Source of the DNA: an uncultured Bacteroidota bacterium
GTDB lineage: Bacteria; Bacteroidota; Bacteroidia; NS11-12g; UBA9320
Assembly (NCBI GenBank): GCA_937124965.1
Contig: CAKZLB010000067.1
Span: 1-64,000 of the forward strand
Length of the DNA stretch: 64,000 nucleotides
Reading direction: 5' to 3'
The position numbers and the translations under genes were made by a program. Of this stretch, positions 1 to 64,000 are shown one piece after another (position 1 is the first letter of the stretch; each line of letters opens with the position of its first letter). The notes under the pieces are model-generated. The model was not told the DNA's origin and ran no database searches. It saw only the letters and a list, made by a program, of their open reading frames with translations.

Positions 1-3000
1 TTTCCTATTGCAATTGTAGATGCATTCATGAACTCAATTTCTTCTAAGTTACAGTTTCCTGATACTGAGAAGTCAGCTATAGGCTTCGCAAATTGATTTG
101 CATTCTTCGTTAACGATGCAGCACAACCTTTTAATGAAGCAGTTAATACTACTTTATAACCACCTGCTGCTGGGTATTGGTACTTTTCGTCTTTTTTGTT
201 TGAAGTAACTCCGTTTCCAAAGTCCCATGTGTAATCAATCGTTCCAGTAACACCAGATGGCAATGTTGTACTATTTATAAACGTGATGTCTTCACCAAAA
301 CATGCATTGTTTACTCGGTAGTTTACTGTTGGTACTGGGTTGATAGTCACAGTTCCCGTTTTTGAATACGTAAACTTAGGGTAGTCAAAGTTCCAAGCAG
401 TCATAGTAACTGTATACGTTCCGTATGTAGAGAATTTGTGAACTGGGTCAGAAATCGTTGAGGTATTGTTTTCTGTACCCGAGTTTGGATCTCCAAAGTC
501 CCACGTATATTCAGTAGCGCCAACATCTTGTGTCGTTTTATTGATAAACGATACAATGTCTCCATCGCAACCATCAGCTGCAACCCAATCAACTTCTGGA
601 GTGTGAGGAACAAAAATCCATCGTCCAAACGTTGAATCACAACCTGTATTGTTATCTGTTACCGTTAATCCTAACCATACCATTGAATCGGCAAGAGTCG
701 CTGATGGATCAAAACTTAAGATACCTTTCGCTGAACCTGGGTTAGCTAGCGCTGCATCCGAAGAAACATCAGTTCCTCCAGCAGTCATTGCAACAATCAC
801 AGCATCCCAATCTGTTCCGTAAGAACCATTAGCATATTTTGATGGATTTTCTACGTTGTACTCAATCTCCTTACCCGGTACAGTTACATCTGGGTTACCC
901 ATTGAACCTGCGTTAAAGTATCCTGGGAAGTTTGTTCCTTCAGATAATTCAAAGCTATGTGGTGCTGGTGTAATATCAATTGTTGTTTTTAACACGTTGT
1001 TTGAAGCATCATCATCACATGACAATCCTACTTCAATGGTGTTTGTTCCTGGCTCGTTGAACGTTGGAACCGTTGTGAAGGTGTAGTCTGTAGAAGAAGA
1101 AGCTTTTACCAAATCAATCGACTCTTCAACATGATACTCAGCCTTTGTACCTTTATTAATAGTATAATACACTTTCGCGTTTTCCATGTCTACATTAGAA
1201 CCATTGTTGAATGTGAAGGCAATTTCTTCCATATACCCACCACATTCTTTTGTTCCTTTAAACACTAAGTCAGATGCGTTGTGGTCGATCGTAAATTCAA
1301 ATGCTCCTAAATCCGGACCACATGCCGTTCGTTTTGTTCCGTCAAAATCAATATCTGCATATCCTGGTTGACCATAATTTGCAATAGCTGGATTCGTTGG
1401 AGTGTAATCATTTTTCGAAATATCCTTAAATTTTGGATCAACTGAGATGTTTGTAGTGTTTCCTACACTGTTGTTGAAGTTCGCTAGAGTTGTATGCTGG
1501 GCACTTGTCCAATAGTAGTTTGTAGACGGGTTGTTAATATAGAAGTCATTATTCTCCCAGTTCATTTCCTTGTAATTGTAGTTTGCATACATTACATAGT
1601 TATAGTATCCTGCTCTAGCAGAAATTGCGATAATGTTGTTTTTGTACGCCATATTTGTGAACGCATAATAGTGGTACGCATAGATAGCATAGTTGTAATA
1701 ATCCACATCGTCATCCATAATAATGGTGTTGTGCGTTACTTCAAGTGACCCTTGGCAGTATCCACCTTGAAGTCCGTAGTTGTAGTAATCTCCTGTGTTT
1801 TTGTAATAGATGTTATTCTTAATTGTTCCAGTCATGTAGTAATGAATGATACCATTTACACCATATAAACCAGAGTTATTATTAATCGAATTTCCTTCAA
1901 TGTTTACGTTGTTTGCAAAATACGCATACATTCCATATACATAATAACCAGCGTCATTGTTAGTGATTTCGTTTCTTAAAACCTCACCATTTGTTGCGTA
2001 ATATGGGTATAAACCATAAACATAATAGTCCGCAGCATTTTCGTAAACATCGTTATCATTACATTCAAAGTTAGTTGCGTAATATGCCCAAGGACCATAT
2101 ACATAAAGTGCTTTGTTTGAGTACACTTTGTTGTTGTTTACTTCAAAAGGTAAAGCTGCTGTACCGTAGCAACGGTAAGTGTAAGGGCTATAAACGTAGT
2201 TTGATGGAGTCAAATCATGAATTTTGTTGTCATTCCATTGAATTTGATTTGCAGTTGTTCTGCTGTTTCCATAATAATCATAACCTGCATATGAATACGT
2301 AGCACCGTTACGTTGGTGGTGAATGTCGTTTCCAATCACTTTGTGTCCACTACTGTAATACATGTAGAAATAGTGGTAGTAAACATGCTGAATGTCGTTG
2401 TTCGAAAACGTGTTGTTTCCAGTTGCATAGTTGTAATACTGGCTAAAACCATAGTAAGGGCCTGCATTATTACTTGTTTTTGAACCATTCCACAATTTGT
2501 TGCCGTCAAAAACGTTGTTTGAGCCGTGGTAACCGGTAGATGTGTTGCTTGTAGTGGATCCTGAAAAAGATACATACGAAGTAGTGTTTGATGTTCCTGT
2601 GTACGCAGAAACTAAAAACTCACATCCTTTAAACGTGTTGTTGTCTGCATAGTTATGCATCAAAACACATTTTGTGTTGTTACCTGTACCAGCTGCATCA
2701 ATCGTCAAGTTGTTAAAAGTCATGAAGTCAGCACCATTCATGTCAATAATTGCTTCTGACGTGGTAGAAGTAATTACTTCTCCGTTTCCATTAATTGTAA
2801 TTGAATTTTTTGCACTTGCGCCTTTTACAGCTTTGAATTCAACAGTTTCATTATAAGGGCCTGTCCCCTTGATAACGTTGACGGTCACTGCTCCAGAAAT
2901 ACCATTAGCACTAAGGGAATCTGCTAGGTCTGTAAACGATTTGAAGATTTTTCCGCCAGTTGCGGAATCAGAATTAATGGTGTACGTACCATTAAGTTGC

Positions 3001-3098
3001 GCCATTGCCATACCACTTACTAAAAGTAACGCAGTCGACAACAACATTCCCCGATAAAGGGACGAAAGCCATTTCGTGTTGTAAAGATGTTTTTTCAT
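1..3098 (-). CDS. Giant secreted beta-helix / PKD surface protein (3' end outside window)
   Basis: An open frame runs from ATG at 3098 on the minus strand past base 1, so at least 1032 residues are present and the C-terminus is missing. It begins with a signal peptide (KKH, then a hydrophobic core ending in GMAMA before QLNGTY). Residues about 30-500 look like a right-handed parallel beta-helix of the NosD/pectate-lyase kind: repeated short strands with N-N-x-I/F turns. Residues about 220-510 are extraordinarily rich in Tyr and Asn, with recurring YYxYG-like blocks. A beta-sandwich region follows, then two PKD-type domains with the W-D-F-G-[ND] motif (TYTWDFGDPNSG at about 870, YTWDFGNG at about 980). 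Such proteins are usually large T9SS-exported adhesins or surface proteins, but the sorting domain is not visible here. Function is inferred from architecture only. Confidence 0.85.
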   Translation of the reverse strand, partial: MKKHLYNTKWLSSLYRGMLLSTALLLVSGMAMAQLNGTYTINSDSATGGKIFKSFTDLADSLSANGISGAVTVNVIKGTGPYNETVEFKAVKGASAKNSITINGNGEVITSTTSEAIIDMNGADFMTFNNLTIDAAGTGNNTKCVLMHNYADNNTFKGCEFLVSAYTGTSNTTSYVSFSGSTTSNTSTGYHGSNNVFDGNKLWNGSKTSNNAGPYYGFSQYYNYATGNNTFSNNDIQHVYYHYFYMYYSSGHKVIGNDIHHQRNGATYSYAGYDYYGNSRTTANQIQWNDNKIHDLTPSNYVYSPYTYRCYGTAALPFEVNNNKVYSNKALYVYGPWAYYATNFECNDNDVYENAADYYVYGLYPYYATNGEVLRNEITNNDAGYYVYGMYAYFANNVNIEGNSINNNSGLYGVNGIIHYYMTGTIKNNIYYKNTGDYYNYGLQGGYCQGSLEVTHNTIIMDDDVDYYNYAIYAYHYYAFTNMAYKNNIIAISARAGYYNYVMYANYNYKEMNWENNDFYINNPSTNYYWTSAQHTTLANFNNSVGNTTNISVDPKFKDISKNDYTPTNPAIANYGQPGYADIDFDGTKRTACGPDLGAFEFTIDHNASDLVFKGTKECGGYMEEIAFTFNNGSNVDMENAKVYYTINKGTKAEYHVEESIDLVKASSSTDYTFTTVPTFNEPGTNTIEVGLSCDDDASNNVLKTTIDITPAPHSFELSEGTNFPGYFNAGSMGNPDVTVPGKEIEYNVENPSKYANGSYGTDWDAVIVAMTAGGTDVSSDAALANPGSAKGILSFDPSATLADSMVWLGLTVTDNNTGCDSTFGRWIFVPHTPEVDWVAADGCDGDIVSFINKTTQDVGATEYTWDFGDPNSGTENNTSTISDPVHKFSTYGTYTVTMTAWNFDYPKFTYSKTGTVTINPVPTVNYRVNNACFGEDITFINSTTLPSGVTGTIDYTWDFGNGVTSNKKDEKYQYPAAGGYKVVLTASLKGCAASLTKNANQFAKPIADFSVSGNCNLEEIEFMNASTIAIG

Positions 3099-3763
3099 CT
3101 GTTTTTTGTTGTTTTTTAATTAAAAATTATAACCTACTATTTGATTTTGCGCGTTGAATACGCACAAACATCACCTACGAATGTACTTGATGTGTGATGT
3201 ATAAAAATATCTAATAAGGGGTGTAAGTTTAGTAAAATACACTAAATGATTCTGAAGGCCTTGTTGATTGAGGGTTTTAAGATTTTGTAATTTGTAGTGT
3301 TGAGTTGTCTGTTGCCTAAAAGATTACAATAGTCTTCTAAATTTTACAATAGGAACACATTTCAATGACATATTAGTCTATTTGTTCCTGAAACGCAGAT
3401 CGTTTTTGTTAAGTATGCTTTTGTTGTAGTGAAATTTGCTGGATATTGATTCGTTATTTAACTCAATTTAGATAGGTTTTGTAGTATATACGCGGAGTAG
3501 CAGCTAAAAAATACAACAGATAAATATATTAGAGGCTGTTTATGTAAAATGGACGCTAGGTAGCGAAAAGTACTTTACGTGTTGGTGTTTATCTCTTTTG
3601 TGTGATGTAAAATCTGTAGTTGGTTTGTTTGCTAGAATATTTATCTAAAGAATGGTGTTTATTTTTTAATAAAAAAGGCAATACCGTACTTTGTCTAGCG
3701 AAAAAAAGGAAGTTAATTGAATTAAATACATTATAGCATTTAAACATAAAGAATCCATTTTGA
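3099..3763. other. Long AT-rich non-coding stretch upstream of the beta-helix gene
   Basis: About 660 bases without a convincing gene on either strand. It must carry the promoter and leader of the minus-strand beta-helix gene that starts at 3098. One small foldable segment is visible at 3544-3578: an outer GTAAA/TTTAC pair encloses CGCT-AGGT-AGCG. Nothing else in it was recognised. Confidence 0.5.
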
Positions 3764-3856
3764 CCGCAGTGATGCGGACATACAAGTTAAGTTAAACCTA
3801 AGTAATTAGGAAAGTATTACCTACAACTCCGGGCATTACCTCCCGGAGTTTTTTTT
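3764..3856 (+). ncRNA. Candidate small RNA: two GNRA-type hairpins plus intrinsic terminator
   Basis: Three perfect stem-loops follow one another on the + strand with no coding frame. CCGCA-GTGA-TGCGG lies at 3764-3777, CCTAA-GTAA-TTAGG at 3797-3810, and a 9-bp stem followed by eight T residues at 3825-3856. GTGA and GTAA are both GNRA tetraloops, the kind expected in a functional RNA. The terminator points right, and no + strand gene lies upstream within the window, so it should end a non-coding transcript. No clear promoter was identified and the 5' end is unknown. It could also be the conserved 3' part of a longer RNA. The family was not recognised. Confidence 0.5.
3825..3856 (+). terminator. 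Strong intrinsic terminator without an upstream gene
   Basis: Stem AACTCCGGG (3825-3833) pairs perfectly with CCCGGAGTT (3842-3850) around an 8-nt loop and is followed by a T run at 3849-3856. In the opposite direction there is no T run, so it works rightward only. It belongs to the RNA candidate just upstream. Confidence 0.85.
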
Positions 3857-3898
3857 ACTCTGTTTTACGGAAATGCACCAACTAAATATCGCTAACAT

Positions 3899-3931
3899 AA
3901 AAATGGCTTCCAACGAGTTGTAAGAAGCCAT
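3899..3931 (-). terminator. Terminator of the gingipain-like gene
   Basis: Stem ATGGCTTC (3903-3910) pairs with GAAGCCAT (3924-3931). On the minus strand it is followed by five T (A run 3899-3903). It lies just downstream of the stop at 3977. A second 8-bp palindrome, TTAATGGT/ACCATTAA, sits between them at 3942-3963. Confidence 0.7.
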
Positions 3932-3976
3932 AGTATTTTTGTTAATGGTCATCTTAACCATTAAAATCAAATAACT

Positions 3977-5974
3977 TTATTGTATCATCAATCGGCTAGA
4001 AGCATTGTTTATTTTGACGAAGTAAAGTCCAGCTGTTAGATTCGATACGTCTATACGTAAAGATTCAGAATCGTATGAGTTAACGACTTGTTTAAGTACA
4101 GCTCTTCCGCTTGCATCAATTACTTCTAAGTTTGCTTTGTGATACGTATCGCTCTTGAAACTAATACGCACATACGATGATGCTGGATTCGGATATACTT
4201 GGATATCTGAAACGTTAGAAAGTAACGGGTCAATGCTTGTATTTATTAAGTCTTCAACCATTCCAAAACTACCCTGGCCTAAGTTGTAGAAACTGCCTGA
4301 ATTTGTATTTTCAAGTCGAGTGGATCGTACCATATAATAAACGGTGCCTTGGTGCGGCGCAGTGTGAGCGAAGCTAGTGTTAGTTATAGGTTGCGCAGTT
4401 GCTTTGACAAAAGGCCCCATTGAGTCTTTGCTGTAATACACGTAATAACCATCTACATTGTCGATTGAGGCTGTCCACGAAATCAAGGCTGTTTTGTCGC
4501 CATCTTGCTTGGCAACTTTAACGTCTGTGGCTGGAGCAATTATGTTTAAGTGTAATGTAGGATCGCCCATTAAAGCTACATGGATTTGATTTCTAAAATT
4601 ACGGGCGTCGTATAGTGTTGTATTGTTTTGAGTTAACCGAGCACAATAACCTGTTGTTTGATTTAGTGCTAACGGGTAAAAGTGCCAATTTGGTCGCCCA
4701 GCCCATGCATTGGTTAAACCACCTTTTTCAACAGCTAAAGGTGCTCGTAAGAAATTGTTATCGATGTCCCAGTTCCCGAAAAAACTGCCAAACAACATAT
4801 TAAAATATGCTGCTGAATTATTGGTTACAAAATCAGATGTTTTTCCAACACCGCCACAAGACGTATAACTTCCTGGCCCAGTGCCATGTGCAACAAGGTA
4901 TTGCTCATCTTTTGTTGTCGTCATGTAATCGTTTTGATTGATGTTGTCAATTCCGACCATTGCACCAAAGCTTCTATAACCACTTGCTCCAAATTGCTCT
5001 CCGCCGTTTGCAGCGAAATTTTCGTCAACTAACGCTTTCATTACAGGTTTGGTTATTCCATGCCTGTAGTTGTGACTTTTAGTAATGTACTGTTGTGTTA
5101 ATTCAACTTCATTTTTCGAAAATGCTGGAAGGTTCGATAAATCTACACGACCAATATTTAGTTCCACCTTTCCGGGCAAAACAATCTGATCAAACTTTCC
5201 ATCACTTGGTTCATTTTTAGTGTGAGAGCGAGTGCCAGTTGTTACTGAGTAAACGTCACTCCAACTACCTGTAAATACGCCATAATAAGCATCTGCTGCC
5301 CAAGCTCCACAATGATCACCAACACCTGCTTTGTGTCCATCTGGTGGAACAACCCAATATGTGTCTTCGCAATAAATTCCGCTATACGGAACTGCAACAT
5401 GACCTAAAATATAAACGTGCTCTAATGTTGCATGTTGCTTTTTGAAGTCTTCGATTTTAGTTTTAATAGCAATATGGTCGACAGTTTGAGCAACTGAATA
5501 TTCTAGTACTTGATATCCATCACCCACTAAATCTTTTTTAAGCATGGATAGCTCAGCAGGAATTTGCGACCCCAAAGCACTGTCAACCACTAAAAGTACC
5601 TTTCCTCTATCGTGAATTGCTTCAACTTTAGCACCGGCAGTAACATAGCCATAGCCTGTTAAACCACCGTCTCCAGTTTTTACTAAATGGTAGTCATACA
5701 TTTTACCTGCTTCTATGGTATTGTCGGTATAAGTAGAATCATCCGCACCTAAGGTTGCGATTGCATTACCCCAACTTTCTGCACCAAAATCTTTTCGAAA
5801 AATTGAATATGAATTAACGTCCGATACTGGAGTAAACTTTAACGTAATTTCTGTGCCAGCTGAATTTGCTGTTGCTTGTGTTGAAATACTAAATTTATCA
5901 GAACCTTGCCCAAACGACAAACTTGAAATAAATAGTAGCGCAACAAAAAAACTAGATTTTGTAATGTTTTGCAT
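3977..5974 (-). CDS. Gingipain-like (peptidase C25 fold) secreted protein with T9SS sorting domain, probable Cys-to-Ser change
   Basis: 665 residues. An N-terminal signal peptide ends near SLSFGQ. Residues about 25-110 look like an FN3-type sandwich. Residues about 120-490 match the caspase-like C25 layout: GKVLLVVD strand, GHVAVPYSG, the AADAYYG segment, NIGRVDLS, a His in HGTG (H363), then the LFGSFFGNWD strand where family members carry S-C-x-x-G. Here Ser397 falls where the catalytic Cys is expected, 34 residues after the His (33 in gingipain R). FN3 follows at about 500-580, and a type A T9SS sorting domain closes the protein (VYPNPASSYVRI, GLYFVKI). The likely location is the cell surface or medium. 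The Cys replacement suggests a non-catalytic protein, but alignment by eye may be off. The gene is followed by its own terminator. Confidence 0.8.
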   Translation of the reverse strand: MQNITKSSFFVALLFISSLSFGQGSDKFSISTQATANSAGTEITLKFTPVSDVNSYSIFRKDFGAESWGNAIATLGADDSTYTDNTIEAGKMYDYHLVKTGDGGLTGYGYVTAGAKVEAIHDRGKVLLVVDSALGSQIPAELSMLKKDLVGDGYQVLEYSVAQTVDHIAIKTKIEDFKKQHATLEHVYILGHVAVPYSGIYCEDTYWVVPPDGHKAGVGDHCGAWAADAYYGVFTGSWSDVYSVTTGTRSHTKNEPSDGKFDQIVLPGKVELNIGRVDLSNLPAFSKNEVELTQQYITKSHNYRHGITKPVMKALVDENFAANGGEQFGASGYRSFGAMVGIDNINQNDYMTTTKDEQYLVAHGTGPGSYTSCGGVGKTSDFVTNNSAAYFNMLFGSFFGNWDIDNNFLRAPLAVEKGGLTNAWAGRPNWHFYPLALNQTTGYCARLTQNNTTLYDARNFRNQIHVALMGDPTLHLNIIAPATDVKVAKQDGDKTALISWTASIDNVDGYYVYYSKDSMGPFVKATAQPITNTSFAHTAPHQGTVYYMVRSTRLENTNSGSFYNLGQGSFGMVEDLINTSIDPLLSNVSDIQVYPNPASSYVRISFKSDTYHKANLEVIDASGRAVLKQVVNSYDSESLRIDVSNLTAGLYFVKINNASSRLMIQ

Positions 5975-6136
5975 GTAAATGATATTTTATCCTAAAAACG
6001 AAGATACTAAAACTAGTGTCATCTATATTTCTGGGATATCAAATTATATGCAATTCGTTAGAAAAGCGTCCTTTGTTGTGTTCATCTGTGTAATTTGATG
6101 ACTGATTTTGCGTTATAATCAGACAAAAAACTATTA

Positions 6137-7051
6137 ATGAAACATCTACTAACACTGAGCATTGTCATAACTACACTTGTAATGATTATTACGGGGTTTA
6201 AATTTCCATTAAGTAATTCCTCCTCTAAAAACCTTCCAGAAGGTTATGTTAATATTCCAGAAGGTGCAGTGATTATTCGAACGAACTATGACGACTCAAG
6301 ACCTGTAATCATGGATTCTACTGAAGCATTTTATATTGCTTCAGCGGAGGTCAGTAATAGCCAGTACATCGAATTCCTAGGAGACCTGAAAGCGACAGGC
6401 AAACTTGATGAATATCACAAAAACCTACCCGACACAACCGTTTGGAGAGACTTGCTAGCGTATAATGAACCTTATGTAATGTATTATTTTCGACATGATG
6501 CCTATATGAACTATCCAGTCGTTGGAGTGTCGAAGGTGCAAGCTCAAAACTATGCCGCTTGGAAAACAAAGAAGCATAAGGAAGCACATCCATTATCAAA
6601 TATTTCTTTTCAATTGCCAACCAAGAAACAATGGAAAAGAGCAGCACGCGGTGCAAACAATTATCGATACTCAAATGGGGCTTACCTTAGAGGTGATGCC
6701 AACGAAAAGGATCGAAGAATGAGATATAAGTTTTTATATAATTTTAAATATACTGGACCAGAAGCGGTTCATAGGGATGAAGAGTCGCGAAAATATTCGG
6801 TTGTGTATGTTGGATTAGGGCAGCTAGAGGATGATGGTGCTTTAATAACAACTCAGGTTAAAAGTTATTGGCCAAATGAGTTTGGTGTCTATAATATGTG
6901 CGGTAATGTGGCAGAACTTGTTGAAGATGATAGCGTTGCAATGGGCGGAAGTTGGAATGACCCCGGTTTTGATGTACGGGTTGAAAGTATGCAAAATGCA
7001 AATAAACCAACTTCAACAATCGGATTTAGATTAATTGCAGTGTCAAAATAA
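6137..7051 (+). CDS. Formylglycine-generating-enzyme-fold (SUMF1/GldK-like) exported protein
   Basis: 304 residues with an N-terminal hydrophobic segment (LTLSIVITTLVMIITG) acting as signal peptide or anchor. There is no lipobox Cys. The rest is the FGE-sulfatase fold: opening IPEGAVIIRTNYDD, SAEVSNSQYIEFL, PVVGVSKVQAQNYAAW, LPTKKQWKRAARG, NEFGVYNMCGNVAELVED, MGGSWND and closing GFRLIAV. The paired cysteines used by true formylglycine-generating enzymes near the C-terminus are absent, so a structural role like GldK/PorK, or an unknown enzyme, is more likely. The next gene on the same strand encodes a mono-haem lipoprotein 25 bases downstream and is probably co-transcribed. Confidence 0.85.
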   Translation: MKHLLTLSIVITTLVMIITGFKFPLSNSSSKNLPEGYVNIPEGAVIIRTNYDDSRPVIMDSTEAFYIASAEVSNSQYIEFLGDLKATGKLDEYHKNLPDTTVWRDLLAYNEPYVMYYFRHDAYMNYPVVGVSKVQAQNYAAWKTKKHKEAHPLSNISFQLPTKKQWKRAARGANNYRYSNGAYLRGDANEKDRRMRYKFLYNFKYTGPEAVHRDEESRKYSVVYVGLGQLEDDGALITTQVKSYWPNEFGVYNMCGNVAELVEDDSVAMGGSWNDPGFDVRVESMQNANKPTSTIGFRLIAVSK

Positions 7052-7076
7052 TTATTAATATTTGACGCTTTCACTT

Positions 7077-7451
7077 ATGAGAGTATCGTTTTTATTACTT
7101 ATAGCAATGTCATTTGCTTTATTCGCGTGTAATGCACGAAAATCAACCATTGAAGAAACTCACGAACCACCTGCTGATGCGCAGTTTGTTTGTGTTGACA
7201 CAATTTCTTATTCGTCAAGCATTAAACAAATTTTTGAAGCTCGCTGTATAAAATGTCATTCTGGACCTCGAGCTGCAGGAGGCATTGATTTAACAACGTA
7301 TGAGAACGCATCAAAAGTGGTCGACTTCCGTTTATTATGCGTAATTAATTGGGAAGATAATTGCAACCGAATGCCTCCTTTGGGAGGACAATTAACCGAG
7401 TTGCAGCGAAACCTGATTGAGTGCTGGTTAGAAAATGGGAAGAAAAACTAA
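7077..7451 (+). CDS. Small mono-haem cytochrome c-like lipoprotein
   Basis: 124 residues starting at ATG 7077. A TTG five codons upstream is in frame, but the ATG gives the better signal peptide: MRVSF, a hydrophobic core, then lipobox LFAC with Cys18. The haem motif is CIKCH (C57, C60, H61) in the context IFEARCIKCHSG. RMPPLGG near residue 98 offers a Met axial ligand, and the chain ends soon after LIECWLENG. This is the class of small cytochrome domains seen in planctomycete and Bacteroidota lipoproteins. It is probably anchored on the periplasmic side as an electron carrier; its partner is unknown. It follows the FGE-fold gene, suggesting a two-gene unit, and ends exactly where the convergent PKD gene ends. 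Confidence 0.85.
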   Translation: MRVSFLLLIAMSFALFACNARKSTIEETHEPPADAQFVCVDTISYSSSIKQIFEARCIKCHSGPRAAGGIDLTTYENASKVVDFRLLCVINWEDNCNRMPPLGGQLTELQRNLIECWLENGKKN

Positions 7452-8774
7452 TTAATTCTTGATTAGCTTCGATTGGTACACGGAATCTCCTTCTTTTACT
7501 TCAAGGATGTATACTCCTTGTGCAATGTTCGTTACATCCATTTCGATGCTTTGTTGACCGGATTGACTCAGAATTCGCTCTCCGTTAGATGCATATATTG
7601 ATACATCAATCGTTGAATTCGGACTCTTCGTTTCAATATGAACCAAATTACTTGTTGGATTTGGATAAATTGAAATATTGTCATTCGACAAGTCACTGAT
7701 CGAAACACTTCCAATAATGATGTAGTCAACTTTCGTTGTTTCAGCAGACCCATTGTCGTCCGTTGCTTTCAAGGTAATTGAGTATTCTCCATCTTTTTGA
7801 AATACAACTTTCGGGTCTGAATCTGTGTTCGATGTTCCATTTACAAAAATTGCTGTCGACGGTTCTATAGTCCACAGGTAACTTAAGTTGTCGCCCGTTG
7901 ACTTATTAGTAAATGATATTACTTGTCCAGAATTACTGGATGTTTTATCAGCTTCAAAATCAACAACTATTGGAGTTTCTTTAGACCATTCGTTTCTGTA
8001 CACAACTGAGGTAGGTGTAAATGTTCCTAACGCTTCGTTGCCAGTAATCATTAATATGGGTATCTCCTCAGTGGTCGAAAGCCATTTGTATTCGATTCTT
8101 TTAATTCGTTGCCCAATACTAATGGATGGCGTTGAAATTCTCATTGAATCAAACTCGTCAATAACACTTTTTACTCGAATACACTCAATGTCTTTACCGT
8201 ATGGTGTGGTAATCGTTCCCCACCCGTCGACAGTCGTTACTCGTGTTCCAGTTCTTATAAAAGAACCGAGTTTTATTCCAACTGATATTGGAACTTCAAC
8301 ATCAAACGTAGTTGAATCTTTATCGCCATATTCAAGTGGGAACAAATAAATTTCATCAGGATCAGAATGTTTTCCAGTTTGAGGTAATGGGAATGCTGCA
8401 AATTGAAATCCTATTCCAACATCACGATAAGAAGCATTACTTGTTTGGTAAAAGTTATAGATGTTTTTTAATTGAAAATCACTAAATCCTAGAGTGTCCA
8501 TTAATTTTTTACCAACTGCTGTGAAACCAAAATTAAGAAGGTAGGGCGTCTTTAAACTTGAAGTATATTCTTCCTCGCCGTCGCCTATAGACGATAAATC
8601 TGAATAATCCCATGATACGTCTGCTCCGGTTTTAGAATACTCTATGTTTATTGGGCTTGCATTCGAATACTCAATTGCATCACCATTTGACGGCATGTGA
8701 TTTTTAGTAATACTGATTTGAGCTAAGACCGAGGTTGCCCACATGAGGCAAGTAATCATTGAAATTCGTAACAT
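7452..8774 (-). CDS. Secreted PKD-domain protein with T9SS sorting domain
   Basis: 440 residues when started at ATG 8774; an in-frame TTG three codons earlier is less likely. A signal peptide ends at SVLAQ. Residues about 20-260 are a beta-rich region of unknown type. A PKD domain lies at about 265-350 (TSSNSGQVISFTNKS, LSYLWTI, DGEYSITLKATD). The type A sorting domain begins near NISIYPNPTSN and ends GVYILEVKEGD. It is a typical surface-attached or released T9SS substrate of unknown activity. It converges with the cytochrome gene (stop codons adjacent) and is divergent from the M1 aminopeptidase gene across 46 bases. Confidence 0.85.
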   Translation of the reverse strand: MLRISMITCLMWATSVLAQISITKNHMPSNGDAIEYSNASPINIEYSKTGADVSWDYSDLSSIGDGEEEYTSSLKTPYLLNFGFTAVGKKLMDTLGFSDFQLKNIYNFYQTSNASYRDVGIGFQFAAFPLPQTGKHSDPDEIYLFPLEYGDKDSTTFDVEVPISVGIKLGSFIRTGTRVTTVDGWGTITTPYGKDIECIRVKSVIDEFDSMRISTPSISIGQRIKRIEYKWLSTTEEIPILMITGNEALGTFTPTSVVYRNEWSKETPIVVDFEADKTSSNSGQVISFTNKSTGDNLSYLWTIEPSTAIFVNGTSNTDSDPKVVFQKDGEYSITLKATDDNGSAETTKVDYIIIGSVSISDLSNDNISIYPNPTSNLVHIETKSPNSTIDVSIYASNGERILSQSGQQSIEMDVTNIAQGVYILEVKEGDSVYQSKLIKN

Positions 8775-8820
8775 TGCTAACAATTAGTTAATCTATATTT
8801 TTACGAATTTAACAAGAACT

Positions 8821-11241
8821 ATGATACAAAAGTCGATTCTATATAAATCACTCATTCTCAGTGTTGTATTCATTTATTGCATAAAACCAACTTTGGCTCA
8901 AAAGCCGATAGGTAATTATTCGTGTGGTCATTCCCATTTGGAAAGTTCTGAAATCAACAAAAAAGCAAATGATTTTGATATCGTCCATTATTCCATAAAC
9001 CTTGATTTTACAGATTTTCAAAATCAACGAATAGAAGGATATACAGAAATTACTTTTGATGTTCAGAAACCATTAAATAGTATAGGTCTCCAGTTGGAAG
9101 GTTTGCAAGTTGATAGCATTGCTTCTGAGGGAAATAGCACATCATTCGATCACGATTCGACCGACCTTACTGTTCATTTTGGTAGTAATTTATTGCCAGG
9201 CTTAAACCACGTTATCCGTGTGTATTATAAGGGAAAACCAACCAGAGATGCAAGTTGGGGAGGAGTCTATTATTCAGGTGAGTATGCGTTTAATTTAGGT
9301 GTAGCTTTTACTTCTGCGCCACACAATTATGGACGAGTTTGGTTTCCATGCGTCGATAATTTTTCGGATCGTGCTACGTACGATTTTAACATGACTTGTA
9401 CTAACGACAAAAAGGTTTTGTGCAATGGAATACTTACGTCAGAAGTTGCAAATAGCGATAGTACGAAAACATTTACATGGGAAATGAATGATGAAATACC
9501 AACGTACTTAGCCAGCTTTGCTGTTGCACCTTACACGCTAAATACTTGGAATCATAAAGGAATTCCTGTTATTTTAGCATCAGTGGCTTCGGATTCTGCA
9601 AACATGGCAGCATCTTTTAAAAACTTAAACGGATGTATTGATGCCTATTTGAACCAATACGGCCCTCATACATTTGATCGAATAGGATTTAATGCTGTTC
9701 CGTTTAACGGGGGGGCAATGGAGCACGCAACCAATATTGCATACCCGCGCTTTGGTGTTGGTGGAGACTTGACCTTTGAAACGCTTTATGCGCACGAACT
9801 CGGTCACCATTGGTGGGGCAACACAGTAACGTGCCGTACTGCTGAGGATATGTGGATTAACGAAGGTTGGGCGTCATATTCTGAGAGAGTATTTCTGGAA
9901 TGGGTTTATGGAAAAGCACGATATGATGAGGATATTTCTGCGAATCATCGTGCAGTGTTACATTATGCACATTTGAGAGATGGAGATACCTTAGCTATTT
10001 CTGGCGTTAGTCATGAAAATACCTACGGAAGCCATGTATATGATAAAGGCGCCGATGTTGCACACACGCTTCGCGGGTATATGGGAGATTCGTCATTCTT
10101 TGAGGCAATCAAAACATTCATGACTACGTACAAATTTAAAGATGTTTCAAGCCAAGATTTAATGGAACACTTCCAGAAATATACCACAGCGAATTTGACG
10201 TCATTTTTCGATAATTGGGTGTACAATGAAGGCTTTCCACATTTTCAACTGTTAGGTTATCAAACGAATAAAGCGCCACAAATAGCTGGTTTTGTCAATA
10301 AAGTTGATATCGGACAACGATTACGATTTGCGCCAACTGATTTTACGAATGTTCCCATTGATGTGACATTTTATTCGAAGGATTTTGAAGAATATACCAC
10401 ATCAATTAACTATGACAAATCAACAAAAACGTATGAAATTACTACGCCGTTCATACCGGTTTACGTAGCATTGGATTTTTACAAAAAAATAAGCGATGCA
10501 ATAACCGACGACTACAACGTTATTTATGAAGCTGGTGAAGTCGATTTTGTAGATGCCATGATGAAATTGAATGTAATTGAGTCGCCTGATTCATCGTTGG
10601 TGCGAATTGAGCACAATTGGGTAGGAGCCGATGCCTATTTTAGAACAGACGAGACCCCGTTTTTATCTCGAGAACGATTCTGGACAGTTGATGGTGTTTG
10701 GAATTCTAAGTTTAAAGCAGATGCGACGATTGAGTATTTTGGGCGTGAAACGGGAACCAATTATTTAGCTGGATATTTAGACGTAGACCTGCTGCGAAAC
10801 ACCGAAGAGAACCTGGTTCTTATGTATCGGCCAAATGCGGCAGCTACTTGGGACGTGTGTCCTAATTATTCGTGGGATATGGGGTCAAAGTTTGACAAAC
10901 GAGGATCGTTTACAATCCATAATGTTCAAAAGGGGCAGTACTGCTTCGCCATAACGGATAAAGATCGATTATCAGTAAGAACAACGCCAACTGAAGCAGG
11001 GGAGTTTGTCTCTGTGTTTCCAAATCCAACAACAGACTCGCTCAATTTAACCATTTCAAAAGCAAAAGGTGGAGTGTTGGAAATTACGAACACGGAAGGC
11101 AAGTTGATGTTGTCACAAAAAATCACGTCAAAAAATTATTCGCAATCGATAAATGTTTCAGAATGGGCGAAAGGATTGTACTATGTTGGAATTGTATTGG
11201 ACAATAAACCGTATCAACCGAAGCGAGTTTTAGTGCGATAA
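8821..11241 (+). CDS. Secreted M1-family zinc aminopeptidase with T9SS sorting domain
   Basis: 806 residues with a signal peptide ending TLAQ. The M1 signature is complete: substrate-binding GGAMEH in place of the usual GAMEN at about residue 300, zinc site HELGH (H325, E326, H329) and the third ligand Glu348 in NEGWASYSE, exactly 19 residues after the second His. A catalytic Tyr is plausible in ENTYGSHVYDKG. The chain ends with a type A sorting domain (VSVFPNPTTDSLNL, GLYYVGIV). It should cleave N-terminal residues from peptides outside the cell or at its surface. The GAMEH variant may shift specificity for the free amino group. No operon partner; the next gene (ung) is convergent, ten bases away. 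Confidence 0.93.
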   Translation: MIQKSILYKSLILSVVFIYCIKPTLAQKPIGNYSCGHSHLESSEINKKANDFDIVHYSINLDFTDFQNQRIEGYTEITFDVQKPLNSIGLQLEGLQVDSIASEGNSTSFDHDSTDLTVHFGSNLLPGLNHVIRVYYKGKPTRDASWGGVYYSGEYAFNLGVAFTSAPHNYGRVWFPCVDNFSDRATYDFNMTCTNDKKVLCNGILTSEVANSDSTKTFTWEMNDEIPTYLASFAVAPYTLNTWNHKGIPVILASVASDSANMAASFKNLNGCIDAYLNQYGPHTFDRIGFNAVPFNGGAMEHATNIAYPRFGVGGDLTFETLYAHELGHHWWGNTVTCRTAEDMWINEGWASYSERVFLEWVYGKARYDEDISANHRAVLHYAHLRDGDTLAISGVSHENTYGSHVYDKGADVAHTLRGYMGDSSFFEAIKTFMTTYKFKDVSSQDLMEHFQKYTTANLTSFFDNWVYNEGFPHFQLLGYQTNKAPQIAGFVNKVDIGQRLRFAPTDFTNVPIDVTFYSKDFEEYTTSINYDKSTKTYEITTPFIPVYVALDFYKKISDAITDDYNVIYEAGEVDFVDAMMKLNVIESPDSSLVRIEHNWVGADAYFRTDETPFLSRERFWTVDGVWNSKFKADATIEYFGRETGTNYLAGYLDVDLLRNTEENLVLMYRPNAAATWDVCPNYSWDMGSKFDKRGSFTIHNVQKGQYCFAITDKDRLSVRTTPTEAGEFVSVFPNPTTDSLNLTISKAKGGVLEITNTEGKLMLSQKITSKNYSQSINVSEWAKGLYYVGIVLDNKPYQPKRVLVR

Positions 11242-11250
11242 TTTAGTCAA

Positions 11251-11928
11251 CTATAAATCTTCCCAGTTAATGGGTGACGACCCCTGTTTGGTTAGATAGT
11301 CATTGCACTGAGAAAAATGTTTGCTGCCAAACCAATACCCACGATTGGCGCTTAAAGGACTTGGGTGCCCAGATCGTAAAACCAAGTGTTTGGCTTCATC
11401 GATTGATTTGCCTTTTTTTTTCGCATATCCACCCCACAACATAAAAACTACGTTGGATTTGTTTGTATTAATAACCTCAATTACTCTGTCTGTAAACTTC
11501 TCCCATCCTTTGTTTTGATGGGATCCAGCTTGATTAGCAGAAACGGTTAGTGTTGCATTCAACAATAAAACACCTTGTTTTGCCCATGATGTTAGATCAC
11601 CATGCGACGGGGCGTTAATTTGTAAATCTGATTGTAGTTCTTTATAAATGTTTTGAAGTGAAGGAGGAACTGGAATGCCCTTATTCACCGAAAAACACAA
11701 CCCATTTGCTTGTCCGACTCCGTGATAAGGATCTTGACCGATTATGACCACTTTTAAATTTGGTAGAGTGCATGCGTCTAAAGCTGCAAAAATCTGATTG
11801 GAAGGCGGATAAACTGAAATACCTGATTGTTTAGTCGTTAACAAAAACGACTTCAAATCTTTAAAGTATTCTTTGTCGAACTCGTCTTTTAATTCGGCAA
11901 GCCACGTTGGATCTAGCTTAATCGCCAT
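11251..11928 (-). CDS. ung: Uracil-DNA glycosylase
   Basis: 225 residues, the usual length for family 1 UDG. It removes uracil from DNA to start base-excision repair. The family motifs are intact: water-activating GQDPYHG with Asp66, VLLLNATLTV, and the DNA-intercalation loop GHPSPLSANRG. The ATG start at 11928 overlaps by 11 bases the end of a 47-residue membrane peptide gene on the same strand, so translation is probably coupled. Confidence 0.97.
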   Translation of the reverse strand: MAIKLDPTWLAELKDEFDKEYFKDLKSFLLTTKQSGISVYPPSNQIFAALDACTLPNLKVVIIGQDPYHGVGQANGLCFSVNKGIPVPPSLQNIYKELQSDLQINAPSHGDLTSWAKQGVLLLNATLTVSANQAGSHQNKGWEKFTDRVIEVINTNKSNVVFMLWGGYAKKKGKSIDEAKHLVLRSGHPSPLSANRGYWFGSKHFSQCNDYLTKQGSSPINWEDL

Positions 11929-12061
11929 CGGTCACGGTTTCTTCCTGCGGATAATAAGGACTTGGTTTTACCAATGTGTTATACATATAAATACTTGATA
12001 CTATTAATGCTGCAACAAATAGAAACAAGACAATAAGTTTTTTTATTTGGGATGATTTCAT
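11918..12061 (-). CDS. 47-residue single-pass membrane peptide overlapping ung
   Basis: Frame from ATG 12061 to TAA at 11918-11920. The N-terminus is basic (KSSQIKK), followed by one long hydrophobic helix (residues about 9-25, LIVLFLFVAALIVSSIY) and a short acidic tail ending ETVTDGD. The charge pattern suggests an N-in membrane helix. The stop lies inside the ung reading frame, 11 bases past the ung start. It begins right after the terminator of the M49 gene, and a TAAATTTG promoter box sits in that terminator's loop. No homologue is known to me; it could be a Bacteroidota-specific small protein conserved next to ung. Confidence 0.65.
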   Translation of the reverse strand: MKSSQIKKLIVLFLFVAALIVSSIYMYNTLVKPSPYYPQEETVTDGD

Positions 12062-12064
12062 ACT

Positions 12065-12101
12065 AAAAGGCCCAACAAATTTAGAACTTGCTGGGCCTTT
12101 T
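12065..12101 (-). terminator. Terminator of the M49 peptidase gene (symmetrical)
   Basis: Ten-bp perfect stem AAAAGGCCCA (12065-12074) with TGGGCCTTTT (12092-12101), located 17 bases after the M49 stop. T runs are present in both directions. Its 17-base loop holds a promoter-like box. Confidence 0.85.
12076..12083 (-). promoter_or_regulatory. TAAATTTG -7 box inside the terminator loop
   Basis: On the minus strand TAAATTTG is a perfect match to the Bacteroidota -7 consensus TAnnTTTG. Transcription would start a few bases downstream and give the 47-residue peptide and ung a leader of roughly ten bases. No clear TTG -33 element was found. Confidence 0.4.
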
Positions 12102-12118
12102 TAATGTGTTATTGACGA

Positions 12119-14191
12119 TTAATTTCCGTCGTTTCCTAAGAAACTATAGTTTTCTCCGAAAAATAACATTTGATCAACATACCCTTGATCGTGTGTTACT
12201 TTTAGATCTACAAACTTGTCTCCTTCCATTACAGGAGTAAGAGTTGGCTGAACAAAACCGCTGTATGGAGCTAAATTAAATTGCTCATAACGATCTTTTA
12301 CTTCTTGCATTAAGTCTTGGTCGGCCTGGATGCCATAACCTTCAACTAGCTTTTCTGCAGCTTCAAAATCACCTTCTGATTTCAATCGTTGAATTTCACG
12401 AAGTAATTCACCAAAAAGGACTCTCAATTTGTCATAGTCATTTACTACGAAGTATGTCTTTCCATCTTTTACAACCTTTTCAATTACGTTTTCGTCAGCA
12501 CCTTTTTCAAAACACCAAGCAGCAATTAATTGACGATTTCTCATGTGGTCTTCCTCAACATTGTCGCCTTTTTCAAGTCTGCGCAATTGCAGCATCATTC
12601 CATTCATAATGTAACTATCGTATTCAGCTTTTCCTACATCTAATGATTCCATTAAACCTAAGTCGACCAGCTTCTGATCGTAGATGTAATAAAGAGCCAC
12701 TAAGTCTGCACGAGCTTCTTCCAGTGTGTTACTGTAGTTTTTTAGCGTTTCTTTTGGAGTGCCGATGCCTTCGTTGATTTTTCCAGATGCATGACCAATA
12801 ACTTCGTGCATAGCTGTATGTAATTTGCCAGCGCGTTTTCCATGTTTCTTCACTCGTTCTTGAACTTCTTTTGTTAAGTAAAATTCTTCTGTTGAACCGC
12901 TTCCAGATGCGTCGCTGTATGCTTGAACAATATTTCCAAGACTTACAGATTTACTTCCATGATTTGCTCTAATCCAGTTGCTATTTGGTAAGTTTACACC
13001 AATTGGAGTCGCTGGAGCAGCGTCACCACTTTCCATAGCGGCGTTTACCACTTTGTATGTTACACCTACAACATTTGCTTTTTTGTGTTCATCCATAATA
13101 GGAGAATTGTCTTCAAACCACTGAACATTTTCACTCATGATAGACATTTGTTTCGAAGCTTCGAAATCATTGATTTCAATGACTCCTTCGTATGCACCTT
13201 TATAACCGATTGCATCACCATAAACTTCAATAAAACCTAGGATAAAGTCAATATCTCCTTCTGTAGATTCAATCCAAGCTAAGTTGGTTTCGTCCCATTT
13301 TTTCAAATCACCTGTTGTGAAGTATTCGATGAGTAAACCTATGTGTTTGGCTTGCTTTTCATTTTCCGCAACAGTTTTTGCTTTTTCTAACCAATAAACA
13401 ACGTTTTCAAGCGCACCGCTATACAATCCACCAATTTTGTAAGTCATGTCCATGATTTCTCCATCTTTTTTAACCAGACGAGAGTTTAAACCATATTCGA
13501 TTGGAGTTTTGTCGCCTTTCACCATTTGGTTTTTATAATGAGCAATAGCTTCACTTTCTGTGATTCCGTCACCATAATAGTTGTTTGCAGATGCTTGAAT
13601 CTTGTCAAAACCTTTATCCTTTACAACTTTTTTTGCAGCAATGGTAGTGTCGAACAACACGCTTGAAAACTTAGCGGTAAGTTGCTCAGCAGTTTCTCCT
13701 TCAAGTAAAGGCCATTTTGCCTTTGGTGAATTCGCCATTAATGTACCGAAATATTCTGCAGAGAATTCTGGTTGAATTTTCTTTTCTGAATAATGGTGGT
13801 GAATGCCATTGCTAAACCAGATTCGTTTTAAGTAGATTTCAAAGTTCTTCCAGTCTTCTGTTGATTTATCACCTGAATAGTTCTTGTAAATTTCTTCTAA
13901 GGTTCTTCGTATTTGAATATTGTGCTTGTAGTTTGAAGCATAAATCATATCACGACCGCTTAAAGCAGCTTGAGATAGATAGTAAACTAATTCTTTTTGT
14001 TTAGGAGTTAATTGGTCGATACCTGGAACTTGGTAACGCAATATCTGTAAATCAGCAAAACGATCAACCTTTACTTCGAAAACAGTAGAGTCTTCTGTAG
14101 AGGTTTGTTCAGTTTCTGCGCTAGTCGCTTTGTCTTGACATGATGTCAATGCAAACGCAGCGATAAGAATTAATGCAATCTTGTTTGTCAT
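12119..14191 (-). CDS. Lipoprotein peptidase of family M49 (dipeptidyl peptidase III-like)
   Basis: 690 residues. Lipoprotein signal peptide with lipobox LTSC (Cys19), then an acidic linker. The M49 zinc motif HEXXXH is present as HEVIGH (H462, E463, H467), and the second motif EEARAD (E491, E492) supplies the third ligand about 25 residues later. Length agrees with other bacterial DPP III enzymes, which remove dipeptides from the N-terminus of short peptides; eukaryotic DPP III is cytosolic, whereas this one should be membrane-anchored in the periplasm or on the outer membrane. It is transcribed alone and ends at the strong terminator 12065-12101. The start is the ATG that gives the lipoprotein signal. 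Confidence 0.92.
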   Translation of the reverse strand: MTNKIALILIAAFALTSCQDKATSAETEQTSTEDSTVFEVKVDRFADLQILRYQVPGIDQLTPKQKELVYYLSQAALSGRDMIYASNYKHNIQIRRTLEEIYKNYSGDKSTEDWKNFEIYLKRIWFSNGIHHHYSEKKIQPEFSAEYFGTLMANSPKAKWPLLEGETAEQLTAKFSSVLFDTTIAAKKVVKDKGFDKIQASANNYYGDGITESEAIAHYKNQMVKGDKTPIEYGLNSRLVKKDGEIMDMTYKIGGLYSGALENVVYWLEKAKTVAENEKQAKHIGLLIEYFTTGDLKKWDETNLAWIESTEGDIDFILGFIEVYGDAIGYKGAYEGVIEINDFEASKQMSIMSENVQWFEDNSPIMDEHKKANVVGVTYKVVNAAMESGDAAPATPIGVNLPNSNWIRANHGSKSVSLGNIVQAYSDASGSGSTEEFYLTKEVQERVKKHGKRAGKLHTAMHEVIGHASGKINEGIGTPKETLKNYSNTLEEARADLVALYYIYDQKLVDLGLMESLDVGKAEYDSYIMNGMMLQLRRLEKGDNVEEDHMRNRQLIAAWCFEKGADENVIEKVVKDGKTYFVVNDYDKLRVLFGELLREIQRLKSEGDFEAAEKLVEGYGIQADQDLMQEVKDRYEQFNLAPYSGFVQPTLTPVMEGDKFVDLKVTHDQGYVDQMLFFGENYSFLGNDGN

Positions 14192-14228
14192 AATATTCTG
14201 AAATCTCTTTTTTTGTACTCTTGCAAAA

Positions 14229-14259
14229 CAACCATTTTTTTTTCATAAAGCGATGGTTG
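14229..14259. promoter_or_regulatory. Inverted repeat in the M49/PlsC divergent spacer
   Basis: CAACCAT (14229-14235) and ATGGTTG (14253-14259) form a 7-bp inverted repeat with a 17-base T-rich spacer between two divergent genes. It may be an operator or nothing. Confidence 0.2.
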
Positions 14260-14295
14260 CCTTAAACTTGCACTATTGTAACCTGAACCACAAGG

Positions 14296-15540
14296 ATGTT
14301 ATACTATTTTGTCAAATTGTCATTGTTACTTTACTCTAGAATTTATTTCAAGAGAATTTATATTTCTGGAGTAGAAAATATACCACAAGACCGTCCGGTA
14401 TTTTTGGCAAGTAACCACAGTAATGGTTTTTTAGATGGAACTATGGTGAGCTCCCTTTTGATTCCAAAAGCAACTAGAATATTTGTCAGAGGTGATGTGT
14501 TCAATCAAGCTTGGTCAAATTTGCTGTTGAGGCAAATTAAGCTTATACCAATCTATCGAGCACGAGATGGTGGTGGTAGAAATGTTAATAATAAGAGTTA
14601 CGACCAATTATATTCTGAATTTTTAAAAAATAGAGTAGTTCTAATTTTTCCTGAAGCGGATGCTCAAATCGAAAAAAGAATACGTCCATTAAAAAAAGGC
14701 ATGGCTCGAATGATTTTAGACATGCAAAGCAGGGGAGATGGTGAAATGGAAGTAGCAGTTGTTCCCTTTGGTCTGAACTATACCTATTATAAAAAGTACA
14801 GAAATGAATTGATGATAAGTTTTGCGAAACCTGTGTACCTCAAGGATTACGAAGAAGAAGGTGATGCTGAGCGGGATGTTTATAGCAAAATGACTAAAGA
14901 CGTTGGGCGCAAAATTGAGGCTGAGATGGTTAGCGTTCGGAAAGAAGATGACGAAGTGACTGAAACAGCATTGTGTATTTTAAGAGCTGAGTGGAAAGAC
15001 CCATTACTTAAGTTTTGGATTCCAAATCGAAAAAGACTAACGGCAGAAATCGCAGTCGCTGATCAGATAAAATCTGATGAATCGTCAGAGTTAAAAGCAT
15101 CCATTGAAAAATACCAATCAACGTTAGATAAGAATGAAGTTACGGAAGATGGCTCAAAACCAATTGAAGCATGGAAGTGGTTGTTTTTATTAGTGTTTGG
15201 TATTCCTTCAATATTGTCATGGGCTGTAATGGGCTGGGGGTTATTTGCTGGTAAAAAGATCGTTGATGCGGTAATTCGAAAGGATGAGTTGTACGACAGC
15301 GTTTGGTTTGGAGTTGGATTGGTGTACAATTGGATCTTGATTTTTGTTGGATACCCAATTGCCTACATTTACTTCGGTTGGAAAGGAATTGTTGGGTGGT
15401 TTTTATTTCGGTGTTTGTCTATTACATTCCAACATTGCAGAGATTTTTGGGTGCAAATTGTCAATAGGCAAAAATGGAACACTGCAAAAACGGAACTTGA
15501 TTCCCTGAGAACAGATGTGCTTAACCAATTAAAATACTAA
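14296..15540 (+). CDS. PlsC-like acyltransferase with C-terminal membrane domain
   Basis: 414 residues. The N-terminal half is a 1-acyl-glycerol-3-phosphate acyltransferase domain: the catalytic HX4D box is NHSNGFLD (residues about 40-45), followed by the phosphate-binding region RQIKLIPIYRARDGG and LIFPEADAQIE in place of the usual FPEG block. Two or three hydrophobic helices follow at about 290-385. Such fusions are common in Bacteroidota and are annotated as lysophospholipid acyltransferases. It acts at the inner membrane in phospholipid or ornithine-lipid synthesis; the acceptor cannot be told. ATG start at 14296. The gene mtaB starts 22 bases after its stop. Confidence 0.88.
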   Translation: MLYYFVKLSLLLYSRIYFKRIYISGVENIPQDRPVFLASNHSNGFLDGTMVSSLLIPKATRIFVRGDVFNQAWSNLLLRQIKLIPIYRARDGGGRNVNNKSYDQLYSEFLKNRVVLIFPEADAQIEKRIRPLKKGMARMILDMQSRGDGEMEVAVVPFGLNYTYYKKYRNELMISFAKPVYLKDYEEEGDAERDVYSKMTKDVGRKIEAEMVSVRKEDDEVTETALCILRAEWKDPLLKFWIPNRKRLTAEIAVADQIKSDESSELKASIEKYQSTLDKNEVTEDGSKPIEAWKWLFLLVFGIPSILSWAVMGWGLFAGKKIVDAVIRKDELYDSVWFGVGLVYNWILIFVGYPIAYIYFGWKGIVGWFLFRCLSITFQHCRDFWVQIVNRQKWNTAKTELDSLRTDVLNQLKY

Positions 15541-15550
15541 ATCAAACTAC

Positions 15551-15558
15551 TACCTTTG
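15551..15558 (+). promoter_or_regulatory. TACCTTTG -7 box four bases before the mtaB start
   Basis: TACCTTTG fits TAnnTTTG exactly and is separated by TCAC from the ATG at 15563. If the box has its usual place at about -7, the transcript begins at or beside the ATG and is leaderless. Confidence 0.5.
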
Positions 15559-15562
15559 TCAC

Positions 15563-16864
15563 ATGCCTAGCATTGCCTTTTATACTCTTGGATGTAAGCT
15601 AAATTTCTCTGAAACATCTACCATCGGTCGACAAGCAAAGTCGGAAGGTTTTGACGTAATCGATTTTAACGAATCAGCTGATATATATGTTATTAATACA
15701 TGCTCTGTAACCGAGAATGCAGATAAGAAGTGTCGGCGGGTAGTTAAAGAGGCAAAGAAAAAAAACGCAGAATCATCGGTGGTGATTATTGGTTGTTATG
15801 CTCAATTAAAACCGAAAGAGATAATTAACATTGATGGTGTGGATATGGTCTTAGGTGCGGCTGAAAAGTTCAATCTAATGGAGCATCTAAACAAAATTAA
15901 GGAGCAAAAGAAGGTTGTACTGAATGCCAATATTAAAGAAACGAATGTCTTTATTCCAGGATTTTCGGTAGGTGATCGAACACGTAGTTTTCTAAAAGTA
16001 CAAGACGGTTGTGATTATTTCTGTTCCTTTTGCACCATTCCTTTAGCACGCGGTAAAAGTCGAAGTAACACGGTTGCTGAGACGATTAAGGTTGCGGAGG
16101 AAGTTGCTCAAACTGAGGTAAAAGAAGTTGTTTTGACGGGAGTTAACATTGGGGACTTTGGTGTTGATACGGATGAAACATTTTACGATTTAGTCTGCGA
16201 GCTGGATAAAGTAGACGGAGTTGAACGCTTTCGAATAAGCAGCATTGAACCAAATTTGTTGGAAAACAGAATCATCGAGTTTGTTGGGAAATCAAAACGT
16301 TTTGTTCCACACTTTCATGTGCCTCTTCAAAGTGGGAGCAACGAAATATTGACGAAAATGCGTCGTAAATACCTTCGGGAATTATACGTTGATCGAGTAG
16401 ATGCAATTAAGTCCGTTATGCCTGATGCTTGCATTGGTGTTGATGTAATAGTTGGCTTTCCAGGAGAAACTGAAGAACACTTTTTGGAAACCTACAATTT
16501 TCTTAAAGAATTAAATATTAGCTACTTGCATGTGTTTCCATATTCTGAAAGAGCGAACACAACCGCAAAAAAGTTAGCTGGAAAAGTTCCACAAAATGTT
16601 AAAAATGAACGTGCACACATGTTGCGAATTTTATCGGAAAAGAAGCGAATGGCTTTCTATCAAGAGCATTTAGGGAAAACTAAAACTGTACTTTTTGAAG
16701 GTGAAGATAAGGAAGGATTAATGCATGGATTTACGGAAAACTATGTCAAAGTTGCCGTTCCTTTTGATGCATCGCTAGTAAATCAACTGGTAGAGGTCGA
16801 GTTAGAAGCTATTCGGAATGATGGATGTGTCGCAGTGAAAGTGCTTGAAGGGGTGGATGTTTAA
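15563..16864 (+). CDS. mtaB: tRNA t6A37 methylthiotransferase MtaB
   Basis: 433 residues, the expected length for the MiaB/MtaB/RimO family. The N-terminal MTTase domain has its three cluster cysteines in LGCKLNFSE, INTCSVTE and IIGCYAQ. The radical SAM triad is CDYFCSFC, followed by IPLARGKSRS. A C-terminal TRAM region begins near the last 60 residues. The LGCKLN-x-x-E signature and the absence of RimO features favour MtaB, which converts t6A to ms2t6A at position 37 of tRNAs reading ANN codons. Cytoplasmic. A promoter box abuts the start. Confidence 0.93.
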   Translation: MPSIAFYTLGCKLNFSETSTIGRQAKSEGFDVIDFNESADIYVINTCSVTENADKKCRRVVKEAKKKNAESSVVIIGCYAQLKPKEIINIDGVDMVLGAAEKFNLMEHLNKIKEQKKVVLNANIKETNVFIPGFSVGDRTRSFLKVQDGCDYFCSFCTIPLARGKSRSNTVAETIKVAEEVAQTEVKEVVLTGVNIGDFGVDTDETFYDLVCELDKVDGVERFRISSIEPNLLENRIIEFVGKSKRFVPHFHVPLQSGSNEILTKMRRKYLRELYVDRVDAIKSVMPDACIGVDVIVGFPGETEEHFLETYNFLKELNISYLHVFPYSERANTTAKKLAGKVPQNVKNERAHMLRILSEKKRMAFYQEHLGKTKTVLFEGEDKEGLMHGFTENYVKVAVPFDASLVNQLVEVELEAIRNDGCVAVKVLEGVDV

Positions 16865-16946
16865 GTTTAAGTTTAAGTCTAAGTTTAAGCTTACAACTTA
16901 AATCAGAAATCCGAAATCTACACTCTTAAATCAGAAATCCGAAATC
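16861..16946. repeat. Simple GTTTAA repeat plus a 22-bp direct repeat
   Basis: Right after mtaB there is a run of four near-identical AAGTTT units (16861-16890). A 22-bp sequence (TTAAATCAGAAATCCGAAATC preceded by C) then occurs twice, at 16897-16918 and 16925-16946. It looks like replication-slippage or intergenic repeat material; no function is evident. Confidence 0.8.
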
Positions 16947-16952
16947 CAACGT

Positions 16953-16970
16953 ATCTGCCCACTGGCAGAT
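16953..16970. other. 7-bp hairpin ATCTGCC-cact-GGCAGAT
   Basis: Perfect stem, but no T run on either side, so it is not a standard terminator. It lies between mtaB and lgt in repeat-rich spacer. Confidence 0.4.
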
Positions 16971-17055
16971 TATAAATCGGTCATATCATCTTATAAAACG
17001 AATAAAGTAGCATTAACCATATTTTTTCAGGTATTTCGCAGCGAACAATAAATCT

Positions 17056-18252
17056 ATGTTTCCAAATTTTTATCACCTCGTCAAAGACTTGTTAGGAATT
17101 GAAATTCCTGGACTCGTTTATGTCAACACTTTTGGTTTTTTTGTGGCAATAGCATTTCTATTGGCTAATTACACCATGCGACTAGAACTCAAGCGCAAAG
17201 AGGAAGATGGCCTGCTGGAGGGAATGCCAGGAAAACAGTGGTTTGGTAAACTACCAGGTGTAACAGATTATGCTTCGAATGCCATATTGGGATTTATTTT
17301 TGGGTGGAAGTTTATCTATTTGTTTGTGAATGCTTCAACGCTGTTTGACGATCCACAGAGTCATATTTTAAGCAGCGAAGGATCCATTTTATTTGGTGTA
17401 TTAGCAGCTGTAATATCAGTTGGGCTAAAGTACTATGATGCTATTAAGGTAAAGAGAAAATATCCAGAACCTATTGAGAAAGATATTGTGATTCACCCAT
17501 ATCAACGAATGGGAACGATTACGCTAGTTGCTGCGGTTGCTGGGTTGTTAGGAGCTAAGATCTTTGACCATATGGAGCACTGGGATGAGTTTATTGCAAA
17601 TCCTTTAGGAGCATTTCTGAACCCATTTAGTGGCTTAACTTTCTATGGAGGCTTAATTTGTGGTGGTGCAGCAGTATTGTGGCTAGCTAAAAAGTATAAA
17701 ATCAACTGGAAACATATGTTAGACGTTGGCGGACCTGCCATGATGCTAGCTTATGGTGTTGGTCGTATTGGTTGTCATATGTCTGGAGATGGTGATTGGG
17801 GTCAAGTTAATGAATTCGCAAAACCTAGTTTTTTACCTGATTGGTTGTGGGCTTATACGTATCCAAATAATGTTGCGGGAATTTGTGACGCAGAAGCACA
17901 TACTGGCTGTCCTCCAGGACAAATTCCAGAACTAATATTACCTGTTTGGCCAACTCCGCTGTATGAAGCAATTATGTGTGTTGGATTGTTCTTTGTGTTG
18001 TGGTATTTGAGAAAGCGAATTTCAATTCCAGGAGTTTTATTTAGTGTTTACTTATTTTTAGCTGGGTTTGAACGTTTTTGGATTGAGAAAATTCGTGTAA
18101 ATGCAGTTTATAAAATTGCAGGAATGGAAATTACACAAGCCGAATTAATCTCAACGGCTATGATGATCGGCGCAGCAATAATGTTTGTATGGTTTCGCAA
18201 AACAAATAAGTCACAGGATTTGGAAATCAAGACTACATCAACCGATGAGTGA
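17056..18252 (+). CDS. lgt: Prolipoprotein diacylglyceryl transferase
   Basis: 398 residues, longer than the enterobacterial enzyme because of inserts between helices, as usual in Bacteroidota. The Lgt signature lies at about residues 232-248 (YGVGRIGCHMSGDGDWG), with the essential GR-x-GC and downstream GD. At least seven hydrophobic helices are visible, starting with YVNTFGFFVAIAFLLA. It transfers diacylglycerol from phosphatidylglycerol to the lipobox cysteine, the step needed by the many lipoproteins in this window. Inner membrane. ATG start at 17056 is the first good start after the repeat-filled spacer. Confidence 0.95.
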   Translation: MFPNFYHLVKDLLGIEIPGLVYVNTFGFFVAIAFLLANYTMRLELKRKEEDGLLEGMPGKQWFGKLPGVTDYASNAILGFIFGWKFIYLFVNASTLFDDPQSHILSSEGSILFGVLAAVISVGLKYYDAIKVKRKYPEPIEKDIVIHPYQRMGTITLVAAVAGLLGAKIFDHMEHWDEFIANPLGAFLNPFSGLTFYGGLICGGAAVLWLAKKYKINWKHMLDVGGPAMMLAYGVGRIGCHMSGDGDWGQVNEFAKPSFLPDWLWAYTYPNNVAGICDAEAHTGCPPGQIPELILPVWPTPLYEAIMCVGLFFVLWYLRKRISIPGVLFSVYLFLAGFERFWIEKIRVNAVYKIAGMEITQAELISTAMMIGAAIMFVWFRKTNKSQDLEIKTTSTDE

Positions 18253-18352
18253 TGACGTTTTTGTCTTAGATACTTGACATATGAAGCTTGTAAATGTTGA
18301 CTATTAGTGTTTACGGTTAGTTACATTTGATTCACTAAAATTTCTAGATACT

Positions 18353-18703
18353 ATGTCGGTTACATATACCATTTTAAAGCAACCCGGGTCCATTTGTGGT
18401 TTGCCAACGGGTTATAGTTTAAATATTCTCGCAGAACCAGGTTTGAGCTATTCAGGACATCAAATTTTACAGATGGATGGAAATTATGTAACAGAGATTA
18501 GAATCGATTACAATGAACTAGGTACAGGAGGACCTGTTACAATTTCTTTGTGTGATAACGTGCCTACTGTTTGTCCTCCAGAAAGTGTCATACTTACAAT
18601 CACTACAAATGTTATTGATGATCCTGAAAAGACCGATTCGGAGTCAATTGATTATGGACACGCCTCGGTTGGTGGGGGGCACCAGCCTGCAGCCAGTGCG
18701 TAA
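18353..18703 (+). CDS. Unknown small protein, first gene of TPR-kinase module 1
   Basis: 116 residues with no signal peptide or membrane segment. It is predicted to be beta-rich (NILAEPGLSYSG, YVTEIRIDYNELG, PVTISLC, VILTITTNV), with five cysteines, and ends in a short flexible Gly/Ala tail (GGGHQPAASA). No family was recognised. Its last eight bases overlap the GTG start of the histidine kinase, so the two are translationally coupled. The second kinase module at 33-36 kb has the same arrangement with a longer unknown protein (35624-36358). That makes a role in, or as output of, the signalling pathway likely, but this is inference. Confidence 0.75.
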   Translation: MSVTYTILKQPGSICGLPTGYSLNILAEPGLSYSGHQILQMDGNYVTEIRIDYNELGTGGPVTISLCDNVPTVCPPESVILTITTNVIDDPEKTDSESIDYGHASVGGGHQPAASA

Positions 18704-20498
18704 GTTCTTATACATATGTATTGTTGCAAGTTTTCTTTTTAGTTGCAACTCTGGACCAAAAACCAACCTCGATGAAATTCACAAAATAGATTTGGAGAAT
18801 GAGGCTGCGTTTGCATTAGTACGCAAAGATCAGGACTCGTGTCTCAAGATTCTAAAGAATACGATACAAGAGTCGGCTGAAATAAATTATGAAGTTGGTC
18901 AGGCCAGAGCCTTGTCCATATATGGAATAATTTTAACGGATAGACGACAGAATGATTCTGCAATCTTGATTCATCGCCAAGCTTTAAAACTTCGACAAGA
19001 TGCGAATGATCAAGTTGGTGTGGCAAAGTCTCTATCGAACATTGCAGAAATATATGAGTATTCTGGCGATAATAAAATGTCGATTCAAATTGCTGATAGT
19101 GCACGAAGACTTTATGTTGAAGCGGACAGTTTGCAATACCTTGCAGGAATATATGGAAATATAGCGATTAACTATATCCTTCAAGAGGAGAATGATTCTG
19201 CAAAAAAATATTTCTTGAATGCTGTTGTTGCTGCAAACAAATATCCTGTTACACCGTATGCATTAATGAACGCATACAAGAATTATGGGTTATTTTCTTT
19301 AGATAATATAAGTATTGATACTGCTGAGTTTTATGTTAGGAAAGCATTAAAGGTTGCCATTGACAATGAGTTAGAAACCCAATTGGCGGGGCTCTATTTG
19401 TCGTTGGGTAGTATTTTAAGAAAAAAAGACCCACTCGAAACTAGTAGGTTGTACGATACAGCACTCCAGTTGGGAAACCAACAGAACTGGCCTGGGTTAA
19501 AAACAAAAATTTTACTTTCCAAGTTAAGGTATGAAAAGGGTTTGTCAAGTTCCGAAATTATTGCGTTGTACGATAGTCTGCGAGTCGCTGACAAAGAGAC
19601 TTATAGCCTGAAGAGACTAAAGAATTTTGCTGATTTTGAAGTGAAGTACAAAACGGCTGAAACAGAAGCTCGAAATCGCGAACTAAAGGCGGCAGGAGAA
19701 TTAAAGACCAAAACCCAAATAGCCTTACTAATATTTTTGCTTTTGTCCATTGCGGTAATAGTTTTTGTACTTCGAAATTTACGATTGACAAAGAGAGTTG
19801 CAGCTTCGGAGAAAGAGCTTGCAGAGCAGCAAATCGAACAATTAATTAAAACTCAAGAAGTTCAAAAAATTGATGATATGCTTGAGGTTCAGGAAAAGGA
19901 AAGAAAGCGAATAGCGTCGGATTTGCATGATCGACTGGGAAGCTTGTTGGGTGCGTTAAAACTTAATTTTGGTTCGTTGTCGCATAAGCACAAAGAAGTC
20001 TTAAATACTACGCCAGAACCATTTGAAGCAGTCAAGAAACTTATCAATGAATCGACTTCTGAAGTGCGACGTATTTCACATGACATGTCATCAGGCACCT
20101 TGACAAAATTCGGATTGTTGCAGGCTATTTATGACTTGAAAACTACCTTAAAATCAAGTGGAAAATTGCACATTGAATTTCATGAAAATGGTCTTGAAAA
20201 TAGATTGTCATCTTTTCAAGAAATAACGTTGTACCGAATTTTACAAGAGTTGGTGAGCAATACCATTAAACATGCAAAAGCAAAAACAATTGAAATTCAT
20301 CTTACAAAATCAGGCAATCACTTAATGATGCTTGTTGAAGACGACGGGGTTGGATTTGATATTTCGAAAGTTAAACAAGGCCTTGGTCTTAGAAACATGG
20401 AAAATAGAGCAAAGTCTATTGGAGCAACGTTAACTATAGACAGTAATGAAAAATCTGGAACTACAGCATCTATTGAACTAGAAATTGACGATGAGTAA
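18696..20498 (+). CDS. TPR sensor histidine kinase, lipoprotein-type N-terminus (HisKA_3 family)
   Basis: About 600 residues. GTG at 18696 is preferred because it directly gives MRKF, a hydrophobic core and lipobox FLFSC; the in-frame ATG at 18654 would add 14 polar residues. About eight TPR-like helices fill residues 30-340. One membrane helix follows (LLIFLLLSIAVIVFVL, about 345-360), then a coiled coil, the phospho-acceptor box ERKRIASDLHDRLGS with His411, and an HATPase domain (ELVSNTIKHAKA, DDGVGFD, GLGLRNM). This is the NarX/DesK-like class that signals to LuxR-type regulators. Periplasmic TPRs probably sense a protein or envelope state. It overlaps the unknown gene upstream by 8 bases and the regulator downstream by 8 bases. 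Confidence 0.9.
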   Translation: MRKFLYICIVASFLFSCNSGPKTNLDEIHKIDLENEAAFALVRKDQDSCLKILKNTIQESAEINYEVGQARALSIYGIILTDRRQNDSAILIHRQALKLRQDANDQVGVAKSLSNIAEIYEYSGDNKMSIQIADSARRLYVEADSLQYLAGIYGNIAINYILQEENDSAKKYFLNAVVAANKYPVTPYALMNAYKNYGLFSLDNISIDTAEFYVRKALKVAIDNELETQLAGLYLSLGSILRKKDPLETSRLYDTALQLGNQQNWPGLKTKILLSKLRYEKGLSSSEIIALYDSLRVADKETYSLKRLKNFADFEVKYKTAETEARNRELKAAGELKTKTQIALLIFLLLSIAVIVFVLRNLRLTKRVAASEKELAEQQIEQLIKTQEVQKIDDMLEVQEKERKRIASDLHDRLGSLLGALKLNFGSLSHKHKEVLNTTPEPFEAVKKLINESTSEVRRISHDMSSGTLTKFGLLQAIYDLKTTLKSSGKLHIEFHENGLENRLSSFQEITLYRILQELVSNTIKHAKAKTIEIHLTKSGNHLMMLVEDDGVGFDISKVKQGLGLRNMENRAKSIGATLTIDSNEKSGTTASIELEIDDE

Positions 20499-21129
20499 AA
20501 CGCGATTAATTATTGTAGACGACCATCAGTTGGTGATCGATGGATTGAAAAATCTTGTGTCGCAAATTCACAAGGTTGATTTGGTCGGTACGTTTTCAGA
20601 TGCGCGAAAGGCTCTTTCATTTGTCGAGAATAATGCTTTGGAATTGGTGGTAATCGATGTGTCAATGCCTCATATATCTGGAGGCGAGTTTGTACAGAAA
20701 GTGAAACAGTTTAATACTCGATTGCGATTCGTTGTAATGACCATGCACAATGACCCTAAAACTATAAAAAAGATGATTCAGCTTGGGGCTGACGGATATG
20801 TGTTAAAAAGTGCAGAGTATGGCATACTGCATAAGGCAATAGAAACTGTTATGTCGGGAAGCAAGTATTATGACCCAGATGTCCAACGAGTGTTGGATAA
20901 CAGTTTTAAACCAACCGCAGAATCTCAAGGTCAACGAATAACGTTATCGAAAAGAGAGTTGGGTGTATTGGAATTAATGTCGGAGGGGTTAACCACTGAC
21001 GAGATTGCAGAAAAATTATTTATCAGTAAACACACTGTTAATTCACATAGAAAGAATTTAAGTTTTAAATTTGATACGAGTAGACCAATTGAGTTGTTGA
21101 CTAAAGCAAAGAATCTTGGTTTTATTTGA
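20491..21129 (+). CDS. NarL/LuxR-type response regulator of module 1
   Basis: 212 residues from ATG 20491; a TTG two codons upstream is less likely. The receiver domain has acidic pocket DDH (9-11), phospho-acceptor Asp56 (VVIDVSMP) and Lys in LKSAEYG. The C-terminal LuxR-type helix-turn-helix is SKRELGVLELMSEG ... TDEIAEKLFISKHTVNSHRKNL. The start overlaps the kinase stop (ATGAGTAA), so the pair is coupled and surely cognate. Targets may include the barrel and TPR lipoprotein genes just downstream. Confidence 0.93.
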   Translation: MSKTRLIIVDDHQLVIDGLKNLVSQIHKVDLVGTFSDARKALSFVENNALELVVIDVSMPHISGGEFVQKVKQFNTRLRFVVMTMHNDPKTIKKMIQLGADGYVLKSAEYGILHKAIETVMSGSKYYDPDVQRVLDNSFKPTAESQGQRITLSKRELGVLELMSEGLTTDEIAEKLFISKHTVNSHRKNLSFKFDTSRPIELLTKAKNLGFI

Positions 21130-21141
21130 ACAAAACGAACT

Positions 21142-21963
21142 ATGTCATACCAGAACCAACCGCTTAAATTTATCATGTTCTTTATTGCGAATTTGGTGTT
21201 ATCCCAATGTGTGAATGCGGCTTCTGATTCAACAAATACGTGGAAAAAACAATTTAGCATACATAAGTTTAACGTTCTAAACCATAATATAAATGGGACT
21301 TTTACATATCCGTCAATCAGATATTCACACTTTTTAAGCGTGCCGTTGGAGGAGATTAAATATGCAAGGGATCAATCACCGTTGCGCAATAAACCAAGCT
21401 TGGGCATTACTTTCGGTTTAACAAGACAAGTATACAGTAACACATTGTTTTCTATTGGGGCGCGAGTAATGAACATAAAGATGGGCCTAGATCCCAGTGC
21501 CGTTAAGATTAGTAACGAATATGGTCAAGCATATGAAGGTTGGCGGTTAACATCAGGTAATTTTTCTTTAGTGTACACGAATGTATATTTTCGATTGCTT
21601 CGAAACATTAATCTGCCTAAAGGCAAATTAAAACAACGGGTGGGACTGGGCTTATCACTAAACACAATATTTCGTAGTAAATACCAAATACATGCTGAAG
21701 AATTTGCATGGGATCCAACATTTCAAACGAAATCTGGGTCTTTTGAGGCGTTTGATATTCGTGAAAAGGATAATTTTTTTAGCATGTTTCCAGAATTCCA
21801 ATATCAAATTCGATTAAAACAGTTGAAACAAGGAAGTCTGTGGTTTGACGTAACCTATTTAACTAAATTACGTTACGCCACAAAAGCTGAATTAAAAACG
21901 ATAGACGCCTTCAATCATCAAATTACCTCATTAGGTTTAGGCTTGCTCTTTGAGATGAATTGA
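21142..21963 (+). CDS. Outer-membrane beta-barrel protein, downstream of module 1
   Basis: 273 residues with a signal peptide ending around CVNAA. The mature part shows alternating amphipathic strands (LFSIGARVMNIKMGL, RVGLGLSLNTIFRSKYQIHA, GSLWFDVTYLTKLRYA) and closes with SLGLGLLFEMN, typical of small outer-membrane barrels. It starts 12 bases after the response regulator. A clearly related but broken copy lies at 30692-31512, with matching blocks around RIGFGLLINSAFLSEYEL and NGSLWF. Function unknown; the context suggests it belongs to the kinase regulon or provides its sensory input. Confidence 0.8.
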   Translation: MSYQNQPLKFIMFFIANLVLSQCVNAASDSTNTWKKQFSIHKFNVLNHNINGTFTYPSIRYSHFLSVPLEEIKYARDQSPLRNKPSLGITFGLTRQVYSNTLFSIGARVMNIKMGLDPSAVKISNEYGQAYEGWRLTSGNFSLVYTNVYFRLLRNINLPKGKLKQRVGLGLSLNTIFRSKYQIHAEEFAWDPTFQTKSGSFEAFDIREKDNFFSMFPEFQYQIRLKQLKQGSLWFDVTYLTKLRYATKAELKTIDAFNHQITSLGLGLLFEMN

Positions 21964-21995
21964 ATTATATCCGTATTTTTAGCGAAATATTAGAA

Positions 21996-22853
21996 ATGAT
22001 TAAAGTGATAAAAGGAGCATGCATTTTTATGCTCATGTTTATGGTGAGCTGCTCTACAGTTCAAGAAAAAACGAAAGACGTAGCTTCTGACCAAAAAGTA
22101 GAGGAACTATCACCCAATGAAATGTTAACACAAGCCTACCAGTTTTTTAAGGAAGGCAATGACTCTGCATCCATTCGATTAGCCAATCGTGTTTTAGAAA
22201 TTGGTAGAGAAACAAAAAATGACACACTCGTTGGAAGGGCATTAACATCGTTATGTCGAAATTCTCAACGGCAACTAGATACAACTCGTTTGGCTGAACT
22301 TAGTGCTCAACTCAGCGATTTAGCTGCGACTTCCGGAAACCAAAAGTGGTTGATGTATCGAGCGCACATGAACGCAGAAATGTGGCGCTTAATTGGAAAT
22401 ATGGATAGGGCAGAAGCTTTCTACAATGAGAGTATGAAGATTAGTTATGCAACCAATTCCATGGGAATGTATACAATTGATCATTTCAATAAATCATTAG
22501 TGTCAACAGCAAAGGGTGACTTTGAAACTGCCAGTGAACTAATTAAAAAATACTATCAACTTCGTTTCGAGGCGGATTCAACTTCTGAAGATGCTTACGG
22601 GTTAATTGCACTGGCTTACTTACTCGAACAACAGGGTAATTATGAAGGTGCACACGAAGTTGCTGTGGCGACGAGAAAATTGTTTGAGCAGCAAAATCTT
22701 TTTCCTGAGCCACCGGATGAAAAGCCATTACTGATGGTTGAGTCTAGTGTGAAAGAGAAATTGGATCCTTTCACATACCACGCAGATAGTATGTCGGGTG
22801 CATCAGCAACCGTTCCCGTTTTGTTGGGAAAGTATTTGGGTTTTAGTGAATAG
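21996..22853 (+). CDS. TPR-like lipoprotein
   Basis: 285 residues from ATG 21996. A TTG at 21960 that overlaps the barrel stop is also in frame, but the ATG yields a clean lipoprotein signal with lipobox MVSC. The mature part is alpha-helical, with several TPR-like pairs (ANRVLEIGRETKNDTLVGRAL, AEAFYNESMKISYATN, AYLLEQQGNYEGAHEVA). It lies 32 bases downstream of the barrel gene. A TPR protein is also found beside the broken paralogous barrel at 30 kb, so barrel plus TPR seems to be a unit. No known family function. Confidence 0.8.
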   Translation: MIKVIKGACIFMLMFMVSCSTVQEKTKDVASDQKVEELSPNEMLTQAYQFFKEGNDSASIRLANRVLEIGRETKNDTLVGRALTSLCRNSQRQLDTTRLAELSAQLSDLAATSGNQKWLMYRAHMNAEMWRLIGNMDRAEAFYNESMKISYATNSMGMYTIDHFNKSLVSTAKGDFETASELIKKYYQLRFEADSTSEDAYGLIALAYLLEQQGNYEGAHEVAVATRKLFEQQNLFPEPPDEKPLLMVESSVKEKLDPFTYHADSMSGASATVPVLLGKYLGFSE

Positions 22854-22857
22854 TTTT

Positions 22858-22951
22858 TAGTGAATAGATAATAGTTAATAGTGAAGAGATGATAGTGAAT
22901 AGTTTACAGTTGATAGTGAATAGATAATAGTTGTTAGTGAAGAGATAATAG
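22858..22951. repeat. Imperfect 56-bp tandem repeat of TAGTGAATAGATAATAG units
   Basis: Two nearly identical copies of about 38 bases begin at 22858 and 22914, a period of 56, built from shorter AGTGAA/ATAATAG words. They lie just after the TPR lipoprotein stop, and most of that spacer consists of them. No hairpin or coding potential. Confidence 0.75.
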
Positions 22952-23007
22952 TTAGATTGTTCGTGAAACTATTGACACTTTAAAAGAGGTAATTTAATCT
23001 ACAATAC

Positions 23008-24033
23008 ATGGAGTTATTAAAACTAAAAGAACTCATTCAAGGTATTCCCAAAGCTGAACTCCATTTGCATATTGAAGGTAGTTTTGAACCTGAACTGATG
23101 TTCGAAATTGCCAAAAGAAATAATATTAAACTAGAATATGATTCTGTTGATTCGCTGAAGAAAGCTTACAAATTCAGTAATCTTCAAGAATTCTTAGATA
23201 TCTATTACATAGGTGCTCAAGTATTGCTTCATGAGCAGGATTTCTATGATTTAACCTGGGCATATCTAACCAAAGTTCACAGTCAAAATGTGGTTCATGT
23301 TGAACTGTTTTTTGACCCGCAGACTCACACTGATCGCGGTGTCGATTTTGGTGTTGTAATCAATGGGATCTATAAAGCCCTTGAAAAAGGCAGACAAGAA
23401 TTAAACATTTCGTATAAACTCATTATGTCTTATTTGAGGCATCTGAGTGAAGAAGAAGCTTTTAAAACACTTGAAGCATCATTGCTGTACAGTGATTGGA
23501 TTGACGGTGTCGGGTTGGATTCATCTGAAAAGGGAAATCCTCCAAGTAAGTTTGAAAGAGTTTTTGAAGCATCAGCAAAACATGGATATTCATTAGTTGC
23601 TCATGCGGGTGAAGAAGGTCCAGTGGAATACATTTGGGAAGCACTTAATTTATTGAACGTAGTGCGAATTGATCATGGAAATCGATGTTTGGATGACGAA
23701 GCCCTAATTCAAGAATTGATTGAGAAGAATATTGCACTTACGCTTTGTCCACTAAGTAATGTTGCGTTGAAAGTAATTCATAAAATGGAAGATCACCCTG
23801 TGCTAACGTTACTTGAAAAAGGAGTTTTGGCAACCATTCACTCCGACGACCCGGCGTATTTTGGTGGTTATATGAACGAGAATTATTATGAAACTGCTAG
23901 GGCATTACACTTGACGGAGAATCATTTGAGACAGTTAGCGATCAACGCTTTTGAGGCAAGTTGGCTCAGCCAGGCCGAAAAGGACAAAAACATTTCCTCG
24001 GTCAATAATTATTTTGATTCATATATTGGGTAA
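23008..24033 (+). CDS. Adenine deaminase (adenosine-deaminase family, Aah1/PA0148 type)
   Basis: 341 residues. Metal and active-site motifs are complete: HLHIEGS near residue 20, HAGEEG (His and Glu), RIDHGNR (His) and HSDDPAYFGG (Asp pair). Sequence blocks such as EPELMFEIAKRN, FSNLQEFLDIYY, EQDFYDLTWAYL and HVELFFDPQTHTDRG resemble the adenine deaminase branch (yeast Aah1, Pseudomonas PA0148) more than true adenosine deaminase. It converts adenine, or less likely adenosine, to hypoxanthine in purine salvage. Cytoplasmic. Transcribed alone between two repeat-rich spacers. Confidence 0.85.
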   Translation: MELLKLKELIQGIPKAELHLHIEGSFEPELMFEIAKRNNIKLEYDSVDSLKKAYKFSNLQEFLDIYYIGAQVLLHEQDFYDLTWAYLTKVHSQNVVHVELFFDPQTHTDRGVDFGVVINGIYKALEKGRQELNISYKLIMSYLRHLSEEEAFKTLEASLLYSDWIDGVGLDSSEKGNPPSKFERVFEASAKHGYSLVAHAGEEGPVEYIWEALNLLNVVRIDHGNRCLDDEALIQELIEKNIALTLCPLSNVALKVIHKMEDHPVLTLLEKGVLATIHSDDPAYFGGYMNENYYETARALHLTENHLRQLAINAFEASWLSQAEKDKNISSVNNYFDSYIG

Positions 24034-24112
24034 TTGGTTCTTTATGAGTTTGATTCAATAAAATCAGCGTATGTTTACCGCTAAATTAATGTTGAAATTG
24101 CAATTCAAACAT

Positions 24113-24216
24113 CACACTTCTGCCTTCCGAGTTCCTGTATCTGAACTGTCTTCCTTTCTATCGACAGATACGACTTATAGGCAGGCTTCACCCTTCTGAC
24201 TTCACACTTCTGCCTT
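24113..24216. repeat. Repeat-rich spacer with two CACACTTCTGCCTT copies and a hairpin
   Basis: The 14-bp word CACACTTCTGCCTT occurs at 24113-24126 and 24203-24216, with further CTTCTGAC/CCTTCTG variants between. GTATCTG (24137-24143) and CAGATAC (24165-24171) form a 7-bp inverted repeat. It resembles the low-complexity spacer after mtaB in style, not in sequence. Confidence 0.7.
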
Positions 24217-24223
24217 ATAGTTA

Positions 24224-25189
24224 ATGTCTCAAACTCGGTTCCTATACACGTTTAATTACGACTTTCATCATGCTGAATTGTGTAAGTTAGAATCTCGACA
24301 GATTTTTAATTCAGAAGAAACGGATAGGCTTATTTTTTCTAACGTTGACGCTGACCCGTCTATTAGTCCGTTTATCAAAAACCGCATTGAAATCACTTCG
24401 TTGTCGAATAACTACGATGATTTTTTATCTAAGATCAAAGAGGAGAACATTCTAACAGAGGATTTTAAGATTGAATATGTTCGCTTAGAAGGTGACTCGC
24501 GAACATCTGAAGAAAGGCATGAAAAGTTGACTGATGTTGGGTACTGTATGGTTGGCGAATCAAATTTTAAACAGCCCACTGTAACGTATGCTATTTGTAA
24601 CTACAAAGATTATTGGTATTTCGGAGTTTATACAAAACACGATCACGACTGGCACAAGCATAAAAAAAAGCCCCGCACCTTTAGTAGTTCTATAAACATA
24701 GACATTGCAAAAACGCTTATCAGTGTCGCTGCAAAAGGGGATAAGACCAAACAACTTTTAGATGCGTGTTGTGGAGTGGGAACTGTGTTGCTTGAAGCAT
24801 GTTGTGCTGGATTCAATTTAGAAGGATGTGATATTAACTTTAAAGCCTGCAATAACTCGCGAGAGAACTTACAGTTTTTTAATTATTCAACGACTGTGTT
24901 TTGTTCTGATATTAAAGACCTTAACAAACAATACGATAGTATAATCATTGATCTTCCGTATAACTTATATACCTATTCAAACGATGAAATTGTATTAAAT
25001 ATCATCAAATCAGCGAGCAAATTAGCTCCACGAATAGTCGTTGTATCAATAAGCGATATTGAAACGTTTATCAACCAATCAGGGTTAAGAGTTGTCGATT
25101 ACTGCACCGTTGGGAAACGCGGAAAGTCGAAGTTTGAGCGAAGAATTTGGGTGTGTGAAAGAGTAAATCGCAGTGATGTGCATATATAG
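24224..25189 (+). CDS. Trm11-like SAM-dependent RNA methyltransferase
   Basis: 321 residues. The C-terminal half is a Rossmann methyltransferase: motif I LDACCGVGTVLLEA (about 184-197), the following acidic GCDI, CSDIKDL, and the catalytic motif IV IIDLPYNLY typical of N2-guanine/N6-adenine RNA and DNA methylases of the UPF0020/Trm11 group. The N-terminal 130 residues may be a degenerate THUMP-like region. The probable substrate is a tRNA or rRNA guanine. Cytoplasmic. It is a single gene facing the GH16 gene. The exact target cannot be inferred. Confidence 0.8.
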   Translation: MSQTRFLYTFNYDFHHAELCKLESRQIFNSEETDRLIFSNVDADPSISPFIKNRIEITSLSNNYDDFLSKIKEENILTEDFKIEYVRLEGDSRTSEERHEKLTDVGYCMVGESNFKQPTVTYAICNYKDYWYFGVYTKHDHDWHKHKKKPRTFSSSINIDIAKTLISVAAKGDKTKQLLDACCGVGTVLLEACCAGFNLEGCDINFKACNNSRENLQFFNYSTTVFCSDIKDLNKQYDSIIIDLPYNLYTYSNDEIVLNIIKSASKLAPRIVVVSISDIETFINQSGLRVVDYCTVGKRGKSKFERRIWVCERVNRSDVHI

Positions 25190-25217
25190 AAAGTATGCAT
25201 ATTCCATCCTTGTAACA

Positions 25218-26807
25218 CTACCTAACCACAATGTGCTTAACCGCTTTGTTTTTATTGGAATATATTTCCATCAAATAAACTCCTGCGGATAAATTACTGA
25301 CATCGATGGAGTGAAGGTCGGTGTCCTTCGTAAGTACCATTTTTCCATAAACGTCATACAATGAAAGACTGCTTAATGCAACGTCTGAAGTGATGGTAAT
25401 TTTATCATTACTTGGGTTTGGGAAGAGTTGAATTGCTTCATTTAAATTGAAATTATGACCGACACTAGCTTCTCCCTCTTGATAAACTTTTACATAGTCG
25501 ATAATCATTGCATCCTCGGTAAAACTTGAGCTAACAGTTCCAGCATAACCTCCTAATGCCACATTTAGCAAAATGTATTGGTCTTCAACAAATGGCCAGG
25601 TTCTAGCATCTTTAATAGTCGGGTTATAGGTATAGTACCCAACGCCATCTAACAAAAAGGTAATTTGATTGGGAGACCAATTTACCGAATATACATGAAA
25701 ATCGGTTCCAAGATTATTGGCAATTGTTCCGCCTTTGTTTGGCGATCCAGCATGGCAACAAGGTGTATGTAAGGCACTACTGATAAAGTTTATATCTTCA
25801 CTAGGGAAAATTCCATGTTCCATAATATCGATTTCACCACACTCTGGCCAACTAGTACTTCCATGTGTGGGTTGCCAATATCCGCCTGTTTCATTAATAT
25901 TTTTACCCAACGTCCATATGGCCGGCCACGTTCCTTGTTCGATTGGCAATTTTGCTCGAACATCAATACGGCCATAGGTAAATGCAAATTTTGAATTTAA
26001 TCGAGCCGAAGTGTAGTTTTTGGTCAGCCCTTGGTCTGTAAACTTTTCCTTTTTTGCAACAATGTGAAGAAACCCTGAATCATCAACAAACGAGTTGTCT
26101 GTGCGATTGGTGTAATGCTGTACTTCACCATTTGCCCATCCGACATTTGGAACAATAACCTTCGTTTGATGGTGCCAGTTGGTTGAATTTACAGCACCAC
26201 GAACATCAAAATTGTCAGCCCAAACCAACTTTTTATATTCAACATCAATTTCGTTGGGATCTTTAGCAACACTACCATCGTTTATATTATCGAGTAAATA
26301 AGTTCCTGGAGTTGGTGTGCCTCCATCAATTAATATCGTTAGCTTATCGTATTTGCCCTTGGCATTGACTGATGTAGAACCATCAGAACTTAATACAGCT
26401 TTTGAAAAATCGAACGGAATGGAGTCAGTCCATCCACCACCACTTGGAACGTCTATAGTAACTTGAACATCTGAGTTGGGTCCTTTCTCTAACTTTAATA
26501 TGATGTTGTGTTTATTTGGATCAAACCCATAAAACGATAGATAAATCGTTTGTTGAAAATCGAGATCAATAGATCTTTTTAAATCAATAGTAAAGCCTTG
26601 CCAAGCTTCAGAACCATCGTTATAAAATTGTCCTACATCATTTGACGCATCTGTTGGATCCTGATTAAACGAAAAACCACTTCCAGCAAACCCAGTAAAA
26701 CTGTGTAATGAGTTAGAGAATTCTATGGGCAACTGCTGAGAAAAAGACGACTGTGAGCAGAATAAAAAACAAACAATTAGTATGGCGATTTTATTTCTGA
26801 AAGGCAT
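25218..26807 (-). CDS. Secreted GH16 beta-1,3-glucanase (laminarinase-like) with T9SS sorting domain
   Basis: 529 residues with a signal peptide (core IAILIVCFLFCS, cleavage near SSFSQ). Residues about 25-185 are a carbohydrate-binding-like beta sandwich. The GH16 catalytic domain spans about 195-440, with the E-x-D-x-x-E signature in ECGEIDIMEHG (Glu325, Asp327, Glu330) and family blocks GEVQHYT, TWPAIWTLG and YILLNVALGG. A type A sorting domain closes it (IQLFPNPSNDKITI, GVYLMEIYSN). It is expected to hydrolyse laminarin or similar beta-1,3-glucans outside the cell. No SusC/SusD pair is nearby, so it is not part of a classical polysaccharide utilisation locus. Confidence 0.93.
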   Translation of the reverse strand: MPFRNKIAILIVCFLFCSQSSFSQQLPIEFSNSLHSFTGFAGSGFSFNQDPTDASNDVGQFYNDGSEAWQGFTIDLKRSIDLDFQQTIYLSFYGFDPNKHNIILKLEKGPNSDVQVTIDVPSGGGWTDSIPFDFSKAVLSSDGSTSVNAKGKYDKLTILIDGGTPTPGTYLLDNINDGSVAKDPNEIDVEYKKLVWADNFDVRGAVNSTNWHHQTKVIVPNVGWANGEVQHYTNRTDNSFVDDSGFLHIVAKKEKFTDQGLTKNYTSARLNSKFAFTYGRIDVRAKLPIEQGTWPAIWTLGKNINETGGYWQPTHGSTSWPECGEIDIMEHGIFPSEDINFISSALHTPCCHAGSPNKGGTIANNLGTDFHVYSVNWSPNQITFLLDGVGYYTYNPTIKDARTWPFVEDQYILLNVALGGYAGTVSSSFTEDAMIIDYVKVYQEGEASVGHNFNLNEAIQLFPNPSNDKITITSDVALSSLSLYDVYGKMVLTKDTDLHSIDVSNLSAGVYLMEIYSNKNKAVKHIVVR

Positions 26808-27140
26808 GTGTCAAAAGTATCTAAATAGTACCTCGATAAAAACGAATAGAAATAACTTGGCGTTGTGATGACTATCAGCCCAAAAAAAATCTGGTACATG
26901 GACGGCAAATATGCACACTAACGGACGCACTTAATATGGCGAATATTTTGTGGTACGACGAATCAATGTTTTACAGTATTTCATCTCAATTGATGAAGTC
27001 AAAGAAGGGATACTATAACATTTTAGAATCTACCCAAAATAGAAGCTTAGGGTCAATGAAATCGTAACTATCTCATGGCTGTGCTTTGCTACATCCAGGA
27101 AGGTTTGTTTTTTTTGTAAAACAATAACAATCATTCGCTC
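26808..27140. other. Spacer with gene relics between GH16 and the nucleotidyltransferase pair
   Basis: About 330 bases without an intact gene. It contains the Fic-like relic listed separately and, before it at 26889-26927, a short stretch reading KKIWYMDGKYAH then stop on the + strand. It looks like decayed accessory DNA. Confidence 0.5.
26935..27066 (+). pseudogene. C-terminal relic of a Fic-family protein
   Basis: A 43-residue frame reads ILWYDESMFYSISSQLMKSK followed by KGYYNILESTQNRS. This closely resembles the segment after the catalytic core of Fic/DOC AMP-transferases (WYD..FYSLS..L...K..YY..LE.TQ). The catalytic HPFxxGNGR motif and the rest of the gene are absent, and no neighbouring frame supplies them. 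It is probably the remnant of a deleted Fic gene, recognised from memory of the family only. Confidence 0.45.
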
Positions 27141-27911
27141 ATGAACGAAAAAATCATTGAATACCTTAACGCGTTGGAAGATGAAAAGGATATAAAAATC
27201 TTGTTAGCATGCGAAACGGGTTCAAGAGCTTGGGGCTTTCCGTCACCCGATAGTGATTATGATGTTCGTATTATCTAAGTTCATAAAAAAGATTGGTATT
27301 TATCACTTTCTGAAAAAAAAGATACAATCGAAGAAATGTATGAAAACAATGATATTGATATTACAGGCTGGGATTTGCGGAAAACATTAAGACTGTTGCG
27401 AAAATCAAATGCATCATTATTGGAGCGAATTCAATCACCAATTTTATATAAATCTGATTCTAAATTTTTAACCGAAATAAACCTACTTGCTCAAAGTCAG
27501 TATTCAAGAAAAGCTACGATTCATCATTATTTGAGTATGGCTGCTAAATTCTTTGAAGAAATAAAAGAGCTTGAACAATACAAATTGAAAAAGTTTTTCT
27601 ACTTGTTGCGATCTGCAATAGTCTGCAAATGGATTTTGGAAAAAGACGTGATGCCACCAATTGAGTTCAAGAAAATGTTGGACGGATTGTCATTCGACCA
27701 ACGTCTATTAAAAAGAATTGATGAACTCATCGTATTAAAAGCAAAAAGTAGTGAGAGCTATTTGCACACTGGTGAGTCAGAAATTTTTGAGTTTATTCGT
27801 AGGTGTATCAATGCTGCAAATTTGGAGAGAACAGCATTGCCCAGTTCTGAGGGAAATTCGAGGGATTTAGATTTATTTTTTATCAAAACGCTTTCTATAA
27901 ATGACCATTGA
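27141..27911 (+). pseudogene. RlaP-type nucleotidyltransferase with in-frame stop
   Basis: The frame starts at ATG 27141 and reads ILLACETGSRAWGFPSPDSD and YDVRII, then TAA at 27276-27278, then continues in the same frame VHKKDWYLSLSEKKDTIEEM to 27911. GSRAWGF-x-S-x-D-S-D-Y-D-x-R is the nucleotidyltransferase (DNA polymerase beta superfamily, PF10127/RlaP) metal motif. In relatives the codon after RFI is Tyr, so TAT to TAA is the likely lesion. The full product would be about 256 residues. The remainder has no other damage, so the break is recent, a sequencing error, or read through. It overlaps the next, intact paralogue by 11 bases. Confidence 0.75.
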
Positions 27912-28974
27912 AGACCTTAAAGACCGCGGGTTAGTAATATATGAATGTGTCAGTGGAAGTAAGGCTTACGGATTGGATACGCCTTCTTCGGACACGGATA
28001 TAAAAGGCGTTTTTTTATTGCCAAAAGAAGATTTCTATGCTTCGAAGTACGTAGCGCAAATAAGCAACTCAACAAATGATATCGTTTATTACGAATTGGG
28101 TCGTTACATGGAATTACTTTCATTAAATAATCCAAATATTTTAGAACTTTTAAATACACCTGAGTCATCGATTTTGTACAAACACCCCTTTCTAGATGAG
28201 ATAAGGTCTGAATTAATATTATCAAAACGTTGTAAAGATACGTTTGGAAAATTTGCCTTATCCCAAATCAAAAAGGCGAAAGGGCTTAAGAAGAAAATTG
28301 TAAATCCTGTCGGTAAAAACAGGAAAAGTGTTTTAGATTTTTGCTATGTAAATTATGGCCATGGTTCCATTTTACTCTCAAAGTATTTGGAGATAAATAA
28401 CTGGAAACAAGAAAACTGTGGATTGATTGATATACCACATATGAATGACCTATACGGGTTGTTTTACAATGAAGAAATGGGGTACAATGGTGTTGTGAAA
28501 AATGAATCAGTATCTGACATACGGCTGAGCTCAGTACCCAAATCTGAAAAGCAAGTTGCATTTTTATACTATAATAAAAACGGATTTTCAAAGTATTGTA
28601 AAGAGTATAAAGCGTACTGGGATTGGGTGGCGAAGCGCAACGAGGCACGTTATGAAAATACGATTGGGCATGGCAAAAACTATGACTCAAAAAACATGAT
28701 GCATACGTTTCGATTATTAGAAATGGCAATAGAAATTGGGAAGAATAAAGTAATAAATGTTCGTCGTCCAAACCGAGAGTTTTTACTAAAAATCAAAAAT
28801 GGTGAATATGAATATGATGACCTTTTGGAAATGGCAAATAAACTTCAAGTCGAGATGGAGGAAGCATTTGAAATATCAGATTTACCTGATATGCCCGATA
28901 AGGAATTGCTTAATGAGTTGACCTATTCCATTCGAAATCAATTTTATGAAGATGAGCGGCTAAAACAGTTTTGA
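27901..28974 (+). CDS. RlaP-type nucleotidyltransferase (RNA-repair-associated family)
   Basis: 357 residues. The N-terminal domain carries the polymerase-beta superfamily motif VSGSKAYGLDTPSSDTDIKG, with the paired Asp residues, followed by a helical region with YCFV-like blocks (DFCYVNYGHGSILLSKYLE) and HTFRLLEMAIEIG. This family (PF10127) is often found in tandem pairs, sometimes beside RNA ligases, and is thought to add nucleotides in RNA repair; no ligase or RtcB is seen here. The start overlaps the end of the disrupted first copy, so the two were co-translated. Confidence 0.82.
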   Translation: MTIEDLKDRGLVIYECVSGSKAYGLDTPSSDTDIKGVFLLPKEDFYASKYVAQISNSTNDIVYYELGRYMELLSLNNPNILELLNTPESSILYKHPFLDEIRSELILSKRCKDTFGKFALSQIKKAKGLKKKIVNPVGKNRKSVLDFCYVNYGHGSILLSKYLEINNWKQENCGLIDIPHMNDLYGLFYNEEMGYNGVVKNESVSDIRLSSVPKSEKQVAFLYYNKNGFSKYCKEYKAYWDWVAKRNEARYENTIGHGKNYDSKNMMHTFRLLEMAIEIGKNKVINVRRPNREFLLKIKNGEYEYDDLLEMANKLQVEMEEAFEISDLPDMPDKELLNELTYSIRNQFYEDERLKQF

Positions 28975-29000
28975 AGGAAAAAGATAACTTAGATGATTCA

Positions 29001-29777
29001 ATGAGTAATAATTTAATAGTAGTTTCAATAGTATTACTTCTTACCGCTTTGTCTTGCACTACGTTAGATTCACAAAGCGTAGAGGACGCCAGCGAATTTA
29101 AAATGCCGTTTCTGGTAAATAAATTCGATTTTGATTTGACACTTGAAGTCAAAAAAGAATTTGGGACTGCTCGTTATGTCCCTCATTATTTTGGACCTAT
29201 AAAAGATACTATTGATGTGGGTTACATCTTATGTCCCCAACAAAATCCTTCCCGAGATTATCTTGAAAATCAAGGGGAGGATAGTGTAGAAGATTCTAAA
29301 TCCGCTTATAATGAGGCAGATAGAATGTTAAAACGATATTACAAAATGCGCTATGGTCGCTTAGAAAACATACCGCATTGGGATAGTATGGATATCGAAA
29401 TTCACGTAGATACAACCCAAATTACTTTTAACATGGATGGCGGTGAAATAGAAGCTCATCCCGTAATAATAATTAACAAAACAGAATTTGACTTACTTGT
29501 TGGTAGGGGATCATACTTACATTTAATAATGGAAGCAAAAAATAGACATGGTGAATGGAGACCAATCGAACGCCGTCATGGTTATATATACTGTAGTACA
29601 GGCGTGCCAGACATCATTTTACCAGCGAAAGAATGTGTAATTACATCGGCAAAAAAGTATCAAGGTGATTTTGTAACTGACTTTAGATTAAGAATCGGTA
29701 ACCATTTTTCAGAAACCTATAAAGGAACCATGGATGAACGACAGTTTGGGGGTATTGATAAAACATTAATTCACTAA
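29001..29777 (+). CDS. Lipoprotein of unknown function
   Basis: 258 residues from ATG 29001. A TTG at 28971 overlapping the previous stop is in frame but would spoil the signal peptide. Lipobox ALSC gives Cys18. The mature part is polar, with a central stretch reading DSMDIEIHVDTTQITFNMDG and GRGSYLHLIMEAKNRHGEWR, then RLRIGNHFSETYKG: a beta-sandwich-like region near the C-terminus. No family recognised. The stop codon is embedded in a 29-bp repeat that also forms the leader of the next gene. Confidence 0.7.
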   Translation: MSNNLIVVSIVLLLTALSCTTLDSQSVEDASEFKMPFLVNKFDFDLTLEVKKEFGTARYVPHYFGPIKDTIDVGYILCPQQNPSRDYLENQGEDSVEDSKSAYNEADRMLKRYYKMRYGRLENIPHWDSMDIEIHVDTTQITFNMDGGEIEAHPVIIINKTEFDLLVGRGSYLHLIMEAKNRHGEWRPIERRHGYIYCSTGVPDIILPAKECVITSAKKYQGDFVTDFRLRIGNHFSETYKGTMDERQFGGIDKTLIH

Positions 29778-29792
29778 CTTAGCCTCATGCGT
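29764..29792 (+). repeat. 29-bp direct repeat, copy 1 (gene junction and promoter-like leader)
   Basis: CATTAATTCACTAACTTAGC followed by CTCATGCGT. The copy at 30669-30697 is identical. Each copy holds the stop of one gene and the ATG of the next, with TAACTTAG, a near match to the TAnnTTTG box, four bases before the ATG (29775-29782). Confidence 0.85.
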
Positions 29793-30674
29793 TACACTGG
29801 CTTTTTCATTGCTGTCCTGTCCATCTCGTTTTGTTCAGCACAATTTACCGTAACCGATTTAGATTTAAATTATAACAACCTAGAGCTGATAGAAATATAT
29901 AACCAGGATCAGTCGGATAGGAAAACACAACCCATTGATTGGGACGCAGTGTCAAAGCGTGACAGACAACGAGAGAAACGAATTTATGAATTGTTGGATT
30001 CTAATAAAGTTAGGACTTCTCAAGATTATCATCATGCAGCAATGGTCTTTCAACATGGTGGAGATTCTACTGCATACGGTATGGCAGTTAAACTAATGAA
30101 AAGGTCAGTTGAGCTTGATTCTACAGCGAGTAAATGGTTGTTGGCTGCCGCAATTGATCGATACCTACTGAGTAAAAATGAACCACAGATTTACGGAACT
30201 CAATACGAAAAAAAAGGAAAGGGCCAACCTTGGGAGTTGAGTCCAATCGACACCACAGTTATTTCAGATGCTCAACGTCAGGAGTATAATGTTCCAGCAT
30301 TAGCCGTTCAGAAGGAAAGGGTAAGACAAATGAATCTTAAAAAATTAGCTACAGTATACGAAGAGGTTACGGATATCGATAGTCTTATAAGCTTTATAAA
30401 ATTTAACAAATCAGACTTGGAATATGATTTTTCGGAGCGTGCAATTAACAGTTTTGGTTACCGACTGCAGCGAATAGGAAAGATAGAAGAAGCACTTAAA
30501 ATCTTTGAACTAAACACTGAATTATACCCCAATTCTTATAACACTTTTGATAGCTATGGCGAATGTTTGCTACGTTTAAACCACAAAGAAGAAGGCCTGA
30601 AAGCCTATAAAAAATCGTTAGAGTTGAATCCGAAAAATGAGAATGCAAAATCGGTATTAGAACAAAATCATTAA
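29787..30674 (+). CDS. Secreted TPR-repeat protein
   Basis: 295 residues with a signal peptide ending CSAQ. The mature part is helical. Residues about 80-130 and 225-290 contain TPR-like pairs; the last ones are canonical (GKIEEALKIFELNTELYPNS, then SYGECLLRLNHKEEGLKAYK). It sits between a lipoprotein gene and a broken outer-membrane barrel gene, with the same 29-bp sequence at both of its junctions. The combination mirrors the intact barrel plus TPR lipoprotein at 21-23 kb. Probably periplasmic; function unknown. Confidence 0.75.
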   Translation: MRYTGFFIAVLSISFCSAQFTVTDLDLNYNNLELIEIYNQDQSDRKTQPIDWDAVSKRDRQREKRIYELLDSNKVRTSQDYHHAAMVFQHGGDSTAYGMAVKLMKRSVELDSTASKWLLAAAIDRYLLSKNEPQIYGTQYEKKGKGQPWELSPIDTTVISDAQRQEYNVPALAVQKERVRQMNLKKLATVYEEVTDIDSLISFIKFNKSDLEYDFSERAINSFGYRLQRIGKIEEALKIFELNTELYPNSYNTFDSYGECLLRLNHKEEGLKAYKKSLELNPKNENAKSVLEQNH

Positions 30675-30697
30675 TTCACTAACTTAGCCTCATGCGT
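30669..30697 (+). repeat. 29-bp direct repeat, copy 2
   Basis: Identical to 29764-29792. It contains the TPR gene stop and the start of the broken barrel gene; the TAACTTAG box lies at 30680-30687, again four bases before the ATG. Confidence 0.85.
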
Positions 30698-31512
30698 AAC
30701 CGCTTAATAACCATACTGCTGGTTGGGGTATTTGCAGGAAATGCTTTTGCCCAAACCAAAACCAAACATTGGAGACCGTATTTCTCTATTTTACAAACGC
30801 AAATTACACAACCATCGCGACTAGAAATATTTCATTTTCCTCCTGTCAATAATACAGAATTTGATGCAATCCCAGTTGAAGATTTTGAAACGCTGGAAAA
30901 TATGAAATCAAAAGATCGGAGAGATTTTATTCCAAGTTTTGCAATAGACGGGGATTCTCTAGGGTCATTCCCTCAGGTGGTAGATTGTCATTTGGATTAA
31001 AGTTTTTTAACCTAAGATTAAAGACAGAAAATACAGACAATCTTCGGTTTACTGACATGTTGGAACCGACTCGTGGATTTGTATTGCCCACATCTTGGAA
31101 GCCATGGCAAATAAACTATAACGTATATAATTTAGGACTAACCGCAGATTACAGCATTGTTCAGTATATCAATAAACTCAACGTTTACCATCGAATCGGA
31201 TTCGGTTTATTAATTAATTCTGCGTTTTTAAGTGAATATGAATTGTATGCAGACCACCAAAAAATAAAAGATTCAGAAACAGGATATTACAAAAGTATCG
31301 ACTTGTCGGTAAGCGATCAATCATTCTGCATTGTACCATCGTTTGATTAAAGTTTAAGAATAAAGAAATTCAAAAATGGGTCATTATGGTTTACGTCTGA
31401 ATTCTTAGTCGGCTACAATTATGTTCCGAAAGACATCAAGCAAAAAAGGAACACTATAGATAAAATAAATAGCTTGAGTATTGGACTTCAATATGGTTTT
31501 GATAAAAGTTGA
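30692..31512 (+). pseudogene. Broken outer-membrane beta-barrel gene, paralogue of 21142-21963
   Basis: ATG 30692 begins a good signal peptide (core LITILLVGVFAGNAFA, then Q). The first frame ends at 31000, but barrel-like sequence continues in another frame from about 30970 (SFGLKFFNLRLKTENTD), implying a one-base frameshift around 30950-30985. That frame meets TAA at 31348-31350 and then resumes without shift, SLRIKKFKNGSLWFTSEF, to TGA at 31510-31512. The order of conserved blocks (RIGFGLLINSAFLSEYEL, NGSLWF, SIGLQYGF) matches the intact barrel at 21 kb. One frameshift plus one nonsense codon make this a pseudogene. Confidence 0.8.
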
Positions 31513-31560
31513 TTGTGGATTATGAACAGGTTCACTCTGAACGAATGTGAGCTGGCATCA

Positions 31561-31756
31561 ATGCGAAGCGCGGGTGGCCAAAAATAATCGGCGATGTGTG
31601 GTGGCGGGTTTTGGTGGCCAAGATGTGGTGGCAGGATTGCGCGTACCAAAACGAAGGGCATTATTATTTTTATGTTTTTTCTTGTTTCGTTCTTTTTTCA
31701 AAAAAAGAATGAAAACCAGGTTATAGGGCTGGTAAGCCCTAATGGAAATAAAAAGG
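31561..31756. repeat. Dispersed 196-bp repeat, copy A
   Basis: Matches 41010-41205 over its whole length with roughly 88-90 per cent identity by eye. The middle (CAAAACGAAGGGCATTATTA onward) is identical for about 50 bases. It contains the palindrome TTCTTTTTT-c-AAAAAAAGAA (about 31690-31709). It begins GATGCGAAGCGCGGG-like and ends TAATGGAA. No open frame is shared, so it is not a coding repeat. It may be a small non-autonomous element or a structured RNA element. Confidence 0.85.
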
Positions 31757-31819
31757 TACGAAATCCGTATAATCCATATAATCCGTGATTCAAACTTTAG
31801 GGATTGCAGAAAACGACAA

Positions 31820-33034
31820 CTACCCAACCACCTGTTTTCCAATAATCCAACCACCAGTCCAGGCAGCTTGAAAGTTAAAGCCGCCAGTAACAGCATCGAT
31901 GTTCAACACCTCGCCGGCCATAAAAAGATTCTTGTATTTTTTGACTGCAAATGTGTCAAAGTCAATCTCGTCTAAATCCACACCACCAGCGGTTACAAAC
32001 TCATCTTTGTTGGTGCTTTTACCCGAAATCGTCAAATCACAATTCAACAACAACTCGGTAAGTTTAGCAATCTGCTTTTTGCCAATTTCCGCATAGTTCC
32101 GATTCTTTGTAATATCACTGAGTTCGCATACTCGTTGCCAAAATCGCTTTGGAATGTCCATGACTGGTCGGTTAATTACATGTTTTTTAGGATTGGTTTC
32201 TTGTTCATTCACAATCGCTGCTTTCAACTGCTTTGCATCAATGCCTAACCAGTTTACTCGAATTACACATTTATAATTTAACTCATGTAATTCTCGCGCG
32301 GCCCATGCGGATAGTTTTAAAACAGCTGGACCAGAAATGCCTTCATGTGTAATGAGTATCGGTCCACTTTGGTCGGTTTTGGTCGTTAATATCTTTACGG
32401 TTGCGTTTGGAAAACTAATTCCTGCCAAGTCTTCAAGTAGTTTATGTTTTGCATGAAATGTAAATAAACTGGGAACTGGAGCTACGATGTTTAAGTCTAA
32501 TTTTTCAAGCGCTTTCCATATCGCAGGACTTCCACCAGTTGCTATAACCAATAAATCAGCTACAACATCATTAAGGTTAGTCTTGATGAGCCATTGATCG
32601 CCTTGTGGCTCAAAGCCTACGGCCCGCGTTTTATAGTTTATTTTGACTTTCAAACGATGGGCTTCTCGCTGCAACGTATCTGCAATTGAAGATGAATCAT
32701 CAGACACTGGGAACACCCGACCGTCACTTTCCGTTTTTAGTCGGACTCCTCGGTCCTCAAACCATTGTTGGGTATCATCCGAACTAAACCGCTCGAAACA
32801 CGGTTGTAATTTGTCAAACCCTCGCGGGTAGTTTTTTACTAATTGTTTAGGGTCACTTATCGTATTTGTAACGTTACATCGCCCGCCTCCTGATATCAGA
32901 ACTTTGCCCAAAACCTTGTTGCTACCTTCTACTATAGTTACTTTAGAAAGTGGATTTTGTTTAGCGAGATTTATAGCAGCAAAGAATCCAGCTGCTCCGC
33001 CACCAATTACGATTATGTGTTTTTTTGAAACGAT
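31820..33034 (-). CDS. HI0933/BaiN-type flavoprotein (NAD(P)/FAD-dependent oxidoreductase), start codon unclear
   Basis: About 404 residues. The FAD Rossmann motif IIVIGGGAAGFFAAINLAKQ and the family motif VLGKVLISGGGRCNVTN are both in frame. Downstream come LVIATGGSP, the insert LTELLLNCDLTI and the C-terminal FAD block FVTAGGVDL ... GLFMAGEVL-like (NLFMAGEVLNIDAVTGGFNFQ AAW). The Rossmann strand lies upstream of any ATG, GTG or TTG: the open frame reaches a stop at 33056-33058 with only CTG (33055), ATC (33034) and GTT codons near the expected start. The coordinate given is therefore approximate. Homologues normally begin M-x-K-K just before the glycine motif, where GTT (33029-33031) occurs here. 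Role in redox metabolism unknown. Confidence 0.85.
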   Translation of the reverse strand: MVSKKHIIVIGGGAAGFFAAINLAKQNPLSKVTIVEGSNKVLGKVLISGGGRCNVTNTISDPKQLVKNYPRGFDKLQPCFERFSSDDTQQWFEDRGVRLKTESDGRVFPVSDDSSSIADTLQREAHRLKVKINYKTRAVGFEPQGDQWLIKTNLNDVVADLLVIATGGSPAIWKALEKLDLNIVAPVPSLFTFHAKHKLLEDLAGISFPNATVKILTTKTDQSGPILITHEGISGPAVLKLSAWAARELHELNYKCVIRVNWLGIDAKQLKAAIVNEQETNPKKHVINRPVMDIPKRFWQRVCELSDITKNRNYAEIGKKQIAKLTELLLNCDLTISGKSTNKDEFVTAGGVDLDEIDFDTFAVKKYKNLFMAGEVLNIDAVTGGFNFQAAWTGGWIIGKQVVG

Positions 33035-33044
33035 TTTTTTGTTG

Positions 33045-33052
33045 CGAAGATA
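33045..33052 (-). promoter_or_regulatory. TATCTTCG promoter-like box before the flavoprotein
   Basis: One mismatch to TAnnTTTG, placed 10 bases upstream of the ATC candidate start and 13 upstream of GTT. If real, the transcript begins downstream of the CTG at 33055, which would rule that codon out. Confidence 0.35.
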
Positions 33053-33063
33053 CAGTTAAACAA

Positions 33064-33705
33064 TCAGTCAACTAAACCCATTTGCACAGCATATTTCACC
33101 AAACCAGCAGCACTCCGGACACCAAGTTTACTAATGAGGTTTTTACGATGTGATTCAACGGTATGTGGACTGATACAGAGTTTGTCTGCAATTTCTGCCG
33201 TTGTGAATTCTTGTGCAATGTGTCTTAAAACCTGTGTTTCACGTTCGGTCAACTTTACATTCCCTGTTTCTTTTTGAGCTTTTTGTTTTTGCTGTAAACC
33301 TTCCATTATTCGTTGGGTCACGGCGGGACTGTAATACGAGTTGCCGTCCATTACCGTTTCAATGGCGGTTTGAAGTTCTGCAACACCCGTGTTTTTCAAA
33401 ATGTAACCATGTGCACCAGCTTTAAGCAAGCGTTCAATGTGGTTTCTAGAATCGTGCATTGAAAGCATTAAAACCTTGCAATTAGGGAATTTTTCAACGA
33501 CGTATTTGGTTGACTCGTAACCATCCATTTTAGGCATACTAATGTCCATTAATACCACATCTGGTGTCACGGTTGTCAACAGGTCAATCAATTGAACGCC
33601 GTCATTTGCTTCGCCAACGACGGAAATATTTTCCATGGAATCAATTAAGCCGTGTATTCCGTCAATAAACATTTGATGATCATCTACAATTACTACCTGT
33701 ATCAT
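33064..33705 (-). CDS. NarL/LuxR-type response regulator of module 2
   Basis: 213 residues. Receiver with DDH (8-10), phospho-acceptor Asp54 (VLMDISMPKMDG) and LKNTG near the Lys switch. LuxR-type HTH LTERETQVLRHIAQE ... TAEIADKLCISPHTVESHRKNL. ATG 33705 overlaps the kinase stop by 4 bases (ATGA type), so it is the kinase's partner. A candidate target site is the TCCCTGA-tt-TCAGGGA palindrome in front of the two secreted genes 3-4 kb upstream (inference). Confidence 0.94.
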   Translation of the reverse strand: MIQVVIVDDHQMFIDGIHGLIDSMENISVVGEANDGVQLIDLLTTVTPDVVLMDISMPKMDGYESTKYVVEKFPNCKVLMLSMHDSRNHIERLLKAGAHGYILKNTGVAELQTAIETVMDGNSYYSPAVTQRIMEGLQQKQKAQKETGNVKLTERETQVLRHIAQEFTTAEIADKLCISPHTVESHRKNLISKLGVRSAAGLVKYAVQMGLVD

Positions 33706-35627
33706 ATGCTTTCGTTTAAAGGGATTTCTACTATTATGGTTGTTCCGCGGTCAATAACAGAATCGATGTGAAGGTTTCCATTAATCTTTTCAGCTCGCTT
33801 TTGCAGACTGTTGAGCCCCATTCCACCAGCTTTTGTCTTTTCGTCTACACTAAACCCGACTCCATTATCTTCAATGTGCATGTTGAGCTCATCTTCTAAT
33901 CGGTTCAATTGGATGTCAATCTTGGTAGCTTTCGCATGTTTGATCACGTTGTTAACGGCTTCTTGTGCAATCCGATAAATTTCTATTTCTATGGATAAAC
34001 TTAGTGGTTTATCCATATCATGACTATCAAACGAACAGGCAATTTTTCCAGTTTCGTTAATGCCATCACAGAGCTCTTCTAGTGATTTCACTAATCCAAA
34101 ATTTGCAACCATTCCAGTTCCTAAATTATGAGAGATGCGTCGTACTTCAATACAGGCAGTGTCAATCAATTCATTTGCTTTATTAAACTGCTTGGTGTTT
34201 TCTAGTTGTGCTTTGTCAATCTTTTCACCCAACGAACCAAACATTAGTTTTATCGTTGAAAGCATACTGCCTAATCGATCGTGAAGGTCAGCCGCAATCC
34301 GGTGTCGTTCTTCTTCTTGCCCTTCTAACATGGCGTTGTAGGTTTTGATTTCCTGCTCATCCATGAGGGTTTCAATTCTCTGTTGCGAGATGATTTCTTT
34401 TTGTCTTGCCAAACGATTCCGTTGGATGTAGTAAAATCCTAAAACGAATAATCCGAGCAGTACCGCAATTAAACCAGCAATTAAATATCTTTTTTGAGCA
34501 GTCTTTGTTTTGTTTTCTTGGGCTAACAGTAAAATTTGCTGAGCCTTTTTCTCTGTTTCGTATTTGGTCTGCATTTCCGAAATACTGGAGATAGTTTGGG
34601 TATTAAGTAATGAGTCTTGTAGCTGAGCAAAGAGTACATGATTTGAGTATGCTTGTTCATAATTTTTATTGAGTAAATGAGCATCTGACATTGATTTATA
34701 AATATCGGCAGACAAGTCAACATCACCTTGATTCACGGCTAATTTTAGCGCATGAGAAAGCTTGGCTATAGCAGAGTCAGCATTCTTTAAGTCGACATAA
34801 ACACTGCCAATATTATAGAGCACTTGAGCTAAGTTTTCATTAAAAGAATATTCTTTGTAAATATCTTCTGCAACTTTTAAATTTTTCATTGCAAGACGTG
34901 GTTTGTCAAGATTCAAATATGATATCCCAATGTTTTCAGCCGTAATGCCTACATAACTGACATACCCCAAGTCCTGATAAATGTGATTGGCATGCAAGTA
35001 ATAAACCAACGCGCTGTCAAATGCTGCAGTTGATATAAAATATTTGGCGATTCTGGATAATGCAAAAGCATGGTAATAGGTGTTTTGAACCTCTTGAGAT
35101 AAAGCCAACGCTTGCTTATGATAGGTTAACGCTTGTTCGAGGTCTTGGTACTCAAAGTTAAGATTGCCTAATTCACTGTAAGCCAATATTTGCGTATTTA
35201 TATCTCCACTTTTGTCTGCTTGTTGGGCAGCAAATACTGCCTTAACAAATGCTGCCTCGGTTTGGCCAATGGTTTGGTAAATGTTAGAGAGCAATAAAGC
35301 AGTACCAGCACTTCGCCTAAAATCATTTAGCTCTATCCGAATGTCTAATGCTTGTTGTGCGTTAAGTAAAGCTGAATCATTTTTTCCCTTTAGGTATTGA
35401 ATGTGAGCTAAACGATGTAGACCATGGCTTAATCCTTGAACAAAATCAATCTGTTGTGAATCAAAAATTATTTTACGGGCGATTGTTAATGCCGAATCCG
35501 GATTGCTACTTTGTAGTTCGACAGCTTGGCTAACTAACGCCATAATTGAACTGCTATCCTTAGAAAAGGAAAAAGCATTTCCGTTAAATACGAAAATGCT
35601 AAATATGGTGAAAAGAATTATTTTCAT
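33702..35627 (-). CDS. TPR sensor histidine kinase of module 2 (HisKA_3 family)
   Basis: 641 residues with a cleavable signal peptide (IILFTIFSIFVFNGNAFSF) rather than a lipobox. Residues about 30-370 form TPR repeats (for example ALTYHKQALALSQEVQNTYY, AIAKLSHALKLAVNQGD). A membrane helix lies at about 388-408 (LIAGLIAVLLGLFVLGFYYI), then a coiled coil, the H box ERHRIAADLHDRLGS with His449, and HATPase motifs EAVNNVIKHAKA, DNGVGF and GGMGL. It shares architecture and the conserved E-x-R-x-RIA-x-DLHDRLGS box with module 1. The ATG overlaps the upstream unknown gene by four bases (ATGA). Confidence 0.93.
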   Translation of the reverse strand: MKIILFTIFSIFVFNGNAFSFSKDSSSIMALVSQAVELQSSNPDSALTIARKIIFDSQQIDFVQGLSHGLHRLAHIQYLKGKNDSALLNAQQALDIRIELNDFRRSAGTALLLSNIYQTIGQTEAAFVKAVFAAQQADKSGDINTQILAYSELGNLNFEYQDLEQALTYHKQALALSQEVQNTYYHAFALSRIAKYFISTAAFDSALVYYLHANHIYQDLGYVSYVGITAENIGISYLNLDKPRLAMKNLKVAEDIYKEYSFNENLAQVLYNIGSVYVDLKNADSAIAKLSHALKLAVNQGDVDLSADIYKSMSDAHLLNKNYEQAYSNHVLFAQLQDSLLNTQTISSISEMQTKYETEKKAQQILLLAQENKTKTAQKRYLIAGLIAVLLGLFVLGFYYIQRNRLARQKEIISQQRIETLMDEQEIKTYNAMLEGQEEERHRIAADLHDRLGSMLSTIKLMFGSLGEKIDKAQLENTKQFNKANELIDTACIEVRRISHNLGTGMVANFGLVKSLEELCDGINETGKIACSFDSHDMDKPLSLSIEIEIYRIAQEAVNNVIKHAKATKIDIQLNRLEDELNMHIEDNGVGFSVDEKTKAGGMGLNSLQKRAEKINGNLHIDSVIDRGTTIIVEIPLNESI

Positions 35628-36358
35628 AGGGTACCACCTCCACTATCACGCGCGGAAGGAGATGAATTACCAAAATAAAAATCATTTGGATTACTATATG
35701 GAATAGGCTCAGGAGTACTTCCATTTACTGTTACGTTATTGAAAGTGGTTGTGTCCGGCAATTCTATCAAGGCTGCTGAAGCATTGTTTGGGCCGTTAGA
35801 TGCTCCTCCTGAAGTGGTACAAACTATGGTAGGTGGATTACTTAAATCAACATTTAAGGCCATCATGGCTGTACTTGGGGTATTTGCTAAAACGAATAAA
35901 TAGAAACTCGTAGGACTTGTTGAAGGATATTGCAACAACTTCAACCGTGGTTCATATTCAGGGTAATTAACGTCATCATCTGTGAGCGGTGCATCCGTGT
36001 TTACCTTGCCTTTAATTTTCTTTTCAGGTTCCTTGGCATTGTACACTTCAATGTCATCTGGGATAATATAATTTTGAGGTTCTGCAATGCTCGTTTGCGG
36101 TAAAAACAAATCAAGAAAATAGTTAGAAGTTCCCAATTGAGGATCAGGTAAACTTTCACCATAGTCATAACTGTACACCAGTTTCTGTTTGTTAAGATGC
36201 ATGGAGTTGCCTACAAAACTTATTTCGGTTGTTCCAGCAGAGTTATTTAGCTCTACCACACCAAAACAATAATGAAAATCTGGATTGTCTGCATTTTTAA
36301 TTAAACAGGTTCCAATATTAATTGGGTGACCTGGTTCTTTAGTTTGAGGATCGCTCAT
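35624..36358 (-). CDS. Unknown protein, first gene of TPR-kinase module 2
   Basis: 244 residues with no signal peptide and no membrane helix. The first 100 residues are beta-rich (INIGTCLIKNADNPDFHYCF, GTTEISFVGNSMHL, QKLVYSYDYG). A proline-rich centre follows, then another beta region (FYLFVLANTPSTAMMALNVD) and a flexible C-terminal tail ending SARDSGGGTL. No family was recognised. It overlaps the kinase start by four bases. Together with 18353-18703 in module 1 it shows that both kinases are translated from the end of a cytosolic, Gly-tailed protein of unknown role; the two proteins are not obviously homologous. Confidence 0.75.
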   Translation of the reverse strand: MSDPQTKEPGHPINIGTCLIKNADNPDFHYCFGVVELNNSAGTTEISFVGNSMHLNKQKLVYSYDYGESLPDPQLGTSNYFLDLFLPQTSIAEPQNYIIPDDIEVYNAKEPEKKIKGKVNTDAPLTDDDVNYPEYEPRLKLLQYPSTSPTSFYLFVLANTPSTAMMALNVDLSNPPTIVCTTSGGASNGPNNASAALIELPDTTTFNNVTVNGSTPEPIPYSNPNDFYFGNSSPSARDSGGGTL

Positions 36359-36402
36359 ATTTTTAGTTTTTTAGTTGTTTTCCAAATCTACTTAAAAAAT
36401 TA

Positions 36403-36777
36403 TTAGTCACAGTTAACTAAGGCTTGGTCAAGGCACTGGCTAGGTGAGCTTGTAATTTGTGACCCGTCCATCAAAATCAACACTACCTTATACTGTACAT
36501 TTTTAGCAGTATCGTCGAAATCAACGAAGGAATACGTTTGAGAAAATGGGGTAGAACCTTGAGCCGATTGGTACGCAACAATTTTGAAATCTATCCCGTT
36601 CGTGCTTTTTTGTACCAAATAATTCGAGGCATTTACCTCTTTGTTGTTCTCCCATGAAATTATTGTTTCGTACGATAACTTCTGTGTTTGTAATACAACA
36701 GAGTTTGAAGTGGACTGAGCTGTGGCTGTTAACATTGTGAATGCTGAAAAGGCTAGTGTTAAAATTGAAGTTTTCAT
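36403..36777 (-). CDS. Small secreted FN3-like protein B
   Basis: 124 residues from ATG 36777, which gives a textbook signal peptide MKTSILTLAFSAFTML ... TATAQ. A TTG 40 codons upstream is in frame but adds a charged, unlikely N-terminus. The mature part is one beta sandwich with the Bacteroidota pattern ISWENNKEVNASNYLVQKST-DG-x-x-F and Y-S-F-V-D-F, normally seen just before T9SS sorting domains, but here it stands alone with no sorting domain and ends in QCLDQALVNCD. It is paralogous to 36977-37372, the next gene upstream, and has the same promoter and palindrome arrangement. Gene C of the kinase module follows 44 bases downstream. Confidence 0.8.
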   Translation of the reverse strand: MKTSILTLAFSAFTMLTATAQSTSNSVVLQTQKLSYETIISWENNKEVNASNYLVQKSTNGIDFKIVAYQSAQGSTPFSQTYSFVDFDDTAKNVQYKVVLILMDGSQITSSPSQCLDQALVNCD

Positions 36778-36806
36778 ATTGAGTGCTTTTATTGTTTTTG
36801 ACAATA

Positions 36807-36814
36807 CAAAGATG
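36807..36814 (-). promoter_or_regulatory. CATCTTTG -7 box of secreted protein B
   Basis: One mismatch to TAnnTTTG, 29 bases before the ATG. The centre of the palindrome upstream is 56.5 bases from the box, the same as for paralogue A. Confidence 0.5.
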
Positions 36815-36860
36815 TGGATGAGAACAAATGTTCTTTTACCTGAAAACCGTGAAAGTGAAG

Positions 36861-36880
36861 CATCCCTGATTTCAGGGATG
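36861..36880. promoter_or_regulatory. Palindrome CATCCCTGA-tt-TCAGGGATG, putative operator
   Basis: Perfect 9-bp arms around TT. The core TCCCTGATTTCAGGGA recurs at 37453-37468 in front of the paralogous gene with identical spacing to the -7 box. The position (about 60-70 bases upstream of the expected start) fits an activator site, and the neighbouring NarL-type regulator is the obvious candidate (inference). Confidence 0.65.
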
Positions 36881-36908
36881 AACATAGTTGACGTCACTTT
36901 TAACCATT

Positions 36909-36938
36909 AAAAAACCCCGAAATGCGAACACTTCGAGG
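36909..36938 (-). terminator. Terminator of secreted protein A gene
   Basis: On the minus strand CCTCGAA pairs with TTCGGGG (one G-U) and is followed by six T. It lies 38 bases after the stop of 36977-37372 and separates the two paralogues. Confidence 0.7.
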
Positions 36939-36976
36939 CCGGTTATTAAACATATATATAAAATATGAATGACGTA

Positions 36977-37372
36977 TTAATGCTCTCCGTTTGTATCAAC
37001 TTGAGCTATGTTTGATGGATATGAAGTTGCAGTATTACTTGCGAACGAAGAACCATCCATACAAATTAGTGTAATGCGATATTGAACTAAAACCGAGTCT
37101 ACTGACAAGTCTTCAAACGTGTAGCTGTTTACCTTGTTGGATGACCCAGAAGCAACTTGTTTTCCTATTTTTTTAAATGTTATTCCGTCGGTTGACTTTT
37201 CAATTAAAAAGTAACTTGTATTGGCTTCATTGAATGTTTCCCAAGACACAACTGTGATGTCATACTCTAGAGAAGTGGTTAACTCTATGTGATTGCTGTG
37301 TGCTTTCGTTTGAGCAAATGAGGTTGCAGTGATCGTTACAAGTAATGCGATGGTTGATACTAGAGTTTTCAT
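36977..37372 (-). CDS. Small secreted FN3-like protein A
   Basis: 131 residues with a signal peptide ending TSFAQ. A single FN3-like sandwich has VVSWETFNEANTSYFLIEKS-TDG-x-x-F, YTFEDLS and VQYRITLICMDGSSF. It is clearly paralogous to the next gene downstream (LVQKSTNGIDF, YSFVDFD, VQYKVVLILMDGSQI). There is no T9SS sorting domain, so it is presumably periplasmic or released by another route. It is a separate transcription unit: its own promoter-like box and palindrome upstream, its own terminator downstream. Function unknown. Confidence 0.8.
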   Translation of the reverse strand: MKTLVSTIALLVTITATSFAQTKAHSNHIELTTSLEYDITVVSWETFNEANTSYFLIEKSTDGITFKKIGKQVASGSSNKVNSYTFEDLSVDSVLVQYRITLICMDGSSFASNTATSYPSNIAQVDTNGEH

Positions 37373-37396
37373 AATGTTTTCTTTTTATTGACACTT

Positions 37397-37404
37397 CAAA
37401 GATG
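37397..37404 (-). promoter_or_regulatory. CATCTTTG -7 box of secreted protein A
   Basis: Same eight bases as in front of paralogue B, here 24 bases before the ATG. Flanking bases are also conserved (CATCTTTG then a TGTCAA word nearby in both). Confidence 0.5.
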
Positions 37405-37452
37405 CGGGCCCATTATGTCCATTATGTCACCAGTACCAGTGAAATATACATA

Positions 37453-37468
37453 TCCCTGATTTCAGGGA
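37453..37468. promoter_or_regulatory. Palindrome TCCCTGA-tt-TCAGGGA, putative operator
   Basis: Same 16-bp core as 36861-36880. Its centre is 56.5 bases upstream of the -7 box, matching the other copy exactly. Confidence 0.65.
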
Positions 37469-37567
37469 GTTGTTTGTTATGATCTGTGTATCTAGTTTAT
37501 TAGTAGGCGTTTGTGATTGTTTTGGTATGGTGTAGCTAATGCGAAAATTTGAACTAGGTTTCTGTAA

Positions 37568-37600
37568 ACAAAAAAAATCCCGAACCTAAGCCCGGGATTT
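37568..37600 (-). terminator. Terminator of the ECF sigma / VWA operon
   Basis: On the minus strand AAATCCCG pairs with CGGGATTT and is followed by a run of T (A run 37568-37576). It lies about 40 bases after the VWA stop. A second perfect hairpin, AATTGTCT-atc-AGACAATT (37602-37620), sits between. Confidence 0.8.
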
Positions 37601-37637
37601 AAATTGTCTATCAGACAATTAGGATATGAAGTACCAT

Positions 37638-40058
37638 TTATTCTTTTCTACTATATATCGAATAAGTTTTTGATGCTTTGTCGATGAGTTGCAAAAGCTC
37701 TTGTCGGTAGCCGTGTTCGTCAGAACCTAAGGATCCTAAAACGATCGTTCGAGCCAATGTAAAATCTTTTTGATTTATGTATTTGCTCTGACGTAGTTGC
37801 TGAGCAAACAAAGCGGTTCCTGCCGCAAATTGAAAATCTTGAGATGCGGACTGAAAGGAGTTACTGGAAACGTTCATTGTTTTCGTTAGTAGCATGCTTG
37901 TTGTCCCATTCGGTTTTTTATATCGAAGTTTCACCGTACACATTTCATCGCCGTATGTTTCTGCTGATGTTGTGGGCGTTTTCTGATATTTCAATTCGAT
38001 GTTACCTGGTATTTCTTCGGGACTTCCAGCGGGTATGATTTCGTATAAAGCAGTTACAGAATGTCCAGCACCCAACTCTCCGCCGTCTTTTGTGTCGTCA
38101 TTAAAATCTTGTGGTGGCATTTTTCGGTTTTCATAACCAATTAAACGATATGCTTTTACGTGCTTTGGATTAAACTCCACCTGAATTTTAACATCCTTAG
38201 CAATCGTAAAAAGAGTTGCTCTCATTTCAGTGTTAAACACTTTTTCAGATTCTTTGTACGTGTCGATGTAGAAGTAGTTTCCATTTCCATTGTCCGCAAT
38301 AGTTTCCATTTTAGAATCTTGGTAATTGCCCATTCCAAAACCACAAGAAGTAATAAAGATGCCTTTGTTTCGGTTGTTAATGATCAACTGTTTCATGTCA
38401 CTGTCACTGCTTTGACCAACATTGAAATCACCATCAGTACACATAATAACACGGTTGTTGCCACCGACAATTAAATTTTGAGAAGCGATGTTGTAGGCTA
38501 ATTTAATACCTTCTCCACCAGCGGTCGAACCTCCTGCATCTAGTTTGTCGATTTTCTTTTTGATGTACTCTTTTTCATCGCAAGTCGTAGATTCTAGTGC
38601 TAAACCTGCAGCACCGGCGTAAGTGACAATAGCTATTCGGTCGTTTTTACCCATTTGATCCACCAACAATTTCATGGATTTTTTTACCAATGGAAGCTTG
38701 TTTTCAGAATCCATGGAACCACTTACATCAATCAGAAAAACCAAATTGCTGTTTTGAACGCGCGAGTAGTCAATATCTTTTCCTTTTAAACCAATTCGAA
38801 CCAGTTTATGGTCAGCGTTCCACGGACAAGCAGCGTTTTCTAAATTAATAGAAAATGGCTCGTCGGATGTTGGTTGTGAATACGAATAATTGAAGTAGTT
38901 GATGAACTCTTCCACACGAACTGCATCTTTCGGTACCACTTGATTTGAATTCAATTTCGACCGCATGATGGAATAACTCGCGTTGTCGACATCAATTCCA
39001 AAAGTAGATAATGGCTCTTTGTATGGATCTTCGTAATCGTTTTCAATTAGTGGGTAGTACGATTCTGTGTTTACGGGTTCTTTGTAGTTTTGCAGTGACC
39101 AATCGTATTTCATATCACCTTTTGCAATTGCAGATTCGTTTTTAAAAAAACCATCCTTTGTATTGCTGTCCCTTTTTTTCTCAACTTCTACGTATTTCGT
39201 GTCGTCGTTTTCCGATAGTACATAAGAATTTGCATCAGAACGTGCGCGACCAATGGAAATTGCAGCGACCTCAACACTTTCTCTTGTAGACATTGAGAGT
39301 ACTTCCTTTTTGTCCATTGAGTTTACAACAACAGATTTCAGATTTTTATCAACGACAACATAGCCATTATCATTTGTTGTTTTTTTTGTTTCAGACAACT
39401 TAACGTTGTAATTACTTATTGTTGGAGTGCTTTTACTTACCGAACCCGCAAATCCTAGTGTCGTTACATCTGGAGAACTATAATTATACGTTGCTCCACT
39501 ATTCGTATTTACATTGTACGTACCAGAATAAGAATAGGCAGGAGTTACTTGAGTCGATAAACCATCGCCAAAATTCCAATTGTACGATGAAGTCATAATC
39601 GAATCTGATACTACGTTAAGTGTTGGGTCGATACCCATTTGGTCTTGAACCGACTGTGCGTACTTCTTGTCGCGCATCGCTAATCCTGCTTTTCCGTCAT
39701 ATGGACCTGTTGTAGGGACGGTTGGAGGGCCAGGTTTAACAGGAACAATAGGTACAGGGTTTTGCACTTCTATTGTTTGCGAATCGTGTTTGCCTGTATG
39801 TTTTCGATCGTTGTTTACGGGATCTTGCAGCGTATTCACTTCCACCACAGGAACATCCACAGACTTTGTGAATACCCAGTTTAGCGAAAGCATAATGGCT
39901 ACCGTCGCGGCGATGCCAGTTATCCAGCGCCAATACAGAATTTTTGGTTTGTCGTCCTCTTCCAAATTGGCAGCTATCGAATCCCAAAGCTCTGCTTTTG
40001 GTTCGTATTGAGGTAGGTTTTCTAATCCTCGTTTTATATCGTTGTTTTGCTCGTTCAT
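37638..40058 (-). CDS. Anti-sigma-like membrane protein fused to a VWA (YfbK-type) domain
   Basis: 806 residues. The N-terminal cytosolic 40 residues (LPQYEPKAELWDSIAANLEE) are typical of Bacteroidota anti-sigma factors. One membrane helix follows at about 43-66 (WRWITGIAATVAIMLSLNWV). Residues 70-320 are low-complexity periplasmic sequence with a WNFGDG PKD-like fragment. Then comes the PF12450-type segment (TFGIDVDNASYSIMR, then DAVRVEEFINYFNY), and a VWA domain with intact MIDAS DVSGSM (Asp444) and downstream GGSTAGGEGI and CTDGDFNVG. The C-terminal part resembles DUF3520. It probably binds the adjacent ECF sigma factor inside and responds to something bound by the VWA domain outside. The gene follows the sigma gene by 24 bases. 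Confidence 0.9.
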   Translation of the reverse strand: MNEQNNDIKRGLENLPQYEPKAELWDSIAANLEEDDKPKILYWRWITGIAATVAIMLSLNWVFTKSVDVPVVEVNTLQDPVNNDRKHTGKHDSQTIEVQNPVPIVPVKPGPPTVPTTGPYDGKAGLAMRDKKYAQSVQDQMGIDPTLNVVSDSIMTSSYNWNFGDGLSTQVTPAYSYSGTYNVNTNSGATYNYSSPDVTTLGFAGSVSKSTPTISNYNVKLSETKKTTNDNGYVVVDKNLKSVVVNSMDKKEVLSMSTRESVEVAAISIGRARSDANSYVLSENDDTKYVEVEKKRDSNTKDGFFKNESAIAKGDMKYDWSLQNYKEPVNTESYYPLIENDYEDPYKEPLSTFGIDVDNASYSIMRSKLNSNQVVPKDAVRVEEFINYFNYSYSQPTSDEPFSINLENAACPWNADHKLVRIGLKGKDIDYSRVQNSNLVFLIDVSGSMDSENKLPLVKKSMKLLVDQMGKNDRIAIVTYAGAAGLALESTTCDEKEYIKKKIDKLDAGGSTAGGEGIKLAYNIASQNLIVGGNNRVIMCTDGDFNVGQSSDSDMKQLIINNRNKGIFITSCGFGMGNYQDSKMETIADNGNGNYFYIDTYKESEKVFNTEMRATLFTIAKDVKIQVEFNPKHVKAYRLIGYENRKMPPQDFNDDTKDGGELGAGHSVTALYEIIPAGSPEEIPGNIELKYQKTPTTSAETYGDEMCTVKLRYKKPNGTTSMLLTKTMNVSSNSFQSASQDFQFAAGTALFAQQLRQSKYINQKDFTLARTIVLGSLGSDEHGYRQELLQLIDKASKTYSIYSRKE

Positions 40059-40082
40059 GTTCTTTTCATTAATCCTTGCTGA

Positions 40083-40637
40083 CTATCGTTCGTTTTTTAA
40101 CTTAGTCTTCAATCGTTTTTTAGCATGATGCAATTGAGTACGGCTTGTACTTTCTGAAATGTTTAACATTTTGGCAATCTCAGTGTGTTTATATCCTTCT
40201 ATTTCGCATAAGGTAAATACGGTTCGATATCCTTCCGGCAAGGCGAATATCTCCCGCTCTAAGGCAGTAGAGGTGAACTTTTGATAATCCACCGACAGCT
40301 CATGTTTGTCGGAGAGAGTCTCAAAACGTTTTTCAAATTTTACGGTTTTGGTTGCTTTGCGAATCACAATCGTTTTTATCCAAGAACCAATCGTTCCTGA
40401 ACCTTTAAAACTTTTAAGTGATTGAAAAACGTCAATAAATGCTTCCTGAAGCGCATCATGCGCCAAATCTGCATCATTGGTAATGCGATAAGCCAGCGTG
40501 TACATCGCTTGGCTGTAGTTTTGGTACAACTGCTTCTGAGCCAAACGCTCACCTTCTAAACATCGCTGCAGCAATGTTTTTTCGGTTGCATCTTCTCTAG
40601 AAACACTCATACTTGCCGTTACTGTGTTTGCCATCAT
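40083..40637 (-). CDS. ECF-type RNA polymerase sigma factor
   Basis: 184 residues from ATG 40637 (40634 is also possible; an in-frame TTG at 40658 is unlikely). Region 2 reads LYQNYSQAMYTLAYRITNDADLAHDALQEAF, containing the conserved D-A-x-D-x-x-Q-E-x-F pattern, and region 4 reads LPEGYRTVFTLCEIEGYKHT then IAKMLNISESTSRTQLHHAK. It directs RNA polymerase to a dedicated set of promoters, and its activity is probably held by the anti-sigma/VWA protein encoded just downstream in the same operon. Confidence 0.95.
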   Translation of the reverse strand: MMANTVTASMSVSREDATEKTLLQRCLEGERLAQKQLYQNYSQAMYTLAYRITNDADLAHDALQEAFIDVFQSLKSFKGSGTIGSWIKTIVIRKATKTVKFEKRFETLSDKHELSVDYQKFTSTALEREIFALPEGYRTVFTLCEIEGYKHTEIAKMLNISESTSRTQLHHAKKRLKTKLKNER

Positions 40638-41009
40638 GTATACTAAAGGGACAGCCAAGTTGAAAAACGTTGTATGAAGTCAATCTTTTTTGAATATTAT
40701 CAATACACAGACACATGAATGCGAAAGATACATAATCCATTTCAACTAGGTTAGTAAGATATACATCAGCAGTTTAAAAGGTAAATGAATAGAATGTTTT
40801 GATGTGTTAAATTACATGCTTCTCCGCTATAACACACCCAGGAATACAGTTAGGCTTAAGAATATTTTGGTCAAACTTAAATTCCAATTTGTGTTGTGTA
40901 GGGCTAATCACTCAAACATTTGTCGGACAGGGAGTAACTGTAAAGACCGAATTGTTACTGTTTCTGTCTAGCCATCGATCAATGGTCGAAGCCATTTTAT
41001 CTACAAACG
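40638..41009. other. Spacer upstream of the ECF sigma gene
   Basis: About 370 bases before repeat copy B. It should hold the sigma operon promoter. Short frames here lack a start context or coding character, and nothing else was recognised. Confidence 0.5.
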
Positions 41010-41205
41010 ATGCGAAGCGCGGGCAGCCAAAAATAATCGGCGATGTGCGCTGGAGGGTTTTGGTGGCCAAGGTGAGGAGGTGGGATTGAGCGAACCAAAA
41101 CGAAGGGCATTATTATTTTTATGTTTTTTCTTGTTTCGTTCTTTTTTTAAAAAAAGAATGAAAACCAGGTTATAGGGCTGGTAAGCTCTAATGGAAGATA
41201 AAAGG
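41010..41205. repeat. Dispersed 196-bp repeat, copy B
   Basis: Same orientation as copy A at 31561-31756 and the same length. In this copy the central palindrome is perfect over 20 bases (TTCTTTTTTTAAAAAAAGAA, about 41139-41158). Differences cluster in the first 80 bases; the second half is nearly identical. Both copies lie in spacers and no terminal repeats or target duplications are obvious. Confidence 0.85.
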
Positions 41206-41294
41206 TTTCGGATTGATGATTAGTGATTGATGAAATCCTAAGCTAAAATTTGATGACAAGAAGTAACAAGCAATGGTTACATTATTTAGAAACC

Positions 41295-42818
41295 CTAACG
41301 TTTCGTAAGACTAAACAAATCCGTCCTTCGATCACGTAAATTGCGCACCGCACCAAACTGATTTAGTTCGCGAAGTAAGTCAATGTCGATATCTGCAATT
41401 AATATCATCTCCGTATTGGTAGTTGCTTCGGCTTTAATACCATTGGCAGGAAAGGAGAAGTCGCACGGTGTAAAAACCATAGATTGTGCAAATTGAATAT
41501 CCATGTTATGTACCTTCGGTAAGTTTCCTACACTTCCTGCAATGGCTACATAACATTCGTTTTCGATGGCACGTGCTTGTGCACAATGGCGCACACGAGA
41601 ATATCCGTTTTGTGTATCCGTCAAGAATGGAATAAATAAAATATCCATTCCTTCATCGGCTAACAATCTGCTTAATTCTGGAAATTCGGAATCATAACAA
41701 ATTAAAATACCCACTTTGCCACAATCAGTATCAAACGTTTTTAGTTGAGAACCACCTTGCATTCCCCAAACTTTGGCTTCGTCAGGTGTAACGTGCAGTT
41801 TTTCATAGCGCTCAGTAGTTCCGTCGCGTTTGCACAGATACCCTACGTTGTACAACAAATCATCTTTGATTTCGGGCATACTACCAGTTATCACATTGAT
41901 GTTATACGAAATAGCTAACTCAGAGAATTTATGGACAATCGCTTCTGTATGTTTTGACAACTCACGGATTGCCTCTGATTCGCTCATGTGGTTGTTTTCT
42001 GCCATCAATGGAGCGTTGAAAAACTCCGGAAATAATGCAAAATCTGATCGGTACCCTGAAACAGCATCAATGAAATATTCCGCCTGTTGCATCAACTCAT
42101 CAAGATCTTTGTACGGACGCATTTGCCACTGAATTAATCCCAGTCGCACAATCTTCTTTTTTGAAGCTGCTTTCTTTGATTTCTTCTCGTAATAAATATT
42201 GTCCCATTCAAGCAATACGGCAAATTCGTTTGACATAGAATCGCCTTCCAAATACCCTTTAAGTATTCGAGATACATGGAAATCATTTGAAATTTGAAAG
42301 TTCAATACTGGGTCGTGTATTTCTCGACGACGTACTTTTTCAATATACTCTAATGGAGTTAATGAATCTGAAAATTTGTGGTAGTTCGGTATTCTTCCGC
42401 CGAACGCAATACCTCGCAAGTTTTGTCTTTCAGCTAATTCTTTGCGATAGTCGTACAACCGTCGACCTAAACGTAACCCACGAAATTCTATTTTAATAAA
42501 AACATCAATTCCATACAAAACATCACCTTCTTTAGTGTGCGTTTTAAAGGTAAAATTTCCAGTAATTTCTCGATACGTATGGTTTTGGTTAAAAGAATCC
42601 ATATCAACCTTAATCGCCAACGCACATCCAGCTAATTGACCGTTTACTTTAATAACGACTTGGCCCTCTGGAAACTTCTCAATAAGTGATTTGATGTGGC
42701 TTTCTTTCCAGTACGAATTAACCATGTTTGGATATGCTTCAATCATGGCAGATTTGAGTTCTTGGTAATCGTTTATTGTTAAAAACGTTAACTCAATGTT
42801 TTCGATTTCTGTAATCAT
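41295..42818 (-). CDS. GNAT acetyltransferase fused to a carbon-nitrogen hydrolase (nitrilase superfamily)
   Basis: 507 residues. Residues about 1-200 are a GNAT domain with the acetyl-CoA loop IEFRGLRLGRRLYDYRKE. Residues about 222-490 are a nitrilase-superfamily amidase with all three catalytic elements: Glu in LFPEFFNAPL, Lys in RYEKLHVTPDE and Cys in GILICYDSEFPE. This two-domain arrangement is widespread in bacteria and is annotated as bifunctional, but its substrate is not established. Cytoplasmic. Transcribed alone with its start at ATG 42818; a TATTTTG word lies just upstream. Confidence 0.93.
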   Translation of the reverse strand: MITEIENIELTFLTINDYQELKSAMIEAYPNMVNSYWKESHIKSLIEKFPEGQVVIKVNGQLAGCALAIKVDMDSFNQNHTYREITGNFTFKTHTKEGDVLYGIDVFIKIEFRGLRLGRRLYDYRKELAERQNLRGIAFGGRIPNYHKFSDSLTPLEYIEKVRRREIHDPVLNFQISNDFHVSRILKGYLEGDSMSNEFAVLLEWDNIYYEKKSKKAASKKKIVRLGLIQWQMRPYKDLDELMQQAEYFIDAVSGYRSDFALFPEFFNAPLMAENNHMSESEAIRELSKHTEAIVHKFSELAISYNINVITGSMPEIKDDLLYNVGYLCKRDGTTERYEKLHVTPDEAKVWGMQGGSQLKTFDTDCGKVGILICYDSEFPELSRLLADEGMDILFIPFLTDTQNGYSRVRHCAQARAIENECYVAIAGSVGNLPKVHNMDIQFAQSMVFTPCDFSFPANGIKAEATTNTEMILIADIDIDLLRELNQFGAVRNLRDRRTDLFSLTKR

Positions 42819-42958
42819 TGCAATAACAAAATAGCGCGAACCATACTCTTATTTTGGGTGGTTTTGCGGATTCAAAAATACCTCAATACTATATACAAAT
42901 ATTTTATTTTTTTTGAGCCGCAAGCCCTTGCTGCAATTGCGTTGTAGCCTTTTTTAGC

Positions 42959-43771
42959 CTACCACGATATTTGAACTTTATATCCAGAATGGCTACGAAT
43001 GTTCATGACCGTGCCATCATCAAATAGTAGGTACTGTCCTTTTATTCCCATCAACTTTTTATCAATTAGTGGTTCCTTATCCAGTTTTAGGCTTTTTACC
43101 TTGGGTGGATATGCAAGAATGGGATAATTTATTTCAATAATATCGTTGGTGGGGGAGAGGTACTGTTTAAACTCGGTAGGAACAAGTTCCGACATTTCCG
43201 CCTTTAATTCAATGAGGTCACGTTCTTCAACCTCGCCTTTCAGCATTTTTTGCCAGCTTGTTTTGTCTGATATGTGCCCTTTTAGCGAAACTTCAATTAA
43301 TCCAGCTGCCTGACGGTATGGAGTTTCGGCCAAACGAATGGCTCTAATGGCACCTTGATCCATCCATCGTGTTGGAATTTGGGTATTACGTGTAACGCCA
43401 ACTTTTACACCAGCCGTTTGAGCTAAATACACGGTATGTGGTGTCATATGGTTTTTCATTTCCCATTCAAAATCTCGTAACGCAATACCTTCATGAATAC
43501 GGCTAAGCTCTGGTCGAATGATGCTTGGTGATGCCTGAGGTGAGTTCATAAAAGCATCATAACTCATGCCTTCTCCAAAGGCCTTTTTAATCTTTTTGCC
43601 AGTTACAACACAGTTGATTTCGTGTAAATATTCAATTCGAATATGTTGGCCAACAGCATCATTTAGTGGAATAGGTTCACGGTATTCAAGGTTGTCGTAA
43701 AGCCGCAAACCGTATTGAACAGTTTCGTGTAACTCGTTTGCCATTTTTCTCAAATTTCCTTGAACTTCCAT
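42959..43771 (-). CDS. DUF2797 protein
   Basis: 270 residues. Family blocks include GEGMSYDAFMNSPQASPSII, HEGIALRDFEWEMKNHMTPH and AETPYRQAAGLIEVSLKGH, then a segment ending DGTVMNIRSHSGYKVQISW. The stretch TVYLAQTAGVKVGVTRNTQ followed by RWMDQGA resembles the core of a GIY-YIG nuclease fold, as in other DUF2797 proteins, though no nuclease activity can be claimed. Cytoplasmic. A TATTTTCG box lies four bases before the ATG. Confidence 0.8.
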   Translation of the reverse strand: MEVQGNLRKMANELHETVQYGLRLYDNLEYREPIPLNDAVGQHIRIEYLHEINCVVTGKKIKKAFGEGMSYDAFMNSPQASPSIIRPELSRIHEGIALRDFEWEMKNHMTPHTVYLAQTAGVKVGVTRNTQIPTRWMDQGAIRAIRLAETPYRQAAGLIEVSLKGHISDKTSWQKMLKGEVEERDLIELKAEMSELVPTEFKQYLSPTNDIIEINYPILAYPPKVKSLKLDKEPLIDKKLMGIKGQYLLFDDGTVMNIRSHSGYKVQISW

Positions 43772-43775
43772 AAAG

Positions 43776-43783
43776 CGAAAATA
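43776..43783 (-). promoter_or_regulatory. TATTTTCG -7-like box before the DUF2797 gene
   Basis: One mismatch to TAnnTTTG and four bases (CTTT) before the ATG at 43771, the same spacing as at mtaB. Confidence 0.4.
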
Positions 43784-43812
43784 GGATTTTGGTTAGTTAA
43801 TAGAACGTATAT

Positions 43813-44322
43813 CTATGGATTGTTTTCGTCTAAAATTGTGTCTTCAGTTGAAGTGATTTTTAGTTTGTTCAATACAAACACAACGACAATGCAGACTTTA
43901 CTAATTGTTATTGCTGATGGTATTATTGCTTGAATATAAAAGTGTTCGTTATCCAAGCCACTAAAATACACGCTCTTCATTTCGAGATAAATATGTCCGT
44001 AAAGAAGAGGCTGTAATGTATAATATAGTAGTCCTATAATTTGTGTGATTCCAAAAGCGCCAATTAGGAAATAAAAAATTTTTCGTACAGACTTCGCGTT
44101 AGTAAATTCTATAGAAGAGATTTTATTTATTAACCAAAATGTACATACGATAAAAACAACACCGGTAATCGCATGAGTGGTGACAAATTGAAAAATTGGA
44201 GCAACTTTTCCAATCAACAAAAGATCGAAAATAAGTCTGTAAAAAACACCAGCAATTCCATCGGAAGTAAGATAAATGAAAAAACCAATACCGAGTATTC
44301 CTGCTATTTTTTTTGGATGCAA
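43813..44322 (-). CDS. Four-helix membrane protein of unknown function
   Basis: 169 residues with four clear hydrophobic helices (GILGIGFFIYLTS; FQFVTTHAITGVVFIVCTFWL; IFYFLIGAFGITQIIGLLYY; ITISKVCIVVVFVLNKL). No ATG is available: TTG at 44322 is the only reasonable start, ten bases after the stop of the preceding gene in the same direction, so it is likely co-transcribed with 44333-44752. No family recognised; an inner-membrane location is likely. Confidence 0.65.
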   Translation of the reverse strand: MHPKKIAGILGIGFFIYLTSDGIAGVFYRLIFDLLLIGKVAPIFQFVTTHAITGVVFIVCTFWLINKISSIEFTNAKSVRKIFYFLIGAFGITQIIGLLYYTLQPLLYGHIYLEMKSVYFSGLDNEHFYIQAIIPSAITISKVCIVVVFVLNKLKITSTEDTILDENNP

Positions 44323-44332
44323 AGTGCCTATG

Positions 44333-44752
44333 TTATTTAGGAATTTTTAACCAAATAATAGCCCCAGATAAAACCAAGTCTTCAACCGTTTTGTCCGACT
44401 TTACTTTCTCGCTGCCAGCTTTGTCTGTGCCCTCATGAAACGAAAATGTCTTAGTGTCTTCATCGTAATATATTCTAGGTAAAGCTAGTTGTCCGTTAAC
44501 GTCCTTGAATGCAATATGACTGAATTTGCTATCTAATTGAGGTAAATAAAAGGTGTAGGTTCCTTGTTGTGAATCTTTGGACTTCACGATGATTGTTCCA
44601 GCGTATCCAGTTTGAATCTCACCCATAAATTTTAATTCGAATTTTTCAATTTTAACAAGTGTAACTTTATACCCATCCGATTTAATCTTTTGGGAAAATG
44701 CAAACTGATTGAAACTAAGTAATAGGGCGAACGTGATTAGAAATGGCCTCAT
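44333..44752 (-). CDS. Small secreted protein of unknown function
   Basis: 139 residues with a signal peptide (RPFLITFALLLSFNQFAFSQ). The mature chain is beta-rich (YKVTLVKIEKFELKFMGEI, GYAGTIIVKSKDS, GTYTFYLPQL) and ends with SGAIIWLKIPK. No sorting domain. Probably periplasmic. It forms a likely pair with the membrane protein gene that follows. Confidence 0.7.
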   Translation of the reverse strand: MRPFLITFALLLSFNQFAFSQKIKSDGYKVTLVKIEKFELKFMGEIQTGYAGTIIVKSKDSQQGTYTFYLPQLDSKFSHIAFKDVNGQLALPRIYYDEDTKTFSFHEGTDKAGSEKVKSDKTVEDLVLSGAIIWLKIPK

Positions 44753-44799
44753 AATGATACGAATGTTTTGTTTGATTTTTATTAATGAGAAAATAGGAT

Positions 44800-45480
44800 T
44801 TACTCCTGTGCTACAAGTTCATTTCCGTGAATTGGGCAATACTTCCAACCACCGCTCATTGGCTTTTTATCTATAGGGCACATTTTGGGAGGAAGCAATG
44901 ATCCTAGTGGCGTTTCCCATTTAACTTCTCGTTTGTTAAAGTTGAGTTGAACAAACCCTTCATCAAGTGGGTTGCAAATTCTATTGTTTTTAGAATCGTA
45001 ATCCTTAAAAACATAGAAATTCATATTCTCCCCCATTTTTCCCAACATACTTTTTAAAACAGGTTTAAATGCAGCGAGCACTGTTTGTAGCTCAACAGAA
45101 ACATCATCAGAATTTAACGATTTGTATGTTTTACCATCTGAGTTTGTCAATGATAGTGTCTTTTTAATTTCTTCGTCCGATACATAATCAATATTGCCAA
45201 AATCTCCCGTTTCCCCATCAATAATGGCAAACATCGAATATTCCTTTAACGCCTTGATAAATGATTTTTTCTGTGCCTCTGTTAGGTCATCATTTTGTTC
45301 AAAAGTAACTTGCCAAAATTCGATTGGAATCCACCATGCTATAACAACTTCACCGTTTCCGGTTGTAGTTTTTTGCGTTTCCTTTATAAAGGTATTTAGA
45401 TCGACATGTGATATGTCTGCTGCATTATGACTTGTCAGTAACGTTATCGCAAGTGCTGAAATGAAAAATAATTGGTTCAT
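44800..45480 (-). CDS. Secreted protein with C-terminal zinc-ribbon-like motif
   Basis: 226 residues with a signal peptide (FFISALAITLLTSHNAA). The middle part is mixed alpha/beta (VVIAWWIPIEFWQVTFEQND; FAIIDGETGDFGNIDYVSDEE). The last 30 residues hold C-P-x-D-x-x-P-M-S-G-x-W-K-Y-C-P-x-H-G, a Cys-Cys-His set that looks able to bind a metal and is unusual in an exported protein. An extra Cys lies nearby at NRICNPLDEG. No family recognised. Confidence 0.7.
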   Translation of the reverse strand: MNQLFFISALAITLLTSHNAADISHVDLNTFIKETQKTTTGNGEVVIAWWIPIEFWQVTFEQNDDLTEAQKKSFIKALKEYSMFAIIDGETGDFGNIDYVSDEEIKKTLSLTNSDGKTYKSLNSDDVSVELQTVLAAFKPVLKSMLGKMGENMNFYVFKDYDSKNNRICNPLDEGFVQLNFNKREVKWETPLGSLLPPKMCPIDKKPMSGGWKYCPIHGNELVAQE

Positions 45481-45538
45481 GTTCTGTAAATCGAATTGTT
45501 ATTTTCAAATAAACTTAAAAATTGAATGAATCGGTTAA

Positions 45539-46333
45539 TTATTCATAATATTCATAGAAAATGCTATCCGTTTTTATGGTCGAATCTCCATCTATATTTC
45601 TAATAATGCTAACATTATCGTACGCATCAAATTCATATTGTAGTTGAATTTCGTTCTTTATGTTCTTTGCATTTTTAGTCACCATAAGATCAGGTAGCCC
45701 ATCATCATTCAAGTAATAGGTAGTCCTGTGGGGCGCAGCGTGCGGGTAACTAGAGGAAATTTTTATTGTGTATTTGTCTTCTGTGTAATAATAGTCCCCA
45801 TAGAATGTTTGATCCTTTTCGTTCGGGTCTGATCTTGTTCGTATCATAACTACGCTTGTATGATTCGGGGAGTAGGTATAGTCAGACTTAACAACTATGG
45901 TTCCAGTAGTATTGCGAGTGATTTCACTTTTGATACTGTCATTATCATAATATTCCTTTTCAAAAACCATGGAAAGACTATCATTTGAATACTTTTCTAT
46001 TTTTGTTAGCTGCTGATTTAACCAGAAAAATTTTTGAACGGTAGTGTCAGAAACAGAGTCTCTCGGAAAATATTTTACAGTTTGAATGCGGTTGTCGTTG
46101 CCATAGGTGTATATGGCTTTGGCCTCATCTGTAAGTATTGAATCATAGAAGCCAGTTTTGGAAAAGTATTCGATGGTGTTGTCACCATTCGCTTTTTTTA
46201 TTTGTCTCGATTTAATACGACCGTTAAGCGACTTTAATTCAAGGTCCGTTTTAATTAAGTTGTCTTTATGATTTGATGTATTACAACTAAATACAAATGT
46301 TATAATCAACCATAAAATTGCAGTTTTTTTCAT
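45539..46333 (-). CDS. Lipoprotein with RHS/YD-like beta repeats
   Basis: 264 residues. Lipobox FVFSC gives Cys17. The mature part consists of short beta hairpins with recurring Y-x-x-D/N-x-x-I pattern (AIYTYGNDNRIQTVKYF; WLNQQLTKIEKYSNDSL; FEKEYYDNDSIKSEITRN; YYLNDDGLPDLMVTK), like the antiparallel sheets of lipoproteins related to RHS/YD repeats. It overlaps the upstream gene by four bases (ATGA). Function unknown; probably membrane-anchored in the periplasm. Confidence 0.72.
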   Translation of the reverse strand: MKKTAILWLIITFVFSCNTSNHKDNLIKTDLELKSLNGRIKSRQIKKANGDNTIEYFSKTGFYDSILTDEAKAIYTYGNDNRIQTVKYFPRDSVSDTTVQKFFWLNQQLTKIEKYSNDSLSMVFEKEYYDNDSIKSEITRNTTGTIVVKSDYTYSPNHTSVVMIRTRSDPNEKDQTFYGDYYYTEDKYTIKISSSYPHAAPHRTTYYLNDDGLPDLMVTKNAKNIKNEIQLQYEFDAYDNVSIIRNIDGDSTIKTDSIFYEYYE

Positions 46334-47037
46334 TCAGAAGGTTTGAACAGACTTGCCGTTTTTTCGCTAAACTTCAACCAAATATGAACGCGTCCTGTGT
46401 CTTTTTGACCATCGTTTAAGGCTGGAGTAATTCGATAGGGAATGTTAGTTGCCAAGTTTTGTAAAACTGTGTCAATAGGTTTGTTGCGTAATCCTGACTG
46501 GTAAAGTTGAAAGATTTTTCCTGTTGAATCCGCATATAACATGGTGTAAAGTACAAGCTCATTGTTATGACTCGGTCCAAGATAAGGACGATACAAGTCA
46601 GGGTTCACCTTCGTATGAAAATATCGACTAATGAGTGAATCTGTCTCGGGTGACATTGACGCAACTCGATCACCCCGTCCATCGCGATCCATTTTGTTTG
46701 CGTCAATTCGTGTCTTTAGAAAAACACTGTCGCCGAACTTCTCTGTAATAAAAGGTTTGCTAAATGAATTATAACAGAATTGCTCTGGAGTGAGAACAAA
46801 TCTATCGGTTATGATGTATTCAACATTATGGCGTTTAAGCATTAGTCGCTCGTAGGTGTTACTGAATCCCTTTCCACCAGGCTCATAAAACTTAACGATT
46901 CCAGATAAACTGTCTTTTTCAAAATCTGGTGACGATTTACATGGCTTCTCTTTTTTTGTTTCGAAATTCGTTGACGTGTTTATGCTGGTCAAGAAACTTG
47001 TTAGTCCAAATAGGCTTGCGATTAAAAGTGTTTTCAT
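46330..47037 (-). CDS. Secreted protein of unknown function
   Basis: 235 residues with a signal peptide (LLIASLFGLTSFLTS). The mature part has TERFVLTPEQFCYNSF-like polar segments and a C-terminal stretch reading GPSHNNELVLYTMLYADSTG and ITPALNDGQKDTGRVHIWLK that faintly recalls TonB C-terminal-like folds; this is not firm. The stop overlaps the next gene's start, so it forms an operon with the YD-like lipoprotein. Confidence 0.65.
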   Translation of the reverse strand: MKTLLIASLFGLTSFLTSINTSTNFETKKEKPCKSSPDFEKDSLSGIVKFYEPGGKGFSNTYERLMLKRHNVEYIITDRFVLTPEQFCYNSFSKPFITEKFGDSVFLKTRIDANKMDRDGRGDRVASMSPETDSLISRYFHTKVNPDLYRPYLGPSHNNELVLYTMLYADSTGKIFQLYQSGLRNKPIDTVLQNLATNIPYRITPALNDGQKDTGRVHIWLKFSEKTASLFKPSE

Positions 47038-47116
47038 ACGTCTATGTTGTTGGTGTTTCTATCAAAACAAATAAAGTGCCAACTGTTGCCAGAGCAGATA
47101 GGTGCAAAGCTTAAAT

Positions 47117-47965
47117 CTATTTTGTATCCAGCTTTAGTTTATAATGCAAATGCAAAAAAGTAACCTTCCACCAAGCAAAATAATGATCGGTACGAAGTTT
47201 ACCGACCTCATCTCGAAAAACATGAATGATTTCATTAATTGGTATTTTTTGTACTTTAAAAATGCCACGTTTCGTTTTATGCACGCGATAGTAACCAGTA
47301 TGTTTTAGCGATTTGTTTGATAGCAATTTTACTGAGCCATCTGCTTGTATTTCGACTTGTAGCATCACCGTTACATTGCCTTTTGGTAGTGGAAACACCA
47401 CACGTACAAAGCGCTGACTCGATCCAAGTACTTCAAATGCGCTGTAAAATCCAGCATATACTACCTTATTTTCTTTGTTTGTTTTACGAAGCCAACATGC
47501 ATACTTTTGGTTACCATCTGAATCTAATAATTGAATCACCTCGCTACTCATTCCATAACTGGTTTCAATAGAGTCGAGGGGAAGATTCATTTGTTTCATG
47601 TCGACACTGATTACCCGAATTAGCAATTTTGCAAACCAACTTATGGGCGTTAGCCATTTTGACCAAACATCCATTTTATAGCGAGCAGTATGCTCATAAA
47701 ACGTTGCGATTTCTGAATCGAGCTGTGAAAGGTGAGGGCTATTTGTATTTAAAACTGTTGTAAAATCAGGAAGTAACCCTGCATCACTACTGAGTGTTGC
47801 CGTTAAGTGTTCGTTTTCGGCAATCGCATTATAAAACATGTCACCTACTTCGCGACCATCGGCTATAGGTCCATCTAAATACGGCTGTTTTGTTGTGTCT
47901 CGCTTTTTTGCAGTTATGTCGAGCCAAACATAAATAATGGATTGTAGGAAGGAGCTAAACGTCAT
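47117..47965 (-). CDS. Hypothetical protein
   Basis: 282 residues. No signal peptide; one weak hydrophobic stretch at about 105-120 (LTPISWFAKLLIRVIS). The C-terminal half is beta-rich and basic (RFVRVVFPLPKGNVTVMLQV; GYYRVHKTKRGIFKVQKIP; WWKVTFLHLHYKLKLD). No motif of a known enzyme. It sits in a long run of minus-strand unknown genes. Confidence 0.6.
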   Translation of the reverse strand: MTFSSFLQSIIYVWLDITAKKRDTTKQPYLDGPIADGREVGDMFYNAIAENEHLTATLSSDAGLLPDFTTVLNTNSPHLSQLDSEIATFYEHTARYKMDVWSKWLTPISWFAKLLIRVISVDMKQMNLPLDSIETSYGMSSEVIQLLDSDGNQKYACWLRKTNKENKVVYAGFYSAFEVLGSSQRFVRVVFPLPKGNVTVMLQVEIQADGSVKLLSNKSLKHTGYYRVHKTKRGIFKVQKIPINEIIHVFRDEVGKLRTDHYFAWWKVTFLHLHYKLKLDTK

Positions 47966-48001
47966 TCTTGATTGGTTGAAGTGGACGTGAAAGTACTTCA
48001 G

Positions 48002-48256
48002 TTAATTCGTAATTACTAATCCGATTAAAACGGCAATGGATAATACGAATCCAACTAACAGAATTATTTTTATCTTTTTATATCGTTGATTTTTTACGTC
48101 GCTTTTTGTACCCCAGCGCCAAAGAAATAAGCTAATTAAACCAAAAGGGTAGGATACAAATAAAGCACCCCAATACGTCCAGAATGTACTAGTTAGGGCA
48201 AACCATATCGCGGTTATAAGGGAAAGGAAATAAATTATGTTGTTTCGGGTAATCAT
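48002..48256 (-). CDS. Small membrane protein
   Basis: 84 residues with three hydrophobic segments (IIYFLSLITAIWFALTS; WGALFVSYPFGLISLFLW; KIILLVGFVLSIAVLIGLVI) and basic linkers (GTKSDVKNQRYKKIK). No family recognised. It follows the 401-residue membrane protein gene by 19 bases and is probably in the same operon. Confidence 0.65.
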   Translation of the reverse strand: MITRNNIIYFLSLITAIWFALTSTFWTYWGALFVSYPFGLISLFLWRWGTKSDVKNQRYKKIKIILLVGFVLSIAVLIGLVITN

Positions 48257-48275
48257 TGCATCTCGTTTGCATCTA

Positions 48276-49481
48276 TTATTCTGCAGAAAGGTTTATATGA
48301 AAATACCATGGAATACTAAACAACCCTTTTTTTTCTCCGATGTAAACGCTGTCACCGATCTCTAGTTGAGAAAAGTACTCGTTAGAAATACGTACTTCTT
48401 TTGACTCGTCAACTGTTTTCCATGGACTAACATCCATTGAGTACGTTGTTCGTCGCTTACTTGATTCGTGTTTATCGACAGAGAGAACCTGTACTTTATA
48501 TGCCTGGGTTATTGACCTGTCATAAGTACAGTTAATGGATAAAACGATAAAGAAAATGAAAACACCAGTTGGGATGGATATTAGAAAATATAATATGGCT
48601 TTGGTAACATTTGAAGGCCTTTCAACTACTGATTTTTTTAGGCTTGGGTCAACCTTAAAAAAAAGAAATGTAAGTATTGGGGTGATAATAAATGTAATGG
48701 TCCAAAGTGGACTGTAGGCGGATATATTATAATCTAACATAGACCGAACAGCGATTCCGCCAAACGGTAATAGTATTGCTGTGCTGACAGACGGATATAA
48801 TGATAAATTACTTCCAAATAATGTAATCTGGCCTTTTTTTAAAATGACTAACGCGAATGCAATAGTTATTGTCAAATAGGCTAGCCCTGTTATTATTTCA
48901 TAGGGATGAGGATACAACAAAAGCCATAGGCCAACTAATGCTCCAGGTATATTTATTAATTTAATTTTTTTCCTATAATCTGAAATAGTTTCAACACGGT
49001 TTTCCAAAACATTACCAAACGCTTTATCGTTGAATAATTCATTTACTTCCTCAGAATGCTCTTCATCATCAAGGTTAATAAATTCAGTTAAATTGGATTG
49101 CCAATCAACTTGGTTCTCGAAAAACCTGCTTATTTCCAGAGTTTTATAATTTGAATCGTGTGAGAAAATAAGATAATCTTTGTTTACTACTCGATAGCCT
49201 GAGATAGTTGATTTGCGGATTCGTTTAGTTCGAAAAAATGAAGTAACCGATATTTCATTGGGAGTGAATCTTAGAACAGATGTGTACGCCTTTACTAAAT
49301 CGTAAATACAATAGAAGAAAAATAAGAAACCGATTGAGATAATTAGATAAATAGTGTTCAAATTATTGTCCTTCGAAAAGGTTTCTTCATGAACAAGAAG
49401 ACACGTAAGTACAACACAAAAAACTAATGCAACTAAGAGAAGAAGTTTGTAGAAATAGGAAATGCCATATTCTTTGACCAT
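48276..49481 (-). CDS. Membrane protein with PH-like domain
   Basis: 401 residues. Helices at about 10-27 and 38-60 are followed by a cytosolic beta domain (LRFTPNEISVTSFFRTKRIR, then KSTISGYRVVNKDYLIFSH) resembling the bacterial PH domains of YcxB/YdbT-like proteins. About five further helices lie at 175-340, with a C-terminal extracytosolic beta tail (YFSQLEIGDSVYIGEKKG). Start ATG 49481. Function unknown; a membrane stress or envelope role would be typical for the domain. Confidence 0.65.
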   Translation of the reverse strand: MVKEYGISYFYKLLLLVALVFCVVLTCLLVHEETFSKDNNLNTIYLIISIGFLFFFYCIYDLVKAYTSVLRFTPNEISVTSFFRTKRIRKSTISGYRVVNKDYLIFSHDSNYKTLEISRFFENQVDWQSNLTEFINLDDEEHSEEVNELFNDKAFGNVLENRVETISDYRKKIKLINIPGALVGLWLLLYPHPYEIITGLAYLTITIAFALVILKKGQITLFGSNLSLYPSVSTAILLPFGGIAVRSMLDYNISAYSPLWTITFIITPILTFLFFKVDPSLKKSVVERPSNVTKAILYFLISIPTGVFIFFIVLSINCTYDRSITQAYKVQVLSVDKHESSKRRTTYSMDVSPWKTVDESKEVRISNEYFSQLEIGDSVYIGEKKGLFSIPWYFHINLSAE

Positions 49482-49506
49482 TTTGTTATACCGCCTTTAG
49501 ACTTCA

Positions 49507-50367
49507 TTAATTCTCATTAGGAATTAAATGACTTACATCCGAGTCTTCACTCATATCATCATTTTGTAACACAACTGTAGTCTTCGACACCGAGTCATGA
49601 AAGCCTTTGGAACCCAAAAACGATAACGCATCAAAAGGGATAAACCGTCCCATAGTTCGAAATAGAATTCGGACAAACCGGTTGCCTTCGTAATGAACCA
49701 CTGAGTTGTTGTGAAGTTTGCCAATGGTTTGCAAAAACAAGATTTCTAACACAAAGAAATAGGCGAACATATTTAAAAAATAATACCAATATGGGCTATC
49801 GTTGAAATAAGGAATACTCTCAAAAATGAACCCTTTAGATAGACCCATTAAGTTGGACATAACGAATGCAAAAATTAGTAATGAGTCTATTAGACTGTTT
49901 ATAAAACGAGCGCCTTTGCTAACCTGCTTGGAGCTAACCTGAATAGGCGCGGTGGTTTTCTGAGAAAAGTGTACAATGATTAATCCGAGGACGATAAACT
50001 TCAAGAAAAATAGAGGATAAGAATACCAAAACTTATTGGAACCGTTTAATGTGAAAAAAGAAAACTCTGTGCTAATTGATGAAAATACAAACCAGAATGT
50101 CTGAGATGAAATGAAAAACAGTATTGGAAACTTCAAGGTTTTTATCATCGAAATTTCCTTTTGTTGAATGAGTTTGACCACTGAAATTAAAATCAGCACG
50201 GTTGATGTGTAATGGAAAATATCTTTAATCGCATAACTATAATCCCATGGGGCAGACATGTTGAAAGACGACAACCAATGTGGAATCGAGATGTAGTGTA
50301 ATTCGAGAACAATGTAGCTAATGCTAAATAGCAAAAAGCTTAAAACCATCCATTTTTCAAGTTTCAT
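49507..50367 (-). CDS. RDD-family membrane protein
   Basis: 286 residues. The N-terminal half has about four membrane helices. The C-terminal half has RDD-family blocks ARFINSLIDSLLIF, FVLEILFLQTIGK, FVRILFRTMGRFIPFDALSF and GFHDSVSKTTVV (R...D at the start of the helix, then R-x-x-P-F and H-D-x-x-S-x-T-x-V). RDD proteins are small transport or envelope proteins without a settled role. It lies between two other membrane protein genes on the same strand. Confidence 0.75.
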   Translation of the reverse strand: MKLEKWMVLSFLLFSISYIVLELHYISIPHWLSSFNMSAPWDYSYAIKDIFHYTSTVLILISVVKLIQQKEISMIKTLKFPILFFISSQTFWFVFSSISTEFSFFTLNGSNKFWYSYPLFFLKFIVLGLIIVHFSQKTTAPIQVSSKQVSKGARFINSLIDSLLIFAFVMSNLMGLSKGFIFESIPYFNDSPYWYYFLNMFAYFFVLEILFLQTIGKLHNNSVVHYEGNRFVRILFRTMGRFIPFDALSFLGSKGFHDSVSKTTVVLQNDDMSEDSDVSHLIPNEN

Positions 50368-50406
50368 GTTTCGATAGTACGATTTTTTTGGTTTATGTGT
50401 GATACA

Positions 50407-51372
50407 TCACATAATTTCTAACACCCTTTCATGCAAACGATTGATTGAATTTATGTTACTATCCATTGATTCATACAACATATTATATTTTAATTCATCG
50501 TTGTAATTATCAAATTCCAGCACCGTGCCGTCATAGTGCCAGCCTACATTCGGGTCGTCAAACATATCTAATACAGACAGGAGGTTCTGTCCATAGTTTA
50601 TGTTTGATTTTAAGTAGGAGATCATCACAGGTCGCTGAATAGAATCTTTAGATGTAAAACCATTTTTGAAACCTACCACAGTTGGGTTGTTTGGATCTAA
50701 ATGTTCAAGTTTCTTGTTTAAAATAGTTTTTCGTGAGAGGAAAAATCGCAAATATATTTTGGACATTTTTTGATATTCAACAATGATTTTCCGCTGTTCG
50801 TTGCGACTTTGCGTGTCTTGAATCTTAGAATAGTCAATCAGGCCAGCGTTGTTTAGTCTATCAAACGAATTATTCCAATTTGAAGCAAACCTGGTAGTTT
50901 GGATAAACATCTCCTTAGATATTTTGATGATTTCACGTTCGGCTCCAGAACTTCGTAAAATCATCTTGTTAAAATTCTTTATGATGGCGGTTGAAACGCT
51001 ATCTACCGAAGCTTGAGGAACGGAATCTTGAGAATATAAATTTCGGAGCTCTCCAATATTTGATTGAACATTAGCAAGTTGTTGACGGTCTTCTTTTGCG
51101 TTATCAAACACATTCGTAGCTGCTCCAAAACTAAGAATGACTAAAACTATATTGAACATGATTTGTCCGCCACCTTCTTTTCTTCCAGTAATAAACCAAG
51201 CTAAAACGGCAACAATCAATGGAAAAACTAGTACAAATACAAATCTTCCAACGAACGTACCGATGGCATATGAACTCAAACCATTTACTCGGAACGTCAG
51301 TAATCCGATAATGCCGATGCAAACGGCAGCAAGAATAATATTGGTTTTGGATACGGCAAATGGATGTTTCAT
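50407..51372 (-). CDS. Membrane protein with long helical soluble region
   Basis: 321 residues. Three N-terminal helices (NIILAAVCIGIIGLLTF; GRFVFVLVFPLIVAVLAWF; IMFNIVLVILSFGAAT) precede about 220 residues of charged helical sequence ending NSINRLHERVLEIM. No family recognised. A TAAATTTA box seven bases before ATG 51372 is a possible promoter element. Confidence 0.65.
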   Translation of the reverse strand: MKHPFAVSKTNIILAAVCIGIIGLLTFRVNGLSSYAIGTFVGRFVFVLVFPLIVAVLAWFITGRKEGGGQIMFNIVLVILSFGAATNVFDNAKEDRQQLANVQSNIGELRNLYSQDSVPQASVDSVSTAIIKNFNKMILRSSGAEREIIKISKEMFIQTTRFASNWNNSFDRLNNAGLIDYSKIQDTQSRNEQRKIIVEYQKMSKIYLRFFLSRKTILNKKLEHLDPNNPTVVGFKNGFTSKDSIQRPVMISYLKSNINYGQNLLSVLDMFDDPNVGWHYDGTVLEFDNYNDELKYNMLYESMDSNINSINRLHERVLEIM

Positions 51373-51633
51373 TTCAGCTTAAATTTAAAGGCAATATGCA
51401 AAATCCATTTTTTAGTTAAAACTAAAAAATGGAAGGAAAGCGTGGTTGGTACATTTAGGGAATAACTGTCCGCCTTTTAGTAAGAAATGCCTGCGTGCTT
51501 TTAGTTATGAGAGACGGGGAGTTGGGTCCTTTTTGAGTTTTGTTATTACTTTGAAGAATGGGTAGTTCTCTTTATGTTCCGTATGTATGAATCGTCTCCG
51601 ACCTTAAGGGTGGCAATGATATCCTATAAGTTG

Positions 51634-52704
51634 TTATGTGCTTATTCTTACTATTTCAATGTCTTTATTTCTTATCAGCTTATAAAATAAATTATTTTTC
51701 TTATTGTATTGACTTAAGCTTGTTTTGGGACTATGAAAAAGGATATCTCCAGAATCTTTATTTAAAATGAATAAGCCTTTTTCGATCGAGCTAATTAATA
51801 TAGAACCATCAAAATACATTCTGCAATCAGGTGTTGCTTCAAAATATTCATTTTTTGAGTATTCGTTGAATTTAATTTTTTGTTTGATTTCAGCTTTAGA
51901 AACGTCATATATCATTATATAGCTTGTATCTATTTCATATCCTCCTTCAACAATTTCTTCTTTATCTATGTCTTCTTCCATAGGATCAAAAATGTAGGCT
52001 ATCGTATCATCATCTATCCAACATAACGCACGGTCCCAATAGTTACTCATTATTATTCGATTTGCGTCATTTTCTTTTTCAGGTTCAAATTTCGATTCAT
52101 TCATCCATTTATTAAAATCAATAAATTTAAGTGACGACACAGGGTGCCAATTCCAACCGCTGCTTAATAACCACTTTTTTGATGGAGATAGATGTAATTG
52201 ACCGTAGAAATAATCTAAATAAAGTTCATTTTTTTTACCTTCTACATATTTGTTGGTAGTTCTTTCGGTTAGGTTCTTCTTGAGTTTGAAATCAAATATT
52301 TCTAGGTGGTTCCAATCTGTGGCATGAATTAAATAATCCAGATTATTAATGGTAAGAAATTTAATAGGGAAATAAGTCTGCTCTGTGTTATAATCTTTTC
52401 TATCAAGTGTGAGGGCGATTTCCTTTAATACTAGATTATAAATGCAACCTACTTTCCCTTTGGAATTAGTGATTGAAATCAGATTGTCTTGGTCGGATAA
52501 TTGAAGTGAAATTGATTTTTCGAAGTCAATCTTATCCAATTTCAAGGGCATTATTTGATTGACTTCCTTAGTTTCTGTATTTATTTGAATCAAATAGGCA
52601 TTCTTGCATAAACAGTAGATAATATCGTCTCTTACATTCGAGTGTACGATAGCGAGGGTTGGGCTCGGATAATTGATGCAGATGCTTTCGTTATTAATTT
52701 TCAT
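51634..52704 (-). CDS. Cytosolic beta-propeller-like protein
   Basis: 356 residues without signal peptide or membrane helix. Repeating blocks of four short strands are visible (PTLAIVHSNVRDDIIYCLCK; NLDYLIHATDWNHLEIFDFK; KWLLSSGWNWHPVSSLKFID; ALCWIDDDTIAYIFDP; GLFILNKDSGDILFHS), which fits a seven-bladed propeller. No catalytic motif. AT content is higher than in neighbouring housekeeping genes. Palindromic, cassette-like spacer sequence (GC[AT]CATAAC words) is found at both ends of the gene, suggesting it is a laterally moved cassette (inference). Confidence 0.65.
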   Translation of the reverse strand: MKINNESICINYPSPTLAIVHSNVRDDIIYCLCKNAYLIQINTETKEVNQIMPLKLDKIDFEKSISLQLSDQDNLISITNSKGKVGCIYNLVLKEIALTLDRKDYNTEQTYFPIKFLTINNLDYLIHATDWNHLEIFDFKLKKNLTERTTNKYVEGKKNELYLDYFYGQLHLSPSKKWLLSSGWNWHPVSSLKFIDFNKWMNESKFEPEKENDANRIIMSNYWDRALCWIDDDTIAYIFDPMEEDIDKEEIVEGGYEIDTSYIMIYDVSKAEIKQKIKFNEYSKNEYFEATPDCRMYFDGSILISSIEKGLFILNKDSGDILFHSPKTSLSQYNKKNNLFYKLIRNKDIEIVRIST

Positions 52705-52711
52705 TATGGTT

Positions 52712-52865
52712 GCTCATAACGTTCCCAGCCTATGCGCAGTGCGGAGTTCTTAGATTAAAGTTCATTGCGAAGTTAAATTATTCTTTGGCTGTTTAAGCAG
52801 CCAATTTAATTATCAGTTTTGGTAGCATGATGTGAGTATTGTGTTTAGACAGTGTTGTAGCCAGC
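52712..52865. repeat. Palindromic attC-like spacer element
   Basis: The spacer begins CATAACGTTCCCAGCCTATG and then CGCAGTGCGG, and ends GTGTTGTAGCCAGC. In the centre TTGGCTG pairs with CAGCCAA around a 6-base loop, flanked by further AATT-rich complementarity. A related CATAACAAC-TTATAGG word occurs on the minus strand at about 51605-51624, on the other side of the propeller gene. The layout recalls integron attC sites or cassette-associated repeats of Bacteroidota; no integrase is in the window. Confidence 0.35.
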
Positions 52866-52874
52866 TATTTTGTT

Positions 52875-53336
52875 CTAATGCTTTGTACTGTTTTCGATTA
52901 CCGTATTGGGGGATAGTGTTTTTACCAAATCCTGAAATTCCCAAAGGTAATTGTCCAAAATAGAAACGTAAAAAGTCACCCATTCAATTTGATTTTTTTC
53001 ATTCTCAAAATAAATGTCGTACTCATAATGCTGGTTTCCCATGATTCGGATTTCACTTGAACTTAGCTTAAGTTTTGTAATATTACCGAGAGCTATCTTT
53101 CTTTCAGTTCGTTGATTTTTTAAGATGAGGAACTCTTTTGAGTAGAATAAATCATAAGCATTTGTGTAAATTCCATAGATTGTTCTAACTCCAATTATTA
53201 AAACAATAAGTGTGGCTGCGTATTTGAGAATTGGAAAATCTTTTAAAAGTCCGAAAACAGCAAGAAGACCAAACAAGCTTATTACAATTGGTAGAATAAT
53301 TTTTAATCCAGAATTGTTTTTAGAAAGAAGTTTCAT
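52875..53336 (-). CDS. Small membrane protein with PH-like region
   Basis: 153 residues. Two N-terminal helices (IILPIVISLFGLLAVFGL; YAATLIVLIIGVRTIYGI) are followed by a beta domain (AYDLFYSKEFLILKNQRTER; NITKLKLSSSEIRIMGNQHY) like the PH-type domains of small Bacteroidota membrane proteins. ATG 53336. It is a single gene between the attC-like spacer and the VWA relic. Function unknown. Confidence 0.65.
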   Translation of the reverse strand: MKLLSKNNSGLKIILPIVISLFGLLAVFGLLKDFPILKYAATLIVLIIGVRTIYGIYTNAYDLFYSKEFLILKNQRTERKIALGNITKLKLSSSEIRIMGNQHYEYDIYFENEKNQIEWVTFYVSILDNYLWEFQDLVKTLSPNTVIENSTKH

Positions 53337-53726
53337 TTTTTAGTTAGATACAACGACGGGATACCTGAACACCTACCTGCACCCATCCAGTTTGTTTTAT
53401 ATACTCCAAATCTAAAAAGCATTTTCCAAACTTCTTGTATCTAATAAGATGCTTCTGAAAAAACCAAGGGACGATTTCAGACATATGGTCTCAGATTGAA
53501 GATCTGACTAAATCTGATTAGTGTTGACCACTTTTGAAGTTGTATTAGATTAATTATTGTTCATCAGAAAAGATTGATCTTAAAAAACGTAACCATTTGA
53601 CACTGCCAATTAATACAGTTAAATTTTCAGACCGTTTTCCATTTGTTTTTACACTTGTCGTTAGAGAATTATTCTCTGACAAACGCACAAATCAGAGTTA
53701 AAGCCATTGAAACACGACAGTTCAAG
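53337..53726. other. Gene-free spacer before the VWA relic
   Basis: No gene seen. The stretch 53567-53609 is similar to 55083-55126, the DNA just upstream of the intact VWA gene (GAAAAGATTG ... AAAAAACGT ... TGCCAA), and so probably belongs to the decayed copy that follows. Confidence 0.4.
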
Positions 53727-53905
53727 AAACATTTAAAAACTCAATTTAAACCTAGGTTGATATGTCGTTTAATAGCCGAACTATTTGTATTAAGGTTTGG
53801 TTATGATTGAATTTTCGATTCTAATAATATAATTGTTTGACTAAGCAGTCAAAATCAGACGAATATTATGATGGAAGAACGTGACTATAAATTGTAGACA
53901 ATCTT
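53727..53905 (+). pseudogene. Decayed copy of the 5' part of the VWA gene at 55147
   Basis: ATGTCGTTTAATAGC at 53763-53777 is identical to 55291-55305 of the VWA gene. Around it further stretches align in order: GAAACATTTAAAAACTCAAT with GAAGCGTTTCGAAAAGTACA, and TCAGACGAATATTATGAT with TCAGAAACGTTTGATCAA. The offset stays close to 1520 bases over more than 300 bases, including the upstream similarity at 53567. No frame is open, so it is a relic. The similarity was judged by eye and is modest outside the 15-mer. Confidence 0.4.
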
Positions 53906-53922
53906 GGCTGCTGACTTTTTTA

Positions 53923-54279
53923 CTAATATTTCTGAATCAATACTTCAGTCGGAATATGAAGTGTCGCGTTTAATTTTCTAATCATGTCTAGAGTCAATTT
54001 TCGTTTTTTATTCAAAATTTCACTGACTCTACTTTTATATCCAACTACCTCAGCTAAATCCTTTGGTTTCATTCCCATTTGTTCCATTCGAAACTTAATT
54101 GCTTCAATTGGGTCTGGCATTCCAATTGGGAACTTCTCATTTTCATAACGGTCAATTAAGATTGAAAGGATTTCAAGTTCATCTCCCTCAGCTGAACCTT
54201 TTTTTGCATCAAAAATCTCTTCAAGTCTACCAAGTGATCTTTGATAGTCGTTTTCGTTTCTAATTGGTAGTATTTTCAT
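53923..54279 (-). CDS. higA: HigA-type antitoxin
   Basis: 118 residues. The C-terminal half is an XRE helix-turn-helix: PIEAIKFRMEQMGMKPKDLA then EVVGYKSRVSEILNKKRKLT, the pattern of HigA-family antitoxins that carry an N-terminal extension. It neutralises the toxin and represses the operon. It starts two bases after the toxin stop, giving the toxin-first order normal for HigBA. Confidence 0.9.
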   Translation of the reverse strand: MKILPIRNENDYQRSLGRLEEIFDAKKGSAEGDELEILSILIDRYENEKFPIGMPDPIEAIKFRMEQMGMKPKDLAEVVGYKSRVSEILNKKRKLTLDMIRKLNATLHIPTEVLIQKY

Positions 54280-54281
54280 GG

Positions 54282-54575
54282 TTAGATATTTTTTGCGTCA
54301 ATTTTATCATATTCAGCGTGAGTGCCGATAAACCTAATCCAACATATTTTATATTCAAAATTGAACTTAACAATCAAACGATAATTGTTGCCTTTGATGT
54401 TGTAAACAATACGATTGTCCTTTAAAATACTCGCACTCGGATATTCACTCTTTAATTCATTAATGTTGTTCCATTCTGATTTTTCAGTTTCTCTGTACCA
54501 GGATTTTAATTGCTCCTCACAATCACCGTGTTTTAGCCAAAACACTCGCAATGTCCGTTTTGCAATTATTCTCAA
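54282..54575 (-). CDS. higB: HigB-type mRNA interferase toxin
   Basis: 97 residues. MRIIAKRTLRVFWLKHGDCE, LKSWYRETEKSEW, YNIKGNNYRLIVKFNFE and IRFIGTHAEYDKID are the hallmark blocks of the RelE-superfamily HigB toxins, including the usual C-terminal GTHAEYD-K-I. TTG at 54575 must be the start, since it reproduces the family N-terminus exactly. An AACCTTTG box lies four bases before it. It cleaves mRNA on the ribosome when free of HigA. Confidence 0.93.
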   Translation of the reverse strand: MRIIAKRTLRVFWLKHGDCEEQLKSWYRETEKSEWNNINELKSEYPSASILKDNRIVYNIKGNNYRLIVKFNFEYKICWIRFIGTHAEYDKIDAKNI

Positions 54576-54579
54576 ATAA

Positions 54580-54587
54580 CAAAGGTT
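54580..54587 (-). promoter_or_regulatory. AACCTTTG -7 box of higBA
   Basis: One mismatch to TAnnTTTG, four bases (TTAT) before the TTG start. It implies a leaderless or near-leaderless transcript. Confidence 0.4.
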
Positions 54588-54685
54588 TTATTCAAAGATA
54601 ATAAATTGGTTACCATTTTGGTAATTCGATTGTTTTTTGACATGCTTTCAATTTAGAATAGCATAATACCACCCGATAATCTTTT

Positions 54686-54950
54686 AACCTGAGTTCGATT
54701 CTTCTTTATAGGTTTAGAATTTCATAAAAGTCAATAGACAAGGCGGTTTTGTGAAGATTTAGCGGGCTAAATCAATCAAATTCAACGAAGTATATTGGGT
54801 TTTATGGAACAACATATACTTATTCCACTAGGAAAAAGCGCTTCTCTTCCTAAAAATTATTTGAAATAGCCCGCTATTACTGCATAAATTTTAGTTGACA
54901 ATCACTATTTCCTAGCGTTCTAAACCATAAATAATAATCGAACTCAGGTT
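54686..54950. mobile_element. 265-bp long-inverted-repeat (MITE-like) element
   Basis: The ends are perfect 15-bp inverted repeats: AACCTGAGTTCGATT (54686-54700) and AATCGAACTCAGGTT (54936-54950). The complementarity continues inward with a few mismatches (CTTTATAGGTTTAGAA against TTTATGGTTTAGAA), and both arms contain the small palindrome TAGCGGGCTA about 70-90 bases in. The whole element thus folds into one long imperfect hairpin. It has no coding capacity, and no target-site duplication is clear. It lies between HigBA and the VWA operon. A non-autonomous transposable element is most likely; a structured RNA or regulator site is an alternative. Confidence 0.65.
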
Positions 54951-55146
54951 TTTAAATCGTTTCAATCCTCCAACGTAATAAACCACCCTCCCGAATTCTT
55001 TTATAAAAAGATAGAAGTAGAAATAAGAAGTCAAAAGGATGAACGAGGAAGTCAGAATTGGAAAAACAAAATTCAACCACCACAAAAGATTGTTCTCTAA
55101 AAAACGTTACCTTTTTGCGGTGCCAAACGATTTGTGGTAAACAGAC

Positions 55147-56721
55147 TTGAAATATAATCGACATAACATATTACTTCTCTTCCTATTAGTACTTGGTTGT
55201 CAATATACGAGTGCACAAACCAAGGTCAAAAAGGTCGAGCGGGAAGCGTTTCGAAAAGTACAATACAACCCAAACTACGTATACGTCGACATGTCGTTTA
55301 ATAGCGCAAACATCAGCCGCTCGCTAGATTCTTTAAACCCAGAAGACGTGATTTCGATTACGTTGGTTTACACAAAATTCAAACAATCAGAAACGTTTGA
55401 TCAAGATGAACTCAATACGAGTAGAACCAACAAGCTTCTTAACCTATATCCGAAACTTAAGCACAAAAACATTAAATGGCAGTGGGTTGCACAAACTGGC
55501 TGCGAAACGCCAGAAGATTGTAAACCCTTTTTTCATGGTTTTGAAATTCGAATTGAATCGGAAGAAACCAAAATTGCACTTGCATCTAGCGAGGCATTGA
55601 TGGAATATTATCTAAAAAAATATTCAGGAGAGGTGGATGAGTCAACTCTTGATTCATTGATTGAAACTGGAAAATCGTCGCTGATTAAAAATTGTGATAC
55701 GATTATCAAAGAACGCTTGTATCGAAGCTATTTTGGTAAAATGGAAGGCACCCGACCAAATAGTAAAAAGTTATTTCTTGATGCCCTTAAACAAAGCAAA
55801 GTTCCAGTTAATGCTGAAATCATTCTTAAAACAGATACCAAGAACCGACTACGTGTGGTGTCTGGCGTAGAGCCAGAAGATCTTCGACTTTTTACGGGCA
55901 TCCTAAAACGATATTACCGTTTTAGAACATCAAGGTTTGAAGGGGTGGTTTGCGAAACAGAGTTCCAATTGGTTTTTAGTGAAGCAAAAGGGAAGTACTT
56001 CTCTGAGTTAACAATAAATGTTGAAGCGGTTGACGAAAATGGCAATTCATTCGAGCGGTTTGAAGATGTCTTAGTGAAAGACACCACTGAGTCGTGTTAC
56101 TATCTCGACGAATTGTCGTTTATGAAAAATGCAGCTCCCGATGATGCTGTAAAGAATACGTTGGAAAGAAACCGTCAGTGGAAAAACTGCGTAGTTGTAG
56201 TTGACGTAACCGGAAGTATGGCGCCATACATCGCTCAATTTTTGTTATGGCATAAGACGAATTTAGATAATCAAAAAGGGAATCACGATTTTGTGTTTTT
56301 TAACGATGGAGATAATATGCCGAACGAGTTAAAAGAAGTTGGGAAGGTTGGAGGAACCTATTTTATAAAGACAGGGAATTATCAAGCATTGGCCAATCAA
56401 CTGTATAAAACTATACGAAAAGGGAATGGTGGCGATTCTCAGGAGAACGATTTGGAGGCAATTCTATTTGGTTTAGGTAAATGTCCGACATGCACGGAAG
56501 TGATTCTAATTGCGGATAATTTCTCTGTTCCACGGGATATGGAATTACTTAAGCGACTAAAGGTGCCTGTTCATGTCATTCTTTGTGGTCCAGGATTAAT
56601 GAATATGGATTACGTAGAAATCGCTCAAAAAACAAATGGAACCGTTCATACGATGGACAGCGATTTTAATGACCCAAGTAGTTTCAAAGTTCAAGGAACA
56701 ATGGATATGAAGAAGAATTAG
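55147..56721 (+). CDS. Secreted VWA-domain protein, first gene of the surface-protein operon
   Basis: 524 residues. The start is TTG 55147, the only codon that gives a signal peptide: KYNRHN, core ILLLFLLVLG, end near YTSAQ; a Cys in the core (LGCQ) could alternatively be a lipobox. Residues about 25-340 are an unknown mixed domain beginning VEREAFRKVQYNPNYVYVDM. Residues about 345-500 are a VWA fold with MIDAS DVTGSM (Asp353), a GGDSQENDLEAIL segment and strand EVILIADNF. The C-terminal tail is short, without sorting domain. The VWA domain probably binds a protein partner in a metal-dependent way. A decayed copy of its 5' end lies at 53.7 kb. Confidence 0.85.
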   Translation: MKYNRHNILLLFLLVLGCQYTSAQTKVKKVEREAFRKVQYNPNYVYVDMSFNSANISRSLDSLNPEDVISITLVYTKFKQSETFDQDELNTSRTNKLLNLYPKLKHKNIKWQWVAQTGCETPEDCKPFFHGFEIRIESEETKIALASSEALMEYYLKKYSGEVDESTLDSLIETGKSSLIKNCDTIIKERLYRSYFGKMEGTRPNSKKLFLDALKQSKVPVNAEIILKTDTKNRLRVVSGVEPEDLRLFTGILKRYYRFRTSRFEGVVCETEFQLVFSEAKGKYFSELTINVEAVDENGNSFERFEDVLVKDTTESCYYLDELSFMKNAAPDDAVKNTLERNRQWKNCVVVVDVTGSMAPYIAQFLLWHKTNLDNQKGNHDFVFFNDGDNMPNELKEVGKVGGTYFIKTGNYQALANQLYKTIRKGNGGDSQENDLEAILFGLGKCPTCTEVILIADNFSVPRDMELLKRLKVPVHVILCGPGLMNMDYVEIAQKTNGTVHTMDSDFNDPSSFKVQGTMDMKKN

Positions 56722-56890
56722 AGTATTTGTGTGTAGTAAATTCTTGGCAAGTCGGATGTTAAGATCGTGCAAATTTGCGTAACAACATAACCCGTTTCAT
56801 TTATATTATTAAATCATCAAAAGCGACTTGGTTTTTCCGTTACAAAATAATATTTCGTAAATTTCAGACACCAAAGACTTATTTGCCCTT
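56722..56890 (+). other. Spacer between VWA and beta-barrel genes
   Basis: 169 bases with no hairpin terminator evident; readthrough from the VWA gene to the barrel gene is possible. Nothing else seen. Confidence 0.4.
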
Positions 56891-58600
56891 TTGATTGTTC
56901 GTTCTCTCAGCCTTACTCTATTGCTCGTAGCTGTTGCTCTTGAATGCTTCGCTCAGGTTAAAATTGGGAATGGATTTCGACTTACTGGGAACATGAATTT
57001 GCAATATTCATTTTATCAAGATACCAGCGTTAATGGAGGGTTTGGTGCTCCACAGCGTCCAACACATTTGCCTCAGTTTTATGGCACTCTTTCGTTACGT
57101 CATAAAAGCGGATTGACTCTGCCAATTACTCTAAATTTAAACCCACTTATTCAAGTTCAAGGTGCAATCAATACACCAATGGAAGGTCCTAAATCGGTCA
57201 ACATTCTTGAATATTTATCACATCCAACAAATCGAATTTATATTAATCCGACCTACAAAAAGACTAAGTTACACGCAGGACATTTTGTAAACGTATATAG
57301 TAATTTAACTGCCGGTGATATTAAAGTATTTGGACTTGGAGTTGATCACACACAAGGCCAGAATCTTTATCGATTTCAACATGGAATAATTCAGCCAAGA
57401 GTTCAAAACGTATTGTTCAATTTTAATAATGGCAATTACAGAAGGACACTAACTGCAGCAAAGTTTTCGAGGAATCATAGTAAGAAGCTTCAGTATGGTG
57501 CAAGTATAGCACTTGCGCGAGATCAAGAGAATTCCCTTGAAGAAGCTCCAGTTTTCAGAACCCCGCAGAAGTCAGCCGTTTTGTCACTTGAGTCAAAATA
57601 CTCTTTTAATAAAACATCATTTGCTCAAATTGAAATAGCAAATTCAGCTTGGTCGCCTAACAGCACACTTGGCGATTCGTCAAGACCATTTGCCTTACCA
57701 CAGTTTTTAATTCCAGGAACTTCCACCTTAAGTGGAACTGCTTTTTCGGTTAATGGCAGACATAAAATAAAAGAAGTCACTGTTGATGGATTGATACGCT
57801 ATAAAACTAAGGATTATCGAACATTAGCGTACCCATACATGCAGTCAGATTTATTTGAAATGGAGTTTTCGCCGCGGTTTGTTGCGTTTAAAAAGAAGTT
57901 ACAAACTCGAGCAACTTTTGGCTACAAAACGAGTAATGTGAGTAAGCAAGCTGGAAGTTCGTTACGGATTTCGTATTTGAAGCTTTCGTCAGTATACAAG
58001 CTGAATAAAAAGATTCAAACTTCGATAGTGTATGCTTTTAATGCGGTAGGAAGTTCTCCAGACTCGATACGACCAAGTGTCAAAACATCGAATCATGTTA
58101 TTCGATTAACGCCCACTTATCATTTTAAGAAATGGGGATTTAACAATACTGCTGGTATCATTTTAGGAGGGAATCGATACATTAATAGTTCAGATGCTTT
58201 TGCGACTCCAATTACTATGTCGACAAGGAATCTTGGTTTATTATTTCGATCAACATACAAAAAACACAGTGCAGGTGTCTCGCTCAATTCTTTAAATACA
58301 CGAGTGAATGGCAACGGTCAACTATCGTATAAATCGCTAATGATTAATGCACAAACGAAATTGTTAAAAGATCAATTGGTACCTTTTATACGTGTCTCAT
58401 TAACAAACTCAAGGAACATTGCTTTGTCTGTAAAAACAGGAAGTAAACGAGTGTTACAAGTAGGGTCTCGTTACAACATATCGAAAAAGATGAACGCGAC
58501 GATAGGTTTGAGTTTTCAAAATCATAAGCAAGGAACAGGAAGTAATGCGCCAGGATATCGAGAATTTTTAGGACAATTAGGATTGAATTATCGGCTGTGA
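56891..58600 (+). CDS. Large outer-membrane beta-barrel protein
   Basis: 569 residues starting at TTG 56891, which gives the signal peptide IVRSLSLTLLLVAVALECFA then QVKIG; no ATG fits. The whole mature chain is made of amphipathic strands with short turns (GFRLTGNMNLQYSFYQDTS; YGTLSLRHKSGLTLPITLNL; KIQTSIVYAFNAVGSS; HVIRLTPTYHFKKWGFNNTAG; KKMNATIGLSFQNH) and ends in LGQLGLNYRL, a terminal strand with aromatic/Leu pattern typical of barrels. With about 24 or more strands it would be a large barrel. It is directly followed, with overlap, by the giant coiled-coil gene, which suggests a secretion, anchoring or receptor role for that product. Confidence 0.85.
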   Translation: MIVRSLSLTLLLVAVALECFAQVKIGNGFRLTGNMNLQYSFYQDTSVNGGFGAPQRPTHLPQFYGTLSLRHKSGLTLPITLNLNPLIQVQGAINTPMEGPKSVNILEYLSHPTNRIYINPTYKKTKLHAGHFVNVYSNLTAGDIKVFGLGVDHTQGQNLYRFQHGIIQPRVQNVLFNFNNGNYRRTLTAAKFSRNHSKKLQYGASIALARDQENSLEEAPVFRTPQKSAVLSLESKYSFNKTSFAQIEIANSAWSPNSTLGDSSRPFALPQFLIPGTSTLSGTAFSVNGRHKIKEVTVDGLIRYKTKDYRTLAYPYMQSDLFEMEFSPRFVAFKKKLQTRATFGYKTSNVSKQAGSSLRISYLKLSSVYKLNKKIQTSIVYAFNAVGSSPDSIRPSVKTSNHVIRLTPTYHFKKWGFNNTAGIILGGNRYINSSDAFATPITMSTRNLGLLFRSTYKKHSAGVSLNSLNTRVNGNGQLSYKSLMINAQTKLLKDQLVPFIRVSLTNSRNIALSVKTGSKRVLQVGSRYNISKKMNATIGLSFQNHKQGTGSNAPGYREFLGQLGLNYRL

Positions 58601-61600
58601 GAATTATTAAACTATATCGAGCGCATGCGTATTTTATCCGGATAGTTCTATCCTTGTTTGTTTTACTGGGCGCGTCATTAGTTGTAAATGGTCAACAAGA
58701 AAATCAGCCTATCTTATTAACGCCTTTCAACGAACAAGTGATTTCGAGCGAGGCAGAACTTCGAAGTACAATTTTTAGTTGGACTGGAGCTCAATCTGAT
58801 TTTGGGTATCAGCTTGCAATTTATCCAGTCTATCCTTGCCAAGATCCGTTAACCGCTTTTCGGGTGAATCATCCGATGTACGTACAGTTTGCTGGAGATG
58901 AATTCTTTTTTCTAACCGAGAATATGAATTTTAATGATGGTACGTATGTCTGGAGTGTAACAACCGAATCGAACGAAAACCATCATTGGTCGCCACCGTC
59001 AATATTTATTTTAGAAACGGGAAATGGCTCAGGAATATTTATAGAAACTGGCAATCCTTGTGACACACCAGCCGGTTGCTCGCAAATTACATTTGAACCC
59101 GAGAAAGAAATTCCACTAGACTTTATGGCGTCAAAGCCTAAAGGAGATCAGTTCATTTATCCGAGAGCGTTGCCAATAATACTCGATGGTAAAGATTATG
59201 ATAAAGTAACATTTCGTTGTAAAGGTTGCAGCGCAGATGATGGAACAGAGGTGCAGTACGTCGAAGATCGGGTGTCTAACTACAAATGGGAATTAATCGG
59301 AAAAGGATCTTTAGGAGATGCCTTTAAGAGAAAAAAAACTGATAGCATCCAAGCAGAAATTGACAAGCTTAATGCGAAAATTGAGCAATTAATTTCTAAG
59401 ATTAAAACTAAGCAGCATCGACTTGATAGTGAAATAGATTCTTTAATTGACGGACACACAGACAGAATAGGTGAACTGGAAAAAGAAGTTTCCGGTTTAG
59501 ATTCGTTGCAACAGGTCTTGGATAAAACCAGTGATAGCTTAAAGAATAAATTATCGGAAGTAAATACTGAACTAGCCCAAAAGCGAATCACATTAAAAAA
59601 CAAAAGGGACTCGATAGCAACTTTAGAAGGACGAATTGATACGTTAAATGGATTGTTGTCAGGTAAATTTTCAAACGCTGAAACACAATTGCTTCAAGAA
59701 GTTGAATTGTTAAATAATCAATATGAAGCGATTAACACAGAAATAGAAGCTGCCAATATTGATTTGAAAACTCAACTAAATGATCAGGAATTAATCATTA
59801 ATAGGTTGGAGTCATTAGTGCGAACAAAGAGTGGTCAGTACGAACAGTTACGTGCCCAAATAGAAACGGTGACACAGGAAATTACGTCCATTAATAACCA
59901 ACTATATTCTAATTCCTATCTATTCAATTATTATCAAGCACGCAATAGCTGGCGGTCTATCATGTTTGCGTTTAATCAGACATATAGCATTAAAAATTAC
60001 ACCACAAAGGTTCAGGAAGTAGACAATGCTGCACAAAAGGTAGCGTTAAGCTCAGCGAATAAGAGCGCAGAATATGGAGTGTTTGCTAACCTCATGGATG
60101 ACTTATTAAAAGAAGCACGTACTTCCTTTCAGAAATCCAGTAACAAATCAGGAGATGGACTTACCATAGTCGAACAATCATCTAACTTATTAAAGTTACG
60201 GCTGGATAGTGTAGCTATTTTCGGTGTGAGTTTAGACAATAATTTAGTGCAGCGCTTATCAACTGAAAAAAACAAACTCACCACATTTGAGGGGCAAAGT
60301 GCTTCGGTAGAGTCTGATCTAGAAGATGCAGTTAAACGATTTCAAAAAGCTCAGTTAGATGTTGACAAGACCATTCAAAACTTTGAAAACAAACTTGAAA
60401 AATTAGAAGAAAAGAAAAAAGCCAAGCTAGACGAATTAACCAACGTTCAAGGTCAGTTGAGGGCACTAACATCAAAACGAGAGGCGACTACAGCTCAAAA
60501 TAAAGGTGCTTACGTTGAAGAAATTGAATCGAAAGAATTAACAAAATTAGGAATTCAATTGAGCTTGAGTTCAGTTTTCGAAGACATAATCGAGAAGCAA
60601 AGGGACTCTTTAATCATCACACGAGAGATAAAATTTGTTAATGCAGACAAACGCGACATCATCCAACAAAAGCAGCAAATAAAAGCTGAGATTGAAAATC
60701 TGAAAAACGAAAATTCACGATTAGAAAGTGAAAAATCTGCCTTGCGTAGTGAAATCAAGAACTTAAATAAAGAATTAGAAAAGCTTCAAAAAAAGAAAGA
60801 AGACTTGCTGGGAAATCTGGAGGAAGCAACAAAAGCAATGAAGTCAGCAACTGGGTCTATTGTTTATTACATTCCACCAACCTTGGATGAATTGCTAAAA
60901 GGGTCGGGTAGGGAAACTGAGTTTAAGAAACTTGTGAATAAAGTAGAAGTTCAAAAGGATTCATTGTCAATTGCAATGAAGGAAAAGGAGAACCTTCAAT
61001 TATTGTATGCACAAATGGCGGTTGACGTAGCCAAGGATTTGTTGAAGCTAAAGGAAATTGAAGAATCGCTAGAAAAAATAAAGACAGATCAAGCAAAGGC
61101 CTCAAAGTCTGTTCAAGACCAAAGTTTCGAAGCAGGAAAACGGATTCGATCTAGCAGAGAAGAAGAGGCGAAAAAAAGAGAAGAGCTTGAGGCCAACAAG
61201 AAAGAAAGTAAAGAAGCTATTGAAGATTTGGCTGAAACTAAAAAAGACCTAGAAAAGCGATTAAAACAACAGCGTGAATTGGTTGAAAAAAACGACAGTT
61301 TACTTTCAGACATAAAAGATGAAATTAAACAACGTGAAAAGTTATTGTTTGACGAACAACAAAATGAGCGTCAGCGGAAAAACAATATTGCGGATAACAC
61401 GCAAAAGTTACGAGAGAAGAAACAAGAGGAAACTAGACTTATTCGAGAAATTGGACAAAAAAGAAATGCATTGACGTTAGCATCTGCTCAAGACGATATT
61501 GCGGCAATTGCATCAAATCAAAAAGCATTAAATCAACTTGATAAAGATTTACTAAAAATCAAGGAAGACATCCGTTTTTATGTTACTGAGTTAGGAGTAA

Positions 61601-64000
61601 TGGCAGGGAAACTAAAGGACTTAAGAGAAAAGCAGGAAAAAATACGAAATGAAATAAAAACGCGCAAAGAGCGCATTCAAACCATTCAACTAAACCATCA
61701 TCCAAACGTCGACCAGCTTCGAAAAATGATTAATGAGTTGGATGAAAAGTCAGCGGTTTTACATGAATTGAAAAAAGATGATCTGCGACTTCAGGCAATA
61801 GACGCTGACACGGCTGTTGAAACTGCGGATGTAGACTCTTTAATGAAGAAGGACGAAAAGCTACAGAAAGCTAAAAAGGAATTAGATGAACTGAACGCCA
61901 AGCAAAAGAAGTTGGAGACCGAAAAGCAACGCGCTGAGAAAAACATTGAAACAGTAATTGAAGATAAAAAAACGAAAAAAGCTTCAGTAGAATCGTCACT
62001 AAAAAAGGCAGAAGAGAATCTTAAAAAAGCTCGGAAAGAGCTTAAAGATTTTATCGACGGTGAGTTTGAACGAGCAAGTTTCGACACTAAAATTAAAATC
62101 ATTGGGGATGATGATGTAGTTGATCAGTGGAGGTCAGATGATGATGCAAAGACGAAAGTTATCACCCTTTCTTATAAGAATCGTGTACCTTTTATTAATG
62201 ATAACATGTCGGTTGTTAAACCTGACAATGAAGAGTCTTCATCAGGTTGTTATCCTATTATTAAAACGGATGTAGGTGAGGCTCCTGATGTTACCAGTAT
62301 AATTCCTGGCAACGAACCAAGAACATTGGCTCTGTTGTATGAAAATGGCAAACTACTGTATGATAAATGGCCTGTGATTCCAGACACAATAAAAGATATA
62401 CTGGCAAAGGATGTTGTCATTACTGTAGCGGGATTGAAAGATGATGTTGACGAGTTATCGTATCAATGTATTTCTTCAGGCGAAACTGAGGACGAAAAGT
62501 ATATTCGGTTGGGAGAGGATGTACCATCTAGCTCTTCGTCAGAATCATCTAGTCGCCCGACAACAGGGACTGATTCAAATACTGGTGAAACCAACACAGG
62601 AAGTACTCAGGAGAGGGGTTCTGGAACGGAAACCTCGAGTGAAACGAATGGCACAAATGATGGTGGAGAGGAAACAGAAGATATTGAAGAGGAGGAAGAC
62701 TTCTGTGTTTCCTTAGCTGGATTGACTGACCCGATAATTGATTTAGGACTTTTTACATTTAGCGCCAAGAATATTGCTGGACCAAATACAAAAAAGAATA
62801 TTGGTGTTTTTCTGTGGGAACCAAGGGATGTCGCCAAAGATTTACCAGAAGAAAAACAGGATATCGAAGTGAAATATCTCGCTTCAGATATTTACAAGGA
62901 TGAAGAAGTTGGTTTGCTAAAGAAAGAGTTAGTGAAAGCCGGAATAATGGTAGAAACAACAGATACTATACGAGGTGTACCTGGTGGAAAGTCAGCAATA
63001 TCTACACGTATTATTCGTGGGAATCATCGAGGATTAATTGGAGAAGAAATACGGTTAACCGCAACGTCACTTTACGGGAATGCAACGTCCTTTGGTTTTG
63101 ATGAAAACGGAACAACTACAAAGTCAGTAAGCACGTCCAATGGAGGATATTTAAAGGATGTTTACTTTTATTACGGGAAAAAATATGATGCCTTCACAAT
63201 AAACGTAGAATGGCTGAGAGGTGGCAATGTTGTCGAAAGTGCGACTATTTATGCAGAAACTCCCTTATTACATCACTTTAGATTATTAGCGTATCAGATT
63301 AACGAATCGTCATTAAACAAAGCACTGAAAATGGTGGACGGTGAGTCTGCAGCAACTGCAGGTGCTCTATCATCTATTGACACAAAAGATCAATCGAACT
63401 ACTTGTTTTACGGAACTCAAAACTATGATAAGTCATTTGCTAGTTTGATAGAACTTTCATTTAAGGCACAAGGCAAAGTGAAAATTGAGCCTGAGTCGAG
63501 TGAAACGTCAATTTTTGGTTTAGCTTGGACAGTATTAAAAGAAGCACCAAAGGATGCGCAGTTTGATGTAAAGTCAAAAACGCCTGAAACATATAAGGAG
63601 ATTTCAAAGGAGCACGAAGTATCTGGAAAAGTGGATACAGACAAAGTGAAATCGTTTAAAATTGGAAGTCCCATCAACCCTTTTATTATTACACTACAAA
63701 AAGAAATTAGTCCAGGTCAAACAATCCAAGGAAAGGCAAACATAGATATACAAGGCCTTTCGACAGATTTAGAGGTTTTAAATGTCCTAAAAGACATCGA
63801 GTTGATGGTTGAAGATGTAAAGGTTGAGAAACGCGGGGAGGAGCTTATTGCAACTGCTGGTAAAGTGACCTATACCAGTACAGAGGGGAAAAAATTTACA
63901 GCCTTAAGTAGTTTTGATTTTACACTTAAGACATTTGGGGTTACAGCTGGATCAGGAGGAATACTCATCGGAACCGTAAAGCATGAAAAGCTTAAAGAAG
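58596..64000 (+). CDS. Giant exported coiled-coil surface protein (3' end outside window)
   Basis: At least 1801 residues, open at the right edge. GTG 58596 overlaps the barrel stop by five bases. A signal peptide (RIVLSLFVLLGASLVVNGQ) precedes a sandwich domain at about 35-140 whose TPFNEQ ... FSWTGAQ ... YQLAIYPV ... PLTAF-RVNHP pattern resembles the Bacteroidota TANFOR/FN3 class. Residues about 245-1160 are nearly continuous heptad-rich coiled coil (Lys/Glu/Leu/Ile), broken near 430-510 and 740-780. A Ser/Thr/Gly/Glu linker lies at about 1312-1370, followed by repeated beta domains (about 1370-1800). It is probably a long fibrous surface or extracellular protein working with the upstream barrel and VWA protein. 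No known family assigned. Confidence 0.85.

Follow-up and report, generated by a model that had tools for sequence, protein, structure and literature searches.

Matching palindromes as probable operators of a proposed self-activating TPR kinase/NarL-type regulator operon in an uncultured Bacteroidota bacterium

The same perfect palindrome occurs twice in a 64,000-nucleotide stretch of DNA (here called the window) from an uncultured Bacteroidota bacterium, each time upstream of a gene for a small, secreted, FN3-like protein. From sequence comparison, we propose with a probability of roughly 0.85 that these palindromes serve as operators for the NarL-type response regulator whose gene lies at 33064-33705, that both promoters are activated from two sites, and that the operon containing the regulator gene is self-activating. 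The signalling operon thus very probably switches itself on. The comparative support for pairing this regulator with this palindrome appears unusually complete. The relevant features, all on the minus strand, are listed below.

33064..33705, minus strand: NarL-type response regulator gene (Response_reg and GerE domains), with a 4-bp overlap with the kinase gene
33702..35627, minus strand: TPR sensor histidine kinase gene (TPR_12, HisKA_3 and HATPase_c domains), with a 4-bp overlap with the P240 gene
35624..36358, minus strand: gene for P240, 244 aa without evident signal peptide; second operon gene
36403..36777, minus strand: gene for FN3-like protein copy b, 124 aa with signal peptide; first operon gene, behind promoter 1
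36807..36814, minus strand: -7 box CATCTTTG of promoter 1, predicted +1 at 36802
36837..36852, minus strand: candidate secondary, degenerate 7-2-7 operator of promoter 1, TCACGGT-TT-TCAGGTA, centre at about -42.5
36863..36878, minus strand: candidate primary operator of promoter 1, TCCCTGA-AA-TCAGGGA on this strand, centre at about -68.5
36913..36940, minus strand: terminator-like hairpin and T tail, separating FN3 copy a from promoter 1
36977..37372, minus strand: gene for FN3-like protein copy a, 131 aa with signal peptide, behind promoter 2
37397..37404, minus strand: -7 box CATCTTTG of promoter 2, predicted +1 at 37392
37427..37442, minus strand: candidate secondary, degenerate 7-2-7 operator of promoter 2, TCACTGG-TA-CTGGTGA
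37453..37468, minus strand: candidate primary operator of promoter 2, TCCCTGA-AA-TCAGGGA on this strand

Given the short overlaps that join P240 to the kinase and the kinase to the regulator, we read these genes as one operon. The regulator belongs to the NarL/FixJ family by its Pfam domains (Response_reg, 1.1e-27; GerE, 2.5e-17) and carries D8, D9, D54, S82 and K104. The kinase has the domains of a HisKA_3-type partner (HisKA_3, 9.6e-12; HATPase_c, 6.6e-14). Its sequence reads as an N-terminal hydrophobic segment, TPRs, a transmembrane segment and then the kinase part, a layout that places the TPR sensor probably in the periplasm. FN3-like copies a and b are paralogues (36% identical), and a model of copy a (pLDDT 77) matches the FnIII domains of pectate lyases and Ihog. 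P240 has no Pfam or NCBIfam match, and its model, all-beta and of low confidence, matched nothing in the PDB. The name PixA/AidA (inclusion-body family) for P240 was dropped, there being no Pfam or NCBIfam match in any relative tested. Upstream of the operon (37638-40658) lie an ECF sigma factor gene and then a gene for a large VWA/YfbK-type protein; because relatives have different neighbours, we place both outside the unit.

Perfect 7-2-7 palindromes are not in themselves rare, with 12 in the window against about 6 expected. This particular 14-base sequence would be expected about 0.005 times in the 4.09-Mb genome, and TCCCTGA-TT-TCAGGGA occurs in it exactly twice. The copy at promoter 1 can be extended to 9-bp arms (36861-36880). 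The original prediction, that one palindrome stands twice at the same spacing from a -7-like box, was borne out: on the minus strand, both centres lie 56.5 bp from the first base of CATCTTTG. The genome-wide search allowing two mismatches that it proposed returned only the two known sites, each with its -7 box, so that the palindrome is neither widespread nor intragenic in this genome. No further site with two or fewer mismatches was found in the whole genome, and sites with three mismatches are close to background (all matches, 11 forward and 13 reverse, versus 8 and 9 for the reversed control).

Among 97 relatives, the palindrome is intergenic only in two congeners (G003 and G004); the sole coding match lies inside a murA-like gene of G065. 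Each of these congeners has a complete operon behind one palindrome, and they alone, besides the window genome, encode P240 among 94 relatives. Scanning 85,000 species genomes for the palindrome together with a box present in the initial four promoters yielded eleven stretches, the two congeners among them. Two others (L063 and L072) again contain the complete operon, one (L065) has the palindrome with a kinase-regulator pair, one (L066) has it with a secreted M1-type peptidase, and the remaining stretches look like chance. Searching 395 genomes of the class brought in G180, the only other genome in that set with the palindrome before an operon, while a P240 HMM found nothing further in 395 phylum genomes. 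Operon and palindrome therefore occur together in five further genomes (G003, G004, G180, G488, the source of L063, and G491, the source of L072), and the candidate operator stands in front of the regulator-encoding operon at promoter 1 and at the orthologous promoters of these five. Exact-motif searches, genome- and class-wide, returned these operon promoters, three more promoters in G489 and G490, chance matches and nothing else.

The three additional promoters head other genes. G489 has the palindrome before a kinase-regulator pair that comes without FN3-like or P240 genes (L065:982-4240); this pair adjoins a second kinase-regulator pair on the opposite strand. In G490, from which L066 comes, a further promoter with one mismatch and an equidistant -7 box stands before a gene for a small secreted protein, so that the palindromes of this genome precede two other secreted-protein genes. 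The P240-kinase-regulator operon of G490 (L128:1676-4963) lacks both a palindrome immediately in front and an FN3-like gene. In three genomes, genes for M1-type peptidases adjoin or follow the palindrome or the operon (L127:8274-10535, L130:1944-3955 and L072:4688-6358), divergently in G180, as the direct target in G490 and as a convergent neighbour in G491.

Flanking genes vary among the relatives, and the operon alone stays with the palindrome. The distribution is also patchy, with the system absent from two of four congeners and present in other families. Together, patchiness and changing flanks suggest that the operon may have spread by horizontal transfer. The comparison with related genomes that had been proposed thus shows palindrome, -7 distance and operon recurring together despite differing flanks, which supports the view that the palindrome is a transcription-factor site.

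We aligned ten promoters from eight genomes without gaps. The offsets of the primary palindrome, the secondary site and the -7 position are constant throughout, and the stretches between these elements show near-background similarity. Twenty-one columns are invariant: the primary palindrome, TCAC at +26 to +29, G at +38, TT at +68 and +69, and A at +80. The primary palindrome reads TCCCTGA-NN-TCAGGGA in all ten promoters, inverted heptamers 2 bp apart as in NarL-type 7-2-7 operators, and nine of ten have TTTG at the -7 position. A stretch TGT(T)CAA follows the -7 box at the predicted start in seven of ten promoters (36797-36803 and 37387-37393 in the window); apart from these two promoters, its frequency in the window does not clearly exceed chance.

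Columns 26-41 of the alignment make up a further 7-2-7 palindrome, with the pattern TCAC.G.-..-..[CA][AG]G.[GT]A. Palindrome and -7 box had both been recognised in the original prediction, which overlooked this weaker copy 26 bp nearer the gene. Its palindromicity (46/70, versus a mean of 18.5) and its match to the primary consensus (91/140, versus a mean of 32.8) are each the highest of all offsets. The right arm, absent from every search pattern, scores 43/70 against the primary arm, a value reached by 0 of 20,000 shuffles. The left arm, TTTCAC, was part of the pattern by which four promoters were retrieved and counts as independent evidence only for the other six. Reading the TTTCAC[GT]G box instead as a lone extra half-site, a direct repeat at +17, was rejected, as this scores 67 of 140 compared with 91 for the full 7-2-7 at +26.

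The -7 box was mapped at -12 to -5 in Flavobacterium psychrophilum (PMC9723704), which would put the two site centres at about -68.5 and -42.5, figures that depend on a box position taken from another genus. NarL prefers the 7-2-7 arrangement and has sites at -40/-49 in napF and -38/-47 in yeaR (PMC4549865). By this analogy, -42.5 is a known NarL activator position, and it suggests that the regulator activates its own operon. No -33 element or -33 TTTG is recognisable in these promoters, and the weak site occupies its place.

We therefore favour two-site activation, in which binding, cooperativity, the positive sign and dependence on phosphorylation are what we infer from the arrangement. A phosphorylated regulator dimer would bind the strong 7-2-7 palindrome at about -68.5 and help a second dimer onto the weak copy at about -42.5. 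Both dimers would recruit RNA polymerase to the -7 box, the proximal site substituting for the absent -33 element. Transcription from promoter 1 would yield FN3-like copy b, P240, the TPR kinase and the regulator, so that the system would activate itself, and promoter 2 would place the second, separately terminated FN3-like gene (copy a) under the same control. One point counts against the two-dimer account: the 26 bp between centres correspond to about 2.5 helical turns, which would set the dimers on different faces of the DNA.

The co-encoded regulator could instead act as a repressor that is released by a signal. We consider this unlikely. Both sites lie upstream of the -7 box rather than over the start, and a weak site at the -33 position combined with the lack of a -33 TTTG is typical of activator-dependent promoters; reasoning of this kind from site position follows established class II activation. 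Nevertheless, the sequence data are neutral as to the sign of regulation, and NarL does repress some promoters, for example frdA with its 7-2-7 site (PMC4549865).

Activation by the co-encoded regulator presupposes that this protein, among the many of its family, reads the palindrome. Regulators 54–74% identical to it were found in G003, G004, G488, G490, G491 and G180 (68%), all of them palindrome genomes. No regulator above 43% identity was found in G001, G002, G008, G009 or G065, which have no operon palindrome, and among the 395 class genomes G180 alone has one above 50%. The seven regulators from palindrome genomes form one clade (support 89/94) in a tree of 34 rows, one of which (L121) duplicates the L115 protein without affecting this clade. 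In NarL, residues of the recognition helix make base contacts. At the positions aligned with them, all eight palindrome-linked regulators, including the distant one from G489, have E-S/T-K, which was found in none of the other regulators compared; in the window regulator these are E184, S185 and K188. The palindrome-linked target proteins have drifted to only 19–44% identity, indicating that conservation falls on the DNA site and on the part of the regulator that would read it.

No palindrome is shared between C13, the closest kinase-regulator paralogue pair in the window genome, and the corresponding pair of G009, and second-tier regulators (42–50% identical) in six other genomes come with neither operon nor palindrome. 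G131 has a different intergenic perfect 7-2-7 palindrome, TACCTGT-TT-ACAGGTA (L158, reverse complement, 11046-11061), some 120 bp behind the gene for a related NarL-type regulator. The original prediction had put forward the NarL-type regulator and its TPR kinase as a natural candidate, and this choice is favoured by the finding that, in the genomes searched, regulators at least 54% identical occur only where the palindrome does. What it had overlooked is that the regulator shares an operon with the second FN3-like gene (copy b), which would make the site autoregulatory.

Binding by some other regulator encoded outside the operon appears very unlikely. In its favour, many families use palindromic sites, and the genome encodes about ten full-length NarL-type regulators. 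Two observations count against our assignment: the G490 operon is not itself preceded by a palindrome, and the G489 regulator, at just 43% identity, is not a member of the clade. Set against an outside regulator are the differing flanks, among which the operon alone accompanies the palindrome, the joint presence or absence of regulator and palindrome, and the combination of 7-2-7 geometry with E-S/T-K residues, which points to the operon regulator.

Finally, that the repeat is a by-product of a recent tandem duplication of FN3-like gene and promoter, with the hairpin acting as RNA (terminator or attenuator), would account for the two paralogous genes and for the listing of the palindromes as weak terminator-like stems in a hairpin scan, but is highly improbable, since promoters 1 and 2 share only 22–28% of bases outside the conserved elements, which excludes a recent copy, both sites precede the -7 box and so fall outside the transcript, no T run directly follows the stem, and the arms are constant around a variable loop dinucleotide (AA, TT, AT).

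The proposed regulator-operator pair resembles known systems in part. NarL-family regulators, 7-2-7 operators and autoregulated two-component operons are all known kinds, and within the NarL family autoregulated operons with one strong and one weak site are known. Like Escherichia coli NarL, the regulator combines Response_reg with GerE, its candidate sites are inverted heptamers 2 bp apart with pure C/G-rich arms (compare the engineered NarL site TACCCCTAAAGGGGTA), and a candidate operator stands at about -42.5 upstream of the promoter, as at napF and yeaR. It differs from NarL in the heptamer (TCCCTGA), in the residues aligned with the recognition helix (E-S-K rather than K-V-K), in its kinase partner with a probably periplasmic TPR part, and in its Bacteroidota -7 promoter, where no FNR site was seen. 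It scores 140.8 bits against the NCBIfam NarL equivalog, below the cut-off of 250. The best PDB sequence matches of the regulator are VraR and then NarL; the likeness to VraR/LiaR amounts to about 30% identity, and the systems differ in how the kinase is built, in the site and in the kind of promoter.

Among studied pairs from Bacteroidota, the closest one found is FimS/FimR of Porphyromonas gingivalis, a TPR sensor kinase and a regulator that directly activates surface-protein genes (mfa1) (PMC1974823). Here too, a Bacteroidota TPR kinase is paired with a response regulator, and the window kinase matches the NCBIfam FimS equivalog over its TPR part only (61.3 bits against a cut-off of 600). 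The target genes differ, and PMC1974823 gives no FimR palindrome. The literature searched contained neither the palindrome motif described here nor a described operator for a TPR kinase/NarL regulator pair of this kind.

A broader and more tentative reading, less likely than not, is that the FN3-like protein, P240, the periplasmic-TPR kinase, the NarL regulator and the two-operator switch form a self-contained, horizontally spreading cassette, with the secreted protein or P240 feeding back on the TPR sensor. Feedback of the secreted FN3-like protein on the sensor is possible but speculative.

Pairs of TPR kinase and NarL regulator are abundant in Bacteroidota genomes. For this one, sequence alone sufficed to bring together a regulator, the operator it probably binds, the layout of the promoters and the probable DNA-reading residues. 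The pair would offer a ready test of NarL-family activators at Bacteroidota promoters, which are without the usual -35 element. It also provides a handle on an orphan secreted-protein operon whose regulator and candidate binding site are directly testable.
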